Shown: positions 1 through 64,000 of the stretch, one piece after another
Layout of the letters: each line of letters opens with the position of its first letter
Numbering within the stretch: the first letter of the stretch is position 1
DNA from: Paracoccus sp. S1E-3
GTDB lineage: Bacteria > Pseudomonadota > Alphaproteobacteria > Rhodobacterales > Rhodobacteraceae
Direction of reading: 5' to 3'
Length of the DNA: 64,000 nt
Assembly (NCBI RefSeq): GCF_013868135.1
Contig: NZ_JACEMU010000004.1
Location: 124,001 to 188,000, forward strand
Made by a program: the position numbers and the translations under genes
The notes under the pieces: model-generated
What the model was told of the DNA's origin: nothing
The model's database searches: none
What the model saw: the letters and a program-made list of their open reading frames with translations, nothing else

Positions 1-555
1 TACGCGACCTGGTGGATCCGGCAGGCGATCACCCGCAGCATCGCCGATCAGGCGCGCACCATCCGCATCCCGGTCCACATGATCGAGACGATCAACAAGC
101 TGGTCCGCACCGGCCGTCAGATGCTGCACGAGATCGGCCGCGAGCCGACGCCGGAAGAACTGGCCGAAAAGCTGCAGATGCCACTGGAAAAGGTCCGCAA
201 GGTGATGAAGATCGCCAAGGAACCGATCAGCCTCGAAACCCCGATCGGGGACGAGGAGGACAGCCAGCTTGGCGATTTCATCGAGGACAAGAACGCGGTC
301 CTGCCGCTGGATTCGGCCATTCAGGAAAACCTGAAGGAAACCACCACCCGCGTTCTGGCCAGCCTCACCCCGCGCGAGGAACGGGTTCTGCGGATGCGCT
401 TCGGCATCGGCATGAACACCGACCACACGCTGGAAGAAGTGGGCCAGCAGTTCAGCGTCACCCGCGAACGCATCCGCCAGATCGAGGCGAAGGCGCTGCG
501 CAAGCTGAAGCACCCCTCGCGCTCGCGCAAGCTGCGCAGTTTCCTCGATCAGTGA
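1..555 (+). CDS. rpoD: RNA polymerase sigma factor RpoD (sigma-70), C-terminal part
   Basis: The 3' end of the primary sigma factor, which directs RNA polymerase to housekeeping promoters. The reading frame is open from base 1 (Tyr-Ala-Thr-Trp-Trp-Ile-Arg, the -10 recognition helix of region 2.4) and gives 184 residues to the stop. Region 3 follows (around [13 protein letters not shown]), then region 4, with the -35 helix-turn-helix near the end ([20 protein letters not shown]) and the basic tail [15 protein letters not shown]. The match to group 1 sigma factors is unmistakable. The start lies outside the window. A strong inverted repeat follows the stop. Confidence 0.97.
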
Positions 556-570
556 CCTGATTTTTCTTAA

Positions 571-595
571 TTGGCGCAAGAACTTCTTGCGCCAA
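571..595 (+). terminator. Hairpin after rpoD
   Basis: A perfect 12-base inverted repeat (TTGGCGCAAGAA, one central base, TTCTTGCGCCAA) begins 15 bases after the rpoD stop. No T-run follows it, so it may act as a Rho-assisted or processing-resistant 3' end rather than a canonical intrinsic terminator. A short T-rich stretch lies before it. Confidence 0.6.
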
Positions 596-640
596 TCGCA
601 CCGCGCGTCTTAGCTTTGTCTCATTCATCGGGGTAGGACC

Positions 641-1045
641 ATGGTGCTTGCGCATCTCCTTTATCGCAGTTCCGGCCGAGACAACCTTTTCTTCTATCGC
701 GATTGCGATGATATCCTCGCCGTCGCGCGCGAACGGAATGCCCGGCTTGGCCTGACCGGCTTCCTGCATGCCGAGGACGGCATTTTCGTTCAATGGCTGG
801 AAGGGCCCGAAAACGCGCTGAATCAGGTCGTCGACAGCATCATGGAAGATGCGCGGCACCGCGACATCACCGTCTTCAGCCGCGGCGCGATCGAGGAACG
901 TCAGTTCCCAGTCTGGGCTATGGGCTTTTCCGACGGCAGCCAGGCGCCGCTGTTCGATTTCCTTGCCGAGCGCGGCACCAATTCGCACGACCTCCGCGCC
1001 TTCGGATCCTGTCTGCACCGCTTCCTGCTGCTGCGCGCCGCCTGA
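641..1045 (+). CDS. Stand-alone BLUF-domain blue-light sensor
   Basis: A 134-residue protein consisting of a single BLUF (FAD-binding blue-light sensing) domain plus about 30 extra residues. The expected photocycle residues are present at canonical spacing: Tyr8, Asn33, Gln51, Trp92 and Met94, within LLYRSSG, ERNARLGLTGFL, FVQWLEGP and VWAMGF. Short BLUF proteins signal through a protein partner rather than a fused output domain. The ATG at 641 is preceded by a GGTAGGA ribosome site. The gene lies alone between rpoD and rmuC, with no obvious partner (no EAL/GGDEF or PpsR-like gene nearby). The family call is secure; the output is unknown. Confidence 0.93.
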   Translation: MVLAHLLYRSSGRDNLFFYRDCDDILAVARERNARLGLTGFLHAEDGIFVQWLEGPENALNQVVDSIMEDARHRDITVFSRGAIEERQFPVWAMGFSDGSQAPLFDFLAERGTNSHDLRAFGSCLHRFLLLRAA

Positions 1046-1127
1046 CACGCCGAGCCGGCGCTGACCTTCGGTTGCGGGGCTGGCCGGAATCGGCTAGGCA
1101 CAAAACAGGAACAGCAGCGGGGGCCGA

Positions 1128-2621
1128 ATGGGCGAGGGTTTTCAGGCGCAGTTTGATCTCTGGCTGGGCGATGCCGTGGTCATGGGGCGGGTGCTGGCGG
1201 TGCTGGGGGCGGCACTGGCGCTGCTGCTGCTGCTTTACTGGCGTGGCCGGCGCGATCTGGCGCAGTCGCGGGAGGCGGCGGCCCAGCTGACCCGCGATCT
1301 TGCCACGCGGGTCGAGGAATCGGCGCGGCAGCAATCCCAGTTGGCCGGTCTGGAAACCCGTCTGGCGCAGGAGGCGCAAGCGGGGCGCGAAAACGCGCTG
1401 AAACTGAGCCAGGTGGAAACCCGGCTGGAGGATCGGATCGGGCGTCTGGCGGAACTGGCCGAGGAACGCGACGGCCTGAACGATGCGCTCTATGCCGCAC
1501 GGCAGGCGGTGTCGCGCCTGGAAACCGACCTCGCCCAGACGCGGCTCGCGGCCGAAAAGGACCGCGAACGGGCCGCTCATGACCTCGTTCAGTTGCGCGA
1601 ATTGCGCGAGGAAATGACCGGCCATTTCCGCCTGATGGCCAATGAGACCCTGCGGGTGCAGGGGGCCGACATGCAGAAGACCCATGGCGAGCAGTTGAAC
1701 GCGCTGCTGAACCCGTTCCGCGAGCAGGTGCTGCATTTCCAGCGCGAGTTGCGCGACCGCAACCGTATCCTCGACGAGGAGGGCGCGCGCCTGCGCGAAC
1801 AGATCGCCAATATCGGCCATGAAGCCAGCGCCCTGACGCGCGCGCTGAAAGGCGACAAGCAGAAGCAGGGTGCCTGGGGCGAGATGATTCTTGAGAGAAT
1901 ACTTGAGGAATCCGGTCTAGAGCGTGGAATTCATTACGCTGTTCAATCCAGCTGGACCGATGAGGATGGTCGCGTCTGGCGCCCCGACGTGATCGTGCGG
2001 ATGCCGCAGAAAAAGCTGCTGGTGGTCGACAGCAAGGTGTCGCTGAACGCTTATGAGGCGGCGGTGAATGCCGAAACCGAAGCCGACCGGGCGGCGTCCT
2101 TGAAGCGCCATGTCGAGGCCGTGCGCGCCCATGTCACCGCGCTGTCGGCCAGGGGCTATGACCAGCTTGATGACGGGGCGGTGGATTATGTGCTGATGTT
2201 CATCCCCATCGAGGGTGCATTTTCCGAAGCGCTGCGCGTGGATCCGGGGCTGGCCAGTTTTGCCATGGACCGCCGTGTCGGGCTGACCACGCCGACCACC
2301 CTGATGCTGACGCTGCGCACGGTGGAACATATCTGGACGGTCGAGCGGCGCGAATCCAACGCGCTGGAAATCGCCCGGCGCGCCGGTCAGCTTTATGACA
2401 AGGTCGCGGGCTTCGTGGACTCGCTGGACGAAATCGGCGCGGCGCTGAACAAGGCCAGCAACGCCCATCGCACGGCTGTCGATCGGCTGTCGCGCGGAAA
2501 TGGCAATGTCATCCGCCAGGTCGAAATGCTGCGCGAGCTGGGTGCGCGCGCGACGAAAAAGCTGGCCATCGACCATGACAAGGCCGATGCGCTGCCCGTG
2601 CCCGAGGAGGGCGAGCCATGA
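1128..2621 (+). CDS. rmuC: DNA recombination protein RmuC
   Basis: A 497-residue RmuC-family protein. Escherichia coli RmuC limits recombination at inverted repeats and is thought to be a membrane-anchored nuclease-like factor. Visible parts are an N-terminal hydrophobic segment (about residues 15-38), a long coiled coil (about 45-230), and the restriction-endonuclease-like core containing KQGAWGEMILERILEESGL and the WRPDVIVRMP...LLVVDSKVSLNAYEAA block expected for the family. Its stop overlaps the next start as ATGA, implying translational coupling with the YjbQ-family gene. Confidence 0.93.
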   Translation: MGEGFQAQFDLWLGDAVVMGRVLAVLGAALALLLLLYWRGRRDLAQSREAAAQLTRDLATRVEESARQQSQLAGLETRLAQEAQAGRENALKLSQVETRLEDRIGRLAELAEERDGLNDALYAARQAVSRLETDLAQTRLAAEKDRERAAHDLVQLRELREEMTGHFRLMANETLRVQGADMQKTHGEQLNALLNPFREQVLHFQRELRDRNRILDEEGARLREQIANIGHEASALTRALKGDKQKQGAWGEMILERILEESGLERGIHYAVQSSWTDEDGRVWRPDVIVRMPQKKLLVVDSKVSLNAYEAAVNAETEADRAASLKRHVEAVRAHVTALSARGYDQLDDGAVDYVLMFIPIEGAFSEALRVDPGLASFAMDRRVGLTTPTTLMLTLRTVEHIWTVERRESNALEIARRAGQLYDKVAGFVDSLDEIGAALNKASNAHRTAVDRLSRGNGNVIRQVEMLRELGARATKKLAIDHDKADALPVPEEGEP

Positions 2622-3034
2622 ACGAAATTCTTAAATTCGATACGCATGGTGTTGGTTTTTATGAAATAACCTCAGACGTGGCGCAGATGCTGTCGGGGCA
2701 GGGCGACGGCCTTCTGACGCTGCTGATCCGCCATACTTCGGCCAGTCTGCTGATCCAGGAAAACGCCGATCCCGATGTGAGGACCGACCTGCTGGCGTGG
2801 CTCGACCGGTTGGCCCCATCGGCCGATGCGCCGCAGATGGGCTGGATCACCCATCGTCTGGAAGGCCCCGACGACATGCCCGCGCATATCAAGGCCGCGG
2901 TGCTGCCGACCAGTCTGCAGATCCCGGTGCGGGCCGGGCAAATGTTGCTGGGCCGTTGGCAGGGCATCTATCTGGTCGAGCACCGCACCCGTCCGCATCG
3001 GCGCGAGGTTGCGCTGGCGTTCACTCCAACCTGA
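2618..3034 (+). CDS. YjbQ/UPF0047 family protein (secondary thiamine-phosphate synthase type)
   Basis: A 138-residue member of the YjbQ (UPF0047) family; members show weak thiamine-phosphate synthase activity, but the physiological role is unsettled. Family signatures are present: HTSASLLIQENADPDVRTDL near residue 38, and the C-terminal block GRWQGIYLVEHRTRPHRREV with its conserved Glu, His and Arg. Full length for the family. It starts within the rmuC stop (ATGA), so the two genes are probably one operon. Confidence 0.9.
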   Translation: MNEILKFDTHGVGFYEITSDVAQMLSGQGDGLLTLLIRHTSASLLIQENADPDVRTDLLAWLDRLAPSADAPQMGWITHRLEGPDDMPAHIKAAVLPTSLQIPVRAGQMLLGRWQGIYLVEHRTRPHRREVALAFTPT

Positions 3035-3094
3035 CCCGCATCTGGTGTTTCGCACCTGAGGTCCTACAATCCTTGTTGCGATTCCTGCGCAGCT

Positions 3095-3103
3095 TGTGGA
3101 TAA
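3095..3103 (-). promoter_or_regulatory. Perfect DnaA-box consensus upstream of nrdR
   Basis: TGTGGATAA on the + strand is TTATCCACA on the - strand, the consensus DnaA box. It lies 35 bases before the nrdR start in the 103-base gap after the YjbQ-family gene. DnaA is known to regulate nucleotide-reductase genes in some bacteria, so a link to NrdR control is conceivable. A single 9-mer can also occur by chance. Confidence 0.4.
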
Positions 3104-3137
3104 CTCGGTCGTGAGGACGAGATAAGGGACACGAGGG

Positions 3138-3602
3138 ATGCGCTGCCCGTTTTGCGGAAATGTCGATACGCAGGTCAAGGACTCGCGACCGGCCGAGGAC
3201 AACGTCGCGATCCGCCGCCGCCGCTTCTGCCCGGCCTGCGGGGGGCGCTTCACCACCTATGAGCGCGTCCAGCTACGCGATCTCGTGGTGGTCAAGTCGA
3301 ACGGCCGGCGCGAGGATTTCGACCGTGACAAGATGTCCCGCTCGATCCGCATCGCCATGCAGAAGCGTCCGATCGAGGCCGAGCGCATCGATCAGCTGAT
3401 CTCGGGCATCGTGCGGCGGCTGGAAAGCATGGGCGAGACCGACATCTCCTCGAAGATCATCGGCGAGATCGTGATGGAGACGCTGGCCCGGATCGACAAT
3501 GTCGCCTATGTGCGATTTGCCAGCGTTTACAAGAACTTCCAGGATGCCGGCGATTTCGACAAGTTCGTCTCGGAACTGCGTCCGCCGAGCGAGGACGCTT
3601 GA
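3138..3602 (+). CDS. nrdR: Transcriptional repressor NrdR
   Basis: A 154-residue NrdR, the nucleotide-sensing repressor of ribonucleotide reductase genes. The N-terminal zinc ribbon has its four cysteines in CPFCG and RRFCPACGG, followed by the ATP-cone domain ([20 protein letters not shown] onwards). The C-terminus reaches [18 protein letters not shown], the usual family end. The ATG at 3138 gives the canonical MRCPFCG start. It is followed by ribD, a pairing common in proteobacteria. Confidence 0.97.
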
Positions 3603-4615
3603 TTTCCGACGCCGGCCACATGGACCACGCGCTGCGGCTTGCGCGGCGCGGGCTGGGAAACGTGTGGCCCAATCCGGCGGTCGGCTGTGTGCTGGTCCGC
3701 CCGGATGAGGGTGGTGGCGGCGTCGTCGGGCGGGGCTGGACCCAGCCGGGAGGCCGGCCCCATGCGGAACGCATGGCGCTGGATGCCGCCGGCGCCGCGG
3801 CGCAGGGCGCCACCGCCTATGTCACGCTTGAGCCCTGTGCGCATCAGGGCCGCGCCGGCCCCTGTTCTGACGCGCTGATTGCGGCGGGGGTGAGCCGGGT
3901 GGTGACCGCCTTGACCGATCCCGATCCGCGCACCGCCGGACAGGGCCATGCCAAGCTGCGCGCCGCCGGGGTCGAGGTCGTCGAAGGTGTCCGCGCCGCC
4001 GAGGCCGCGGCCCTGCAGCGCGGTTTTCTGAAGCGGGTGACTGAGGGCCTGCCGATGGTGACCCTGAAACTCGCCGCCAGTCTGGACGGACGCATTGCCA
4101 CCGCCGCCGGCGAAAGCCAGTGGATCACCGGCGCTGTCGCGCGGCGCCATGTCCACCTGCTGCGGCTGCAGCATGACGCGATCATGGTCGGCGGGGGTAC
4201 CGCCCGCGCCGACCGGCCTGCGCTGAACGTGCGCGGCCTCGGCCCGGTGCGCCAGCCGGTGCGGATCGTCGTCTCGGACCGGCCGGTGATGGGGCTTCCC
4301 CCCGAGGATGCCGATCACGGCCCTTTGTGGCAGATATCGGGCGGGATGCATGCGGCACTCTCGGGGCTGGCCGATCGTGGGCTGACGCGGATCCTCTGCG
4401 AAGGCGGCGGGGTGCTTGCGGCGCAATTGCTGGCCGATGGTCTGGTCGATGAGCTCGTCCTCTACAGCGCCGGAATCGTGCTGGGTGCCGATGCGCGGCC
4501 TGCCATCGGTCCGCTGGGCTTGACAAGTCTCGCGGATGCGCCCCGCTTCACCTTGCAGCGCGCCTTCCGGCTTGGTCCCGATCTGTGCCAGCACTGGGCG
4601 CGCCCGGCGCCCTAA
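3599..4615 (+). CDS. ribD: Bifunctional riboflavin deaminase/reductase RibD
   Basis: Catalyses the second and third steps of riboflavin synthesis. The deaminase half carries the zinc motifs PHAERMA and [14 protein letters not shown]; the reductase half starts near [13 protein letters not shown] and includes CEGGG. At 338 residues it is a little shorter than typical. The longest frame begins with TTG at 3599, overlapping the nrdR stop as TTGA, which suggests coupling; an in-frame ATG at 3620 ([11 protein letters not shown]) is the alternative start. The 3' end overlaps the convergent kpsC end by four bases. The partner ribE lies 4.7 kb downstream, beyond the capsule genes. Confidence 0.95.
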
Positions 4616-6612
4616 CGGCGCCAGATCCACGCATGACCTGCCAGCGCGCCCTGCGCCTTGGCCAGCAGGCGCAGGGCGCGGCCTTGCCGGACAGCGGAGG
4701 CCGCCAACCGCTCCAGCGCCAGCTCCGGCGGGCAGGGCAGTCCGCTGATGGGATCGACATAGCGCGGATAGCCGATCAGCACCGCATGTGTCAGCGCGTC
4801 GAGATCCGGGCGCGCCCGGCGCCGCGCCGGCACCGGCCCGAGGTCGCGGGTCAGCCCCCATCCGGCATAGAAGGGCGCACCCAGCGTGGTGACGGGAATG
4901 CCGCGCAAAAGCGCCTCGAATCCGAGGGTCGAGGTCATGGTCCAGACCGTGTCGACCTGACCCAGCAGCGCGACCGGATCGGCCGCGCGGGCGATATGAT
5001 CGGCCAGCCGCGCCAGATCCTGTTCCGCGACCGCGCCCGGCCGCAACCCCGCCTCGACATCTGGATGCGGCTTGTAGATCAGGACAGCGTCGGGGTTTTC
5101 CGCGCGCACGCGTTTCAGCAGCGCGAGATTGCTGCGTTCAAGGCCCGCGCCGAGGCGGATCGAGGTGTCATCCTCGACCTGTCCCGGCACCAGAATGCGC
5201 GGCCGTCCGTCCCCGTCAGGCAGGTGATTGTCGCCGCCCAGATTGTATTTGCTGAGACCCGCCGCGATCAGAGCTTGGCGCAGGCGCGCGGCGCGGGCGG
5301 CCCCGCCGGGCGGCAGGGGCGCGGCGATCAGCGCCTCCAGCGCCGAGGGGCGGCCCGGGTCGTAATAGATGCCGCCCTGATCCGCGACCAGTGACAGCGG
5401 CGGGATCAGCGCCGCCCCCAGGCCGCGCGAGCGCAGGAACCCGTCCTCGACCCGCAGCGCGTCGGGGCCGACCTCATCGGCGCGATTGGCCCAGACCAGC
5501 GTGACCGCCGCAGAAGGCCGGCGGGTAAAGCGGACCGGGCGGACCGATCCGAAGGCGCGGGCGATATACGGGCGCTTCCACAGCCGGATGCCATAAGCCA
5601 GGTGGCCCGCATGATCCTGCCGGAAGGCCTTGGCTTCGGCCTCGAGCTGATCCAGCGCGCCGTCGAAATCGGTCAGGGCGTCGCGGCAGGGATCGTACCA
5701 GATCGGCGCAATCAGGTGGCTGGCGGCGAAAAGGGCCTCGACAGGGGCGGGGCTGCGGCGGGGCTGCGCGGCTTCGTCATCGCTGAGGCCCCAGCCGGCA
5801 TAAAAGGGCAGCCCGAACAGGCGCGGGCGATGCCCGGCCAGCATCGCCTCGTATCCCAGTTGCGAACTGACCGCATAGACCGCACTGGCGCCGCGCAGCA
5901 GCGACCAGGGCGAGACGGGACCGTCGCAGATGGTCTCGCCCGGCAGCAGATCGGCAGCGGTGAAATGGCCCGGACGCAGCCCCTGGGCGGTTTCGGGATG
6001 GCTGCGGATGACGATCCGCTGGCGGGGATGCTCGGCGCGGGCCGCAGCCAGCATCTGCAGGAAACGATCCCGATCAGCGCCCATCAGTGCTGCATCCCCC
6101 GCCGTCTGGTCGATGACCAGCACATAGCCCGGTTCGGGCGGCGGCCAATCCGGCAGGTGGGCGTTGTATTTCGACAGGTCCGCCGCGATCAGCCGCGCGA
6201 TCCCGGTGCGGGCCTGGGCGTGAAATGGTGCGGTTGCGCCGCTGGCGATCAGCGTTTCGATCAGCGAGGGCGTCACCGGATCGAAATGCAGCCCACACGG
6301 ATCCACGATCAACCCGATGGGGCCGCGCCGCGCCAGTGCACCGCGCGCCCGTCCGGGCAGGATGGAACGCAGAAAGGCATCCTCGACGTGAACCAGACCG
6401 GCGCCCCGGCGCCGGGCGATGGCGCGCCCCCGCCACGCAGTGCCCGCCGCGCCCCAGATGCCGATCAGATCGCCCGTGCCGGCCAGCCCAAGCCGGGGCC
6501 CCCAGCCGGCCAGATCGAGGATCCGCCGCACCCGGCCGCCCAGCAGACCGCCGTTATATACAAACAGCCGCCGGGGCGTAACCCCGGCGGCTGCATCGCG
6601 AATCTCGTGCAT
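4612..6612 (-). CDS. kpsC: Capsule polysaccharide initiation protein KpsC (beta-Kdo transferase)
   Basis: About 666 residues. KpsC proteins add beta-Kdo linker residues to the lipid anchor of ABC-exported capsules and contain two glycosyltransferase units. The duplication is visible here: VEDAFLRS and VEDGFLRSRG, GLHFDPVTPSLIETLIAS and GIYYDPGRPSALEALIAA, and paired KYN and YAGWG(L) motifs occur once in each half. I chose the ATG at 6612 (MHEIRDAAAG), which overlaps the upstream lipoprotein gene's stop by one base; a longer in-frame version to 6684 lies inside that gene. Cytoplasmic, acting at the inner membrane. Last gene of a three-gene reverse-strand cassette. Confidence 0.93.
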   Translation of the reverse strand: MHEIRDAAAGVTPRRLFVYNGGLLGGRVRRILDLAGWGPRLGLAGTGDLIGIWGAAGTAWRGRAIARRRGAGLVHVEDAFLRSILPGRARGALARRGPIGLIVDPCGLHFDPVTPSLIETLIASGATAPFHAQARTGIARLIAADLSKYNAHLPDWPPPEPGYVLVIDQTAGDAALMGADRDRFLQMLAAARAEHPRQRIVIRSHPETAQGLRPGHFTAADLLPGETICDGPVSPWSLLRGASAVYAVSSQLGYEAMLAGHRPRLFGLPFYAGWGLSDDEAAQPRRSPAPVEALFAASHLIAPIWYDPCRDALTDFDGALDQLEAEAKAFRQDHAGHLAYGIRLWKRPYIARAFGSVRPVRFTRRPSAAVTLVWANRADEVGPDALRVEDGFLRSRGLGAALIPPLSLVADQGGIYYDPGRPSALEALIAAPLPPGGAARAARLRQALIAAGLSKYNLGGDNHLPDGDGRPRILVPGQVEDDTSIRLGAGLERSNLALLKRVRAENPDAVLIYKPHPDVEAGLRPGAVAEQDLARLADHIARAADPVALLGQVDTVWTMTSTLGFEALLRGIPVTTLGAPFYAGWGLTRDLGPVPARRRARPDLDALTHAVLIGYPRYVDPISGLPCPPELALERLAASAVRQGRALRLLAKAQGALAGHAWIWRR

Positions 6613-7721
6613 CAGTTCCCGATGTTTTCCAGCGTCCGGATCGAGTTGGCACCCCCCGTGATCGCCCCCAGCAGCTTCTGCCACTGCACGTAAGGCGCCT
6701 CGGTCACATAGACGGTATCGCCATCGCGGATCAGGAAATCGCGGGCCAGGAACAGACCGTTCGGCCGGGTCAGGTCCAGCACATAGGCCATGCGTTGCGT
6801 GCCCGAAACCGGCTGGCCCAGCACCGCCGAAGCGACCTGCGCAGGTTCATCGCGCAGCACGAAGACGCCGGTTGGGTCGGCCGTCACGGTGGACAGGCCC
6901 CCGACCATGGCGATGGCCTCGATCGCGTTGATCTGTTCATTGCCCAACGGCACCTTCGTCTGGCCGCCAAGCGCGCCGAGCGCGGTGAAGCTGCGCTGAT
7001 CTTCCTCCACCAGGATCACGTCGCCGGGGCGCAGCGCGATATCATAGGAGGGGTTGAAATACAGGTCCGACAGCCAGACCTTGCCGGTCTCGCGGCCGCG
7101 CTTGACGGTGATGACCGCCACCTCGGGTTCGACATTGACGCCGCCCGACTTGGCCAGCATCGCCGACAGCGTCCGGGTCGGGCGCTCGATCGGATAGACG
7201 CCCTGGCCGAAGACCTTGCCCATGACCGAGACGGTGGCGCCGTCACCGGCCACCCGCGTGACCGAGACCTGCGGGTCCGGCGTCTGGCTTTCCAGCCGCT
7301 GGGTGATCGCCTGGCGCAGCTGGTCGGGCGAATTGCCCGCCGCCCGGATGCGGCCCGCATAGGGCACGAAGATATAGCCCTGGCTGTCGACCTGAAGCTG
7401 CTGCAGCTCGGTCGAGCTTTGGCCGAGACCCACCAGCAGGCCGTCATCGACGTTTTCCCAGATCATCAGCCCCAGCGTGTCGCCGGGCCGGATCTCGTCC
7501 GCGCCGACGGTGCCGGCATTCAGGAACTCTCGCGAGAAGCCATAGGACGGGGTGAAGTTGGCGGTGCGGTTGACGTGGTTGTTGACGAAAATCACGTGGG
7601 AATCGCCGCCGTTCTCGACCGCGCCGGACAGGATTTCCTTTTTGCTCGGGCCGGAACGCGGCAGGCCGCACGCGCCGAGGGCGGTGACGGCGATCAGGGC
7701 AGCGATCAGGGGCAAACGCAT
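6612..7721 (-). CDS. Polysaccharide export outer-membrane lipoprotein (Wza/BexD/KpsD type)
   Basis: About 369 residues from the ATG at 7721, chosen because it places a lipoprotein signal directly at the N-terminus (MRLPLIAALIAVTALGAC, lipobox LGAC, Cys18). A polysaccharide export (poly_export) domain follows (IRPGDTLGLMIWENVDDGL, GYIFVPYAGRIRAAG), then repeated SLBB-type beta-grasp segments (VSVMGKVFGQGVYPIERPT; ALGALGGQTKVPLG). Such proteins form the outer-membrane channel for capsular polysaccharide. It lies between kpsS and kpsC, consistent with an ABC-dependent capsule pathway. Confidence 0.92.
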   Translation of the reverse strand: MRLPLIAALIAVTALGACGLPRSGPSKKEILSGAVENGGDSHVIFVNNHVNRTANFTPSYGFSREFLNAGTVGADEIRPGDTLGLMIWENVDDGLLVGLGQSSTELQQLQVDSQGYIFVPYAGRIRAAGNSPDQLRQAITQRLESQTPDPQVSVTRVAGDGATVSVMGKVFGQGVYPIERPTRTLSAMLAKSGGVNVEPEVAVITVKRGRETGKVWLSDLYFNPSYDIALRPGDVILVEEDQRSFTALGALGGQTKVPLGNEQINAIEAIAMVGGLSTVTADPTGVFVLRDEPAQVASAVLGQPVSGTQRMAYVLDLTRPNGLFLARDFLIRDGDTVYVTEAPYVQWQKLLGAITGGANSIRTLENIGN

Positions 7722-7849
7722 CGTTCGCGCCGGTGTGTTGAACACTTCTGTGGCGGTCAAGTTCTTATCTCCTGCTTCTCGCCGATTCCGGCGGTCCCTC
7801 GGCGACACGTTAGCGCGAGGAGTGTTGTTTATCTATACGTCGTTGCCAT

Positions 7850-9154
7850 TTAGCGTGAATCCGATCCACGCTGCTGGCGCGTTTCCGCCCGCCCGAAGGC
7901 AAGCGCGTCATAGGGGTCATGGGGGGCCATCATCATGTCCACCACCAGCCGCAGGGCCGGGGCGCGGGCCCCGCTTGCGTAAAAACCGCCCGGTATCTGG
8001 CTGGTTTCCAGCAAATAATCCCGATACAACCGATAGTTGTCATGGTCCGGGCGCTGCGGGTGGACGAAAAATTCCGGCAGGTTCTGCCCCGAAACCAGCT
8101 GTGGCTTATCGAACACAGCCCGACCCATCGCCTTGACCGGCAACCCCCGCCAGAGGGCCTGCTGAGCCGAGGTGGAATTCACGGTGACCACCGATCGCGC
8201 CTGTCCCAGCAGCAGCGCCAGCTTTCCGCCGGGGACATGATGGACGCGGTCGGCGATGCCCAGTTCGCGGGCCTTGACCATGATGTCGCGGCGCTGATTG
8301 GTGCGGCCGTCATCCAGCGGGTGGCCCTTGAAGACCAGATGGTGATGGCGTGGCGCATGTACGGCGAAAGCCTCGATCACCTCGGTGGTGAATTCGGCCA
8401 TGGCGTCGTAATCGGAATGGGCGCGGAAACTGGCATCATGTTCCAGCTGCATCAGCACCAGCGTGAAGGGGTGCCCGCTGCGCCGGATTTGCCGGGTGCG
8501 GATGAAGTGATCGACCGCGAAGACCGGGCTGAGCAGTAGCCGGCGCAGGTTCAGCCGAAACTCCTGCAGAACCGAGATGGCGCGATGGGTGCGGAATTTC
8601 GGGAAGCGTCCATTCGCGGTCAGGATGAGGAAATGATAGAGCGCGCCGTAGAACTTGTGCTGGCGCATGTCGCCCCAATTGGCCGGCGGCCGCGGCAGAT
8701 CGGCCTGCGGCCCGCGCAGGGCGGCGCGCATCTCGGGCAGGGAGATCTGCATGAGCCGCGAATGCCCGTTCGAGCCGCCGCGTTCATAGGTCACCCAGAA
8801 GGGACGCAGATAGCCTTCCTCGAAAACGTGCAGGGTCAGGCCGCGGGCTTGGGCGGCGGCGCGGGCGGCGGCATGGACGGGGCGGACATCGCCGTAAAGG
8901 ACGATGTCGGTGACGCCCTTTTCAGCGATCAGCCGGTCCAGATGGGCGGGCCAATCCTCGGGCGTTCCCTGATGCAGGATCAGCCGTGCGGGATCGGACC
9001 AGAAATAGGCGTCCCCTGCATTGAAGGCCACCCGCCAGACCTGCGCCCCGGTCGCGCGCAGCAGCTTGCCCAGCCGGTCGAAGAACGGCCCGTGCGGGCC
9101 TTGCAGCAACAGGAAGACGCGCCCATCTACCGGGATATCACGCGCCTGCGTCAT
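7850..9154 (-). CDS. kpsS: Capsule polysaccharide initiation protein KpsS
   Basis: About 434 residues of the KpsS family, the beta-Kdo transferase that adds the first Kdo to phosphatidylglycerol before KpsC extends the linker. Recognisable blocks are RVFLLLQGPHGPFFDRLG at the N-terminus, VFEEGYLRPFWVTYE, VFKGHPLDDGR and VTVNSTSAQQALWRGLPV. I prefer the ATG at 9154 because AGGA lies five bases upstream; ATG 9196 or TTG 9223 would add 14 or 23 residues without a clear ribosome site. First gene of the cassette; 128 bases separate it from the lipoprotein gene. Confidence 0.9.
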   Translation of the reverse strand: MTQARDIPVDGRVFLLLQGPHGPFFDRLGKLLRATGAQVWRVAFNAGDAYFWSDPARLILHQGTPEDWPAHLDRLIAEKGVTDIVLYGDVRPVHAAARAAAQARGLTLHVFEEGYLRPFWVTYERGGSNGHSRLMQISLPEMRAALRGPQADLPRPPANWGDMRQHKFYGALYHFLILTANGRFPKFRTHRAISVLQEFRLNLRRLLLSPVFAVDHFIRTRQIRRSGHPFTLVLMQLEHDASFRAHSDYDAMAEFTTEVIEAFAVHAPRHHHLVFKGHPLDDGRTNQRRDIMVKARELGIADRVHHVPGGKLALLLGQARSVVTVNSTSAQQALWRGLPVKAMGRAVFDKPQLVSGQNLPEFFVHPQRPDHDNYRLYRDYLLETSQIPGGFYASGARAPALRLVVDMMMAPHDPYDALAFGRAETRQQRGSDSR

Positions 9155-9360
9155 CGGATCCTGCGACAGGGGGGGAGAGGACGTAGGGCGCGGCATCTGC
9201 GGGGTAAAACCGATACTGTTCAAACGTGCCTATTTTGCAGCTTCGCGCGCTTTTGGAAAGGGCCATGGCGGTTCTGCGTTAAGGCAATGTGACGTCGCCC
9301 TTCGGACTTGCCGGTCCGCGCCCGCTTCGCTACCCACGGATCAAATCGCAGGAGAGTCTG

Positions 9361-9954
9361 ATGTTCACCGGGATCATTACCGATATTGGCACCGTCACCG
9401 AGGTCGAGCAGCGTGGCGATCTGCGCGCGCGGGTCCGGAACGCTTACGATATGGCGGGGGTCGATCTGGGGGCCTCCATTGCGTGCAACGGTGTCTGTCT
9501 GACCGTGGTCGGCAAAGGGCCGAACTGGTTCGACGTGGACATCTCGGCCGAGACGATTTCCAAGACCAATATCGGCCATCACGGCTGGGAGCCGGGCGTG
9601 CGCATCAATCTGGAACGCGCGCTGAAGGTCGGGGATGAGCTGGGCGGGCATATCGTCTCGGGCCATGTCGACGGCGTGGCCGAACTCGTCGAGATGCATG
9701 ACGAGGGCGACAGCCTGCGCCTGACCTTCGAGGCCCCGCCGGAACTGGCGCGGTTCATCGCGCCGAAAGGTTCGGTGGCGCTGAACGGCACCTCGCTGAC
9801 GGTGAACGAGGTCGACGGCAACCGCTTCGGCATCAACCTGATCCCGCATACGCAGGAGGTGACCACCTGGGGCACGGTCAAGGTCGGCGACAAGGTGAAC
9901 CTGGAGATTGATACGCTGGCGCGTTACGTCGCCCGGCTGGCGGAGGCGGGGTAG
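9361..9954 (+). CDS. ribE: Riboflavin synthase alpha subunit
   Basis: A 197-residue riboflavin synthase, which dismutates two 6,7-dimethyl-8-ribityllumazine molecules to riboflavin. Two lumazine-binding repeats are seen: MFTGIITDIGTV with ACNGVCLTVV in the first half and SGHVDGVAEL with LNGTSLTVNEVDG in the second. The ATG at 9361 has an AGGAGAG ribosome site at about 9350, so upstream in-frame codons are not the start. It belongs functionally with ribD but is separated from it by the oppositely transcribed capsule cassette. No FMN riboswitch pattern was found upstream. Confidence 0.96.
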   Translation: MFTGIITDIGTVTEVEQRGDLRARVRNAYDMAGVDLGASIACNGVCLTVVGKGPNWFDVDISAETISKTNIGHHGWEPGVRINLERALKVGDELGGHIVSGHVDGVAELVEMHDEGDSLRLTFEAPPELARFIAPKGSVALNGTSLTVNEVDGNRFGINLIPHTQEVTTWGTVKVGDKVNLEIDTLARYVARLAEAG

Positions 9955-9968
9955 CCCCGACGAAGGCC

Positions 9969-10805
9969 ATGGCGTCGCCAGACGGCCTCAACGAATTTTC
10001 CCCCTATCTCTTGCGCTGGAACCTGATCCCTGACGGCGAACCGCTTGCGACGCCGACGGCTTGCCTGTTGCCGGTCCGGCAGGAGGGTCGCGCCGCCATG
10101 CTGAAGCTGTCCTCTACCGCAGACCAGCAACGCGGTGCGGCACTCATGGCGTGGTGGAACGGTGAGGGCGCGGCACGGGTGAAGGCGATGGAAAACGGCG
10201 CCCTCTTGATGGAGCGTGCCGAGGGCACGCGTTCCCTGGGGAATATGTCACGCAGCGGGGACGATGATAACGCCTGCCGCATCCTTTGCGCCACCGCAGC
10301 GAAACTGCACAGGGCGCGCGCGCAGCAAGCTCCGCCGCTGGTGCCTTTAACCCGGTGGTTCCGCGAGTTGGAACCGGCGGCAGCGCGCTATGGGGGGATA
10401 CTGGGCCGCTCTGCCGAAACGGCAGGGCAGCTGCTAACCGATCCCCTTGATTGTGGTGTGCTTCATGGCGACCTGCATCATGATAATGTGCTGGATTTCG
10501 GTCGGCATGGCTGGCTTGCCATCGACCCTCACGGACTTGTTGGTGAGCGCGGTTTCGATTTCGCCAATATTTTCACCAATCCGGACCTGAGCGATCCGGA
10601 ACATCCGGTCGCGGCCGATCCGGCCCGTTTTCTGCGCCGTCTGGAAGTGGTCGCAGAGCATGCGCGGCTGGAACGTCGGCGGCTGCTTCAGTGGATTCTG
10701 GCATGGACCGGCCTGTCGGCAGCGTGGTTTCTTGAGGATAACGATCCACTGGCCCGGATTGACCTGAGCGTCGCGGAACTGGCGGCGGCCGAACTTGACC
10801 GCTGA
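9969..10805 (+). CDS. APH(6)/hydroxyurea-type phosphotransferase (streptomycin 6-kinase-like)
   Basis: A 278-residue protein of the aminoglycoside/hydroxyurea kinase family (APH_6_hur). The kinase-like catalytic loop HGDLHHDNVLD (about residue 161) and the Mg-binding motif AIDPHGLVGERGFDFANIF (about 179) are intact. An N-lobe nucleotide-binding stretch includes PVRQEGRAAMLKLSS, and ALLMERAEGTRSLGNM matches the family hinge region. Family members phosphorylate streptomycin or confer hydroxyurea resistance, but many chromosomal homologues have unknown substrates. It starts 14 bases after ribE and ends at a strong bidirectional terminator. Family call confident; resistance phenotype inferred only. 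Confidence 0.85.
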   Translation: MASPDGLNEFSPYLLRWNLIPDGEPLATPTACLLPVRQEGRAAMLKLSSTADQQRGAALMAWWNGEGAARVKAMENGALLMERAEGTRSLGNMSRSGDDDNACRILCATAAKLHRARAQQAPPLVPLTRWFRELEPAAARYGGILGRSAETAGQLLTDPLDCGVLHGDLHHDNVLDFGRHGWLAIDPHGLVGERGFDFANIFTNPDLSDPEHPVAADPARFLRRLEVVAEHARLERRRLLQWILAWTGLSAAWFLEDNDPLARIDLSVAELAAAELDR

Positions 10806-10835
10806 CGGCTGGCAGCCGACAACCCGACCGGCCCG

Positions 10836-10872
10836 ACATAAAACGGGGCGCCAGTGGCGCCCCGTTTTATGT
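10836..10872. terminator. Bidirectional terminator shared by the APH-like gene and enolase
   Basis: A perfect 17-base inverted repeat (ACATAAAACGGGGCGCC, loop AGT, mirror arm). The GC stem is flanked by AAAA on one side and TTTT on the other, so it forms an intrinsic terminator in both directions. It lies 30 bases after the + strand APH-like gene and 17 bases after the - strand enolase gene. Confidence 0.93.
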
Positions 10873-10889
10873 CTGCGAGTGAACGAACC

Positions 10890-12951
<2,062 letters not shown>

Positions 12952-12955
<4 letters not shown>

Positions 12956-14361
12956 GTGCCGCAGAAGGTCCGCAGGACGCGTTCGGACGGCGCGGGCGCC
13001 CGCGACAGATCCGCCCATTCGGGCCGCGCCTCGAACGGGTGAGTCAGGGCGGCTTCCAGACGCTGGAAGGGCGCCATGTCGCCGGCCACGGCGGCCTGTA
13101 TGGCTTCCTCGATCCGGTGGTTGCGGGGGATCCGCAGGGGGTTGGCCGCGGCCATCAGGGCCGCGTCGGGGCCAGCAGCGCGCCAGTCGGCCGCCCAGGC
13201 GTCAAAATCCGCGCGGTCCAGAAATTCGTCGCGCGCGCTGCCATCGGCGAGGCCGGCGAAACTGCGGGTGAAATCGGCCTGCGACGTCGCCATCAGATCC
13301 AGCAGCCGGTTGACCAGTTCGATCGCCACGTCCGAGGGCGGAAGCCCGATCTTCGCGGCAAAGCGGCGCGCCCAGGCGGCCTGATAGATCTGCGGGAAGG
13401 CGTGCACGGCGCGGGTCGCCTCCTCGACGGCTTTTTCCTCATCCTCGCCCATCAGCGGGATCAGGCAAGAGGCGAATTGCGCCAGGTTCCACACCGCCAC
13501 CTGCGGCTGTTGCGCCCAGGCATAACGCCCCCGGCGGTCGATCGAGGAAAACACCATGTCAGGATGATAGCCGTCCATGAAGGCGGCGGGGCCATAGTCG
13601 ATGGTCTCGCCGGAAACCGCCATGTTGTCGGTGTTCATCACCCCGTGGATGAAGCCAAGCGCCATCCATTGCGCAATCAGCGCGGCCTGCGCGGCGACCA
13701 CGGCCTGCAGCAATTGCAACGGGTTCTGCGCCTGCGGAAAATGCCGCTGGATAACATGATCGGTCAGCGCGCGCAGCGCCTCGACATCGCCGCGCAGGGC
13801 GAAATATTCAAAGGTGCCGACGCGGATATGGCTGGCGGCCACGCGGGTCAGGATGCCCCCCGGCAGCAGGGCCTCGCGCTGCACGATGCCGCCGGTGGCC
13901 GCGGCCGCAAGCGCGCGGGTGGTGGGCACGCGCATCGCGGCCATGAACTCGCTGTCCAGATATTCGCGCAGCACCGGGCCAAGCCAGGCCAGCCCGTCGC
14001 CCTGACGCGAGAACGCCGTAGGGCCGCTGCCCTTCAGCTGCAGATCGAAGCGCTTGCCGTCGGGCGCGACCACCTCGCCGATCAGCAGGGCGCGACCATC
14101 GCCGAGTTGGGGTGTCAGCTGCCCGAACTGATGCCCCGCATAGGCCTGCGCGATGGAGGCGGCGCCGGGTGGCAGCGCATTGCCTGCCAGCATCGCCAGC
14201 CCCTCGGGGCCGGCCAGCCAGTCGGCGTCCAGCCCGAGCCGTGCCGCCAGCGGCCGGTTCAGCGCCAGCAGTTGCGGGTTGGGGCTGCCCGCCGGGGCCG
14301 CCGCCGCGAAGAAGCGGGCGGGCAGGGCGATATAGCTGTTGTCAAACTGGGGTGCGGTCAT
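12952..14361 (-). CDS. selO: Protein adenylyltransferase SelO (YdiU/UPF0061)
   Basis: A 469-residue SelO, a pseudokinase-fold enzyme that transfers AMP to protein hydroxyl groups and is linked to redox homeostasis. Family motifs: FDNSYIALP at the start, QAYAGHQFGQLTPQLGDGRA, FDLQLKGSGPTAFSRQGDG, and the active-site stretch GVMNTDNMAVSGETIDYGP. The C-terminus ends in RTFCGT, with a cysteine third from the end, where vertebrate SelO carries selenocysteine. First of a two-gene unit with the EEP hydrolase. Confidence 0.95.
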
Positions 14362-15337
14362 GGGGAAGATTTAGGGGCAGCGGCGAGAATAAAAAAGGGG
14401 CCATTCGGGATGCAACCTCGAGACGCGGGGTGCGGCGTGAATTCGGTCGGCATCTCTGTGCGCCCGCTTTTCCCGACGAATCTCCGTGTGGATGAAATTC
14501 GCACGGCGCCGGCAGGCGCGCCATGTTTCCAGAACGGGTGCGACTGGCGGTCGGCGAGGTTCTGCGCCCTCAGGGCGTCGCGTCAGGGTGAACATTGGGG
14601 TCATTGTCAGAGGGGTTGGAAACAGAAGCGGGCGGACGCAACCAAGCCGAGCCACCGATAGCCGAAAGGTTGATGCCCGGAAGGAGATGCCATGGCGCCT
14701 GACAGCTTCCGGCAGCATCGGTGGTAGTCATGGCATACCGGGGCCGCGACAAAATTTCGGGCACGGCAGGCAGGCGTTGCGTGCGCTGCTGGTTTGCCAG
14801 AGCCTGCGATGTGCCTGTGCGGAACATAACGTCGCCGAAGGGCAGAATTCCGCAAAGCCGACTGAAGGGGAAATGCAGGCCGAGGCGGGAGAGGTCATTG
14901 GTCGGCGCAAGCGTTCGATGGCAGATATGCCGGTGGCGATATCCCGTGAAGGATTCGGGAGAGGGTGTCGATTCCGACGACACGCGATTTCACCCCGGAC
15001 AGCGCCATCGCGCCGCGAGAGCGTTCATTGGTCCGATTGTCGCGTCGTCGTTGACCGCCTGCAAGGGGCCGCATCACTGCGCCACCGATGCCGAACGACG
15101 CGGAGAGGATGTCTCAACGCCCCGTATCCGGTCCGTCCAAGGGTTGATGCCGTTGCAGACGACGCCTCGCGGGTCGACCGGGTTCTCGCGACCCGCAAGG
15201 TCTCGTTTGGCATCTCACAGCGCTCGACTCCTGCGCCCTGCGCAGCCTGCCGGGAGGCAGCGACAGGATCTGCGCCCCGGCACTCGGCCCGCGCTGGAAT
15301 GCGCGTGCGACCCAACCTCGGCGCAGAAGGCCTGAAT
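14362..15337. other. Region of about 1 kb without a recognisable gene
   Basis: Between selO and the arsC remnant. Open frames exist on both strands (for example + 14486-15355 and - 14570-14983), but their products are rich in Arg, Ser, Cys and His with no motif I recognise, and no frame shows the codon pattern of neighbouring genes. Because it abuts a decayed arsC, it may be decayed genes (perhaps of an arsenic cluster) or noncoding accessory DNA. I see no terminal repeats of an insertion sequence. Confidence 0.5.
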
Positions 15338-15717
15338 ATGGACGTCATCATCTAACACAATCTCGATGCCGGCACTTCGGGAAATACGCTCGCCATGATC
15401 CGCAATGCCGGCGTTGAGCCGCATGGCATCGAATAGCTTAAATCGCCCCGTCGCGCCCGCTGCTGGAACAGGTGATCGCACATATGGGAATCACGTCGCG
15501 CGATCTTCCGCGCAGGAAAGGCACACCCTTTGCGGAACTCGGGTTGGACGATCCGGCGCTGCCCGATGCCGCGCTGATCGAAGCCGTGATGGCGCATCCA
15601 GAATGCATGACCGGCCGGATTCTGATCGGTCTTGCCCGCTGCACCGTCATGGTTCTGATCTGGAACCAGTTCGCGCGCGGACCCTTCGCGACCATGCAGC
15701 GAAGGCGCGCAAACCCA
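15338..15717 (+). pseudogene. arsC: Degenerate arsenate reductase (arsC) remnant
   Basis: The glutaredoxin-linked ArsC family is readable but broken. From ATG 15338 the frame gives MDVII, stop, HNLDAGTSGNTLAMIRNAGV, then a second stop before LK. A loss of one base near 15445 moves the match to another frame, which reads LLEQVIAHMGITSRDL and GTPFAELGLDDPALPDAALI. After MAHP the alignment decays; a last match (NQFARGPFA, where intact ArsC has NPQRGPFA) is near 15670-15695. The expected catalytic Cys in the HNPxCGTSR motif is Ala. No functional product is possible. Confidence 0.8.
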
Positions 15718-15753
15718 TTGTTCCCAGGGGCGAGTCGCGCTAGGGAGCGGGGC

Positions 15754-16170
15754 ATGACCGGGACCCTGCGGCGACAGATGCGCATGCTTGCGCTTTGGGC
15801 GATGATGCTGCCCTTTCTGGGCGTATCGCTGATCGCCAATGGCGTCATGCCGTCGCGCGGGGCGGATGGTTATGTGACCTTCGTCATCTGCACCGGAACC
15901 GGCATGGTCGAGATGGCCTTCGACCCGGTGACGATGGAGCCGGTGGAGACGGGCGGTCTGGCCGATATGCCTTCCGATGACGACGAGACGGCAGCGAAGG
16001 CCTGCGCGTGGTCGGGAATGCAGGCGGCGTTCGACCTGCCGCATTCAGTGTTGTGGATGGCGCCCGCGCAGACGTCCCGGCGCGCCGATCCCCTGCGGGT
16101 CGAAACGGCCCTGCTGATGGCCCGTGCCACCGGGCTGCCGCCTTCGACGGGGCCACCCGCCGCAATCTGA
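15754..16170 (+). CDS. DUF2946-like small protein
   Basis: A 138-residue protein with one N-terminal hydrophobic segment (LALWAMMLPFLGVSLIANG), a short CTGTG stretch, and a C-terminal TGPPAA reminiscent of DUF2946 proteins, which often sit beside metal-uptake membrane proteins. The ATG at 15754 follows an AGGGAGCGG ribosome site. It lies 40 bases before the PepSY membrane protein gene and is probably co-transcribed with it. Family assignment is tentative; function unknown. Confidence 0.6.
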   Translation: MTGTLRRQMRMLALWAMMLPFLGVSLIANGVMPSRGADGYVTFVICTGTGMVEMAFDPVTMEPVETGGLADMPSDDDETAAKACAWSGMQAAFDLPHSVLWMAPAQTSRRADPLRVETALLMARATGLPPSTGPPAAI

Positions 16171-16210
16171 CGCTTTCCTTATCGAAAACATCAGACCGGA
16201 TAATCACACC

Positions 16211-17590
16211 ATGACCGACATCACCACGGGGGCCTCTGCGCCTCAGGGGGCCGCGCGCCGCGCCGGCGCCTCGAACCTTTACCGCGCAGTCTGGCGCTGG
16301 CATTTCTATGCCGGGCTGCTGATCCTGCCTTTCATGATCACTCTGGCCGTGACCGGGGCGATCTATCTGTTCCGCGACGAGATCGACCGCCGCGTCCATG
16401 CCGATTTCATGCGCGTCACCCCGGTCGAGGAGCAGCGCCTCGCACCCTCCGAAATCGTCGCGGCGGCGCTGGCGGCGCAGCCCGGCACGGCGGTGAAATA
16501 TACCGATCCCGCCCAGCCCGATCTTTCGACCGAAATCACCATCCAGCCGGAAACCGGCCCGCGCATGGCCGTCTATGTGAACCAGTATGGTGGCGAGGTG
16601 CTGGAGGTGCGCCCCGACCGCAGCACCTTCGCCTGGACCGTGCGCTATCTGCATTCGCTGCGCTTCTTCGGCGCGAAGCCGCGCCTGATCATCGAGATCG
16701 TCGGCGGCTTCTCGATTCTGCTGGTCGCGACCGGGATCTTCCTGTGGTGGCCGCGCGGGCAGAAGGGCGGCGTGGTCTCGGTTCGCGGCAAGCCCGAGCG
16801 GCGGGTATTCTGGCGCGATCTTCATGCCGTGACGGGGATTTTCGCCGGTGGCTTCATCGTCTTTCTGGCGGTGACCGGGATGCCCTGGTCATCGGTCTGG
16901 GGGGCAAAGGTCAACGAATGGGCCAATGGACGCAATTTCGGCTATCCGGCCGGGCTGCGCATCGACGTGCCGATGTCGAACGAGCATCTGGACCATGTCG
17001 CCAAGACCTCGTGGTCGATGGAACAGGCGCAGATCCCCATGACCATGCCGCCAATGGACGGGCAGCCGATCGGACTTGATGCGGCGGTGGCGAAGTTCGA
17101 CGCATTGGGACTGAACCGGGGCTATTCGGTGGCGCTGCCAACGACGCCCGAGGGAGTGTATTCCGGTTCGGTCTATCCCGACGATCTGAGCCGGCAGCGC
17201 GTCGTCCATCTGGATCAGTATACCGGCCATTCATTGATCGACATGAGCTATGCCGATTATGGCCCGCTGGGGCGCTGGCTGGAATTCGGCATCAACACCC
17301 ATATGGGCCAGACCTTCGGGCTGCTGAACCAGATCGTGCTGCTAACGGCCTGTGCGGGCATCGTGCTGCTGGCGGTGTCGGCGGCGGTGATGTGGTGGAA
17401 ACGCCGTCCTTCGGGCAGCCTCGGCGTGCCGCCGCTGCCTTCGGATCGCCGGGTGTTCATCGGACTGTTCGTCCTGCTCGGGATCGGCGGGCTGTTGTTC
17501 CCGCTGACCGGGCTGACGCTGCTGGTGATGATCGGGCTCGATCTCGCATGGCAATGGGGGGCAGGGCGCCGCTCGGGCGCCGCCGCCTGA
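16211..17590 (+). CDS. PepSY-associated transmembrane (PiuB-like) protein
   Basis: A 459-residue inner-membrane protein of the PepSY_TM family, members of which accompany siderophore or metal uptake and can act as ferric-siderophore reductases. The first helix is WHFYAGLLILPFMITLAVTG, followed by a PepSY-like periplasmic segment. Further helices include ILLVATGIFLWWPRG, VTGIFAGGFIVFLAVTGMPW and two C-terminal segments (IVLLTACAGIVLLAVSAAVM; IGLFVLLGIGGLLFPLTG). Conserved histidines (RWHFYAGL, LHAVTG, HSLRF, NTHMG) could bind haem. Start MTDITTGAS at ATG 16211; an upstream extension overlaps the preceding gene and is unlikely. Confidence 0.88.
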   Translation: MTDITTGASAPQGAARRAGASNLYRAVWRWHFYAGLLILPFMITLAVTGAIYLFRDEIDRRVHADFMRVTPVEEQRLAPSEIVAAALAAQPGTAVKYTDPAQPDLSTEITIQPETGPRMAVYVNQYGGEVLEVRPDRSTFAWTVRYLHSLRFFGAKPRLIIEIVGGFSILLVATGIFLWWPRGQKGGVVSVRGKPERRVFWRDLHAVTGIFAGGFIVFLAVTGMPWSSVWGAKVNEWANGRNFGYPAGLRIDVPMSNEHLDHVAKTSWSMEQAQIPMTMPPMDGQPIGLDAAVAKFDALGLNRGYSVALPTTPEGVYSGSVYPDDLSRQRVVHLDQYTGHSLIDMSYADYGPLGRWLEFGINTHMGQTFGLLNQIVLLTACAGIVLLAVSAAVMWWKRRPSGSLGVPPLPSDRRVFIGLFVLLGIGGLLFPLTGLTLLVMIGLDLAWQWGAGRRSGAAA

Positions 17591-17600
17591 GATGTCCTGC

Positions 17601-18086
17601 CTATCGGTGGCCGGCCCGGACCGGCTGATCCATGAGTTCAAGCGGTGCACGGCTAAGCTGGTTACCGGTCTCGGTCAGCTTGTGCAGAAGCCGCATGAAC
17701 TCGGCCCGCTCAGCCTCGTCCAGCCCGGTCATGATCTTCTCCTGCGTGGCGCGGATCGCGGGCTGGATGGTCTGCAGCAGCGTTTCGCCGCGCGGGGTCA
17801 GCGTCAGGGCGCGGGCGCGGCGGTCATCGTCGCGCACGCGCCGCTCGATATAGCCGCGGCTTTCGAGGCGCGAGACGACGCCGCCGATGGTCACACGGTC
17901 ATGGGCGATCAGTCCGGCCAGCGTCGCCTGATCGATGCCGGGCCGGTCGCGCAGAGTCGAGAGCGCCCCGTATTGCACCGGTGTCAGGTCAAAGCCCGCG
18001 GCTTTCGTTTGCGCGGCGAAGACCGCCACCGCGATCTGATGAAGCCGCCGGATCAGGTGGCCGGGAAGGTTGTAAATCTGTGTCAT
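17601..18086 (-). CDS. MarR-family regulator of the gentisate operon
   Basis: A 161-residue winged-helix MarR-type protein: the DNA-binding region runs through LTPVQYGALSTLRDRPGI, ATLAGLIAHDRVTIGGVVSRL and the wing DDDRRARALTLT. Such regulators typically repress aromatic-acid catabolic genes and release DNA on binding the aromatic ligand. It is divergent from the gentisate dioxygenase gene across a 108-base spacer with palindromes, and is its most likely regulator. It converges with the PepSY protein gene. Confidence 0.92.
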   Translation of the reverse strand: MTQIYNLPGHLIRRLHQIAVAVFAAQTKAAGFDLTPVQYGALSTLRDRPGIDQATLAGLIAHDRVTIGGVVSRLESRGYIERRVRDDDRRARALTLTPRGETLLQTIQPAIRATQEKIMTGLDEAERAEFMRLLHKLTETGNQLSRAPLELMDQPVRAGHR

Positions 18087-18132
18087 GCTCCAATTCTAAC
18101 CTTTGGCGGCGCCGACACAACTTTCCATTTAC

Positions 18133-18150
18133 AAGCATGCTTATCATAAG
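18133..18150. promoter_or_regulatory. Candidate MarR operator between regulator and gentisate operon
   Basis: Two overlapping palindromes lie in the divergent spacer: AAGCATGCTT (18133-18142, perfect) and CTTATCATAAG (18140-18150, perfect around one base). The surroundings are AT-rich compared with the rest of the region and suit promoter elements. Binding by the adjacent MarR protein is inference from position and symmetry. Confidence 0.55.
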
Positions 18151-18194
18151 TATACGTTTCAATAAGAGGGGATCGCCAGAGGAGGAGGCTCGCC

Positions 18195-19271
18195 GTGGAA
18201 AATAGCATGCAACCCGAGGATTCGCCGGAATTGCAACAGCTCTACCGGGGATTCGAGGCGTTGCATCTGAACCCGCTCTGGACCCAGATCGGCGATCTGA
18301 TGCCCGTCCATCCGCGTCCCCGCGCGGTGGCGCATGTCTGGAAATGGGCTGACCTCTATCCTCTGGCGCAGGCTTCGGGCGATCTGGTTCCGGTCGGTCG
18401 CGGGGGCGAGCGGCGCGCCATCGGCCTTGCCAATCCGGGGCTTGGCGGGAACACCTATATCACGCCGACGCTGTGGTGCGCGATCCAGTATCTCGGCCCG
18501 CGCGAGACCGCGCCCGAACACCGCCATTCCCAGAACGCTTTCCGCTTCGTCGTCGAGGGCGAAGGCGTCTGGACCGTCGTGAACGGCGATCCGGTGCGGA
18601 TGAGCCGTGGCGATTTCCTGCTGACTCCGGGCTGGAATTTCCACGGTCATCACAATGACACCGATCAGCCCATGGCCTGGCTTGACGGGCTGGACATCCC
18701 GTTCAGCTTTCAGAACGATGTCGGTTTCTTCGAATTCGGCGCCGACCGGGTGACCGATTACGCCACGCCGCGCTTCTCGCGCGGGGAACGGCTGTGGGCC
18801 CATCCCGGCCTGCGCCCGCTTTCCGGTCTTCAGAACACCGTCGCAAGCCCCATCGGCGCCTATCGGTGGGAGTTCACCGATGCGGCGCTGACCCAGCAAT
18901 TGCTGCTGGAAGACGAGGGCCACCCGGCCACGGTCGAGCAGGGGCATGCGGCGGTGCGCTATATCAACCCGACCACTGGCGGCGACGTGATGCCGACCAT
19001 CCGGGCCGAGTTCCATCGCTTGCGCCCGGGCACCGAAACGCCCGCGCGGCGCGAGGTCGGCTCGACCGTGTTTCAGGTTTTTGAAGGGCGCGGCGCGGTG
19101 GTGCTGAACGGTCAGACCCACCGGCTGGAAAAGGGCGATATCTTCGTCATCCCCTCCTGGGTGTCGTGGTCCCTGCAGGCCGAGACGATGTTCGATCTGT
19201 TCCGCTTTTCCGATGCGCCGATCATCGAGCGGCTGAATTTCGAACGCACGCTGATCGAGGCGACCGAATGA
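18195..19271 (+). CDS. gtdA: Gentisate 1,2-dioxygenase
   Basis: A 358-residue bicupin ring-cleaving dioxygenase that opens gentisate (2,5-dihydroxybenzoate) to maleylpyruvate using Fe(II). The N-terminal cupin has the iron-binding histidines in APEHRHSQNAFRFVVEG (His109, His111) and His150 in GWNFHGHHN; the C-terminal cupin shows FEGRGAVVLNG and GDIFVIPSW. GTG at 18195 is the favoured start because the AGGAGGAGG site ends about eight bases before it; ATG 18207 is the alternative. First gene of a coupled operon. Confidence 0.95.
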   Translation: MENSMQPEDSPELQQLYRGFEALHLNPLWTQIGDLMPVHPRPRAVAHVWKWADLYPLAQASGDLVPVGRGGERRAIGLANPGLGGNTYITPTLWCAIQYLGPRETAPEHRHSQNAFRFVVEGEGVWTVVNGDPVRMSRGDFLLTPGWNFHGHHNDTDQPMAWLDGLDIPFSFQNDVGFFEFGADRVTDYATPRFSRGERLWAHPGLRPLSGLQNTVASPIGAYRWEFTDAALTQQLLLEDEGHPATVEQGHAAVRYINPTTGGDVMPTIRAEFHRLRPGTETPARREVGSTVFQVFEGRGAVVLNGQTHRLEKGDIFVIPSWVSWSLQAETMFDLFRFSDAPIIERLNFERTLIEATE

Positions 19272-19849
19272 CTTCGGATCTGAAGCAGGCTGCGGCCGAG
19301 CTTCGGGCGCGGCAGGGCGACGGCGCGCGCTATGATGCGGCGAACGCCCCGGCCGAGGCGCTTCTGCGGGCGCGGCGCGGCGCCGCCTATCTGGCCCGGA
19401 TCGCGACCGGGCTGACAGAGGACGCGTTGCGCGGCCCTTCGGCGCGACCCGGCTGGACCCGCGCGCGCGTGATCGCCGCCGTGGCCCTTCAGGCCCGCGG
19501 GATCGCGCAGGCGCTGGAGGATGCGACCGGGCGGACGGGCGACCGGGCCGAAACCGATCTTGCGGCGCTGGATCTGGCCGAAACGCTGCCGGCCCGCGCG
19601 CTGAACCATCTGGCGGCGCATGCCGAAATTCATCTGAACGTGGTCTGGCGCGATCTCGGTGAGGCTGAATGGGGTCTGCCGGTGACGCTGCCGGGCGGCG
19701 CGATTCCGGCGCATGACACCCCGCGCCTCCATGCCCGGACATTGTGGCGCGCGGCGCTGGAACTCAATGCCGGCGCGCGGCGGCGCGACCTGCCTTCCGC
19801 GCTCGCCGCCGAACTGACCGATCCCGATCTGCAAGGAGCTTTCGTATGA
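19268..19849 (+). CDS. MDMPI-like (maleylpyruvate isomerase N-terminal/DinB fold) protein, metal ligands apparently lost
   Basis: A 193-residue protein resembling mycothiol-dependent maleylpyruvate isomerase, a four-helix DinB-like fold; the segment GLTEDALRGPSARPGWTRARVIAAVA matches the family's first signature. The family His after GWTR (HVLAHLA) is Ala71 here, and the second signature (REVxVHxVDL) is RTLWRAALEL, so the expected Glu and His ligands are Thr158 and Ala162. Mycothiol is not made by alphaproteobacteria. The gene starts within the dioxygenase stop (ATGA) and overlaps the next start the same way. Family call likely; catalytic competence doubtful. Confidence 0.78.
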   Translation: MTSDLKQAAAELRARQGDGARYDAANAPAEALLRARRGAAYLARIATGLTEDALRGPSARPGWTRARVIAAVALQARGIAQALEDATGRTGDRAETDLAALDLAETLPARALNHLAAHAEIHLNVVWRDLGEAEWGLPVTLPGGAIPAHDTPRLHARTLWRAALELNAGARRRDLPSALAAELTDPDLQGAFV

Positions 19850-20544
19850 CCAAGACCCTGTTCGCCTCGCCCGAATGGCCGACCGTTCCGGTGGCCGGCG
19901 ATGATGCCGTCTATCCCGTTCACCGCATCTTCTGCGTCGGGCGCAACTATGCCGCCCATGCCGCCGAAATGGGGGTCGAGGTGGATCGCGAGGCGCCGTT
20001 CTATTTCACCAAATCGGCGCTGACGATCCTGCCGACCGGCGAAACCTATCCCTATCCGCCGGGCACCGAGAATTTCCATTACGAAATGGAACTGGTCGTG
20101 GCCATCGGCAAACCCGCCTTCCGGGTTTCGGTGGATGAGGCGATGGATGCGGTCTATGGCTTCGCCACCGGACTCGACATGACCCGGCGCGACCTGCAGC
20201 TTGCCGCGCGCGCCAAGCAGCGCCCCTGGGATCTCGGCAAGGATGTCGAGGGCAGCTCGGTCATCGCGCCTCTGACGAAGGCTGCGGATTTCGGCGCCAT
20301 CGGCCCGCAGCGTATCCGGCTTTCGGTGAATGGCGAGACGCGTCAGGACGCGCATCTGTCGGACCTGATCTGGTCGGTGGCCGAACTCGTCTCGGACCTG
20401 TCGAAATTCTATCACCTCCAGCCCGGCGATCTGATCTATACCGGCACGCCCGCGGGCGTCGGCGCGGTGCTTCCGGGCGACCAGATCCTTGGCACCATCG
20501 ACGCGCTTGCCCCGGTCGAACTGACGGTCGGAAAGCCCGAATGA
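19846..20544 (+). CDS. Fumarylpyruvate hydrolase (FAH family)
   Basis: A 232-residue fumarylacetoacetate-hydrolase-fold enzyme. In gentisate operons this protein splits fumarylpyruvate into fumarate and pyruvate. Motifs are IFCVGRNYAAHAAEMG, FHYEMELVVAIG with the metal-binding glutamates (Glu80, Glu82), TGLDMTRRDLQ (Asp111), and IYTGTPAGVGAVLPGD. The length suits bacterial fumarylpyruvate or acylpyruvate hydrolases. ATGA overlaps link it to both neighbours. Confidence 0.93.
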   Translation: MTKTLFASPEWPTVPVAGDDAVYPVHRIFCVGRNYAAHAAEMGVEVDREAPFYFTKSALTILPTGETYPYPPGTENFHYEMELVVAIGKPAFRVSVDEAMDAVYGFATGLDMTRRDLQLAARAKQRPWDLGKDVEGSSVIAPLTKAADFGAIGPQRIRLSVNGETRQDAHLSDLIWSVAELVSDLSKFYHLQPGDLIYTGTPAGVGAVLPGDQILGTIDALAPVELTVGKPE

Positions 20545-21182
20545 TGCGCTTTTACGGGTTCTTCCGGTCGTCCTCGTCCTATCGTTGCCGGATTGCCTTC
20601 AACCTGAAGGGGATCCAGCCCGACTTCGTGCCGGTCAATCTGCGCGCGGGTGAACAGCGCGACCCGGCATTTCTGGCCATGAACCCGCAAGGTCTGCTGC
20701 CGGCGCTCGATACGGGCCGCGGGGTGCTGACCCAGTCGCTGGCGATCATCGAATGGCTGGACGAAACCCGACCGGCGCCGCCCTTGCTGCCCGCCGATCC
20801 GGTGCAGCGGGCCGCGGTCCGCGCCTTCGCCCAGATCATCGCCTGCGAGATTCACCCGCTGCAAAACCTGCGCGTGCTGAATTTCATCAAGCAAAACTAT
20901 GGTCTGGATCAGGACGGCGCCGATGCCTGGGCGCGCCACTGGATCGCCGAGGGGCTGACCGCCTGCGAGGCGATTGCCGCGCGCCGGTCGCATGGCGGGG
21001 CCTTCACCTTCGGCGATACGCCCGGTCTTGCGGATATCTGCTTGATCCCGCAATTGTTTTCTGCCGACCGCTTTGGCCTCGACAGTGCCTCATGGCCGCG
21101 CCTGCGCGAAATCCGCGCGGCCTGCGATGCGCTGCCTGCCTTTGCCGACGCGCATCCCGCGCGTCAGCCCGACGCTCAATAA
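20541..21182 (+). CDS. maiA: Zeta-class glutathione S-transferase, maleylpyruvate/maleylacetoacetate isomerase
   Basis: A 213-residue zeta GST. The active-site motif SSSSYRCRIA (residues 10-19) and MNPQGLLPAL plus QSLAIIEWLDE are typical. In the NagIKL-type gentisate pathway (established in Ralstonia) such an enzyme isomerises maleylpyruvate to fumarylpyruvate with glutathione as cofactor; homologues act on maleylacetoacetate. Its position after the dioxygenase and hydrolase makes maleylpyruvate the likely substrate. It is the only plausible glutathione-dependent isomerase in this operon. Confidence 0.92.
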   Translation: MMRFYGFFRSSSSYRCRIAFNLKGIQPDFVPVNLRAGEQRDPAFLAMNPQGLLPALDTGRGVLTQSLAIIEWLDETRPAPPLLPADPVQRAAVRAFAQIIACEIHPLQNLRVLNFIKQNYGLDQDGADAWARHWIAEGLTACEAIAARRSHGGAFTFGDTPGLADICLIPQLFSADRFGLDSASWPRLREIRAACDALPAFADAHPARQPDAQ

Positions 21183-21208
21183 CGACCGACATGCAGGGAG
21201 GAAACGCA

Positions 21209-22201
21209 ATGTCGATTACCCAACTGACCCGGCGCGCGGCCATCGCCGCCGCATTGGCCACCACCGCGCTCGCGACACTCGCCAGCGCGGCGCAGGCGCG
21301 TGAATTGCGCATGGGCGTCATCACGCCGCCCAGCCATGTCTGGACGCAGGTGGCCAACCGCATCGCCGAAAAACTGCCCGAGGCGACGGGTGGCGAGTTG
21401 ACCGTCGCGGTCTTTCCCGCCGGCCAGCTTGGGGTGGAGCAGGAGATGTTCCAGCAGATGTCGGGCGGTCTTCTGGACAGCGGGCTGATGACGGCGGCGA
21501 TTACCAGCCTGCGCGCGCCGTCGCTGCAGGGCTGGTTCACGCCCTATCTGTTCGCCGACGTGACGGAAGCTGCCGCCGCCGCCGACACCGCGGCCGCGCA
21601 GGAGATGCTGGGCCAGCTGGACGCCGCCAATCTGGTCGGTCTGGGCTATACCTTCGCCGGGCAGCGCCACATCCTGATGAAGGATGCGCCAGCCGCCACC
21701 CCCGCCGATCTCGCCCGCAAGAAGGTCCGCATCGTGCCCTTCCCGGCGATGAAAACCTGGTGGGAGGCGATCGGCGCGGTGCCGACCCCGGTGAACCTGA
21801 CCGAGGTGTATCAGGGTCTGCAAAGCGGGCTGCTGGACGGGATCGACATCGACCTCGATGCGCTTGTCGGGCTGAAATTCGACGAGGTGGCCAAGGGCCT
21901 GACCATCACCAACCACATGCCCTTCCCGGCGGTGATGGTGGTCAGCAAGCCGACCTGGGAGTCGCTGACCGAGGATCAGCGCGCCACCTATACCGAGGTC
22001 GTGAACGAGGCGCTCGCCTGGGGGACCGCCCAGCAGGTCGAGGCGGAAAAGGCCAATCTCGCCGCGCTGGAGGGCAAGGTCGAGATCCTGACGCTGGAAA
22101 ACGGCGCCGAAGTCTTTGCCGATGCCAACAAGGCCGTGCGCGACAGCTTCGCGAATGACGAGATCATTCAGCGCTTCATTACGGAAGTCGAGGCGGAATG
22201 A
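21209..22201 (+). CDS. TRAP transporter solute-binding protein (DctP type)
   Basis: A 330-residue periplasmic binding protein with an N-terminal signal peptide (MSITQLTRRAAIAAALATTA...SAAQA; the Arg-Arg pair is Tat-like but not a full Tat motif). Core features are RELRMGVITPPSHVWTQ, PAGQLGVEQEMFQQM, KKVRIVPFPAMKTWWEAIG and TEVYQGLQSGLLDGI, as in DctP/DctP-like proteins that bind carboxylates. It follows the gentisate genes by 26 bases with a GGGAGGAAA ribosome site. Likely ligand: the aromatic acid the operon degrades (inference). Confidence 0.93.
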   Translation: MSITQLTRRAAIAAALATTALATLASAAQARELRMGVITPPSHVWTQVANRIAEKLPEATGGELTVAVFPAGQLGVEQEMFQQMSGGLLDSGLMTAAITSLRAPSLQGWFTPYLFADVTEAAAAADTAAAQEMLGQLDAANLVGLGYTFAGQRHILMKDAPAATPADLARKKVRIVPFPAMKTWWEAIGAVPTPVNLTEVYQGLQSGLLDGIDIDLDALVGLKFDEVAKGLTITNHMPFPAVMVVSKPTWESLTEDQRATYTEVVNEALAWGTAQQVEAEKANLAALEGKVEILTLENGAEVFADANKAVRDSFANDEIIQRFITEVEAE

Positions 22202-22716
22202 CCTGGCTTTCCGCGCTTTCCGATCTGCTGGCCCGCGTCGAGCGTTGGGCCAGCAGATTGCTGGTCGTGGGTTTCGTCGGGCTGATCGTGGCCAATGTCA
22301 CCATGCGCTATGTGCTGGCCCGCCCCATCGTCTATGCCGAGGAAGTGGCCGCGATCATGCTGGTCTGGCTGGCCTTCGTCGCTATCTCGATCTCGATCCA
22401 CGACCGCCGCCAGATCGGGGTGACGCTGCTGGTCGAGCGGCTGTCGCCCGCGACCCGCCATATCGTCGATCTGGTGGTTCTGGGGCTGGTCGCGGCGATC
22501 CTCGCCACGCTGCTCTGGACCTCGGTGAAATGGGTGCTCTCGCCCGCGGTGGCATTTGAACAGATCATCACGCTCGGTCTGCCGAAATCGCCCTATTACT
22601 GGATCGTCCCGATCTTTTCCGTCAGCGCCCTGATCCATGTGCTGGCCGACCTGGCCGAGGGTCTCGCCGGCCGGACGAATATCGAACTCTCGACCGACAA
22701 GGAGGCCGAGGCATGA
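22198..22716 (+). CDS. TRAP transporter small permease (DctQ type)
   Basis: A 172-residue four-helix membrane protein (VVGFVGLIVANVTMRYVLA, AAIMLVWLAFVAISI, DLVVLGLVAAILATLLW, WIVPIFSVSALIHVLADL) with the family feature of a charged loop EEVAAIMLVWL. It bridges binding protein and large permease in TRAP systems. The start overlaps the dctP-type stop (ATGA), and its own stop overlaps the large-permease start likewise. Confidence 0.93.
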   Translation: MTWLSALSDLLARVERWASRLLVVGFVGLIVANVTMRYVLARPIVYAEEVAAIMLVWLAFVAISISIHDRRQIGVTLLVERLSPATRHIVDLVVLGLVAAILATLLWTSVKWVLSPAVAFEQIITLGLPKSPYYWIVPIFSVSALIHVLADLAEGLAGRTNIELSTDKEAEA

Positions 22717-23975
22717 CCGGCATATCCTTCCTGACGCTGATGCTGGCGGCGATGCCCATCGCCTTCGTGCTGCTGGCCGCCACCTTCGTGTTCGTGCTGG
22801 GCACCGGCAACCTGCAGATCCTGAACTCGGTCCCGCAGATCCTGTTCGGCTCGGTCGAGAATTTCGACCTGCTGGCGATCCCGCTTTTCGTCCTCCTGGG
22901 CGAGATCATGAATGAAAGCGGCCTGACCCGGCGGCTGATCGTCACCGCGCGGGTCTGGCTGGCGCGGCTGCCGCATAATCTGGTGGTGGTGAACCTCGTT
23001 TCGAACCTTGGCCTCGCGGCGATCATGGGCTCAGCCACGGCGCAGATGGCGGTGATGACACGCGTTGTCGTCCCCGAGATGGAAAAGGACGGCTATCAGC
23101 GCGGCTATGCCGCCGCCATCACCGCAAGCGCCGGTCTGCTGGGGCCGATCATCCCGCCCTCGATGGTGTTCATCATCTATGGCGTGATCGCGCAGGTTTC
23201 GATTTCGGATATGTTCATGGCCGGGATCATGCCGGGCGTGCTGCTGTTCGCCTTCATGCTGGCCATCGCGCTGTGGCAGGCGCGCCGCCATCGCGAAGAA
23301 GGCCATCCGGGCGCGCCGCTGCCCGAGGGTTCGAAGCTGAAGGCGACGCTGCCGGGGCTTGCGACCATGACCATCCCGCTCATCATCATCGGCGGCATCA
23401 GCGGCGGCATCTTCACCCCGACCGAAAGCGCCGCCGTGGCGCTTCTCGCGGCGCTGTTCTTCGGCGCGGTGGTGTTTCGCGAGCTGCCGCTGAAGAAGCT
23501 GCCGCTGATCATCGACCGCACGGTGACGAATACCGCCATTGTGCTGTTCCTGATCATGGCGGCCAAGGTGTTCGGCTGGGTGCTGACCTTCAATCAGGTC
23601 CCGCAGGCGGTCGCGGCCTTCATCGTCTCGCTGACCAGCGATCCGTTGATCTTCATGCTGCTGATCATGGCGGCGCTGATGGTGGTGGGGATGTTCCTCG
23701 ACGGGATCGCGGCGCTGATCATCCTCACGCCGATCCTGCTGCCGGTGGCGGTCCAGAATTACGGCATCGACCCGATCCAGTTCGGGGTGATGATGTCGCT
23801 GACACTGGTGCTGGGCCTGTTGACCCCGCCGGTCGGGACCGGGCTGTATATTGCCGCAGCACTCAGCGATGTGTCGATCACCCGGCTGTCGCGGCTGGTG
23901 CTGCCCTATATCCTCGCCGCGGTGCTGGTGATCCTGCTGGTGATCTTCGTGCCATGGATGGTGCGGCCGTTCTGA
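22713..23975 (+). CDS. TRAP transporter large permease (DctM type)
   Basis: A 420-residue multi-span membrane protein forming the Na+- or H+-coupled channel. Typical segments are AIPLFVLLGEIMNESGLT, GSATAQMAVMTRVVVPEM, GLLGPIIPPSMVFIIYG, GGIFTPTESAAVALLAALFFG, and near the end GLLTPPVGTGLYIAAALS. Normal length. Last gene of the gentisate/TRAP operon. Confidence 0.95.
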   Translation: MTGISFLTLMLAAMPIAFVLLAATFVFVLGTGNLQILNSVPQILFGSVENFDLLAIPLFVLLGEIMNESGLTRRLIVTARVWLARLPHNLVVVNLVSNLGLAAIMGSATAQMAVMTRVVVPEMEKDGYQRGYAAAITASAGLLGPIIPPSMVFIIYGVIAQVSISDMFMAGIMPGVLLFAFMLAIALWQARRHREEGHPGAPLPEGSKLKATLPGLATMTIPLIIIGGISGGIFTPTESAAVALLAALFFGAVVFRELPLKKLPLIIDRTVTNTAIVLFLIMAAKVFGWVLTFNQVPQAVAAFIVSLTSDPLIFMLLIMAALMVVGMFLDGIAALIILTPILLPVAVQNYGIDPIQFGVMMSLTLVLGLLTPPVGTGLYIAAALSDVSITRLSRLVLPYILAAVLVILLVIFVPWMVRPF

Positions 23976-26499
<2,524 letters not shown>

Positions 26500-26546
26500 G
26501 GGAGTGCTAAGGTTTTATATTATTTATATCATTGGTTAGTGAATCG

Positions 26547-26556
26547 TCACTAGTGA
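26547..26556. promoter_or_regulatory. Palindrome upstream of the TIR gene
   Basis: TCACTAGTGA, a perfect 10-base palindrome, lies 18 bases before the preferred start of the TIR gene, just downstream of an AT-rich run (TTTTATATTATTTATATC, 26513-26530) that could hold a promoter. It may be an operator or simply promoter-region symmetry; no regulator gene is adjacent. Confidence 0.35.
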
Positions 26557-26574
26557 TCGTTAAAGGTGAGTAAC

Positions 26575-27429
26575 GTGACTGCATCATCGCTAAGAAATAA
26601 AATTTCCTCTCTCGAAAAGAAGATTGCCGACCTCCGAAAAAAGGACGCGCAAGAAGCGAAGAAGGAGTCCGATTTTAACGCAAAAGCTAATGCAGCCGAA
26701 GAGGCGGCCGCGAAAGCTAAGTCTCAATCAATCTCATCTTCGAAACGGCGCGAAGCAGTTTCTGCACGCAAACAAGCCGCGTCGGCGACTGCTAATCGCG
26801 CCAAGCTGGCAACGGATATCGCACGCAATAATGCTGAGCTGATGAAAATGCAAACCGCGCTGGCGAAGGAGGATGACAAGAGGCTCGCGAGCATCACGAA
26901 AGAAATTACACGACAGGAGGCGATACAGGCGCAACATCAGCGCCAAGAAGCAACCCGGGTTGTTGGCGCGATTTCTCACCGGATAGCAGCTGTAAGCCGC
27001 GAGGCAGGGGCATCTGCTGAGCAGTATGACGTATTTATTTCGCATGCTTCTGAGGATAAAGACGAGTTTGTCAGGGAGCTTGCCGAAAAAGCTGAATCTG
27101 CGGGGTTAAGGATTTTCTATGATGAAAGAAAACTAAAGTGGGGCGACAGTTTAAGAGAGCGAATTGAGCACGGTTTGGCAAATTCGCGCTTCGGTATAGT
27201 TGTTTTGTCGACGGCGTTTTTCCGCAAGGAATGGCCGAAACGAGAACTTGACGGTTTATTCAACCTTGAAATTGAGGGAAAGTCTCGGATTTTGCCCATA
27301 TGGCACAAGATATCCAAGGACGAAGTCATAAGGAATGCACCAAGTCTTTCGGGCAAGTTGGCACTGAGCACATCAAGCCTCTCGGTAGATGAAATTGTCG
27401 AAAAATTGATGGAGATTGCCGCAGTTTAG
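26575..27429 (+). CDS. Coiled-coil TIR-domain protein (PdTIR-like)
   Basis: About 284 residues in two parts. Counting from an alternative GTG at 26566, residues 10-145 are a Lys/Ala/Glu-rich coiled coil and 153-285 a TIR domain: YDVFISHASEDKDEFVREL, IFYDERKLKWGDSLRERI, FGIVVLSTAFFRKEW and the WxxxE motif W223-PKR-E227, whose Glu is the expected NAD-cleaving residue in TIR enzymes. GTG 26575 is preferred because AGGTGA lies five bases upstream. The layout matches the Paracoccus denitrificans TIR protein. Base composition is far more AT-rich than neighbours, suggesting transfer. No partner gene is adjacent. A defence or NADase role is inference. Confidence 0.9.
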   Translation: MTASSLRNKISSLEKKIADLRKKDAQEAKKESDFNAKANAAEEAAAKAKSQSISSSKRREAVSARKQAASATANRAKLATDIARNNAELMKMQTALAKEDDKRLASITKEITRQEAIQAQHQRQEATRVVGAISHRIAAVSREAGASAEQYDVFISHASEDKDEFVRELAEKAESAGLRIFYDERKLKWGDSLRERIEHGLANSRFGIVVLSTAFFRKEWPKRELDGLFNLEIEGKSRILPIWHKISKDEVIRNAPSLSGKLALSTSSLSVDEIVEKLMEIAAV

Positions 27430-27574
27430 TTTATCAACGCGGAGAGCTGACTCACTGAACTGACACTGACAAGCCCAGCTTGGAACAACGGTCTTGAGCC
27501 CCGCCGAGCGAGCAGCCAGCCAAAATAAAACGGCCGACCTATCAACGGGGCGTTCCGATCCATAGAAGCATAGC

Positions 27575-29413
27575 CTACTCTGGCAGCACCCTTACCGCGC
27601 CCTTGTCGGCACTTGCCGCGAAGGCCGCATAGGCTTTCAGCGCCGTGGTGACGTTGCGCTTGCGCTTCTCGGCCGGGTGCCAGCCGATCTCGTTCTGATG
27701 GGTGCGACGCGCCGCCAGTTCGGCCTCGGGCACCGCCAGATGGATGGTGCGGTTGGGGATGTCGATCTCGATCAGATCGCCGTCGCGCACCAGCCCGATG
27801 GTGCCGCCCTGCGCCGCCTCGGGTGAGGCATGGCCGATGGACAGGCCCGAAGTGCCGCCCGAGAAGCGGCCATCGGTGACAAGCGCGCAGGCCTTGCCGA
27901 GGCCCTTCGACTTCAGATAGCTGGTCGGATACAGCATTTCCTGCATCCCCGGACCGCCTTTCGGGCCTTCATAGCGGATGACCACCACATCGCCTTCCTT
28001 GACCTTGCCGGTCAGGATGCCGCTGACCGCCGCGTCCTGGCTTTCATAGACCACGGCGGGACCGGCGAATTTCAGGATCGATTCATCGACGCCCGCCGTC
28101 TTCACGATGCAGCCATCCAGCGCGATATTACCCTTCAGCACCGCCAGCCCGCCATCGGCCGAGAAGGGCGAGTTGACGGAACGGATCACCCCGCCCTGAC
28201 GGTCCAGATCCAGCGTTTCCCACCGCGCGCTCTGGCTGAAGGCCACCTGCGTCGGCACGCCGCCGGGGGCCGCCGAATAGAATTTGTGCACTGCCGGGTC
28301 GTTGGTGCGCGAGATGTCCCATTGGTCGATGGCATCGCCAAGCGTGGCTGCGTGGACGGTCGGGCTGTCGCGGTTGATCAGCCCGCCGCGATCCAGCTGG
28401 CCGAGGATCGCCATGATGCCGCCGGCGCGGTGCACGTCCTCCATATGCACGTCCTGCTTGGCGGGCGCGACCTTGGACAGGCAGGGCACCTTGCGGCTCA
28501 GCGCGTCGATATCCGCCATGTCGAAATCGATCCCGCCCTCATAGGCGGCGGCGAGGATATGCAGCACCGTATTCGTCGATCCGCCCATGGCGATATCCAG
28601 CGACATGGCGTTTTCGAACGCCTTCTTGTTGGCGACCGAGCGCGGCAGGACGCTGGTATCCTCCTGCTCGTAATAGCGTTTCGCGAGGCCGACGATGCGC
28701 TGACCGGCTTCCTCGAACAGGCGCTGACGGTCGGCATGGGTGGCGAGCGTCGAGCCGTTGCCGGGCAGGGACAGGCCAAGCGCCTCGGTCAGGCAGTTCA
28801 TCGAATTGGCCGTGAACATGCCCGAACAGGACCCGCAGGTCGGGCAGGCGGAGCGTTCGATGGTTGCCACATCCTCGTCGCTGACCCTGTCATCGGCGGC
28901 GGCGACCATGGCGTCGACCAGATCCAGCGCATGCAGCTTGCCGTCCTGCAGGACAACCTTGCCGGCCTCCATCGGGCCGCCCGAGACGAAGATCGCGGGG
29001 ATGTTCAGCCGCATCGCCGCATTCAGCATGCCGGGGGTGATCTTGTCGCAGTTCGAGATGCAGACCATGGCATCGGCGCAATGGGCGTTGACCATGTATT
29101 CCACGCTGTCGGCGATGATCTCGCGCGAGGGCAGCGAATACAGCATCCCGTCATGACCCATGGCGATGCCGTCATCGACGGCGATGGTGTTGAATTCCTT
29201 GGCGACGCCGCCGGCCTTTTCGACCTCGCGCGCGACCAGTTGGCCCAGATCCTTCAGATGGACATGGCCGGGCACGAACTGGGTGAAACTGTTCACGATG
29301 GCGATGATCGGCTTGCCGAAATCGCCGTCCTTCATCCCCGTCGCACGCCATAGACCGCGCGCGCCGGCCATATTGCGGCCATGGGTCGAGGTGCGGGAGC
29401 GATAGGCGGGCAT
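27575..29413 (-). CDS. ilvD: Dihydroxy-acid dehydratase
   Basis: A 612-residue IlvD, dehydrating dihydroxy acids in isoleucine/valine synthesis using an Fe-S cluster. Cluster and active-site motifs are present: [46 protein letters not shown], and the C-terminal [21 protein letters not shown]. Normal length ([22 protein letters not shown] start). Transcribed alone on the reverse strand. Confidence 0.98.
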
Positions 29414-29556
29414 GATCTTTCCTTCCGATTGGCAGTACCCGCATGGCGGGACAGCGGCTACGGCGTCTCTCTTAACGAAGTTTCACAGGCATCGCCAGCA
29501 GCGGAATGCAGCCATGCACAGAATGCATGATCGGCAATATTCTTGCGCATATGGGT

Positions 29557-30318
29557 TCAGTTGTCGCGCCTCTCGACCACGATGCGGAATCGCGCGCGGC
29601 GTTCTTCGGGGGTTTCATCGCCGCGGAGGGGCTGGCGGACGGCACGCGCCAGCACCGGGGGCCGCCAGGGTGCGGGATCGTCGGCAAGACCGCCGGGCCG
29701 GGGCGACAGCGGCTGCGCACCCTCGATCACCGGGAAGACGGCGTCGCGGGTCAGGTCGAAACGACGCGGGCCACGGCCGATCTGGCCGTCGGTCACCAGA
29801 CAGCCCAGGGCACGGGTGACATCACCAAGATCGGATTTCAACGGCAGAAACAGCATCCGCCCGGTCAGCGGCGGCCGGCCATACCCGGCTTCGGAGCGCA
29901 GTGTCACCTCGGCGATCTGCGGGCCCTTGAAAACGGTTTCCAGCACATCGGACAGCCGCCCCCGGCTGCCGGGATTGAGCAGCGAGCAGACCGGCATGCC
30001 GCGCACCTCCATCCCCATCACGTCGATGAGGTGGCGCCCAGCCAGACGAAAACGCGCCGCCCCTGGCGCAATGCGCTCAAGGATGAAGGCGTAATCCAGC
30101 GCCCGCCGGATCCCCTTGGGTTCGACATCGGCGCGGTCAGGAACCGCACGCCCCTTGCGCAGACTGTCCCAATAGCTGCGCAGTTCGGTCAGTGTCCGCG
30201 CCGGATCCGCGCTGCCTGCGACATGGAATTCCACCACATCGCCGCGCAGCGGCGCATCCATGTCGTCTGACCGGGGCCGTGTGCCATCGGGAAAACCGCC
30301 GTCGAAATCATCACTCAT
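29557..30318 (-). CDS. PAS-domain (PAS_5/DUF1457 type) protein
   Basis: About 253 residues. The PAS_5 signature is clear: [24 protein letters not shown], then ALDYAFILERIAPGAARFRLAGRHLIDVMGMEVRG. No output domain, membrane segment or HTH follows; the C-terminus is Pro/Arg-rich and probably disordered. The family is common in alphaproteobacteria, mostly of unknown function. ATG 30318 is preferred over an adjacent GTG at 30321. Divergent from gmk. Confidence 0.85.
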   Translation of the reverse strand: MSDDFDGGFPDGTRPRSDDMDAPLRGDVVEFHVAGSADPARTLTELRSYWDSLRKGRAVPDRADVEPKGIRRALDYAFILERIAPGAARFRLAGRHLIDVMGMEVRGMPVCSLLNPGSRGRLSDVLETVFKGPQIAEVTLRSEAGYGRPPLTGRMLFLPLKSDLGDVTRALGCLVTDGQIGRGPRRFDLTRDAVFPVIEGAQPLSPRPGGLADDPAPWRPPVLARAVRQPLRGDETPEERRARFRIVVERRDN

Positions 30319-30497
30319 CACATTTCAATCCGATTACCGCATTTCGGCGTCAAGCGCCGGCATCTCAGGTTGCGGAAGCCCAGAGATACCCTATTCGTTC
30401 CGCTCTGCCGGGACAAATCTTTCCAGTTGGTTAAGACCAGAGGCTTGATTCTTGCCCCCCGTCCCGCGCAAATGCGGCCAAACGAGAAGGGGGCGGC

Positions 30498-31130
30498 ATG
30501 GACCGGACCGGGCTACTTATCATTCTGTCTTCGCCATCCGGGGCGGGTAAATCCACCCTGGCGCGCCGGCTGATCGACTGGGACCCGACGCTGTCCTTCT
30601 CGGTTTCCGCCACAACCCGCGCGCCGCGCCCCGCCGAGGTGGACGGCCAGCACTATCACTTCATTCCCCGCGAGGATTTCGCCGCCATGGTCGAGGCGGG
30701 CGACATGCTGGAACATGCCGAGGTGTTCGGAAATCTGTACGGCTCGCCCCGCAAACCGGTCGAGGCGGCGATGCAGGCCGGCCGTGACACGCTGTTCGAT
30801 GTCGACTGGCAGGGCGGCCAGCAGATCCGCGCCTCGGCGCTGGGACCGCATGTCATCAGCATCTTCATCCTGCCCCCCTCGCTGGATGAGCTGGAGCGGC
30901 GGCTGATCAGCCGCGGCCAGGACGCGCCCGAAATCATCAAGGCCCGCATGGACAAAAGCCGGGACGAGATTTCGCATTGGGCCGAATACGATTATGTTCT
31001 GGTGAATGACGATCTGGACGCCACCTTCGCGCATCTGACCGCCATCCTCTCGGCCGAGAGGATGCGGCGCGAGCGCCAGAAGTCCCTGGGCGGGTTCGTC
31101 AAGACGCTGATGGAGGGAGAGCGGGTATGA
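30498..31130 (+). CDS. gmk: Guanylate kinase
   Basis: A 210-residue GMP kinase: P-loop [15 protein letters not shown] at the N-terminus, [21 protein letters not shown] (GMP-binding Ser/Tyr region), [11 protein letters not shown], and a lid segment [13 protein letters not shown]. Full length. The stop overlaps the next start as ATGA, coupling it to the carbonic-anhydrase-like gene. Confidence 0.97.
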
Positions 31131-31648
31131 TCTGGGAACTGGACGGAGTGGCCCCCGAAATCGCCGCGGACGCCTGGATCGCGCCCGATGCGCAGATCAT
31201 CGGCCGGGTGGTGATCGAGCCGGGCGCCAGCATCTGGTGGGGCGCAGTGCTGCGCGGCGACAATGACGAAATCCGCATCGGTCGCGGCTCGAACGTGCAG
31301 GACCTGTGCTGCTTGCATACCGATCCGGGCTTTCCGCTGACCATCGGACCAGATGTGACCGTGGGCCATCGCGCCATGCTGCATGGCTGCACCATCGGCG
31401 CGGGCAGCCTGATCGGCATGGGGGCGACGGTGCTGAACGGCGCGAAGATCGGCGCGGGCAGCCTGATCGGTGCCGCGGCGCTGGTGTCGGAAGGCAAGGA
31501 GATCCCGGACCGGGTGCTGGTCATGGGCGCCCCCGGACGGGTCGTGCGCGAGATCGATGAGGCGCAGCATCAGGATCTGCTGGCCTCGGCCGCGCGCTAT
31601 CAGGCCAATGCCGCGCGTTTCCGCGCCGGGCTGAAGCGGCTGGACTGA
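31127..31648 (+). CDS. Gamma-class carbonic anhydrase family protein
   Basis: A 173-residue left-handed beta-helix protein (hexapeptide repeats such as IGAGSLIG, twice) of the gamma-carbonic anhydrase / YrdA family. Zinc-site histidines are present in LHTDPG and [10 protein letters not shown]. Many relatives lack measurable anhydrase activity, so the enzymatic role is uncertain. Translationally coupled to gmk; five bases before the histidine kinase gene. Confidence 0.9.
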
Positions 31649-31653
31649 CCGGG

Positions 31654-32748
31654 ATGGAGGCCGGGCTGGTCCGGGACCTGATCGCGGCGCTGCCGGTCGC
31701 GGTGCTGGCGGTCGATGCCGAAGCGCGGGTGACCGCGGCCAACCGCGCCGCGAAGGTGCTGCTGGGCGAGGAACTGACCGACCGCCCCTTCGTCCATGTC
31801 CTGCGCCATCCGGTGGTGGTCCGGGCGGTGGACGCGGTGCTGGATCCAGCGCACGTCCCGCCACCGATGGTTGATCCGGCGCTGGCGGCGGTGGCGTCCG
31901 GCGGCCATCGGATGCGGGTCCAGATCTCGGCGCGGGGTCGCGACATTCCGGCCGAAATCACCGTTTCCGGCCTGCCAGAGCGGAAGGGCGCACTGATCGT
32001 GATCGAAGACGGTTCGGGCCTTGAGGCGGCCGAACAGCAGCGCCGCGATTTCGTGGCCAATGTCAGCCACGAATTGCGCACGCCGCTGACCGCGCTGATG
32101 GGCTTCATCGAGACCCTGCGCGGCCCCGCCCGCGACGACCCGGCGGCGCGCGAGCGTTTCCTCGGCATCATGGAGGCCGAGGCCGCCCGCATGAACCGCC
32201 TGGTCCTGGACCTGCTGTCGCTGAGCCGCGTCGAATCCGAGGAGCGCCGCCGCCCGGCCGAACGCATCGACCTAGCCATGCTGATCCGCGCCGTGGCGGC
32301 GACCCTGCAACCGCAGGCAGCAGCGGCGCATGTGCAGATCCGGGTCGAGGGCGCGGAGGCGCCGGTCCATGTCCTTGGGGACCCCGACCAACTGACGCAG
32401 GTCTTTCACAATCTCGTGGAGAACGCAGTGAAATACGGTGGCACGGGCGGCGAAGTGACGCTGCGCCTGTCGCCGGTCGCCCATGATGCGGTGCTGCGCG
32501 GTCCCGCCACCGCCGTCGAGGTCGCCGATCGCGGCGACGGTATCGACCCCATGCATCTGCCGCGCCTGACCGAGCGTTTTTACCGCGTGGACAGCCACCG
32601 CTCGCGTCAGAAGGGGGGCACCGGGCTGGGGCTGGCCATCGTCAAGCATATCATCAGCCGCCATCGCGGCCGGCTGAAGATCGAATCCGAACAGGGGAAG
32701 GGCTCCCGTTTCACCGTGATCCTGCCCGACCAGATCGAGCGGCGTTGA
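31654..32748 (+). CDS. Soluble PhoR-like sensor histidine kinase
   Basis: A 364-residue kinase. An N-terminal PAS-like region (residues 1-120; LPVAVLAVDAEARVTAANRA) is followed by the HisKA dimerisation helix with phosphoacceptor His in FVANVSHELRTPLTALMGF and the ATPase domain (N box HNLVENAVKYGG, G1 DRGDGIDP, G2 GTGLGLAIVKHI). No membrane helix is visible, unlike typical PhoR. No response regulator or phosphate-transport genes are next to it, so the stimulus and partner are unknown. ATG 31654 follows GACCGGG. Confidence 0.9.
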   Translation: MEAGLVRDLIAALPVAVLAVDAEARVTAANRAAKVLLGEELTDRPFVHVLRHPVVVRAVDAVLDPAHVPPPMVDPALAAVASGGHRMRVQISARGRDIPAEITVSGLPERKGALIVIEDGSGLEAAEQQRRDFVANVSHELRTPLTALMGFIETLRGPARDDPAARERFLGIMEAEAARMNRLVLDLLSLSRVESEERRRPAERIDLAMLIRAVAATLQPQAAAAHVQIRVEGAEAPVHVLGDPDQLTQVFHNLVENAVKYGGTGGEVTLRLSPVAHDAVLRGPATAVEVADRGDGIDPMHLPRLTERFYRVDSHRSRQKGGTGLGLAIVKHIISRHRGRLKIESEQGKGSRFTVILPDQIERR

Positions 32749-32770
32749 TCCGCGCGCGGACGCGGCCGCG

Positions 32771-32791
32771 CTTGCCGGCACTGCGGCAAGG
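32771..32791 (+). terminator. Weak stem-loop between kinase and ispG
   Basis: CTTGCCG and CGGCAAG form a 7-base stem around a short loop, 23 bases after the kinase stop and just before the ispG leader. No T-run follows, so it may be an mRNA-processing structure rather than a terminator. Confidence 0.3.
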
Positions 32792-32823
32792 GTCTATCTG
32801 AGGCGCAGGAAAAGAGGTTTCAG

Positions 32824-33948
32824 ATGACGCATAACCCGATCCGGCCCTGGCGCGACATTGAGCGGCGCAAATCGCGCAAGATCATGGTTGGCTCTGTTCC
32901 GGTGGGCGGTGACGCGCCGATCACTGTACAGACGATGACCAACACCGATTCCTCGGATGTGCGCGCAACGCTGGATCAGGTGATCCGCGCCGCCGAGGCG
33001 GGCGCCGACATCGTGCGCATCTCGACCCCGGACGAATCGTCGACCCAGGCGCTGCGCGAGATCGTGCGGGAAAGCCCGGTGCCGATCGTGGCCGACATCC
33101 ATTTCCACTATAAACGCGCGCTGGAAGCCGCCGATGCCGGCGCCGCCTGCCTGCGCATCAACCCCGGCAATATCGGCGATGCCGGGCGCGTGGCCGAGGT
33201 GGTGCGGGCGGCGCGGGCGAATGGCTGCTCCATCCGCATCGGCGTCAATGCCGGCAGTCTGGAAAAGCACCTGCTGGAAAAATACGGCGAGCCGTGCCCT
33301 GATGCGATGGTCGAAAGCGGCCTCGATCACATCAAGATCCTGCAGGACCACGATTTCCACGAGTTCAAGATCAGTGTGAAGGCCTCCGACGTGTTCCTGG
33401 CCGCCGCCGCCTATCAGCAGCTGGCAGAGGCCACCGACGCACCCATTCATCTGGGCATCACCGAGGCCGGCGGGCTGCGCGGCGGGACGGTAAAATCGGC
33501 GATCGGGCTGGGCAACCTGCTGTGGGCCGGGATCGGCGACACCATCCGCGTCAGCCTGTCGGCCGATCCGGTCGAGGAGGTGAAGGTCGGCTTCGAAATC
33601 CTGAAGTCGCTGGGCCTGCGGACGCGCGGGGTTCAGATCATCTCCTGCCCCAGCTGCGCGCGGCAGGGTTTTGATGTCATCAAGACCGTCGAGGCGCTGG
33701 AGCAGCGGCTGGAACATGTGAAGACGCCGATCTCGCTGTCGATCATCGGCTGCGTGGTCAACGGGCCGGGCGAAGCGCTGATGACCGATATCGGCTTCAC
33801 CGGCGGCGGTGCGGGGTCGGGGATGGTCTATCTCGCCGGGCGGCAGGACCACAAGCTGTCGAACGAGCGGATGATCGACCATATCGTCGAACTGGTCGAG
33901 GAGCGCGCCGCACAGATCGAGGCGGCGAAGGCCGAAGCGGCGGAGTAG
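32824..33948 (+). CDS. ispG: 4-hydroxy-3-methylbut-2-enyl diphosphate synthase (flavodoxin type)
   Basis: A 374-residue IspG, the penultimate enzyme of the MEP isoprenoid pathway, with a 4Fe-4S cluster. The N-terminal TIM barrel is evident ([48 protein letters not shown]), and the C-terminal cluster ligands are in [16 protein letters not shown] and [17 protein letters not shown]. Normal length; AAAAGAGG ribosome site before ATG 32824. Confidence 0.97.
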
Positions 33949-33972
33949 GGTGTGCGGCATGCCGTGGCGTGC

Positions 33973-34006
33973 CGGCCCTCGGGATATTTATACCCAGAAA
34001 ATGAAA
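33973..34006. repeat. Possible Rhodobacterales-type intergenic motif
   Basis: A segment containing CCCTCGGGATATTTATACCC followed by AGAAAATGAAAG lies downstream of ispG. From memory, similar CCTCGGGATATTT...ATGAAG strings recur at gene ends in Rhodobacteraceae genomes. I found only one copy in this window, so repeat status cannot be shown from the sequence itself. Confidence 0.3.
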
Positions 34007-34084
34007 GACTTGCGGGCGAAATCTGCGATTTCGCGCGGGGCCGGCGCTGTGCTTTTGCCATGCCAGTGCGTTTGGGCCGCCGGA

Positions 34085-34124
34085 TGAAAAAAAAGGCTCC
34101 GACGCTCTCGTGCCGGGCCTTTCT
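34085..34124 (-). terminator. Intrinsic terminator of the DsbA-family gene
   Basis: Reading the - strand, AAGGCCCGGCACG pairs imperfectly with CGTCGGAGCCTT and is followed by a run of eight T. It lies 18 bases after the stop of the DsbA-like gene. Confidence 0.75.
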
Positions 34125-34141
34125 CATGCAAATATATCGAC

Positions 34142-34891
34142 TTAGCCGCCGGACTTCGCCTTGGCGCGGGTCTGTTCGATCACCGGGGCGAGGCCGGTCC
34201 GCGGCAGGCCGCGCATCAGCGTGTCGCCGATGATGAAGCTGGGCGTGCCGGCGATCTGCAGGGCATCGGCCAGCTGCGCATTCTCGCGCAACACGTCAGT
34301 CACCGCATCTGAGTTCATCGCCGTGATCACCTTGTCAGCGTCAAAGCCCATCTCCTCGGCGGTGGTCTTCAGCCCTTCGACGGTGACATTGCCGCGCATG
34401 GTATAGAAATAGTCGTGGACCTTCTTGTAGGCGTCATCGCCTTCGTTCTGCTTGACCGCGACGGCAAAGCGTGCAGCAAGGTCGCTTTCCTGCCCGAGGA
34501 TCGGAAGATCCTTGAAGATAATTTTGATATTTCCGTCCTTTGCGACGGTTTCCTCGACAAGTGGGAAGGCCTGGCGGCATACGCCGCAGCGATAGTCGAT
34601 GAACTCGACCACGGTCACGTCGCCCTCGGGATTGCCGCCGACCCAGCTGTGATCGTCCTCGTAGATCTGTTCTTGAAGCTGGGCGATCATGGCGCTGTCA
34701 TTCTTCGCCTCGTCGGCCACGCGGCGCTGCTCCAGCTCGGTCATGGCCTCGATCAGGACCTGCGGGTTCTCCATCAGATAAGCGCGGACGGCGGCGCCGA
34801 ACTGCTCCTTCTCGGCCTCGGTCATGGCGCCGAGATCCAGCGCGAAGGCGGGTGTGGTGGTCAGCAGCAGGGCGGCGATCAGCTTCTTCAT
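34142..34891 (-). CDS. DsbA/ScsC-family thiol-disulfide oxidoreductase
   Basis: About 249 residues with a signal peptide (MKKLIAALLLTTTPAFA), an N-terminal helical extension (about residues 20-85) as in oligomerising ScsC/Com1-like proteins, then a thioredoxin fold: VTVVEFIDYRCGVCRQAFP carries the CxxC centre as CGVC, and IAGTPSFIIGD the cis-Pro loop. Probably periplasmic. ATG 34891 chosen for the signal peptide; the longer frame to 34951 adds residues that break it. Oxidase versus isomerase role cannot be decided. Confidence 0.9.
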   Translation of the reverse strand: MKKLIAALLLTTTPAFALDLGAMTEAEKEQFGAAVRAYLMENPQVLIEAMTELEQRRVADEAKNDSAMIAQLQEQIYEDDHSWVGGNPEGDVTVVEFIDYRCGVCRQAFPLVEETVAKDGNIKIIFKDLPILGQESDLAARFAVAVKQNEGDDAYKKVHDYFYTMRGNVTVEGLKTTAEEMGFDADKVITAMNSDAVTDVLRENAQLADALQIAGTPSFIIGDTLMRGLPRTGLAPVIEQTRAKAKSGG

Positions 34892-35022
34892 CTCGTGGTC
34901 CTTGTCAGATTTGCGCGGAGACTGGCCCCAAAATCGCGCGATGACAAGCAAAGGATGCGTGATCCGCTTGACCGCGCGCGGGCCGGGCGGGCATAGACCA
35001 TGGAAAAAACAGCGAGGCAGAG

Positions 35023-36159
35023 ATGCGGCAGTCGAAGCGCGGACAGGTCGATCCGTTCATTGTGATGGATGTGATGGAGGCCGCGCGCCGGGCCGAGGCG
35101 GCCGGGCGCAGCATCATCCATATGGAGGTGGGCCAGCCCTCGACGCCTGCGCCCGCCGCGGCGCGGGCCGGGCTGAAGGCGCGGCTGGACCAGCCACTGG
35201 GCTATACGGTGGCGCTTGGCCTGCCGGAATTGCGGGCCGGGATCGCGGATCTGTATCGGCGCTGGTACGGGGTCGATCTGGACCCGGCCCGCGTGGTGGT
35301 GACGCCGGGATCCTCGGGCGCCTTCATGTTGGCCTTCGCGGCGCTGTTCGACGCCGGCGACCGGGTGGCCCTGGGCGAGCCGGGCTATCCCAGCTATCGC
35401 CAGATCCTGCGCGCCATGTCGCTGGAGCCGGTGGGCATCCAGACCGATCCGGCCCATCGTTATCAGCCGCAGCCGCACGAAATTCCTGCCGATGTGGCGG
35501 GACTGATGCTCGCCTCGCCCGGCAATCCTTCGGGGACGATGCTCGGCCTCGATGATTATCGCGGGCTGCTGGCGCGGACGCAGGAGCTGGGCATCAGCGT
35601 GATTTCGGACGAGATCTATCACGGGCTCAGCTATGGCGAGCGCTGCCATTCGGCGCTGGAGGTCAGCGACGAGGTCTATGTCATCAACTCGTTCTCCAAG
35701 TATTTTTCCATGACCGGCTGGCGCATCGGCTGGATGGTGGTGCCGGCCGATCACATCCGCACAATCGAGCGCATCGCCGGGAACATGTTCATCTGCCCGC
35801 CCCATGCCAGCCAGGTTGCGGCCCTCGCCGCGCTGGAGGCGATCGACGAATGCGAGGCCAATATGGCCACCTATGCTGAGAACCGCCGCCTGCTGCTGGA
35901 GGCGCTGCCGAAGATCGGCTTTGACCGTATCGCGCCGCCGGACGGGGCCTTCTATATCTATGCCGATGTCTCGGACCTGACCGAGGACAGCCGCGCCATG
36001 GCCGCCGAGATCCTGGACGGCGCAGGCGTGGCCGTCACGCCGGGGCTGGATTTCGATCCGGTGCGCGGCGCACGGACGCTGCGTTTTTCCTATGCCCGCA
36101 GCACGTCGGACATCGTCGAAGGCATTGCCCGGCTGACCCGCTTCATGGGCGCGCGCTGA
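35023..36159 (+). CDS. PLP-dependent class I/II aminotransferase
   Basis: A 378-residue fold-type I aminotransferase. The Schiff-base Lys is in INSFSKYFSMTGWRIGW; the cofactor Asp in VISDEIYHGLSYG; ASPGNPSGTML is the substrate-binding Asn region; and an Arg in TLRFSYARS likely binds the alpha-carboxylate. Substrate (aromatic, alanine or aspartate type) cannot be specified. Its stop overlaps the amidase start (TGATG), suggesting an operon. Confidence 0.9.
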   Translation: MRQSKRGQVDPFIVMDVMEAARRAEAAGRSIIHMEVGQPSTPAPAAARAGLKARLDQPLGYTVALGLPELRAGIADLYRRWYGVDLDPARVVVTPGSSGAFMLAFAALFDAGDRVALGEPGYPSYRQILRAMSLEPVGIQTDPAHRYQPQPHEIPADVAGLMLASPGNPSGTMLGLDDYRGLLARTQELGISVISDEIYHGLSYGERCHSALEVSDEVYVINSFSKYFSMTGWRIGWMVVPADHIRTIERIAGNMFICPPHASQVAALAALEAIDECEANMATYAENRRLLLEALPKIGFDRIAPPDGAFYIYADVSDLTEDSRAMAAEILDGAGVAVTPGLDFDPVRGARTLRFSYARSTSDIVEGIARLTRFMGAR

Positions 36160-37340
36160 TGCGCTGGCTGCCGCTGATCTGGCTGCTGATCCCTTTGGCG
36201 GCGCATGCCGAGGGGCCGGTGCGGCTGGATGTGGCAGCTTCGGCGATCGCCGCCGACAGGAAGGATCTGACGATTACGCTTCGCCTAGATGCACCGGCGC
36301 CTTACCGGGTGTTTCTGCTGGATGCACCGAAGCGGCTGGTCATCGACATGGAGGGGCTGGACCTCGCCGGCGCGGATGCCGCCCGCATTCCCGGCGCCGC
36401 CGCGATGGAGGCGGTCCGCGCAGGGCCGTTCCGCCCCGGCTGGGGGCGGCTGGTCTTTCAGCTGCGCGCGCCCTATGCGGTGATCGAGGCCGTCCAGCAG
36501 ACCGCGGGGCAGGGCGCGACCCTGCGCCTGCGGCTGTCGCCCGTCGCGGCCGAGGATTTCGCCGGCGCGCCGAATGCCATGTCGGCGCTGTGGGATCTGC
36601 CGCAGCCGACGACGCCGGTCGTCGATCCCTCGCGTCCGCAGCCCCTGCGCGTGGCCATCGATCCGGGCCATGGCGGCATCGATTCCGGCGCATTGGCCGA
36701 GGGCCTGCGCGAGGCCGATCTGATGCTGGCCTTCGCCCGCGAACTGACCGAGAAGCTGATCCGTGCCGGGTTCGAGGTGGTGTTGACGCGGCGCAAGGAC
36801 GAGTTCGTCGGACTGGAGGCGCGGATGACCGAGGCGCGGGCCTCGGGGGCGGATCTGTTCATCTCGCTCCATGCCGATGCGCTGCCCGACGGGCAGGCGG
36901 CGGGGGCCTCGGTCTTCATCTGGAACAGTCAGGCCGATGACCGCGCCTCGCGCCAGCTGGCGGCGCGGCATGACCGGGCCGATCTGGTCGCCGGGCTGGA
37001 CCTGCAGGGCACGGACGATCAGATCGCGGGCACCCTGATGGATATGGCCCGCGCCGATACCCAGCCCCGGTCCGAGGCATTCGCCAAGCACATGTCCGCG
37101 CATCTGGCGCAGGCAGGGCTGGCGCTGCACCGCAACCCGGTGAAAGGTGCGGCCTTCAGTGTGCTGAAATCACCGGATATTCCTTCGACCCTCGTTGAGC
37201 TGGGCTTTCTGACCGATGCCTCCGACAGAGCCAACCTGACCGATCCTGCATGGCGCGCCCGCATGGCGCAGGCGATTGCCGGGGCGGTCACCGACTGGTC
37301 AAAAGACGACAGCGCCCGCGCCGCCCTGCGACGGCATTAG
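36159..37340 (+). CDS. N-acetylmuramoyl-L-alanine amidase (AmiC-like)
   Basis: A 393-residue exported cell-wall amidase. The signal peptide is MRWLPLIWLLIPLAAHA, followed by an AMIN-like domain (about 25-130). The Amidase_3 domain has zinc ligands in VAIDPGHGGIDSGA, the Glu in AEGLREADLMLAF, and SLHADALP. It cleaves septal peptidoglycan during cell separation. Located just upstream of the PBP1A gene, a conserved alphaproteobacterial order. Confidence 0.93.
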   Translation: MRWLPLIWLLIPLAAHAEGPVRLDVAASAIAADRKDLTITLRLDAPAPYRVFLLDAPKRLVIDMEGLDLAGADAARIPGAAAMEAVRAGPFRPGWGRLVFQLRAPYAVIEAVQQTAGQGATLRLRLSPVAAEDFAGAPNAMSALWDLPQPTTPVVDPSRPQPLRVAIDPGHGGIDSGALAEGLREADLMLAFARELTEKLIRAGFEVVLTRRKDEFVGLEARMTEARASGADLFISLHADALPDGQAAGASVFIWNSQADDRASRQLAARHDRADLVAGLDLQGTDDQIAGTLMDMARADTQPRSEAFAKHMSAHLAQAGLALHRNPVKGAAFSVLKSPDIPSTLVELGFLTDASDRANLTDPAWRARMAQAIAGAVTDWSKDDSARAALRRH

Positions 37341-37449
37341 CGAAACCGGGCGCGATTCCGCCCTTTCACCGGCGCGATGACCCAAGCTTGTTTTGACTGC
37401 GCCGCCCCTGAAGTCTAAGAAGCCGGATAAAATCGAGTGAGGCAGCTGC

Positions 37450-40035
37450 GTGGTCCGATTCATTCTTTCGTTTTTCGGCGGGATCTTCTCGCTTCTGGTG
37501 ACCGGGCTGCTTTTCGCCATGCTGATCCTTGGCGGGGTCTTCTGGGCCTATGGCCGCGACCTGCCCAGCCATGAACAACTGTCCCAATATGCGCCCAAGA
37601 CCATCAGCCGCATCTATTCCGGCGAAGGCCGTCTGATCGACGAATTTGCGCAGGAGCGCCGGATCTTCGTGCCGGGCGAGGAAATTCCCGATCTGGTCAA
37701 GCAGGCCTTCGTGTCGGCCGAAGACAAGAACTTCTACCACCATCAGGGCTTTGACATCAAAGGCATTGGCAAGGCTGCCTATGACGCGATCGCCTCGGGC
37801 GGCGAGAACGTGCGCGGCGCCTCGACCATCACCCAGCAGGTGATGAAGAACTTCCTGCTGTCGTCGGATCGCAGCATCGAACGCAAGGTCAAGGAACTGA
37901 TCCTGGCCACCCGGCTGGAGCAGTCGCTGACCAAGGACCAGATTCTGGAACTGTATCTGAACGAGATCTTTCTGGGCCAGAACAGCTATGGCGTGGCCGC
38001 CGCCGCGCAGACCTATTTCAACAAGACCCTGTCGCAGCTGAAACCGCATGAGGCGGCGACGCTGGCCTCGATGCCGCAGGCGCCGGGGCGCTACCATCCC
38101 GTCAAGGCCAAGCAGCGCGTGACCGAGCGGCGCAACTATGTGCTGCGCGAGATGTGGCAGAACGGCTATATCGACGAGGCGACCTATCGCGCCGAGTCCG
38201 AATTGCCGCTGCGCTCGGTTCAGAACGGCGACTTCCCGGCCTTCGCCGAAAAGCTGCCGCCGCGCGACTATTTCACCGACGAGATCCGCCGCCAGCTGTC
38301 GCAGGATTTCGGCCAGGACGAATTCTTCGGCGGCGGTCTGACCATTCGCGCCACCGTCGATCCGGCCCTGCAGGGCGTGGCCGCGCGGGCGCTGCAGAAC
38401 GCGCTGGAAAGCTATGACCGCGGGCGCGGCATCTGGCATGGCGTCATCGCCAAACTGCCGCCTGAAGACCTGACCACCGAAGCCGGCTGGCGCGGCGCCC
38501 TGTTCGCCGTCAAGGAGGCGCCCCGCGATGTCGAGGGCTGGATGCCGGCGGTGGTTCTGGGGATCGAGGGCGGCGATGCCCGCATCGGCATCGAAGGGAT
38601 CGAGGAGGACGCCGATGGCCACTGGATCCCGGCCAAGGATGCGCAATGGGCGCGCCCCCGTCTGGCCGATGGCAAGCTGGGCGCGCGCGCGCAGGGGGCG
38701 GGCGATCTGGTCCAGCCCGGCGACGTTGTGATGGTCCGCGCCATGACTGAGGACGGCACCGGCAAATTCGTCCGCTGGACGCTGCGGCAGGTGCCGCAGA
38801 TCCAGGGCGGCTTCATGGCCATGGACGTGAACACCGGCCGCGTCATTGCCATGCAGGGCGGTTTCTCTTACCAGTCCTCGGTTTTCAACCGGGCGACGCA
38901 GGCGATGCGTCAGCCGGGGTCCAGCTTCAAGCCCTTCGTCTATGCGGCGGCGCTGGATAACGGCTATACGCCCGCCACCATTGTCGTCGACGAGGAAATC
39001 GCCATCAACACCCCCGCCGGCCTGTGGCGGCCGAAGAACAGTTCGAACCGCACCTACGGCCCGACGCCGTTGCGCACCGGGATCGAGCAGTCGCGCAACC
39101 TGATGACCATCCGCGTCGCGCAGGATATCGGCATGGACATGGTGGCCAAATATGCCGAGCGTTTCGGCGTCTATGACGACGGCCAGATGAAGCCGTTCCT
39201 GGCGAACTCGCTGGGCGCGCAGGAGACCACGCTGTTCAGGATGGTCGCCGCCTATGCCATGTTCGCCAATGGAGGCGAGCGGGTCGAACCCACCCTGGTC
39301 GACCGCGTCCAGGACCGCCGCGGCCGCACCGTCTATCGCCATGATCAGCGCGATTGCGTCGGCTGCACCCAGAACGCGCTGCCCGCCGGCACCGCCCCCG
39401 AGATCGACACCAATCGCGAGCGGGTGATGGATGCGGTGACCGCCTATCAGCTGACCTCGATGCTGGAAGGCGCGGTCATGCGCGGCTCGGGCAAGGGGGT
39501 CAACCTGCCGGTGCCGATCGCCGGCAAGACCGGCACCACCAACGACGCCAAGGATGTCTGGTTCATCGGCTATTCCAGCAATATCGTCGCAGGCTGCTAT
39601 CTCGGCTATGACCAGCCGCGTTCGCTTGGCGACAACGCCTTCGGCGGCACCCTGTGCGTTCCGGTGTTCAATGCCTTCATGCGCGAGGCGGTCAAGGAAT
39701 TCGGCGGCACCAAGTTCCGCGTCCCCGAGGGCGGCCATTTCGAGAAGATCGACCGCTTCACCGGCCAGCGGCTATCGGCGGGGGCATCGGGCGCCAATGT
39801 GATCTCGGAATTCTTCCGCAACGGCACCGAGAACGACGCCGGCCGGATGATCGACGGCGGCTTCGTGGCCAAGGTCATGCCGAAGGTCGAGGGCATCCCG
39901 GACACGCTGAAGGAACTGCCCAAAACCTCGGGCGCGGGGGCAGGCGCGAAATCCGTCACCACCTCGTCGGGGCAGAAGCGGGTGATCCCGCAAAAGGCCG
40001 ATTTCGGGACCATGTCCTCGGGCGGTCTTTACTGA
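37450..40035 (+). CDS. mrcA: Penicillin-binding protein 1A
   Basis: An 861-residue class A PBP, a bifunctional peptidoglycan polymerase and crosslinker. One N-terminal membrane anchor (IFSLLVTGLLFAMLILGGVFWAYG), the glycosyltransferase motif SAEDKNFYHHQGFD and STITQQVMKNFL, then the transpeptidase motifs SSFK (RQPGSSFKPFVYAAAL), SRN and KTGT (IAGKTGTTNDAKD). An OB-like insert lies in between. GTG at 37450 gives MVRFILSFFGG. Follows the amidase gene. Confidence 0.96.
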   Translation: MVRFILSFFGGIFSLLVTGLLFAMLILGGVFWAYGRDLPSHEQLSQYAPKTISRIYSGEGRLIDEFAQERRIFVPGEEIPDLVKQAFVSAEDKNFYHHQGFDIKGIGKAAYDAIASGGENVRGASTITQQVMKNFLLSSDRSIERKVKELILATRLEQSLTKDQILELYLNEIFLGQNSYGVAAAAQTYFNKTLSQLKPHEAATLASMPQAPGRYHPVKAKQRVTERRNYVLREMWQNGYIDEATYRAESELPLRSVQNGDFPAFAEKLPPRDYFTDEIRRQLSQDFGQDEFFGGGLTIRATVDPALQGVAARALQNALESYDRGRGIWHGVIAKLPPEDLTTEAGWRGALFAVKEAPRDVEGWMPAVVLGIEGGDARIGIEGIEEDADGHWIPAKDAQWARPRLADGKLGARAQGAGDLVQPGDVVMVRAMTEDGTGKFVRWTLRQVPQIQGGFMAMDVNTGRVIAMQGGFSYQSSVFNRATQAMRQPGSSFKPFVYAAALDNGYTPATIVVDEEIAINTPAGLWRPKNSSNRTYGPTPLRTGIEQSRNLMTIRVAQDIGMDMVAKYAERFGVYDDGQMKPFLANSLGAQETTLFRMVAAYAMFANGGERVEPTLVDRVQDRRGRTVYRHDQRDCVGCTQNALPAGTAPEIDTNRERVMDAVTAYQLTSMLEGAVMRGSGKGVNLPVPIAGKTGTTNDAKDVWFIGYSSNIVAGCYLGYDQPRSLGDNAFGGTLCVPVFNAFMREAVKEFGGTKFRVPEGGHFEKIDRFTGQRLSAGASGANVISEFFRNGTENDAGRMIDGGFVAKVMPKVEGIPDTLKELPKTSGAGAGAKSVTTSSGQKRVIPQKADFGTMSSGGLY

Positions 40036-40056
40036 CCGCTTCCGCCGCGCCCTGAC

Positions 40057-40078
40057 AGCGCCGCCTTCGGGGGGCGCT
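40057..40078 (+). terminator. Stem-loop after PBP1A gene
   Basis: AGCGCCGCC, loop TTCG, then a GGGGGCGCT mirror arm with one mismatch, 21 bases after the mrcA stop. A UUCG-type loop makes it stable, but no T-run follows. Confidence 0.4.
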
Positions 40079-40140
40079 GCCCTTGTTCGGGCGCCCGTCT
40101 CACGTTATCTCAGCACCGACCCGTCAAGAAGGACTTCCCC

Positions 40141-41268
40141 ATGCGCGCCGATACCGCCGCCACCATCGAAGCGATCCGCAAATCCCTGCGGCTGCTGGCG
40201 CAGCGCATGGATTGGGACACCGCGCCCCACCGCCTGGAAGAACTGAACGCGATGATCGAGGATGGCGACCTGTGGTCGGACCCGGCCCGTGCGCAAAAGC
40301 TGATGCGCGACCGTCAGGCGCTCTCGGACGCGGTCGAGGGTTATCGCCGTATCGACAGCGACCTGAGCGCCAATGCCGAAATGATCGAACTGGCCGAGGA
40401 GGAGGGCGACACCGATCTGGTCGCCGAGGCCGAGGCCAATCTGAAGGCCCTCGCCGCCGAGGCCGCGCAGAAGGAACTCGAGGCGCTGCTGAACGGCGAG
40501 GCCGACGGCAACGATACCTTCCTGGAAATCAACGCCGGGGCCGGCGGCACGGAAAGCTGCGACTGGGCCTCGATGCTGGCGCGCATGTATGTGCGTTGGG
40601 CCGAGAAGAAGGGCTATGAGGTCGAACTTATCTCGGAAACCTCGGGTGACGAGGCCGGGATCCGCTCGGCCGCCTACAAGATCTCGGGGCATAATGCTTA
40701 CGGCTGGCTGAAATCGGAATCGGGTGTGCACCGGCTGGTCCGCATCTCGCCCTATGACAGCGCCGCGCGGCGGCATACCTCGTTTTCGTCGATCTGGGTC
40801 TATCCGGTGGTCGACGACAATATCGAGATCGTGGTGCCGGATAACGAGATCCGCATTGATACCTATCGTTCGTCCGGTGCGGGCGGTCAGCACGTGAACA
40901 CCACCGACTCGGCGGTGCGGATCACCCACCTGCCGACGAATATCGTGGTGACCAGCTCGATGAAATCGCAGCACCAGAACCGCGAGGCGGCGATGAACGC
41001 GCTGAAGGCGCGCCTGTATCAGCTGGAACTGGACAAGCGCAACGCCGAGATCAACGCCCAGCATGACGCCAAGGGCGATGCCGGTTGGGGCAACCAGATC
41101 CGCTCCTATGTGCTGCATCCCTACCAGATGGTGAAGGACCTGCGCACCGGGCACGAAACCTCGGACACGCAGGGGGTTCTGGACGGCGATCTGGACGCTT
41201 TCATGGCCGCCACGCTGGCACTGGACGTGTCGGGCAAGAGCCGGGCGGAGGCGAACGCGGAGGAGTGA
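40141..41268 (+). CDS. prfB: Peptide chain release factor 2
   Basis: A 375-residue RF2, releasing peptides at UGA/UAA. The GGQ motif is in SSGAGGQHVNTTDSAV; the stop-codon recognition tripeptide, SPF in E. coli, reads SPY here (VRISPYDSAARRHTSF), as I recall for other alphaproteobacteria. The reading frame is continuous from ATG 40141, so no programmed +1 frameshift is used. Follows mrcA. Confidence 0.96.
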   Translation: MRADTAATIEAIRKSLRLLAQRMDWDTAPHRLEELNAMIEDGDLWSDPARAQKLMRDRQALSDAVEGYRRIDSDLSANAEMIELAEEEGDTDLVAEAEANLKALAAEAAQKELEALLNGEADGNDTFLEINAGAGGTESCDWASMLARMYVRWAEKKGYEVELISETSGDEAGIRSAAYKISGHNAYGWLKSESGVHRLVRISPYDSAARRHTSFSSIWVYPVVDDNIEIVVPDNEIRIDTYRSSGAGGQHVNTTDSAVRITHLPTNIVVTSSMKSQHQNREAAMNALKARLYQLELDKRNAEINAQHDAKGDAGWGNQIRSYVLHPYQMVKDLRTGHETSDTQGVLDGDLDAFMAATLALDVSGKSRAEANAEE

Positions 41269-41498
41269 GTGGGCCTGCAACATGGCCGCATGTAACGGGC
41301 ATCATTCGGTGAAGCGCGTTGCCTCACATGCCGCGATCGGAGAGTGCCTTGGGCACCTGACCCGCTGTCTTGCCAGCTAGCGCAGTTCTGTCATCCATCA
41401 CGCCCCCTGCGCCCGTCATGCGTTGAAGCTGCAACCGGGCTGCGGGGGGACGGTGCGCTTGGAAGCGCATGCGCTCGGGTCGCCAAGACGGGGAACGC

Positions 41499-42392
41499 TC
41501 AGTGGATGCGCTCCTTCGGCTCGCAATCGACCGTTTCCATCTGCAGGGTCGTATGATGCAGGTCATAATCGTCCTGCAAGCGCTTCTCGATCTGCTGCCG
41601 GACCGCTTCAGCGTCGGCGCCGTCCTCGATCACAGCATGCGCCGTCAGCGAATTCTGGCTTTTCGTCAGCGACCACAGGTGCAGGTCATGGACCGAGGCG
41701 ACGCCTGGGGTCGTGGCGATGGTCTTTTCAACCTCGGCAAGGCTCATCCCCTCGGGCACGCCTTCCAGCAGGATATTCACGCATTCCTTCAGCAACACCC
41801 AAGTGCGCGGGAACACCATGAAGCCGATGCCGACGGCCAACACCGAGTCCACCCACGTCCAGCCGGTGAAATAGATGATGATCGCGCCAAGAATGACGCC
41901 GGCCGAACCGAGCATGTCGGCCCAGACCTCAAGATAAGCGCCCTTCACGTTCAGGCTGCTGTCCTTGTGCCCGGTCAGCAGCCGCATCGAGGTCAGATTG
42001 ACCGCAAGGCCGATCGCCGCGACCACCAGCATGCCGACCGACTGAACCTCGGTCGGCGCATACAGGCGCTCATAGGCTTCGTAGAGGATGTAGAACGCCA
42101 CCCCCAGCAACAGCAGGGCGTTGAAGGTCGCCGCGAGGATCTCGAAGCGGGCATAGCCATAGGTTCGCAGCAGATCCGCCGCGCGCCGTCCAAGGTAGAT
42201 CGCGACCAGTGCGATCCCCAATGCCAGCGCATCGGTCGCCATGTGCATGGCATCGGAAAGCAGCGCCAGACTGCCGGTGACGAAACTGCCGATGATTTCG
42301 GCGACCATATAAGTCGCTGTCAGTCCGAAGGCCATCCACAGGCGCGGGATCGGGGTGTTCTGAATGTCCCCGTGATCATGGTCGCCACTCAT
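41499..42392 (-). CDS. Cation diffusion facilitator (Zn/Co/Cd exporter, CzcD-like)
   Basis: About 297 residues with six predicted helices. Metal-site motifs of the CDF family are seen: a His-rich N-terminus (SGDHDHGD), LALLSDAMHMATDALALG (HxxxD) and KGAYLEVWADMLGSAGV; the cytoplasmic domain has SVHDLHLWSLT. It exports divalent metals using proton antiport. ATG 42392 preferred: AGGAG lies nine bases upstream, whereas ATGs at 42398 and 42401 abut it. The 230 bases between prfB and this gene hold nothing I recognise. Confidence 0.93.
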   Translation of the reverse strand: MSGDHDHGDIQNTPIPRLWMAFGLTATYMVAEIIGSFVTGSLALLSDAMHMATDALALGIALVAIYLGRRAADLLRTYGYARFEILAATFNALLLLGVAFYILYEAYERLYAPTEVQSVGMLVVAAIGLAVNLTSMRLLTGHKDSSLNVKGAYLEVWADMLGSAGVILGAIIIYFTGWTWVDSVLAVGIGFMVFPRTWVLLKECVNILLEGVPEGMSLAEVEKTIATTPGVASVHDLHLWSLTKSQNSLTAHAVIEDGADAEAVRQQIEKRLQDDYDLHHTTLQMETVDCEPKERIH

Positions 42393-42575
42393 CGGCATCA
42401 TCTCCTGACAGTGTTGGCTGCCCCGGTGATCGGACCAGGACGGGTTCGGCAGCTTCGGTCGGGCTGATCTGCCTTGCGAGGATCAGCCGGCTTCAATTCT
42501 AGCGCAGGACAGGCACTGATGCCATCGCTGGTGCCGGCGTTGTTGATTTCAATGTCATTTCTGCAGGACGGGGCG

Positions 42576-44429
42576 TCACCGATACCCCGCCGCCTGCAAC
42601 TCGAACAGCTCGCGATAGCGGCCCGGCTGTTCCATCAATTCCTCATGTGTGCCCTCGGCCTCGATGCGGCCGCGGTCCAGCACCAGGATACGGTCGGCCA
42701 TCCGCACCGAGCTGAACCGGTGCGAGATCAGCACGGCAGTCTTCCCCGCCGATAACTCCTTGAAGCGTTCGAAGACCTCGAATTCGGAACGGGCATCCAG
42801 CGCCGCGGTTGGCTCGTCCAGAATCAGCACTTGGGCGTCGCGCATATAGGCCCGCGCGATGGCGAGTTTCTGCCACTCGCCACCGGACAGCTCGACCCCG
42901 TTGGCAAAACGCTTGCCGATCATCTGGTCATAGCCCGAGGGGAGCTTTTCGATCACCCGGTCGGCCAAAGCACGCTCGGCGGCAGCCTCGATGCGCGGGC
43001 GGTCGTCGCGGGCCTCGATCCGGCCGACGGCGATATTGTCGGCGGCGGTCAGATTGTAGCGGACGAAATCCTGAAAGATCACCCCCACGGCCGCCCGCAG
43101 GCTGGCGAGGTCATAGTCGCGAAGGTCGCGCCCGTCCAGCAGGATGCGGCCCTCATCGGGGTCGTAAAGCCGCGCCAGCAGCTTGACCAGCGTGGTCTTG
43201 CCAGCGCCGTTTTCGCCCACCAGCGCCAACGTTTCGCCCGCATGCAGGGTGAAGGAGAGGTCGCGCACCGCCCAATGGGTCGCGCCGGGATAGCGGAAGC
43301 CGACATTCTCGAACACGAAGCCCTGACGGATGGGGTCGGGGACCGGGATGGCATCGGGGGCCGAGATGATTTCCGGCGTGACCTTGAAGAAATCGAACAG
43401 ATCGTCGAGGTAAAGCGCCTGCGCAGCGGTGGTCGAGAAGGAGAGCAGCAGCCCTTCCAGCAAGGCGCGCAGGCGCTGGAAGGACCCGGCGAGGAAGGTC
43501 AGGTCGCCGATGGTGATGGTGCCCGACAGCGTCTTGCCCACGATCCACAGATAGGCCGCATAATAGCCGAGCGTGCCGATGGCGGTGAAAGCTGCGCCCC
43601 AGCCTGCACGCGCCTGCGCAATGCGGCGACGTTCGCGGTAGAAGCGCTCGGACAGCGCGCGGTAGCGGTCGGCAAGGAAAGCATGGAGACCGAAGATCTT
43701 GATTTCCTTTGCCGTTTCCGATTCGGCCGAAATTCTGCGGATATAGTCCAGTTCGCGCCGTTCCGATGTGCGGCCGAAATCCAGCGCGTAGTTTCGGCTG
43801 TTGAAATGCGCCTCGCCCAGAAAGGCCGGGATCAGGGTGACCAGCAGCAGCACAACCAGCCAGGGGTTATAGGCGATCAGACCGCCGGCAAAGGTCAGCA
43901 CGGTCACGATATCCTGCATCTGCCCGAAGATCTGCCCCATCAGCGTCATGCGTCCGGCGGCCTGACGGCGGGCGCGATCCAGCTTGTCCTGAAACGCGGC
44001 GTCCTCGAAATCCTCCAGATCGAGCTCGGCGGCGTGGGCCATCAGATCCATGGTCATCGAAATGGTCAGCCGCTCGGCCAGCAGGGCATCGATCAGCCCG
44101 ACCAGTCGCCCCAGCAGATCCGAGACGATGGCCAGCCCGAATTCCAGCGCCACCAGCCAGGCCAGATGCCCGGTCAGCCCGCTGGACCACCATTCGGTCA
44201 GCGTCTCAGGCCCGTCGAGCGCGACCAGCCGAATCACCTCGTCGATGATCAGCTTGCCGATCCAGAGCGAGGTGATCGGCACCAGCGCCCGCAACAGTCG
44301 CAGCAGGATGGTCGCCGCCGTCAGCCCCGGCGCCGCCTTCCAGACCATGCGCAGGAAGGGGGGCAGGTTCTTCATCGCCGCCCAGCGGGCGGCGAAGGTC
44401 TTTGGCGGCTCCTTCGGCGGCGGGGCCAT
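42576..44429 (-). CDS. ABC exporter, fused permease/ATPase
   Basis: A 617-residue half-transporter with an N-terminal membrane domain (about five or six helices, residues 30-340) and a C-terminal ATPase: Walker A GENGAGKTTLV, signature LSGGEWQKLAIARAYM, Walker B VLILDEPTAAL, and H-loop ISHR. Substrate unknown; could be lipid, peptide or drug. Its start overlaps the oppF stop by one base, so it is probably co-transcribed as the tail of the opp operon. Confidence 0.93.
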   Translation of the reverse strand: MAPPPKEPPKTFAARWAAMKNLPPFLRMVWKAAPGLTAATILLRLLRALVPITSLWIGKLIIDEVIRLVALDGPETLTEWWSSGLTGHLAWLVALEFGLAIVSDLLGRLVGLIDALLAERLTISMTMDLMAHAAELDLEDFEDAAFQDKLDRARRQAAGRMTLMGQIFGQMQDIVTVLTFAGGLIAYNPWLVVLLLVTLIPAFLGEAHFNSRNYALDFGRTSERRELDYIRRISAESETAKEIKIFGLHAFLADRYRALSERFYRERRRIAQARAGWGAAFTAIGTLGYYAAYLWIVGKTLSGTITIGDLTFLAGSFQRLRALLEGLLLSFSTTAAQALYLDDLFDFFKVTPEIISAPDAIPVPDPIRQGFVFENVGFRYPGATHWAVRDLSFTLHAGETLALVGENGAGKTTLVKLLARLYDPDEGRILLDGRDLRDYDLASLRAAVGVIFQDFVRYNLTAADNIAVGRIEARDDRPRIEAAAERALADRVIEKLPSGYDQMIGKRFANGVELSGGEWQKLAIARAYMRDAQVLILDEPTAALDARSEFEVFERFKELSAGKTAVLISHRFSSVRMADRILVLDRGRIEAEGTHEELMEQPGRYRELFELQAAGYR

Positions 44430-45463
44430 CAGGCGGCCTCGACCACCTGAGCGCGGGCGATTTCATCGGCGGTGAAGGGGCCAGGGAAATGGCAGGCCGT
44501 CAGATGCCCCGGCTCGCCCATCAGTGCCGGCACGGTTTCGGCGCAGACCGGCTGGGCGCGCGGGCAGCGGGTGCGAAAGACGCAGCCCGAGGGGGGCGCC
44601 ATCGGCGAGGGCAGCTCTCCGGCCAGCGGGATGATGGTCTTCGACCGCTCCATCTCGGGGTCGGGGACCGGGACGGCAGACAGCAGGGCCTGCGTATAGG
44701 GGTGCTGCGGGGTGGTATAGAGCGACTCCGCCTCGGCCACCTCCATCACCTTGCCCAGATACATGACCAGCACGCGGTCGCTGATATGCTTCACCACCGA
44801 CAGGTCATGGGCGATGAAGATCAGCGCCAGACCCAGATCGCGCTGCAGATCAGCCAGCAGGTTGATGACCTGCGCCTGAATCGACACATCCAGCGCCGAG
44901 ACGGGTTCGTCGCAGATCACCAGCTTCGGTTCCACGATCAGCGCCCGCGCGATGCCGATCCGCTGGCATTGGCCGCCCGAGAATTCGTGCGGATAGCGGT
45001 TGATCTGGTTGGGCAGCAGCCCCACACGTTCCATCATCTCCTTCACGCGGGTCTTCACCGTTTCGCGCGACAGGCCGGGATGGTGGGTGACCAGCGGCTC
45101 GGCGATGATCTGGCCGACGGTCATGCGCGGGTTCAGCGAGGCCAGCGGGTCCTGGAAGACCATCTGGATGTCGCTGCGATATTTCAGCATCTTGCGCGGC
45201 GACAGGCCGATCAGATTGGTGCCGTCCTGCCAGCGCGCGGTGCCGCTGGCGGGGGCCAGACCGATCAGCGCCCGCGCCAGCGTCGACTTGCCGGACCCGG
45301 ATTCGCCGACCACCCCCAGCGTCTCGCCGGGGTTCAGGGTGAAATTGACGCCGCCCACCGCATGCAGCAGGCGGGGCTTCGTCCAGGGCAGGTCGCCCTC
45401 GCGCCGGATGTCGAAGGTGACGCGCAGGTCCTGCACCTCCAGAAGCGGCTTAGCGGTTGTCAT
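44429..45463 (-). CDS. oppF: Peptide ABC transporter ATPase (OppF type)
   Basis: A 344-residue ATPase: Walker [15 protein letters not shown], signature FSGGQCQRIGIARAL, Walker B LVICDEPVSALDVS. The C-terminal oligopeptide extension, with cysteines in SGCVFRTRCPRAQPVCAE, identifies the OppD/F group. It pairs with the OppD-type gene, overlapping it by 14 bases. Confidence 0.95.
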   Translation of the reverse strand: MTTAKPLLEVQDLRVTFDIRREGDLPWTKPRLLHAVGGVNFTLNPGETLGVVGESGSGKSTLARALIGLAPASGTARWQDGTNLIGLSPRKMLKYRSDIQMVFQDPLASLNPRMTVGQIIAEPLVTHHPGLSRETVKTRVKEMMERVGLLPNQINRYPHEFSGGQCQRIGIARALIVEPKLVICDEPVSALDVSIQAQVINLLADLQRDLGLALIFIAHDLSVVKHISDRVLVMYLGKVMEVAEAESLYTTPQHPYTQALLSAVPVPDPEMERSKTIIPLAGELPSPMAPPSGCVFRTRCPRAQPVCAETVPALMGEPGHLTACHFPGPFTADEIARAQVVEAA

Positions 45464-46562
45464 CGGCCATCTCCTCGGTGGTGGGTCGGTCGGTCAGTGC
45501 GTCCAGCATGTTCATCTCGGGATCGCCGATATCCATGCCGCCTGTATCGTCGGCGGCAGCCTCCATCGGCAGGTCCTCGTGATGCTTGGGGCCTGCGCGC
45601 ACCGTGTCGATGCCGGCGAAGCAGGCACGTTCGCGGCCGGGCGCGAAGGTTTCCAAGGGCGGCATGGTGGTCTGACAGACCTCCATCACGTAATCGCAGC
45701 GCGGCGCGAAGGGGCAGCCGGCCGGGGGGCGCGACATGTTGGGAGGGCTGCCGGGAATGGCCGACAGCTTGTCGCCCTTCTGGTCGACGCGCGGAATCGC
45801 TGCCAGCAGTCCCTGGGTATAGGGATGGGTCGGGTCCGCGAAGACCGGATCGGTAGGGGATTTTTCCATCACCCGGCCGCCATACATCACCATCACCCGC
45901 TCGCAGGAGCCGGCCACGACGCCCAGATCATGGGTGATGAGGATCATCGCCATGCCGAATTCGGTCTGCAGATCGTCCAGCAGCTTCATGATCTGCGCCT
46001 GCACGGTCACATCCAGCGCGGTCGTGGGTTCGTCCGCGATCAGCACGTCGGGCTTGCACAGCAGCGCCATGGCGATCATCACCCGCTGGCGCATCCCGCC
46101 CGAGAATTCGTGCGGATAAAGCCGCGCGCGCCCCCTGGCGTCGGGGATGCGCACCGCGTCCAGCATCCGCACGGATTCCGCCACCGCGGCCGATTTCGAC
46201 AGCCCGTGATGCAGGGTCAGCACCTCTGCCATCTGATCGGAGACCCGCATATAGGGGTTCAGCGAGGTCATCGGGTCCTGAAAGATCATCGCGATATGCT
46301 CGGCGCGAACGTCGTTCAGGGTTTTCAGCGGCGCGTTCAGGATTTCCTGCCCGTCGAACTTGACGCTGCCGGTGGCGCGGCCGTTTCTTGCCAGAAGCCC
46401 CATGATCGAAAACGCCAGCTGCGACTTGCCCGAGCCGGATTCGCCCACGATGCCCAGCGTCTCGCCCCGTTCCAGCGACATGTCGATGCCGTTGACGGCA
46501 TGGACCTGGCCATCATTGGTGTCGAAGGTGACGTTGAGGTTCTTGATGTCCAGAAGCGCCAT
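45450..46562 (-). CDS. oppD: Peptide ABC transporter ATPase (OppD type)
   Basis: A 370-residue ATPase with Walker [17 protein letters not shown], signature [15 protein letters not shown] and Walker [15 protein letters not shown], plus the OppD/F C-terminal cysteine block ([16 protein letters not shown]). A C-terminal acidic extension ([14 protein letters not shown]) is longer than usual. One base separates it from oppC. Confidence 0.95.
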
Positions 46563-46563
46563 G

Positions 46564-47493
46564 TCAGCGGTCCTTCGGGTCGAGCGCGTCCCGCAACCCG
46601 TCCCCCACGAAGAAGAACGAGAACAGGGTCACAACGAAGAACCCCAGCGGGAAAGCGAGTTGCCAGATGGTGCCGTAACGCATGGTTCCGGCCCCTTCGG
46701 AAATCAGTGCGCCCCATGAGGTCAGGGGTTCCTGCACGCCGAGGCCCAGGAAGCTGATGAAGCTTTCGGTCAGGATCATCAGCGGCACCAGCAGCGTCGC
46801 ATAGACCGCGACCACGCCCAGAAGGTTGGGCACGATGTGGCGCAGGATGATCCTCCAGCTGGGCACGCCGGTGGCGCGGGCGGCCTCGATGAATTCGCGG
46901 TTCTTCAGCGTCAGGGTCTGGCCCCGGACGATGCGCGACATCTCCAGCCATGAAATCAGCCCGATGCCCAGAAACAGCATCGAGATCGAGCGCCCGAACA
47001 TCACCAGAAGCAGGATCAGCACGAACATGTACGGGATCGACATCAGGATATCGACCAGCCGCATCATCACCTGATCGGTGCGCCCGCCGATATAGCCCGA
47101 GGTTGCCCCGTAAAGCGTGCCCACAACCACCGCGACGAAAGCGCCGACGATCCCCACCATCAACGAGATCTGCGTGCCCTGCACAGTGCGCGCGAACAGG
47201 TCGCGGCCCAGATCGTCGGTGCCGAAATAATGCCCGTTGGCGATGGAGGGCGCGCCCAGCGTCGCGGCGGAGCCCATGACCTCATAATCGATGTCCTCGT
47301 TCGACCAGGCGGCGATGGAATTGCCGAAGGCCGCGAACAGCCCGATCAGAATCAGCACCACCAGCGCCACCAGGGCGGCGCGGTTGCGGAAGAAACGCTT
47401 GCGGGCATCGGCCCAGGGACTGCGGCCCTTGACCTCGGCCTGCGCCATGCGGTCGGACATTCCCTTGATTTTGTCGTGTTCTATCATTGTCAT
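46564..47493 (-). CDS. oppC: Peptide ABC transporter permease (OppC type)
   Basis: A 309-residue inner-membrane permease with an N-terminal cytoplasmic lead and six helices; the EAA loop is EFIEAARATGVPSWRIILRHIVPN, and GTDDLGRDLFARTVQG is the typical OppC/DppC segment. ATG 47493 was chosen because it falls four bases after the oppB stop; longer starts would overlap it. Confidence 0.95.
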   Translation of the reverse strand: MTMIEHDKIKGMSDRMAQAEVKGRSPWADARKRFFRNRAALVALVVLILIGLFAAFGNSIAAWSNEDIDYEVMGSAATLGAPSIANGHYFGTDDLGRDLFARTVQGTQISLMVGIVGAFVAVVVGTLYGATSGYIGGRTDQVMMRLVDILMSIPYMFVLILLLVMFGRSISMLFLGIGLISWLEMSRIVRGQTLTLKNREFIEAARATGVPSWRIILRHIVPNLLGVVAVYATLLVPLMILTESFISFLGLGVQEPLTSWGALISEGAGTMRYGTIWQLAFPLGFFVVTLFSFFFVGDGLRDALDPKDR

Positions 47494-47497
47494 GGCA

Positions 47498-48421
47498 TTA
47501 ATACCTGATCTTCGGGTCGATCCACGCATACAGAATATCGACGACCAGGCTGAACAGGATGGTCAGCGCGCCGATCAGGATCGTGACCCCCATCATCACC
47601 GCGTAGTCGCGGTTCAGCGCCGAATCAACGAAGGCCTTTCCGATGCCGCCGGTCGAGAAATACATGTCGATCACCACCGAGCCGGTGATCATCGACACGA
47701 AGGCAGGCCCCAGATAGGAAATCACCGGCAGCAGCGCGGGCTTCAGCGCATGCCGCAGGATGACCTTGCTTTCGGGAAGGCCCTTGGCGCGCGCGGTGCG
47801 GATGTGGTTCGAACTCAGCACCTCCAGCATCGAGGCGCGGGTGATCCGGGCGATGGACGCCATATAGGAGGTGGACAGCGCGATCACCGGCATGATCCAG
47901 AAGGCGGGATCGCTCCAGCTCCACCCGCCGCCGGGCAGCCAGCCGAGGATCAGCGTGAAGACCAGCACCAGAATCGGCGCCATCACGAAGTTCGGCAGCA
48001 CCTGCGCACCGATGGAAATTCCCACCGCCAGATAGTCCAGCCAGGTGTTGTGGCGGATGGCCGCAGCGGTTCCCAGCGCACAGCCGACCAGAACCGCAAC
48101 CACGAAGGAAATCATCCCGTAGGTCAGCGTCACCGGAAATCCTGCGGCGATCACCTGATTTACCGTGCGGTCGGGATATTCGAAGCTGGGCCCGAAATCG
48201 AAGCGGAAGACGACGCCTGAAAGGTAGTTCCACAACTGTACCAGCACCGGCTGGTCCAGCCCGTATTTCGCATTGATATTCGCCAGCACCTGCGGGGGCA
48301 GGGCGCGTTCCTGGGTGAAGGGTCCGCCAGGGGCCATGTGCATCAGCAGGAAGGATGCGACGATCAGCAGAAGCAGCGTCGGAATCGCAACGGCGAAGCG
48401 TCGGAGAATGAAGCCAAACAT
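47498..48421 (-). CDS. oppB: Peptide ABC transporter permease (OppB type)
   Basis: A 307-residue permease beginning MFGFILRRFAVAIPTLLLL, with APGGPFTQERALPPQVLANI (the OppB-specific periplasmic stretch) and the EAA loop NHIRTARAKGLPESKVILRHALKP. Six membrane helices are apparent. Normal length. Separated from oppA by 123 bases containing a stem-loop. Confidence 0.95.
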   Translation of the reverse strand: MFGFILRRFAVAIPTLLLLIVASFLLMHMAPGGPFTQERALPPQVLANINAKYGLDQPVLVQLWNYLSGVVFRFDFGPSFEYPDRTVNQVIAAGFPVTLTYGMISFVVAVLVGCALGTAAAIRHNTWLDYLAVGISIGAQVLPNFVMAPILVLVFTLILGWLPGGGWSWSDPAFWIMPVIALSTSYMASIARITRASMLEVLSSNHIRTARAKGLPESKVILRHALKPALLPVISYLGPAFVSMITGSVVIDMYFSTGGIGKAFVDSALNRDYAVMMGVTILIGALTILFSLVVDILYAWIDPKIRY

Positions 48422-48491
48422 GCCTGTCTTTTCCTCAGGGGTGGTCTGCCCGAAAATGGCAGCCCGTTTCCCGAAAGGGTGAATAGGTCAA

Positions 48492-48520
48492 ACGGGAGGC
48501 GCGATCCCCGCGCCCCCCGT
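48492..48520 (-). terminator. Stem-loop between oppA and oppB
   Basis: ACGGGAGGCGCG and CGCGCCCCCCGT form a 12-base stem with one mismatch and a 5-base loop, 25 bases after the oppA stop on the - strand. No T-run follows. Such intergenic stems commonly protect the upstream mRNA or partly terminate, giving more binding protein than permease. Confidence 0.55.
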
Positions 48521-48544
48521 CGGAGGTGATCAATGACGAGAGCG

Positions 48545-50149
48545 TCACTCGGCGACGCGGTACATGTCCTTAAGATACCAGTCGTTCATCACGTTATCCA
48601 GCGGCAAGCCCTTCACGTCCTTACGGATCATGTCGGCATTGGCATAGTGGTAGACGAAGGCCGCGGGCGCCTCGGCGGCAAGGATTTCCTCGGCGCGCTT
48701 GTAGATCGGCTTGGTGTCCTCGGCGGTCTTGGCGTCGGCCATCAGCTTGTCATATTCCGCGTTCGACCACTTGCCCGAGTTGTAGCCGTCGGTGCGGAAC
48801 CAGTCGAGGAAGGTCGAGGCTTCGTTGAAGTCGCCGCACCAGGCATAGCGCGCCACTTCGAAGTCCTGGTTCTGCAGGCGGTCGGTGTGGACCTTCCATT
48901 CGACATTGTTCAGGGTGACATTGACGCCCAGCTGTTTCCAGAACTGCTGAACGGCCACTGCCAGCTTCTTGTGATCTTCCGAGGTGTTGTACTGAATGGT
49001 CAGGTTGAGCGGGTTATCGGGGCCATAGCCGGCCTCGGCCAGCAGCGCCTTCGCTTCCTCGAGCCGCTGTTCCTGGGTCTTTGCCTCATCGGCGTTTTCA
49101 GGGGCCTCGAAGCCCTCGATCGCCCAGTGGGTCCAGGTCCAGGCCGGCTTCTGGCCGCCCTGCAGTACCTTGTCGACGATCACGTCGCGGTTCACCGCCA
49201 GCGACAGCGCCTTGCGCACGCGCACATCCTTCAGCGCTTCGGGGCCCTTGTCCGAAACGTTGAAGATATAGGCATAGGAGCAGGCTAAGGGGGTGGTGAT
49301 CGCCTCCTCGGGGTTCGACTCCTTCAGGCGCGGATATTGACCGGCGGGAATGTCGACGCGGTCCAGCTCGCCCGACTGATAGCGGGTCAGGCCGATATTG
49401 ATGTCATTGACGGTGATGCCCTTGGCCTTGGTGATGATGGTATTGGCCGCATCCCAGTAATTATCGTTCTTTTCCAGGGTGATATCCACGCCCAGATTGT
49501 GGCCGGTCAGGACATAGGCGCCATTGCCGACCAGCTTGCCCGGCTGCGTCCAGGCGTCGCCTTCGGCTTCCACGACCTTCTGATTGACCGGGAAGGTCGA
49601 GGCATGGGCCAGCGTCTTGATCAGATAGGGCGTCGGCGTCGACAGCTTCACTTCCAGCGTGTGATCGTCGAGGGCTTTCACGCCCAGTTCTTCCGGCTTC
49701 TTCTCGCCCTTCACCACGGCGGTGGCGTTTTCGATGTTCATCAGTTCGATGAACCAGGCATATTCCGACGCGGTCGCTGGGTCGGCCACCCGGCGCCAGG
49801 CATAGACGAAATCATTGGCGGTGACGGGATCGCCATTCGACCATTTGGCTTCCGGGCGCAGCTTGAACGTATAGGTCAGCTTGTCGTCCGACAGCGTGTA
49901 ATCGGTCGCGACGCCGGGGACCATGGCGCCCTTGTCATCCTCGTTATACAGACCCTCGAACAGCTGGCGCAGAATGTCCGATCCTTCGACATCGGTGTTC
50001 TTGGCCGGGTCGGTCGACTTGATCGCGTCCAGCAGCCAGAAGTTGTATTCCTGCTTGTCGGCCAGTTTCGTTCCCTCGGGCACGCTGGCGGCGACGGCGG
50101 GCAGCGCGAAGGACAGCGCAAGCGCCGTCGTGATCAGGAATTTGGTCAT
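48545..50149 (-). CDS. oppA: Peptide ABC transporter substrate-binding protein (OppA type)
   Basis: A 534-residue periplasmic protein (SBP_bac_5 family). The signal peptide is MTKFLITTALALSFALPAVAA. Typical blocks are VEGSDILRQLFEGLYNED, YTFKLRPEAKWSNGDPVTANDFVYAWRR, VKLSTPTPYLIKTLAH and VRKALSLAVNRDVIV. ATG 50149 gives the signal peptide; the frame extending to 50227 does not. First gene of oppA-B-C-D-F-ABC. Confidence 0.95.
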   Translation of the reverse strand: MTKFLITTALALSFALPAVAASVPEGTKLADKQEYNFWLLDAIKSTDPAKNTDVEGSDILRQLFEGLYNEDDKGAMVPGVATDYTLSDDKLTYTFKLRPEAKWSNGDPVTANDFVYAWRRVADPATASEYAWFIELMNIENATAVVKGEKKPEELGVKALDDHTLEVKLSTPTPYLIKTLAHASTFPVNQKVVEAEGDAWTQPGKLVGNGAYVLTGHNLGVDITLEKNDNYWDAANTIITKAKGITVNDINIGLTRYQSGELDRVDIPAGQYPRLKESNPEEAITTPLACSYAYIFNVSDKGPEALKDVRVRKALSLAVNRDVIVDKVLQGGQKPAWTWTHWAIEGFEAPENADEAKTQEQRLEEAKALLAEAGYGPDNPLNLTIQYNTSEDHKKLAVAVQQFWKQLGVNVTLNNVEWKVHTDRLQNQDFEVARYAWCGDFNEASTFLDWFRTDGYNSGKWSNAEYDKLMADAKTAEDTKPIYKRAEEILAAEAPAAFVYHYANADMIRKDVKGLPLDNVMNDWYLKDMYRVAE

Positions 50150-50411
50150 GGCATATCTCCCATTTTCGTTGGACGCTCTTTCGGCGCCGGAATGGCGCAA
50201 CGTTAGGCAAAACGATCCGTCTGGCAAGTGTTGTTACGTTTCGGTCACGGAACGTCGCGTCAACTTCGCGGCGCTGCAGCAATGCATTTGCAGCATTCCG
50301 CCGATTTTCCAGCCTTTGGGGTTGAACGAACGCAGGGGCAGGTTACAAAACGGAACATTCGTGCGCGCCGGGCTGGCAACGACAAGGTGCGCCGCAAGGG
50401 GAGGGATCTAT

Positions 50412-51041
50412 ATGAGCGGGCTATTGGCCCTGTCGCGCGGCATCGACCGCGTCAACACCACGATCGGCAGGGCGGTGTCCTGGCTGATCCTGCTGGCCGT
50501 GCTGGTCAGCGCCGGCAACGCCATCGTGCGGAAGGTTTTCAACACCTCATCGAATATGTGGCTGGAACTGCAGTGGTATCTGTATGGCGCGGCCTTTCTG
50601 GGCGCCGCCGCTTATACGCTGCTGGAAAACGAACATATCCGCATCGACCTGGTCTATGGCATGTGGCCGCGGAAGGTGCAGCACTGGATCGACCTGATCG
50701 GCAGCATCCTGTTCCTGATGCCCTTCGTCATTCTGATGATCTATTTCCTTTATCCCTGGACCGTCCGTTCCTTCGAGCGCGGCGAGATCTCGTCCAGTGC
50801 GGGCGGGCTGATCCTGTGGCCGGCCAAGTCGATGCTGCTGATCGGTTTCGTGCTGCTGTTCTTTCAAGGCATTTCCGAAATCATCAAGAAAATCGCGGTG
50901 ATGCGCGGGTTGATCCCCGATCCGCATGCGATGGCCGGCCATCACGCGCCGCTTGAAATCGACCCGGCGCTGATCGCCGAATCGGGTTTCGGCGCGCCCA
51001 AGGATGAACCCAGGGATGACGGCCGGGGGACCCGCACATGA
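50412..51041 (+). CDS. TRAP transporter small permease (DctQ type)
   Basis: A 209-residue membrane protein with four helices (RAVSWLILLAVLVSAGNAIV; LEL-QWYLYGAAFLGAAAYTLL; LIGSILFLMPFVILMIYFLY; KSMLLIGFVLLFFQGIS) and the ENEHIRIDLVY motif of the mannitol/chloroaromatic TRAP subgroup. A GGGGAGGG ribosome site precedes ATG 50412. Overlaps the large permease by ATGA. No binding protein gene is adjacent; the 262-base divergent spacer from oppA holds a TGCAGCA direct repeat (50275, 50289). Confidence 0.92.
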   Translation: MSGLLALSRGIDRVNTTIGRAVSWLILLAVLVSAGNAIVRKVFNTSSNMWLELQWYLYGAAFLGAAAYTLLENEHIRIDLVYGMWPRKVQHWIDLIGSILFLMPFVILMIYFLYPWTVRSFERGEISSSAGGLILWPAKSMLLIGFVLLFFQGISEIIKKIAVMRGLIPDPHAMAGHHAPLEIDPALIAESGFGAPKDEPRDDGRGTRT

Positions 51042-53185
51042 TGGAGCTTATCGCGCAGAACATGGCGCCGATCATGTTCGCCTCGCTGATCCTGTTCCTG
51101 CTGTTCGGCTATCCGGTGGCCTTCGCGCTGGCGGCCAACGGTCTGCTGTTCTTCATCATCGGGGTCGAACTGGCGCCCTTGTCGAACGGCAGCATCTATC
51201 TGGACTGGAATCTGCTCGGGACCATGCCTGACCGGTTATGGGGGGTGCTGGCAAACGAGACCCTGCTTGCCATTCCATTCTTCACCTTCATGGGCATCCT
51301 GCTGGAGAAATCCGGCATGGCCGAGGATCTGCTGGACACCATCGGTCAGCTGTTCGGCCCGGTACGCGGCGGTCTGGCCTATGCGGTGGTGATCGTGGGC
51401 GCGCTGCTGGCGGCCACGACCGGCGTGGTGGCGGCATCGGTGATCGCGATGGGGCTGATCTCGCTGCCGATCATGCTGCGCTACGGCTATGACCGCAGAC
51501 TGGCATCGGGGGTGATCGCGGCCTCGGGGACGCTGGCGCAGATCATTCCGCCGTCGCTGGTGCTGATCGTCATGGCCGACCAGCTGGGCCGGTCGGTCGG
51601 CGACATGTACAAGGGCGCGCTGATCCCCGGTCTGGTGCTGACCGGCATCTATCTGCTGTATATCTTTGTCGTCTCGATCTTCCGCCCCTCCTATGTGCCT
51701 GCGCTGCCGAAAGAGGCTCGGACGCTGGGCTCGGGCGTCGTGTCGCTGCTGGTGCTGCTGGCGGTGGGCGTCGCCATCTTCTACGCCGCGCATCACTATC
51801 TGTCGGCGACGCAGGGCACCAATGCCGACATCCTCGGCATGGCGGCGGCGGTGGCGGCCATGTATCTGCTGGCGATGACCGACAAGGAGGGGTGGCGCTT
51901 CCTGATCAAGGTTGCCGCCGGTCTGGTCGGGGCCTTGGCCGGATGGGCCTTCCTGCACTGGGTCAACGGCCTGGATGCCTTGAACGGCGTCTCGACCAAT
52001 ATGCGGACCGGCACACTGATCGCGGCGGTCTTCGCCTCGGCAGTGCTGGCCTTCGCCATCTACAGCGTGCTGATGCGCATCCTGTCGGGCGTCATCGACT
52101 TCACCTGGAAGAAGGAACACGGCTTCAACCTGACCAGCCGTCTGGCGCAGCAGGTCATCATCGTGCTGGTGCCCCCGCTGGCGCTGGTGTTCTTCGTGCT
52201 GGGCACAATTTTCCTGGGCTGGGCCACCCCCACCGAGGGCGGCGCCATGGGCGCGGTCGGCGCGCTGGTGCTGTCGGCGATGAAGGGCCGGCTGAGCTTT
52301 GACGTGATCAAGCAGGCGCTGGCATCGACCACGCGGCTGTCGGCCTTCGTGATGTTCATCCTGATCGGGGCGCGGGTCTTCTCGCTGACCTTCTACGGGG
52401 TGAACGGGCATCTGTGGGTGGAGCACCTGCTGACCTCGCTGCCGGGGGGCGAATATGGCTTCCTGATCGCGGTGTCGGTGCTGGTCTTCTTCCTGGCCTT
52501 CTTCCTCGATTTCTTCGAGCTGGCATTCATCATCGTGCCGCTTCTGGCCCCGGCCGCGGAAAAGCTGGGCATCGATCTGATCTGGTTCGGGGTGATCCTG
52601 GGGGTGAACATGCAGACCTCGTTCATGCATCCGCCCTTCGGATTCGCGCTGTTCTATCTGCGATCCGTCGCCCCGCGCGTGCCCTATCTGGACCGCCTGA
52701 CGGGCAAACAGATCGCAGGGGTCAAATCCAGCCAGATCTACTGGGGTGCGGTGCCCTTCGTGCTGATCCAGATCCTGATGATCGGCGTCGTCATCGCCTT
52801 CCCGGGTCTGGTCATGCACTACAAGGGCGCGCCGGTGAACGTCGAGGATGTCAAGATCGAGATCCCGATGGGCGGCGGCGAGGGCGGCCTTGGCGGCTTC
52901 GGTTCGCTGGGGGGCTTGGGCGGTTCGCCGTTTGGCGCCCCCGCCGCGACCGATGCGGCACCGGGCGGCGCACCCGCACCGGCGGCCAACGATCTGGGCG
53001 GCCTTGGCGGCCCGCCGAATTTCGGCGCGCCGGCGGACGCTCCCGCGACCGAGCCTCCGACGCCTGAGGCACCCGCGCCCGAGACGCCTGCGACCGAGAC
53101 GCCAGCGCCTGCTGCGCCGGCGCAATCGGGCGGGATGGACCCGCTGGGCGGCCCGCCGCCGGGCCTGACCGCACCCGCCAACTGA
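51038..53185 (+). CDS. TRAP transporter large permease with long Gly/Ala/Pro C-terminal tail
   Basis: A 715-residue DctM-type permease. The core shows AIPFFTFMGILLEKSGMAEDL, LAQIIPPSLVLIVMADQLG, GWATPTEGGAMGAVGAL and MHPPFGFALFYLRS. Compared with the usual 420-450 residues, it has an extra membrane region in the middle (about 215-345) and a tail of about 100 residues from 610: glycine/leucine-rich (GGEGGLGGFGSLGGLGG), then Ala/Pro/Thr-rich (EAPAPETPATETPAP). The tail is unusual and probably disordered. No nearby binding protein. A terminator follows. Confidence 0.92.
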   Translation: MMELIAQNMAPIMFASLILFLLFGYPVAFALAANGLLFFIIGVELAPLSNGSIYLDWNLLGTMPDRLWGVLANETLLAIPFFTFMGILLEKSGMAEDLLDTIGQLFGPVRGGLAYAVVIVGALLAATTGVVAASVIAMGLISLPIMLRYGYDRRLASGVIAASGTLAQIIPPSLVLIVMADQLGRSVGDMYKGALIPGLVLTGIYLLYIFVVSIFRPSYVPALPKEARTLGSGVVSLLVLLAVGVAIFYAAHHYLSATQGTNADILGMAAAVAAMYLLAMTDKEGWRFLIKVAAGLVGALAGWAFLHWVNGLDALNGVSTNMRTGTLIAAVFASAVLAFAIYSVLMRILSGVIDFTWKKEHGFNLTSRLAQQVIIVLVPPLALVFFVLGTIFLGWATPTEGGAMGAVGALVLSAMKGRLSFDVIKQALASTTRLSAFVMFILIGARVFSLTFYGVNGHLWVEHLLTSLPGGEYGFLIAVSVLVFFLAFFLDFFELAFIIVPLLAPAAEKLGIDLIWFGVILGVNMQTSFMHPPFGFALFYLRSVAPRVPYLDRLTGKQIAGVKSSQIYWGAVPFVLIQILMIGVVIAFPGLVMHYKGAPVNVEDVKIEIPMGGGEGGLGGFGSLGGLGGSPFGAPAATDAAPGGAPAPAANDLGGLGGPPNFGAPADAPATEPPTPEAPAPETPATETPAPAAPAQSGGMDPLGGPPPGLTAPAN

Positions 53186-53191
53186 GACCGG

Positions 53192-53222
53192 AACGGGGGC
53201 CGCGCGGCCCCCGTTTCCTTTC
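53192..53222 (+). terminator. Intrinsic terminator after the TRAP permease
   Basis: AACGGGGGCC, loop GCGC, GGCCCCCGTT, then TCCTTTCC. It begins seven bases after the TRAP stop. Confidence 0.85.
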
Positions 53223-53262
53223 CCGCCGCGTGTCGCTCGCGTTTGCCCTGCAGGAGTATTCC

Positions 53263-53760
53263 GTGACCATGTTCAGGCTGATTTTGGCCGGCCTGGTGCT
53301 CGCCTCGCCCGCGGGAGCAGAGGTCTTGGGCTGTTTCGGCCGCAGCTACGCGCCGGAACATCTCGCCGCCAATCCCGGCCAGCAGATCCGCGAGATCCGC
53401 GCCAAACGCCATGTCGAGCAGTCTGGCGGTCCCGAATTCTACGATCTTCGCGTGCATTTCCGTGACGATCCGCGCGAATTTTCGGCCGCGACCTATTGCG
53501 AGGACGAGGGCGGCCGGCAGATATGCATGGTCGAATGCGATGGTGGCGTCGTCTTTCCCAGCATCGATGGCGATGGCCGGCTGCAGTTGCGCACCAGCTA
53601 TCTGCGCGCCGAGACCGCGCAGCCCTTGCCCGGCCAAAAACTCGAAGAAGGAGGCTGCGCCGAGCCGGTGACCCGCAGCATCGCTGATCGGACGCCGCTC
53701 GGTGACACGGCCACGGTCTTCCTGCTTCAGCCGCGCGAACTGGCCGAATGCGACTGGTAA
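53263..53760 (+). CDS. Exported hypothetical protein
   Basis: About 165 residues with an N-terminal signal peptide (MFRLILAGLVLASPAGAEVLG region) and several cysteines (ATYCEDEGGRQICMVECDGG), suggesting a disulfide-bonded periplasmic protein. GTG 53263 sits six bases after AGGAG; ATG 53269 is the alternative. No family recognised. Expressed separately after the TRAP terminator; convergent with the small lipoprotein gene. Confidence 0.7.
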   Translation: MTMFRLILAGLVLASPAGAEVLGCFGRSYAPEHLAANPGQQIREIRAKRHVEQSGGPEFYDLRVHFRDDPREFSAATYCEDEGGRQICMVECDGGVVFPSIDGDGRLQLRTSYLRAETAQPLPGQKLEEGGCAEPVTRSIADRTPLGDTATVFLLQPRELAECDW

Positions 53761-53791
53761 CCCTGATGCGGATCGAAGCGGTTTGGCGGGA

Positions 53792-54139
53792 TCAGCAATC
53801 CGTCGCGGCCGGATCTGCGCAGACAGGGCGCCCGGCCGACAGAGCTGCGGCCTTGGCGCGCAAGGCGTCGGCCCGCGCCGTCAGGGCGGCATCGTCGGTG
53901 ATCTGCGCGGCCGTCACCTCGGCCTTGGAAACCGCCAGCGCTGCACCCGCAGCCTGCAGATCCGAAACCACCTGATCGGGGCTGTTCATGGCGATGCCGG
54001 CATGTCCGGGAATTGCGGGTTCGGCCAGCAAGCGATCGGTCGGCATCAGCGCCGGATAATCGCCCGTGGAATCAGTACAGGCCCCCAGCATCAGCAGAGA
54101 GACAAGCAGGCTTAGACGGGGCAGGGCGCGTTTCGTCAT
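53792..54139 (-). CDS. Small hypothetical lipoprotein
   Basis: A 115-residue protein with a clear lipoprotein signal (LSLLVSLLMLGAC, lipobox LGAC, followed by TDSTG) and a helical, Ala-rich mature part with paired cysteines near the end (PVCADPAATDC). Function unknown. It lies just upstream of, and on the same strand as, a tRNA-Leu gene. Confidence 0.7.
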   Translation of the reverse strand: MTKRALPRLSLLVSLLMLGACTDSTGDYPALMPTDRLLAEPAIPGHAGIAMNSPDQVVSDLQAAGAALAVSKAEVTAAQITDDAALTARADALRAKAAALSAGRPVCADPAATDC

Positions 54140-54157
54140 CTAACCACTTGATACTAT

Positions 54158-54241
54158 TGGTAGGGGTGGTCGGACTCGAACCGACACTTCTTGCGAAAAC
54201 GGATTTTGAATCCGTCGCGTCTACCATTCCGCCACACCCCC
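54158..54241 (-). tRNA. tRNA-Leu (anticodon CAA)
   Basis: The acceptor arms GGGGGTG and CACCCCT pair with one G-T wobble; the anticodon stem ACGGA/TCCGT encloses loop TTCAAAA with anticodon CAA (reads UUG); a long variable arm (class II) and the T arm GTCGGTTCGAGTCCGAC follow. Discriminator A and an encoded CCA complete the 84-base gene. Confidence 0.95.
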
Positions 54242-54338
54242 GCGACCAAAATCGGCTGCATCGCGTTCACCCATTCGGCGCAGGCGCCTGATTGGATGGA
54301 TTGGGAAATACCCGTCCCGCGCGCGCCCCGCAACCGAA

Positions 54339-55301
54339 TTATGCGCGGCCGAGCCTGGTCAACCGCGCCGCGCGCAACTGCGCGAAATCGTCGCCGGCGT
54401 GATAGGACGACCGCGTCAGCGGCGTGGCCGAAACCATCAGAAAACCCTTGCCATAGGCCGACTTCTCGTAGCCCTTGAACTCGTCAGGTGTCACGAAGCG
54501 ATCGACCCGGTGATGCTTCGGTGTCGGCTGCAGATACTGGCCGATGGTCATGAAGTCGATATCGGCGGCGCGCATGTCATCCATGACCTGCAGCACGCCC
54601 TGCCGATCCTCGCCGAGGCCGACCATGATGCCGGATTTGGTGAACATCGCGGGGTCCAGCTCTTTCACGCGCTGCAAGAGCCGCAGCGAATGGAAGTAAC
54701 GCGCGCCGGGCCGCACGGTCGGATAGAGGCCCGGCACGGTTTCAAGATTATGATTGAACACGTCAGGGCGCGCCTCGACGACGATTTCCAGCGCGCGGGG
54801 GCCGCATTTCAGGAAATCCGGCGTCAGAACCTCAATGGTGGAACTGGGAGAGCGGTGCCGGATCGCGCGGATCACCTGCGCGAAATGTTCGGCCCCGCCA
54901 TCCTCCAGATCGTCGCGGTCGACCGAAGTGATGACGACGTGTTTCAGGCCCAGCTTCTGGACCGCATGGGCCACGCGACCCGGCTCGAACGGGTCGAGCG
55001 CGTCGGGCCGACCGGTAATCACGTTGCAGAACGAGCAGCCGCGGGTACAGATCTCGCCCATGATCATCATGGTGGCGTGACCCTGGCTCCAGCATTCGCC
55101 GACATTGGGGCAGCCGGCTTCTTCGCAGACGGTCGACAGCTTGTTCTCGCGCAGGATGTCGCGGGTGTCCTTGTAGCCCTGCGAGGTCGGCGCCTTGACG
55201 CGGATCCAGTCGGGCTTTTTCGGCTGCGCCTGATCGGGGCGATGCGCCTTTTCGGGATGGCGCGCGCGGGCGGCGCGAAGGGCGGGGGGCTGTTCGGACA
55301 T
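54339..55301 (-). CDS. lipA: Lipoyl synthase
   Basis: A 320-residue radical-SAM enzyme that inserts two sulfurs into octanoyl-protein to make lipoyl groups. The radical-SAM cluster cysteines are in [10 protein letters not shown], and the auxiliary cluster cysteines in [12 protein letters not shown]. Other blocks: [30 protein letters not shown] and [12 protein letters not shown]. Normal length, lone reverse-strand gene. Confidence 0.97.
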
Positions 55302-55337
55302 GGCGGCCTCTTGTCGGGTCTTCCCCGAGTTAATCCT

Positions 55338-55487
55338 TTACGCGCCCGCGATCAACGCCTTGTCCGGCAACGCAGCCATGCATGCGCTTAAGGCACGGCC
55401 GACGGCGCGGCCCGCATCCTCGATCTCCACGGCAAAGAGCGTCCGGGGCAGCGCCAACGTGGCTGCAAAAAGGAAAAGGTCGCCCAT
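55338..55487 (-). CDS. Possible small protein upstream of lipA (49 residues)
   Basis: MGDLFLFAATLALPRTLFAV... to ...DKALIAGA, 49 residues, ending 36 bases before the lipA start. Third codon positions are mostly G or C, as in real genes here, and the N-terminus is hydrophobic. However the start codon falls in the loop of a terminator hairpin and no Shine-Dalgarno site is evident, so it may be a gene remnant or chance. Confidence 0.3.
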   Translation of the reverse strand: MGDLFLFAATLALPRTLFAVEIEDAGRAVGRALSACMAALPDKALIAGA

Positions 55488-55500
55488 GGGCGACCTTTTT
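55474..55500. terminator. Bidirectional terminator
   Basis: GGTCGCCC, AT, GGGCGACC with TTTTT on the + strand side and AAAA (TTTT on the - strand) on the other. It sits 35 bases after the end of the DUF6456-type gene, which it probably terminates. Confidence 0.85.
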
Positions 55501-55534
55501 GCAGGCAGGCGCTGTTTGCAGACGGTGGTGCGGG

Positions 55535-56707
55535 TCAGCCGATCAACGGGCCACCTGGGCCATAGCGGTCGGCATAATGGCGCGCCAGCCGCTCCAGCGC
55601 CAGTTTCAACACCACCTTGCCGGATCGAGCCGACCAGCCCAGCCGGCGCTCGGTCATTTCCAACCCGTCCAGAAAGCAGCAAACCCGCAGAACCAGATCG
55701 CCCATGCCGGGTCCAAGCTCGCGCAGCGCCTCGGCCACGCGCGCGCGGGCACGGTCGGAACCGCCGGGGTGACGCCCCGCCTGCATCGATTCGTCGATAC
55801 CCGAGGTCATGAACCGGTCCCAGTTCTGCGTGACGCGCGGACCCATCTGGGCGGTTTCGAAATCCTCGCGCAAACGCTCGCCCGCCGCGACGAGATCGGC
55901 ATCCAGAAACGGCTTGCCCTTGCCGTCGCGGCGCCGGGCCAGCAATTGCAGCGGGCTTTCGGCCAGATTGACCCGCATCCGGCGCGGCTTGCCGTCCTCC
56001 AGGTCGGGCAGTTCGCGGGTCCCCCAGACGCGGTGCTGATCGGCGTGGACGAAAGCGGTTGGGTCTTCGGCCATGCCGGGCATCGGTGTTTCGATGCACA
56101 CGGGCTTGGCATCGGCGAAATCGCTGGCGCGGGGCAGGCCGCCGTCGGTCGCCCCCAGCCGCCGCAGCGTCGCGCGACCTGCCGCCGACAGGCGATAGCG
56201 GATCATTCGGCCACCGTGGGACAACTGCTCGACCCAGGCGTTCAGGGCGAATTCCTCGGCCAGTTTGCGGTCCAGAATGGCGGTGCGCACCTCCCCGCGG
56301 GTAACGATGGCCTTTTCCATCCCTGCGGCCACCACCATTTCCGCACCCGGCTCGGCCAGCCGGCGCAACACCCGGCGCGTCTGGTCCTGATTGGCGCGGT
56401 CGCTCCGGGGGGGCAGGGCCTTGACCCCCATGTCCTGCAAGGCGCCGTCAACCAGCGGGTCATCGCGACGGCATTCGAAACGGCGGATCCGACGCAGGAT
56501 GGTCGAGGCATGACAGCCCGACTCGCGGGCGATGGCGCGGATCGATTCGCCACCTTCGACATGGCGCAGATACAGCCGAGCATCCTCGGCCAGGCTGTCT
56601 TCGCTGGCTGTCCCGGCAGATGCCAGAACGGGCCCGACCGCGGCGCCCCCAAGCGCCTTGGGAAGGACCGCGCCGGCCATACCGAAATCTGGCGTCAAAA
56701 TGGTCAT
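55535..56707 (-). CDS. DUF6456-type helix-turn-helix protein
   Basis: About 390 residues. An HTH-like segment appears at about residues 50-75 (GGESIRAIARESGCHASTILRRI), and the C-terminal part (from about 230: ESPLQLLARRRDGKGKPFLDADLVAAGERLREDF) matches what I recall of DUF6456 in Rhodobacteraceae; target genes are unknown. ATG 56707 gives MTILTPDFG; an upstream extension to 56971 overlaps the divergent DUF6477 gene and is not credible. Divergent partner at 56925. Confidence 0.8.
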   Translation of the reverse strand: MTILTPDFGMAGAVLPKALGGAAVGPVLASAGTASEDSLAEDARLYLRHVEGGESIRAIARESGCHASTILRRIRRFECRRDDPLVDGALQDMGVKALPPRSDRANQDQTRRVLRRLAEPGAEMVVAAGMEKAIVTRGEVRTAILDRKLAEEFALNAWVEQLSHGGRMIRYRLSAAGRATLRRLGATDGGLPRASDFADAKPVCIETPMPGMAEDPTAFVHADQHRVWGTRELPDLEDGKPRRMRVNLAESPLQLLARRRDGKGKPFLDADLVAAGERLREDFETAQMGPRVTQNWDRFMTSGIDESMQAGRHPGGSDRARARVAEALRELGPGMGDLVLRVCCFLDGLEMTERRLGWSARSGKVVLKLALERLARHYADRYGPGGPLIG

Positions 56708-56924
56708 ATTCGTCCCTTGTCTGGTGGCGGGCAGGTCGGCAGCGAGTCGCCCGCTTGGTGTCTCACCTGCCTTTTGGGACAGGTTATGGTTAAGCAGAAC
56801 TGCATATTTCCTAACAATCCCTAAAGATTTCCTTCTAGGTCGGACGTTGCACATGCGATTTCGGCAACGCACGTTAAAGTTGTGTGAACTTTGCCGCGAC
56901 ATCACCGCACAGGAGGATTCGCGA

Positions 56925-57298
56925 TGAGCTTCATGAACGACCCCGCCATCTTCGATACTGCTTCGCAACATGCGCCGCTGCTGCGCCCGGCCGTGCTGAT
57001 TCGTGCCGCCAGGGCGGGACAGGCCGGATGGCGGCGCGAGCGGGATCTGCCGCGCCTGTTGGGGCGTGAAACGCTGCCGTCAAACCCGGCAGCGCTGCGG
57101 ATTCTGCGCGGCGCGGAGCAGGCAGCCGACACCGCCCGGCGCGAGGGACGCGCCGATTATGATCTGCATCGCCATGTGCGGCTGATCATTGCGCTTCTGG
57201 CCGAACTTCGCCTTCAGGCCGAGGCGATTCCGCAGGCTACCAGCAACGTGATTGCCTTCAACGCCCGCGGAACAACCCGCCCAGCACGCCGCGCATGA
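56925..57298 (+). CDS. DUF6477-type small protein
   Basis: A 124-residue helical, Arg/Ala-rich cytoplasmic protein; [29 protein letters not shown] is written like the conserved block of DUF6477, a family largely confined to Rhodobacteraceae. AGGAGG-like ribosome site before ATG 56925. Divergent from the DUF6456 gene; its last 41 bases overlap the convergent 3' end of the HerA-like ATPase gene. Function unknown. Confidence 0.72.
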
Positions 57299-58871
57299 TG
57301 CGCGGGGCGGAGCGGCCAAGTTCACGCGCGACACTTTTGCCGAAGGTCTCCAGCACCGTGTCGCTGCCGGAACGGCGTTTGGTGGAATCGCTACGGGATT
57401 TGCTGCCAGATCTGCCGTCGTTATTGACGGGAATGGTCAGCTTCGGGTCATAGCGGCGGGCGCGGGTGAATTTCTCATCCGGCTTGCCGCCGACCTCCCA
57501 CAGATCCGCATCATCTGCCGCTGGGGCGGCGACAGCCTGCGCTTCCGCAGCGGCCTCGGCAGCCCGCTTGCCCATCAGTTCCGAAGCAGATTCGCGGTCC
57601 AGAGTCTTGTTATATTTCACGTCCATGGGCGAGGCGGCAATGATCGCCGCACGCTCGGCTTCGGTGATCGGCCCCAATTGCGAGAATGGGGGGCGGATCA
57701 GCGTGCGCATCACCACGCCCGGCACCCCCTTTGGGTCCAGGAACGAGGTCACCGCTTCGCCGGTCCCGACCTGCTGGATCGCCTCGGCGGTATCGAAATC
57801 GGGATTGGGGCGATAGTTTTCGGCTGCCAGCCGCAACGCCTTCTGGTCCTTGGCGGTAAAGGCGCGCAAGGCATGCTGCACGCGATTGCCCAGCTGGCCC
57901 AGGATTTCTTCGGGCACATCGGTGGGATTCTGGCTGATGAACCAGACGCTGACACCCTTGGACCGGATCAGCCGCGCCACCTGTTCGACCTTGTCCACCA
58001 GCGCCTTGGGCGCGTCATCGAACAGCAGATGCGCCTCGTCGAAGAAGAAGGCGCAGACCGGCTTGGCCGGGTCGCCGATCTCGGGCAACTGCTCGAACAG
58101 TTCCGACAGCAGCCACAACAGAAAGGTTGAATAGAGCCGCGGCGCGTTCATCAGCTTGTCCGCCGCCAGGATATTGATCACACCTTTCCCCGAGGCGTCC
58201 TGCCGGATGATGTCCGACAGTTGCAACGCCGGTTCGCCAAACAGCTTGTTGCCGCCTTCGCCTTCCAGCACCAGCAACGCGCGCTGGATCGCCCCGACCG
58301 AGGCGGCGCTGATATTGCCATAGCTCAGCGACAGATCGGCCGCATTCTGCCCGATCCAGAGCAGCATCGCCTGCAGATCCTTCAGATCCAGCAGCGCCAG
58401 CCCCTGTTCGTCGGCAACGCGGAAGGCGATGTTCAGCACCCCTTCCTGCACGTCGGTCAGGTTCAGCAGCCGGGCGAGCAGCAGCGGTCCCATCTCGGCC
58501 GGCGTGGTGCGGACCGGATGGCCCTTTTCACCGAAAACGTCCCAGAAAGTCACCGGATAAGACTGATATTGCAGATCAATTCCAATCTGCTCGGCGCGTT
58601 TGGCAAAGCTGTCATGCAGTTTGCCTTCGGCCGAGCCCGCCTTGGCCATGCCGGCCAGGTCGCCCTTAACATCGGCCAGAAACACCGGTACCCCGGCCTG
58701 CGAGAGTGATTCGGCCAGCGTCTGCAGCGTTACGGTCTTGCCGGTCCCCGTCGCGCCCGCGATCAGGCCATGCCGATTGGCATATTTCATCAGCAGCGTT
58801 TCGGGTTCGCCGTAATTCGGCCCTGCGCCGCCAACGAAAATACTGCCATTGTCCAGGTCGATCACGTTCAT
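57258..58871 (-). CDS. HerA-like ATPase (DUF853/YjgR family)
   Basis: A 537-residue P-loop ATPase of the HerA/FtsK-related DUF853 family. Walker [15 protein letters not shown] near residue 38 (AGATGTGK context HGLIAGATG), Walker [13 protein letters not shown], and an [27 protein letters not shown] segment with sensor residues. Unlike HerA in nuclease complexes, YjgR proteins stand alone and their role is unknown. A low-complexity Ser/Arg segment precedes the C-terminus. Confidence 0.9.
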
Positions 58872-58959
58872 CCGGGGCCTCAGTGGTGCTTTTTTGCCGA
58901 AGCGCGAAACATGCGCACGGAAAGAGAATACTAAGTTAATTAATTTGTGCCAGACTGGG

Positions 58960-59037
58960 GTTGTTCACGGGGCCTTCGGTCCCTTCCTGAACACTTCCTC
59001 CCTGTTGGACTGCCGCGCCCTCGGGCGCGGCTTTTTT
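58960..59037 (+). ncRNA. Candidate small RNA 1 (5' hairpin, CU-rich loop, terminator)
   Basis: A 5' hairpin (GTTCA...TGAAC, with inner GGGGCC/GGTCCC), an unpaired CU-rich stretch (ACTTCCTCCCTGTTGGACT), then the terminator GCCGCGCCC-TC-GGGCGCGGC plus TTTTTT (59012-59037). The CCTCC core is anti-Shine-Dalgarno-like, as in several alphaproteobacterial trans-acting RNAs. The 5' end is approximate and no promoter was proven. Confidence 0.5.
59012..59037 (+). terminator. Intrinsic terminator, segment 1
   Basis: Perfect 9-base stem GCCGCGCCC / GGGCGCGGC followed by six T. No + strand gene ends before it, so it must terminate an RNA starting within the intergenic region. Confidence 0.9.
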
Positions 59038-59045
59038 CGTTTCCC

Positions 59046-59172
59046 CAACATTAATGAACTATCCGAAAGGATAGTTGACTGTCGGGGGCACCGCACATTA
59101 CCGTCCCATCAATCATGATGACCGGCCAGTCCGGCAGGGAGAGAAGGGTCACGCTCGCGTGGCCCTTTTTTG
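59046..59172 (+). ncRNA. Candidate small RNA or leader 2 upstream of the IalB gene
   Basis: A perfect 8-base hairpin with a GAAA tetraloop (AACTATCC-GAAA-GGATAGTT, 59057-59076), then GACTG (about 59077) complementary to CAGTC (about 59127), a purine-rich GGGAGAGAAG, and the terminator GGGTCACGC-TC-GCGTGGCCC plus seven T (59146-59172). It may be a second small RNA or an attenuated leader of the IalB gene, 140 bases downstream. Confidence 0.45.
59146..59172 (+). terminator. Intrinsic terminator, segment 2
   Basis: Nine-base stem (one G-T wobble) with a two-base loop followed by seven T. Confidence 0.9.
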
Positions 59173-59312
59173 ATCCTTATCAGACCGTTACACCGAGGTT
59201 CTTGCCACAATCCCGTGACGGAACTGTGACAGCAGGTTTTTTCGTTCGGCCCTGACATTCCGTTGCGCAGGTGCTAACCCTGCTGCGACCGCATTCACGG
59301 AAGGAGACATGC

Positions 59313-60161
59313 ATGTCACCGAAAATCACCTCGACCGCGCTGGCGGCGATTCTCGCGCTGAGCGCGGCGCCGCTGATGGCGCAAACCGCGACCGAGACCC
59401 CGGCACCGGCGCCCACGGATGCTGCACCTGCGACCGATGCTGCGCCCGCGCCTGGCACAGATACCGCACCTGCGCCGGCCACCGATGCCGCACCCGCCGC
59501 AGACGCAGCGCCCGCGCCGACTGCGCCCGCACCTGCCGCCCCGGCCGAGGCCCCTGCTGCAGCCACCACTGAGACGCCGGCCCCGGCGCCCGCAGGCGCG
59601 GCTACGGGCGAACCGCAGGTTGGCGCCTATTATGTGGCCGAGACCTTCGATTCCTGGCAGATGCGCTGCATCAAGACCGAGAACGACGCCGATCCCTGCG
59701 AGCTGTATCAGTTGATGAAGGACGGCGAGGGCAACTCCGTCGCGGAAATGACCCTGATCCCGCTGGCCAATGGCGGCCAGGCGGCGGCGGGCGCGACGGT
59801 GGTGTCGCCGCTGGAAACCGATCTGCAGCAAGGGATCAAGCTGAAGGTCGATTCGGGCGCGGTCAAAGCCTATCCGTTCAATTTCTGCGCCCCTGTCGGC
59901 TGCGTCTCGCGCGTGGGGCTGACCGCGGATGAGCTGGCCGGTCTGAAGCGCGGCAACACCGCCACCATCAGCGTGCTGCCCTACGGGGCGCCGAAGGAAG
60001 CCGTGGTGAACCTGAACCTGTCGTTGAAAGGCTTCACCGCCGCCTATGCCGCGCTGGAAACCTCGGTGAAAGAGATGCGTGCCAAGGCCGAAGCAGCCGA
60101 AGCCGCCGCCCCGGCAGCACCGGCACCGGCGACTGACGCCCCGGCCGCCCCTGCGCAGTAA
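59313..60161 (+). CDS. Invasion-associated locus B (IalB) family protein with Ala/Pro linker
   Basis: A 282-residue exported protein: signal peptide MSPKITSTALAAILALSAAPLMAQ, an approximately 80-residue Ala/Pro/Thr-rich linker with repeating DAAPA units, then the IalB domain (from ETFDSWQMRCIKTENDADPCELYQLM to AYPFNFCAPVGCVSRVGLT, four conserved cysteines), and a second short Ala/Pro tail. In Bartonella IalB aids red-cell invasion; in free-living alphaproteobacteria the role is unknown. AAGGAGACAT ribosome site before ATG 59313. Terminator follows. Confidence 0.9.
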   Translation: MSPKITSTALAAILALSAAPLMAQTATETPAPAPTDAAPATDAAPAPGTDTAPAPATDAAPAADAAPAPTAPAPAAPAEAPAAATTETPAPAPAGAATGEPQVGAYYVAETFDSWQMRCIKTENDADPCELYQLMKDGEGNSVAEMTLIPLANGGQAAAGATVVSPLETDLQQGIKLKVDSGAVKAYPFNFCAPVGCVSRVGLTADELAGLKRGNTATISVLPYGAPKEAVVNLNLSLKGFTAAYAALETSVKEMRAKAEAAEAAAPAAPAPATDAPAAPAQ

Positions 60162-60186
60162 GCGGATCGCAAGACAAAACACAGAA

Positions 60187-60212
60187 GGGGGCCGCAAGGC
60201 CCCCTTTTTTTC
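60187..60212 (+). terminator. Intrinsic terminator of the IalB-family gene
   Basis: GGGGGCC, loop GCAA, GGCCCCC and eight T, 26 bases after the stop. Confidence 0.95.
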
Positions 60213-60234
60213 ACGCGGGTCGGAGGTACCGGGA

Positions 60235-61134
60235 TCAGACGTGCTTGATGATCCGGCGCTTGACCAGCCGCGAGGTTGAAACGGGCCGCGTATCGGCGGG
60301 CTCGGGCAGGGCGAGGACGATGCGGCGCAGCATATCTATCGCCTCGTCGCTTTTGACCGGCAGCGATTTCGCCGCGACGGGGGCGCCGATGGTGATCTGA
60401 TATTGCTGATCGGCCTTGTTCAACACCTCGTGGAAAAGGGTCACGTCGCGCAGGGTCGGATGGATGGCGTCGAACAGATAGAACAGGATCGAATTGCGCG
60501 CCCGGATCCGCAACGGAATCACCGGCACGTCCATCTTGCGCGCGATCATCGCCGCCGAGGCCATCCAGGGCCGTTCATGCAGCGTCAGGCCGCGCCGTTT
60601 GGCGAGCCGGCCAGAGGGGAAGATCAGCCCGATTCGGTCCCTGGCCAGCCAGTCGCGGGTCTGTTCCATCGTCGCGCGGGTCTTGGCGTGGGTGCGCTTT
60701 TCCAGCCGCCATTCGACCGGCACGATCAGATCCTCAAGCTGCGGCAGGACGCGCAGAATATCCTGATTTGTATAGATAAACAGGTCGGGTCGCACCCGTC
60801 TGATCAGCGAATACAACACGATCCCGTCGGCGATTCCCGTCGGATGATTGGCCACGATCAGCGCCGGGCCGTCCTTGGGGATATGTTCCAGCCCGGAAAC
60901 CTCGAGATCGCGGATGATCATCCGCTCCATCCGGGCGAAGATTTCCGCCGTGGGGGCATCGCGGAATTCGGCGCCCAGTTCCAGCGTACGGGGATAACCG
61001 AGCATCCGCATGAGCAGCCGCCGGGCCAGCGTATGGTGCAGCCGGCCTGAAAAAAGCCATGGCGCCCGTTCTTCGACAAGCGGGTCGAGACGGTGCTGCA
61101 TCTCGTCGCGAGGAGTGATGTGCGCGCGGGTCAT
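60235..61134 (-). CDS. Lysophospholipid acyltransferase family protein
   Basis: A 299-residue membrane-associated acyltransferase. The first motif is VANHPTGIADG (HX5D spacing as in hemolysin-like and ornithine-lipid O-acyltransferases, rather than HX4D of PlsC), the second FPSGRLAKRRG, with VPVIPLRIRARNS corresponding to the proline motif. It probably acylates a lysophospholipid or ornithine lipid precursor. No partner OlsB gene is adjacent. Confidence 0.85.
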   Translation of the reverse strand: MTRAHITPRDEMQHRLDPLVEERAPWLFSGRLHHTLARRLLMRMLGYPRTLELGAEFRDAPTAEIFARMERMIIRDLEVSGLEHIPKDGPALIVANHPTGIADGIVLYSLIRRVRPDLFIYTNQDILRVLPQLEDLIVPVEWRLEKRTHAKTRATMEQTRDWLARDRIGLIFPSGRLAKRRGLTLHERPWMASAAMIARKMDVPVIPLRIRARNSILFYLFDAIHPTLRDVTLFHEVLNKADQQYQITIGAPVAAKSLPVKSDEAIDMLRRIVLALPEPADTRPVSTSRLVKRRIIKHV

Positions 61135-61191
61135 GGCGTCAGACTATCTTGCCCCCGCCCGGACCTGCAAGAGGGGGGCAGGGGCAAGATT

Positions 61192-63762
61192 TCAGGCGGC
61201 GTTGCGGATGCGCGTCACCATTTCCGACAGGTTTTTCGACAGCTTCGGTGTAGCCAGAATCCGATCCAGCGCGGCGCGGGCTTTCTCCTGCCGGGCCGGG
61301 TCGTATTTGCGCCAGCTGTCAAAGGCGCTCGACATGCGGGCGGCGATCTGAGGGTTCAGCGGGTCCATCTTCAGCAGCCAGTCGGCGAGAAAATCATAGC
61401 CCGATCCATCCGCCGCGTGGAAAGCGGCGTGATTCGCCGTGAGGCCGCCGATCAGAGCGCGGAAACGGTTCGGGTTTTTCCAGTCGAAGTCGGGATGAGC
61501 CGCAAGGCCGCGCGCCACCGCCACCGCCTGTGCGGGTTCGGTGTTCAGCGGCTGCAGCATGAACCACATGTCGATGACCAATCGGACATTCTTGAATTCG
61601 TTATAGAATGCCTTCACCTCGGTGTCGCCCCGGCCGGCCGCGATCAGGGCGGCAAGGGCGGCGGCGCGTTCGGTCATGTTATTGGCCGAGGCATAGAGCG
61701 CGGCGGCATGCTCGCCGCCGTCGATATGGTTCAGCAGCCCCAACGCGGCCAGCCGCAGCGACCGCTTTCCGGCCGAATCGGCATCCGGGCTGAAGCTGCC
61801 GGTGAGGACGCTGTCCTGATAGACCGCCTCCAGCGCGGATTGATGGCTGCGGGCGATCTCTGAGGCGAGGGCCTCGCGGGCGGCATGGATCGCATCGGGG
61901 TCGGGCACGCCACCGGCATCGCTCACGGCGGTGGCGATCTCCTCCTCGGCGGGGAGTTTCAGGCACAGCGCGCGATAGGCGGGATCCAGCGCCGGGTCGG
62001 CGAGAAGCCGCCCAATCGCCGCCAGATATTCCGCATCCGGCGCCGCCCCCCGGATCATGGCCAGAAGCGTGTCGCGCGCCAGTTCGCGCGCCGCTTCCCA
62101 ACGGGCGAAGGGGTCGGTGTCATGGGCCAGCAGGAAGGCCCGGTCCGAGGCCGAGAGGTCACGCTTCAGGACCACCGGCGCGGAAAAACCCCGCAGGGCC
62201 GAGACCATCGGCCGCGTCGCCAGACCGTCGAAGGTGAAGTCCTGCGCGGCTTCGGTCATTTCCAGAACGGTGGTCGGCACCACCTCGTCCCCATTGGGTG
62301 ACAATAGCCCCACGGCGATCGGGATCACGCGGGCAGGCTTGTCCTGCTGGCCCGGCGTGGGCGGCGTCGACTGGGTGAAGCGCAGCGTCAGGCGCCCGGC
62401 GTCGGCATCCCAATCCTCGGTCATGGTCAGGATCGGGGTGCCGGCATCGGTATACCAGCGTTTGAACTGGGTCAGGTCGCGACCGGTCGCGTCCTCGAAC
62501 ACTTTCAGCCAGTCCTCGATGGTGGCGGCATCGCCATCATGGCGGTCGAAATACAGATCCAGCGCCCGGCGATAGCTGTCGTCGCCGATCAGCGTCTTCA
62601 GCATACCGATCACCTCGGCCCCTTTTTCATAGACGGTGGCGGTATAGAAATTGTTGATCTCGATATAGGATTCCGGCCGCACGGGATGGGCCAGCGGACC
62701 CTGATCCTCGCGGAACTGGCGCGCGCGCAGGGTCAGCACGTCATTGATGCGCTTCACCGGCGCGCTGCGCATGTCGGCGGTGAACTGCTGGTCGCGGAAG
62801 ACCGTCAGGCCCTCCTTCAGACACAGCTGGAACCAGTCGCGGCAGGTGATGCGATTGCCGGTCCAGTTGTGGAAATATTCGTGGCCGATCACACCTTCGA
62901 TCCGTTCATAGTCGCCATCGGTCGCAGTTTCGGGCGACGCAAGGACCAGCTTGGAGTTGAAGATGTTCAACCCCTTGTTCTCCATCGCGCCCATGTTGAA
63001 ATCGTCGACGGCGACGATATTGAACACATCGAGATCGTATTCGCGTCCGTAGGCTTCCTCGTCCCATTTCATCGACCGGATCAGGCTGTCGAGCGCGTAA
63101 CCGGCGCGCGGCTCGTCACCGGGGCGGACCCAGACATTCAGGTCGACGGACTGCCCCGACATGGTGGTGAATTCGCCCGAAACGGCGCGCAGATCGCCCG
63201 CCACCAGCGCGAACAGATAGGCGGGTTTCTTCCAGGGATCCTGCCAGACGGCCAGTCCCGGTTCCTCGCGCAGAGGATTGCCGTTCGACAGCAGCACCGG
63301 CAGATCGGAATGGATGGTCACCTCGAAAGGGGCCATCACATCGGGGCGATCGGGGTAGGGGGTGATATGGCGAAAGCCCTCGGCCTCGCATTGGGTGCAG
63401 AACATGCCGTTCGACAGATACAGACCTTCGAAGGCGGTATTGGCCGAGGGGTCGATGGTGACCTCGCTCTGCAGGGTGAAGCGGGCAGGCAGAGCGGCGT
63501 GGATGGTCAGCGTCTCGGCCGCGCGAGTCCAGTCCGCCGGCGTCAGGTCGACCCCGTCAACCGCCAGCCGGTGCAATATCACGCCGGCGCCGATATCCAG
63601 CACCAGATCGCCGGCAAGCACGCGTTCCATGTCCAGAGCGGCCTGAACCACGGTGGCCTTCGGATCCAGGGCGAAATCCAGCCGCACCTGCCTGATCTCG
63701 AAAGGATAGGGGCGATAATCCGCCAGCAGATGCGGGGTCTGTTGGGATTGGGCAGCGGGCAT
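61192..63762 (-). CDS. pepN: Aminopeptidase N
   Basis: An 856-residue M1 zinc aminopeptidase. The exopeptidase motif GAMEN (NMGAMENKGLNIFNSK) and zinc site HEYFHNWTGNRITCRDW with the downstream Glu (LCLKEGLTVFRD) are intact; the long C-terminal helical domain is complete. ATG 63762 (MPAAQSQQTP) is chosen; the frame extends upstream to 63939, overlapping the divergent gene's promoter, without supporting features. Cytoplasmic peptide degradation. Confidence 0.97.
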   Translation of the reverse strand: MPAAQSQQTPHLLADYRPYPFEIRQVRLDFALDPKATVVQAALDMERVLAGDLVLDIGAGVILHRLAVDGVDLTPADWTRAAETLTIHAALPARFTLQSEVTIDPSANTAFEGLYLSNGMFCTQCEAEGFRHITPYPDRPDVMAPFEVTIHSDLPVLLSNGNPLREEPGLAVWQDPWKKPAYLFALVAGDLRAVSGEFTTMSGQSVDLNVWVRPGDEPRAGYALDSLIRSMKWDEEAYGREYDLDVFNIVAVDDFNMGAMENKGLNIFNSKLVLASPETATDGDYERIEGVIGHEYFHNWTGNRITCRDWFQLCLKEGLTVFRDQQFTADMRSAPVKRINDVLTLRARQFREDQGPLAHPVRPESYIEINNFYTATVYEKGAEVIGMLKTLIGDDSYRRALDLYFDRHDGDAATIEDWLKVFEDATGRDLTQFKRWYTDAGTPILTMTEDWDADAGRLTLRFTQSTPPTPGQQDKPARVIPIAVGLLSPNGDEVVPTTVLEMTEAAQDFTFDGLATRPMVSALRGFSAPVVLKRDLSASDRAFLLAHDTDPFARWEAARELARDTLLAMIRGAAPDAEYLAAIGRLLADPALDPAYRALCLKLPAEEEIATAVSDAGGVPDPDAIHAAREALASEIARSHQSALEAVYQDSVLTGSFSPDADSAGKRSLRLAALGLLNHIDGGEHAAALYASANNMTERAAALAALIAAGRGDTEVKAFYNEFKNVRLVIDMWFMLQPLNTEPAQAVAVARGLAAHPDFDWKNPNRFRALIGGLTANHAAFHAADGSGYDFLADWLLKMDPLNPQIAARMSSAFDSWRKYDPARQEKARAALDRILATPKLSKNLSEMVTRIRNAA

Positions 63763-63902
63763 ATGCGGGCCTTTCGGAAAATGCTTTGCAAATGGGAACT
63801 TGTCCTGTCTCTCCGAGTTAAGCGCAAGATAGCCGCCTCGCAAGCCGCTGGGGTTTTCCTGCGGCGAATAACGAACCGGCAGATATTCTGAAGGAGACCT
63901 AC

Positions 63903-64000
63903 ATGGCCAACTACGATCCGAACGATCCGAACAAGACAACCGTGCGCGAAACCTATGTCGAGCCGGTCGAAAAGCGCTCGTCGCCGCTGCCGCTGATCAT
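63903..64000 (+). CDS. Start of a hypothetical protein (truncated by the window end)
   Basis: ATG 63903 preceded by GAAGGAGAC opens MANYDPNDPNKTTVRETYVE..., 33 residues, cut off as a hydrophobic stretch (LPLII) begins. The polar N-terminus followed by a likely membrane segment suggests a small membrane protein. Divergent from pepN. Confidence 0.6.
   Translation, partial: MANYDPNDPNKTTVRETYVEPVEKRSSPLPLI

Follow-up and report, generated by a model that had tools for sequence, protein, structure and literature searches.

A candidate autonomous TIR NADase of the PDC-S66 family in Paracoccus sp. S1E-3 and its phage-borne relatives

The stretch of DNA analysed here (64,000 nucleotides of Paracoccus sp. 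S1E-3, hereafter the window) contains a gene that fairly probably encodes a laterally acquired, self-contained TIR NADase serving in abortive-infection defence against phages. Judging from its profile match, the gene is a fresh member of an already named candidate family, PDC-S66, and not a system of an unknown kind. The PADLOC model of this single-gene candidate aligns with the window protein from end to end (residues 6-284 of 287 against model positions 3-279 of 282, E 1.1e-93), leaving no visible difference between the two, and the same profile recognises all nine family members tested, PdTIR of Paracoccus denitrificans included. In PHROGs, the protein corresponds to phrog_15646 (residues 7-284, E 1.3e-74). 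An excerpt of the source for PDC-S66 describes it as an uncharacterised candidate (PMC12482510). The defence role proposed by the first-pass annotation is favoured by genomic context and by phage carriage, as detailed below, although our searches of open-access literature found no anti-phage assay for any PDC-S66 member.

An AT-rich gene in a variable site

The TIR gene is read on the forward strand between a proB-like gene (25387-26499, forward strand) and an ilvD-like gene (27575-29413, reverse strand), names that we presume from the sequences of the flanks and not from a family scan. It was listed as an intact open reading frame of 287 codons starting with a GTG at position 26566 and ending at 27429. 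The true start is probably the GTG at 26575 (coding sequence 26575-27429; 284 residues, with the motif residues becoming W220 and E224), since in our protein alignment (A1) each of the other 15 rows has its first residue at the column of V4. All nine rows with a single candidate start codon do so, and PdTIR begins two residues after that column in an alignment of nine sequences. Residue numbers in this text are counted from 26566.

The gene had been singled out as an AT-rich, one-gene island, and its composition bears this out. The GC content of the reading frame is 0.490 (0.476 for 26513-27430) versus 0.650 window-wide, the lowest value among other 864-base stretches (those starting outside 25700-27500) is 0.575, and the segment 26581-26640 has exactly 24 G or C among its 60 bases. 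At third codon positions, the value is 0.495 versus 0.83-0.90 in seven neighbouring genes. Only the earlier figure of near 70 percent for the flanks was slightly high, as the flanking genes measure 0.661, 0.698 and 0.652. Recoding the TIR protein with the codon usage of the seven neighbours predicts a GC content of 0.621, compared with the observed 0.490, so amino-acid content accounts for only part of the AT-richness. The upstream region (26500-26565, forward strand; GC 0.33) is also AT-rich and includes, just 5' of the start, a perfect 10-bp palindrome, TCACTAGTGA (26547-26556). This palindrome, picked post hoc, has its sole window copy there and is a possible operator.

The term island is further backed by comparison with relatives. 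The proB gene was matched in all 61 genus genomes searched. Among the loci examined, which are the best 30 of the 61 genomes, ilvD is within reach downstream of it in four (the genome under study, L030, L031 and L033). The proB-ilvD gap measures 60 bp in L033, which would place the inserted segment at approximately 26503-27575; it holds a 403-residue reading frame in L030, presumably chromate-transporter-like from its sequence, and a 173-residue one in L031. On these comparisons, the slot between the two genes is variable among relatives. The list of reading frames contains no mobility gene between the flanks, the repeats at the edges are short and none is convincing as a mark of insertion, and no tRNA gene is present at the locus, the single one of the window being at 54158.

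The distribution of the gene is patchy. Within the genus, 6 of 125 genomes have a match at 1e-10 and two have a full-length one, namely the genome under study and G419. Solo homologues in Rhodobacteraceae, whose search the first-pass annotation had proposed, proved scarce: in a sample of 394 genomes, only two besides the window's own had matches at 1e-20, both over the TIR part only. A census with the PDC-S66 profile retrieved 3 genomes among 385 of the class and 3 among 398 of the phylum, in two overlapping draws that both include the window's genome; the other two genomes in each draw matched over the TIR part only. The gene was probably acquired laterally, as its closest relatives in our searches come from rhizobia (55-61% identity). 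In a tree of 34 rows, the window protein joins two Rhizobium proteins with support of 100/100, and then PdTIR and two viral contigs with 97/95; this topology has to be read with the long branches of L019 and L093, the unusual composition of the window gene and the partly hand-chosen start positions in mind.

The encoded protein combines an N-terminal helical hairpin (helices 6-50 and 54-146; 26581-27003, forward strand), predicted by AlphaFold and consistent with the alignable N-termini of the family, with a TIR domain at about residues 153-286 (27022-27423, forward strand). The latter is recognised by Pfam (TIR_2, residues 156-250, E 4.6e-20), by PDB matches, by AlphaFold and by Foldseek. The AlphaFold monomer, built from a 16-sequence alignment (mean pLDDT 83.5, pTM 0.45), displays two long helices followed by the TIR fold. 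The long N-terminal coiled coil initially described therefore stands as a long helical region, but one modelled as a hairpin of two helices and not as one continuous rod; Fourier heptad power was indecisive, with a period of 3.5 in helix 1 and of 3.6-3.67 in helix 2. The catalytic glutamate motif W223-PKR-E227 (27232-27246, forward strand) was confirmed at the positions first assigned to it, and its tryptophan and glutamate are invariant in all 34 aligned members. Among solved structures, the best matches are 3h16 (PdTIR), BtpA/TcpB, 7uxr (BtTir) and AbTir, mainly via the TIR part, and the top Foldseek matches are the TIR domains of the same four proteins. Mean relative entropy per ten residues is mostly 2-4 bits in the TIR domain, compared with 1.5-2.0 bits in the residues up to 110 and 0.8-1.5 bits in 111-150. 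In the alignment, the hairpin and its turn are thus moderately conserved across phyla, a pattern that would be easier to reconcile with a conserved cue or a role in the oligomer than with a rapidly evolving sensor of phage proteins.

Cellular and phage-borne relatives

Searches of genome contigs confirmed 21 of 48 candidate stretches, yielding 20 loci that span Pseudomonadota, Bacteroidota, Bacillota and metagenome-assembled genomes (MAGs) of a planctomycete, an archaeon and KSB1. In 15 of these loci, the tblastn match extends N-terminally to residue 16 or beyond, and the N-termini can be aligned across the 16 rows of A1 (which leaves out L008, L018, L020, L021 and L023). An all-against-all BLAST of 271 reading frames of at least 70 residues revealed no recurrent partner across the 20 cellular loci; shorter frames were examined only downstream, on the opposite strand. 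Besides near-copy loci, the clusters comprise one from five loci, tyrosine-integrase-like by sequence, and one two-locus cluster of TIR-bearing proteins (L005 and L015). The earlier suggestion that the gene travels alone is therefore upheld for neighbour families, the integrase-like cluster excepted.

Defence genes lie near several of these copies. The 90 neighbours at 16 of the loci (near-copies L008 and L022, the short L021, and L023, in which TIR comes first in another plan, being left out) matched 264 PADLOC families at 1e-10, and Pfam found an integrase in 5 of the 90. At least 6 of the 16 loci have, within about 3.5 kb, a defence or candidate-defence gene matched at 1e-20 or better; this is a lower bound because a table of its own was obtained for just 20 of the 90 neighbours. 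The copy of Rhizobium mongolense (L005, 6347-10412), the nearest relative at 61% identity, is flanked by a ThsB-like gene on one side and by a reverse transcriptase-TIR gene on the other. Other copies are accompanied by a type III restriction enzyme and an Argonaute (L011), by a type I restriction enzyme and methylase, a TIR effector and JetA (L012), by the candidate PDC-S21 (L013), by a SIR2 gene (L016; PDC-S25, 1e-29), by a methyltransferase (L019) or, more weakly at 1.5e-12, by a ThsB-like gene (L015). The remaining 10 of the 16 loci show no counted match at 1e-20 among the proteins inspected singly, and several adjoin ordinary genes. As a control, 116 reading frames were taken from these genomes in 17 of 20 stretches set at fixed coordinates and not drawn at random, one of the 17 being only 3.9 kb. 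They matched 22 families at 1e-10; the best, mad3 at 7e-33, was the sole one reaching 1e-20, and no restriction, Argonaute or Thoeris model was matched in these stretches.

Clusters of TIR genes were also observed: in L005, three TIR proteins are encoded close together, and on a plasmid of Priestia megaterium (L114:3001-6822) the family gene shares a stretch of 3.8 kb with two other genes annotated as TIR. Overall, 345 plasmid records match the family, three of them across 80% or more of the length. At L017, a neighbour with an RtcR-type match (1.6e-112) was discounted as a defence gene, being a sigma-54 activator by Pfam. In the window itself, PADLOC disclosed no clear defence neighbour of the TIR gene among 50 reading frames. 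The matches obtained there at 1e-10 (RTasRmuC at 4.1e-93, MzaA at 6.7e-47, mad3, mad8 and HerA) are presumed to be housekeeping look-alikes.

The family is also carried by phages. It occurs in 28 viral contigs, which form 15 clusters at 90% identity and include some cut or broken copies, and seven phage records matched, in four cases across 80% or more of the length. When the window protein was used for another viral scan, only the contig of L062, which was already known, came up. No near match to the cassette of the Klebsiella phage was present in the E. coli collection. In that phage, the TIR gene is opposed to the tail genes; in EFC-1 it lies between lysis genes and the integrase gene, and in phiOH2 between a metalloprotease gene and the integrase gene. 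These positions are typical of cargo genes. Other phage TIRs are located beside SLATT genes, for which a limitation of superinfection has been suggested in an excerpt of PMC9503650.

A small convergent gene in some phage copies

In several phage copies, a reading frame of about 73-80 residues on the opposite strand ends inside or at the 3' end of the TIR gene (overlap of 0-21 bp). This conserved gene of about 75 codons, convergent on the TIR 3' end in some phages, is new here; among the literature matches listed, none gave an account of it by title or start of the abstract. It adjoins the TIR 3' end on the reverse strand at L068:6865-7092, L067:6868-7110, L092:2875-3111 and L093:6634-6855, and is also present at L096-L110. 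Six of the small proteins align with ten invariant columns and match phrog_23021 and/or phrog_36840, with no significant Pfam family among them. AlphaFold predicts three helices (pLDDT 85.6, pTM 0.57).

Searched alone in viral contigs, the small gene gave 23 pattern matches resolving into 15 loci, and a TIR gene is adjacent and convergent in every one of them. Nine of these 15 loci are near-copies, which leaves about six distinct small proteins, and TIR-free homologues may be missed because the search was seeded by a short pattern. In the phages collection, all matches (the Klebsiella phage, phiOH2 in two records and EFC-1 in two records) are likewise at a TIR gene. Conversely, the small gene is present in 12 of the 28 viral contigs with a TIR gene, so that more than half, counted by contig names, are without it. 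It has no profile match in the window's own genome, nor in any of 12 bacterial genomes with cellular TIR copies, while two viral controls were positive; by eye, the 45-residue reverse-strand frame beside the window TIR gene (27426-27563) is unlike the small phage protein. Hence, a consistent partner, which the first-pass annotation named as evidence against its solo-gene reading, does exist in a subset, namely some phage-borne members, but was not found with the cellular members.

The small gene shares the orientation of adjacent tail or lysis genes, with the TIR gene opposed, in the Klebsiella phage and EFC-1 and also in contigs L068, L069 and L075, in which these tail or lysis genes were assigned by resemblance and strand; in phiOH2 and L110, it is placed between the TIR gene and the integrase gene. 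In one contig (L078:6001-6869), the TIR frame is broken to 174 residues and the small partner gene is kept. The small protein may be an inhibitor that the phage produces while it is itself growing. Along this line, we put forward, as a tentative and on balance doubtful proposal, that PDC-S66/PdTIR is a phage-spread abortive-infection NADase existing in two forms: a regulator-free chromosomal one, and a phage one in which the protein of about 75 residues quiets the TIR during growth of its own phage, as a self-immunity switch. If so, the hairpin of the solo form must itself provide this inhibition. Of the new leads of this work, the small phage partner lends itself best to testing and, should it be an inhibitor, would provide a natural and compact off-switch for a TIR NADase.

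Mode of action, alternatives and known systems

How might such a protein act by itself? The hairpin could hold the protein as a resting oligomer, oligomerisation being suggested by analogy with solved relatives, and would receive a cue of infection that acts as trigger. Upon clustering, the TIR domains would pack head to tail, with E227 completing a shared active site; NAD+ would then be cleaved to ADPR and/or cyclic ADPR, depleting the NAD of the Paracoccus host, and the infected cell would stop before phage release and so protect against the phage. Autonomous defence is plausible and favoured, though unproven, because of the full-length PDC-S66 match, the invariant W and E, the variable site, the defence neighbours, the phage carriage and the precedent of SpbK.

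Several other explanations have to be weighed against this one. Like ThsB, which activates ThsA in Thoeris, the TIR domain might produce a cyclic ADPR isomer to turn on an effector whose gene lies elsewhere, in which case the TIR gene would be half a system. The TIR part does resemble ThsB models (2.6e-35 and 3.7e-17), but the better match spans residues 151-285 only, i.e., the TIR domain; in the window, the neighbours are the proB-like and ilvD-like genes, with no adjacent ThsA gene. A potential effector is a SIR2-domain protein of 819 residues encoded on the same contig, 1.38 Mb from the TIR gene (L094:4133-6589, reverse strand; C4, about 1.528 Mb). Among the 50 window reading frames and this protein, it is the one member that both ThsA models match, but the match is confined to its SIR2 part (positions 12-219 of the 478 in the model). 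With codon-position GC contents of 0.55/0.38/0.54 within a high-GC genome, it is likely a separate defence gene. For Thoeris, the genome under study gave only this SIR2-part match, and a STALD search was empty, though its control was silent as well. No effector recurs beside family members, and we regard an orphan signal maker as unlikely. Equally, the presence of the small gene in the 12 viral contigs and in named phages might mean that the family works with this convergent regulator and that the window copy is a regulator-less, phage-derived leftover. This is decidedly unlikely, since the window reading frame is intact with all catalytic residues present, and intact copies occur in several phyla in genomes without a small-gene match. 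On the tree, presence of the small gene requires four changes, although it may still have had one origin.

Roles outside defence are less attractive still. The protein could remove nicotinamide from NAD-capped RNAs or trim NAD in normal growth, and PdTir, AbTir and BtpA indeed act on NAD-RNA in vitro, as reported in an excerpt of PMC10937652. Nonetheless, a spread restricted to two of 125 genomes in the genus, a foreign composition, and phage and defence-island contexts do not make a housekeeping pattern, and we give this regulator role little credence. Finally, several TIR relatives have been studied as effectors against host immunity (excerpts of PMC4203976 and others), which could suggest a mimic directed at eukaryotes for immune evasion; for a family whose members come from bacteria of the environment, from phages and from an archaeal MAG, this is most improbable.

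Autonomous defence, the favoured reading, gives a possible natural setting to a well-studied protein. PdTIR serves as a model for both the structure and the enzymology of bacterial TIR domains, and its placement, with the window gene, in a temperate-phage-borne, defence-adjacent family makes the natural role testable in harmless soil bacteria. Its full-length form is the 299-residue protein of G419 (L024:1504-2403), the last 154 residues of which are letter-for-letter those of chain 3h16. PdTIR and the window protein share genus, PDC-S66 membership, similar length (299 versus 287 residues) and the plan of an N-terminal helical part followed by TIR. The likeness in layout noticed at first is thus borne out, with 42% identity over 289 columns, N-terminus included, although the N-termini alone are weakly similar (33% over 80 residues, E 0.022). 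The motif reads WPQKE in PdTIR and WPKRE in the window protein, and PdTIR is not the nearest relative found, the rhizobial proteins being nearer. With a construct of residues 1-299, cleavage of NAD+ and activity on NAD-capped RNA by PdTir both depend on the glutamate, as far as the excerpt of PMC10937652 goes.

Among other known TIR proteins, AbTir and BtTir (7uwg, 7uxu, 8g83 and 7uxr) have the same fold with 52-54% TIR identity, a likeness borne by the TIR domains, the only parts among the PDB matches; active AbTir TIR forms filaments (excerpt of PMC11374754). A functional precedent is SpbK of ICEBs1, likewise a single gene combining an N-terminal domain with a C-terminal TIR NADase and acting by abortive infection, and validated as a one-gene TIR of similar plan (excerpts of PMC8880864 and PMC12847820). 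Its N-terminal part binds the phage portal YonE (excerpt of PMC11984713), and clustering of the TIR domains by the portal protein triggers NAD+ cleavage (excerpt of PMC12847820). The PADLOC model of SpbK does not match the window protein significantly (E 0.097, 10 bits), and a helical hairpin replaces the N-terminal domain of SpbK. By analogy, the window protein has the parts for an SpbK-like scheme.
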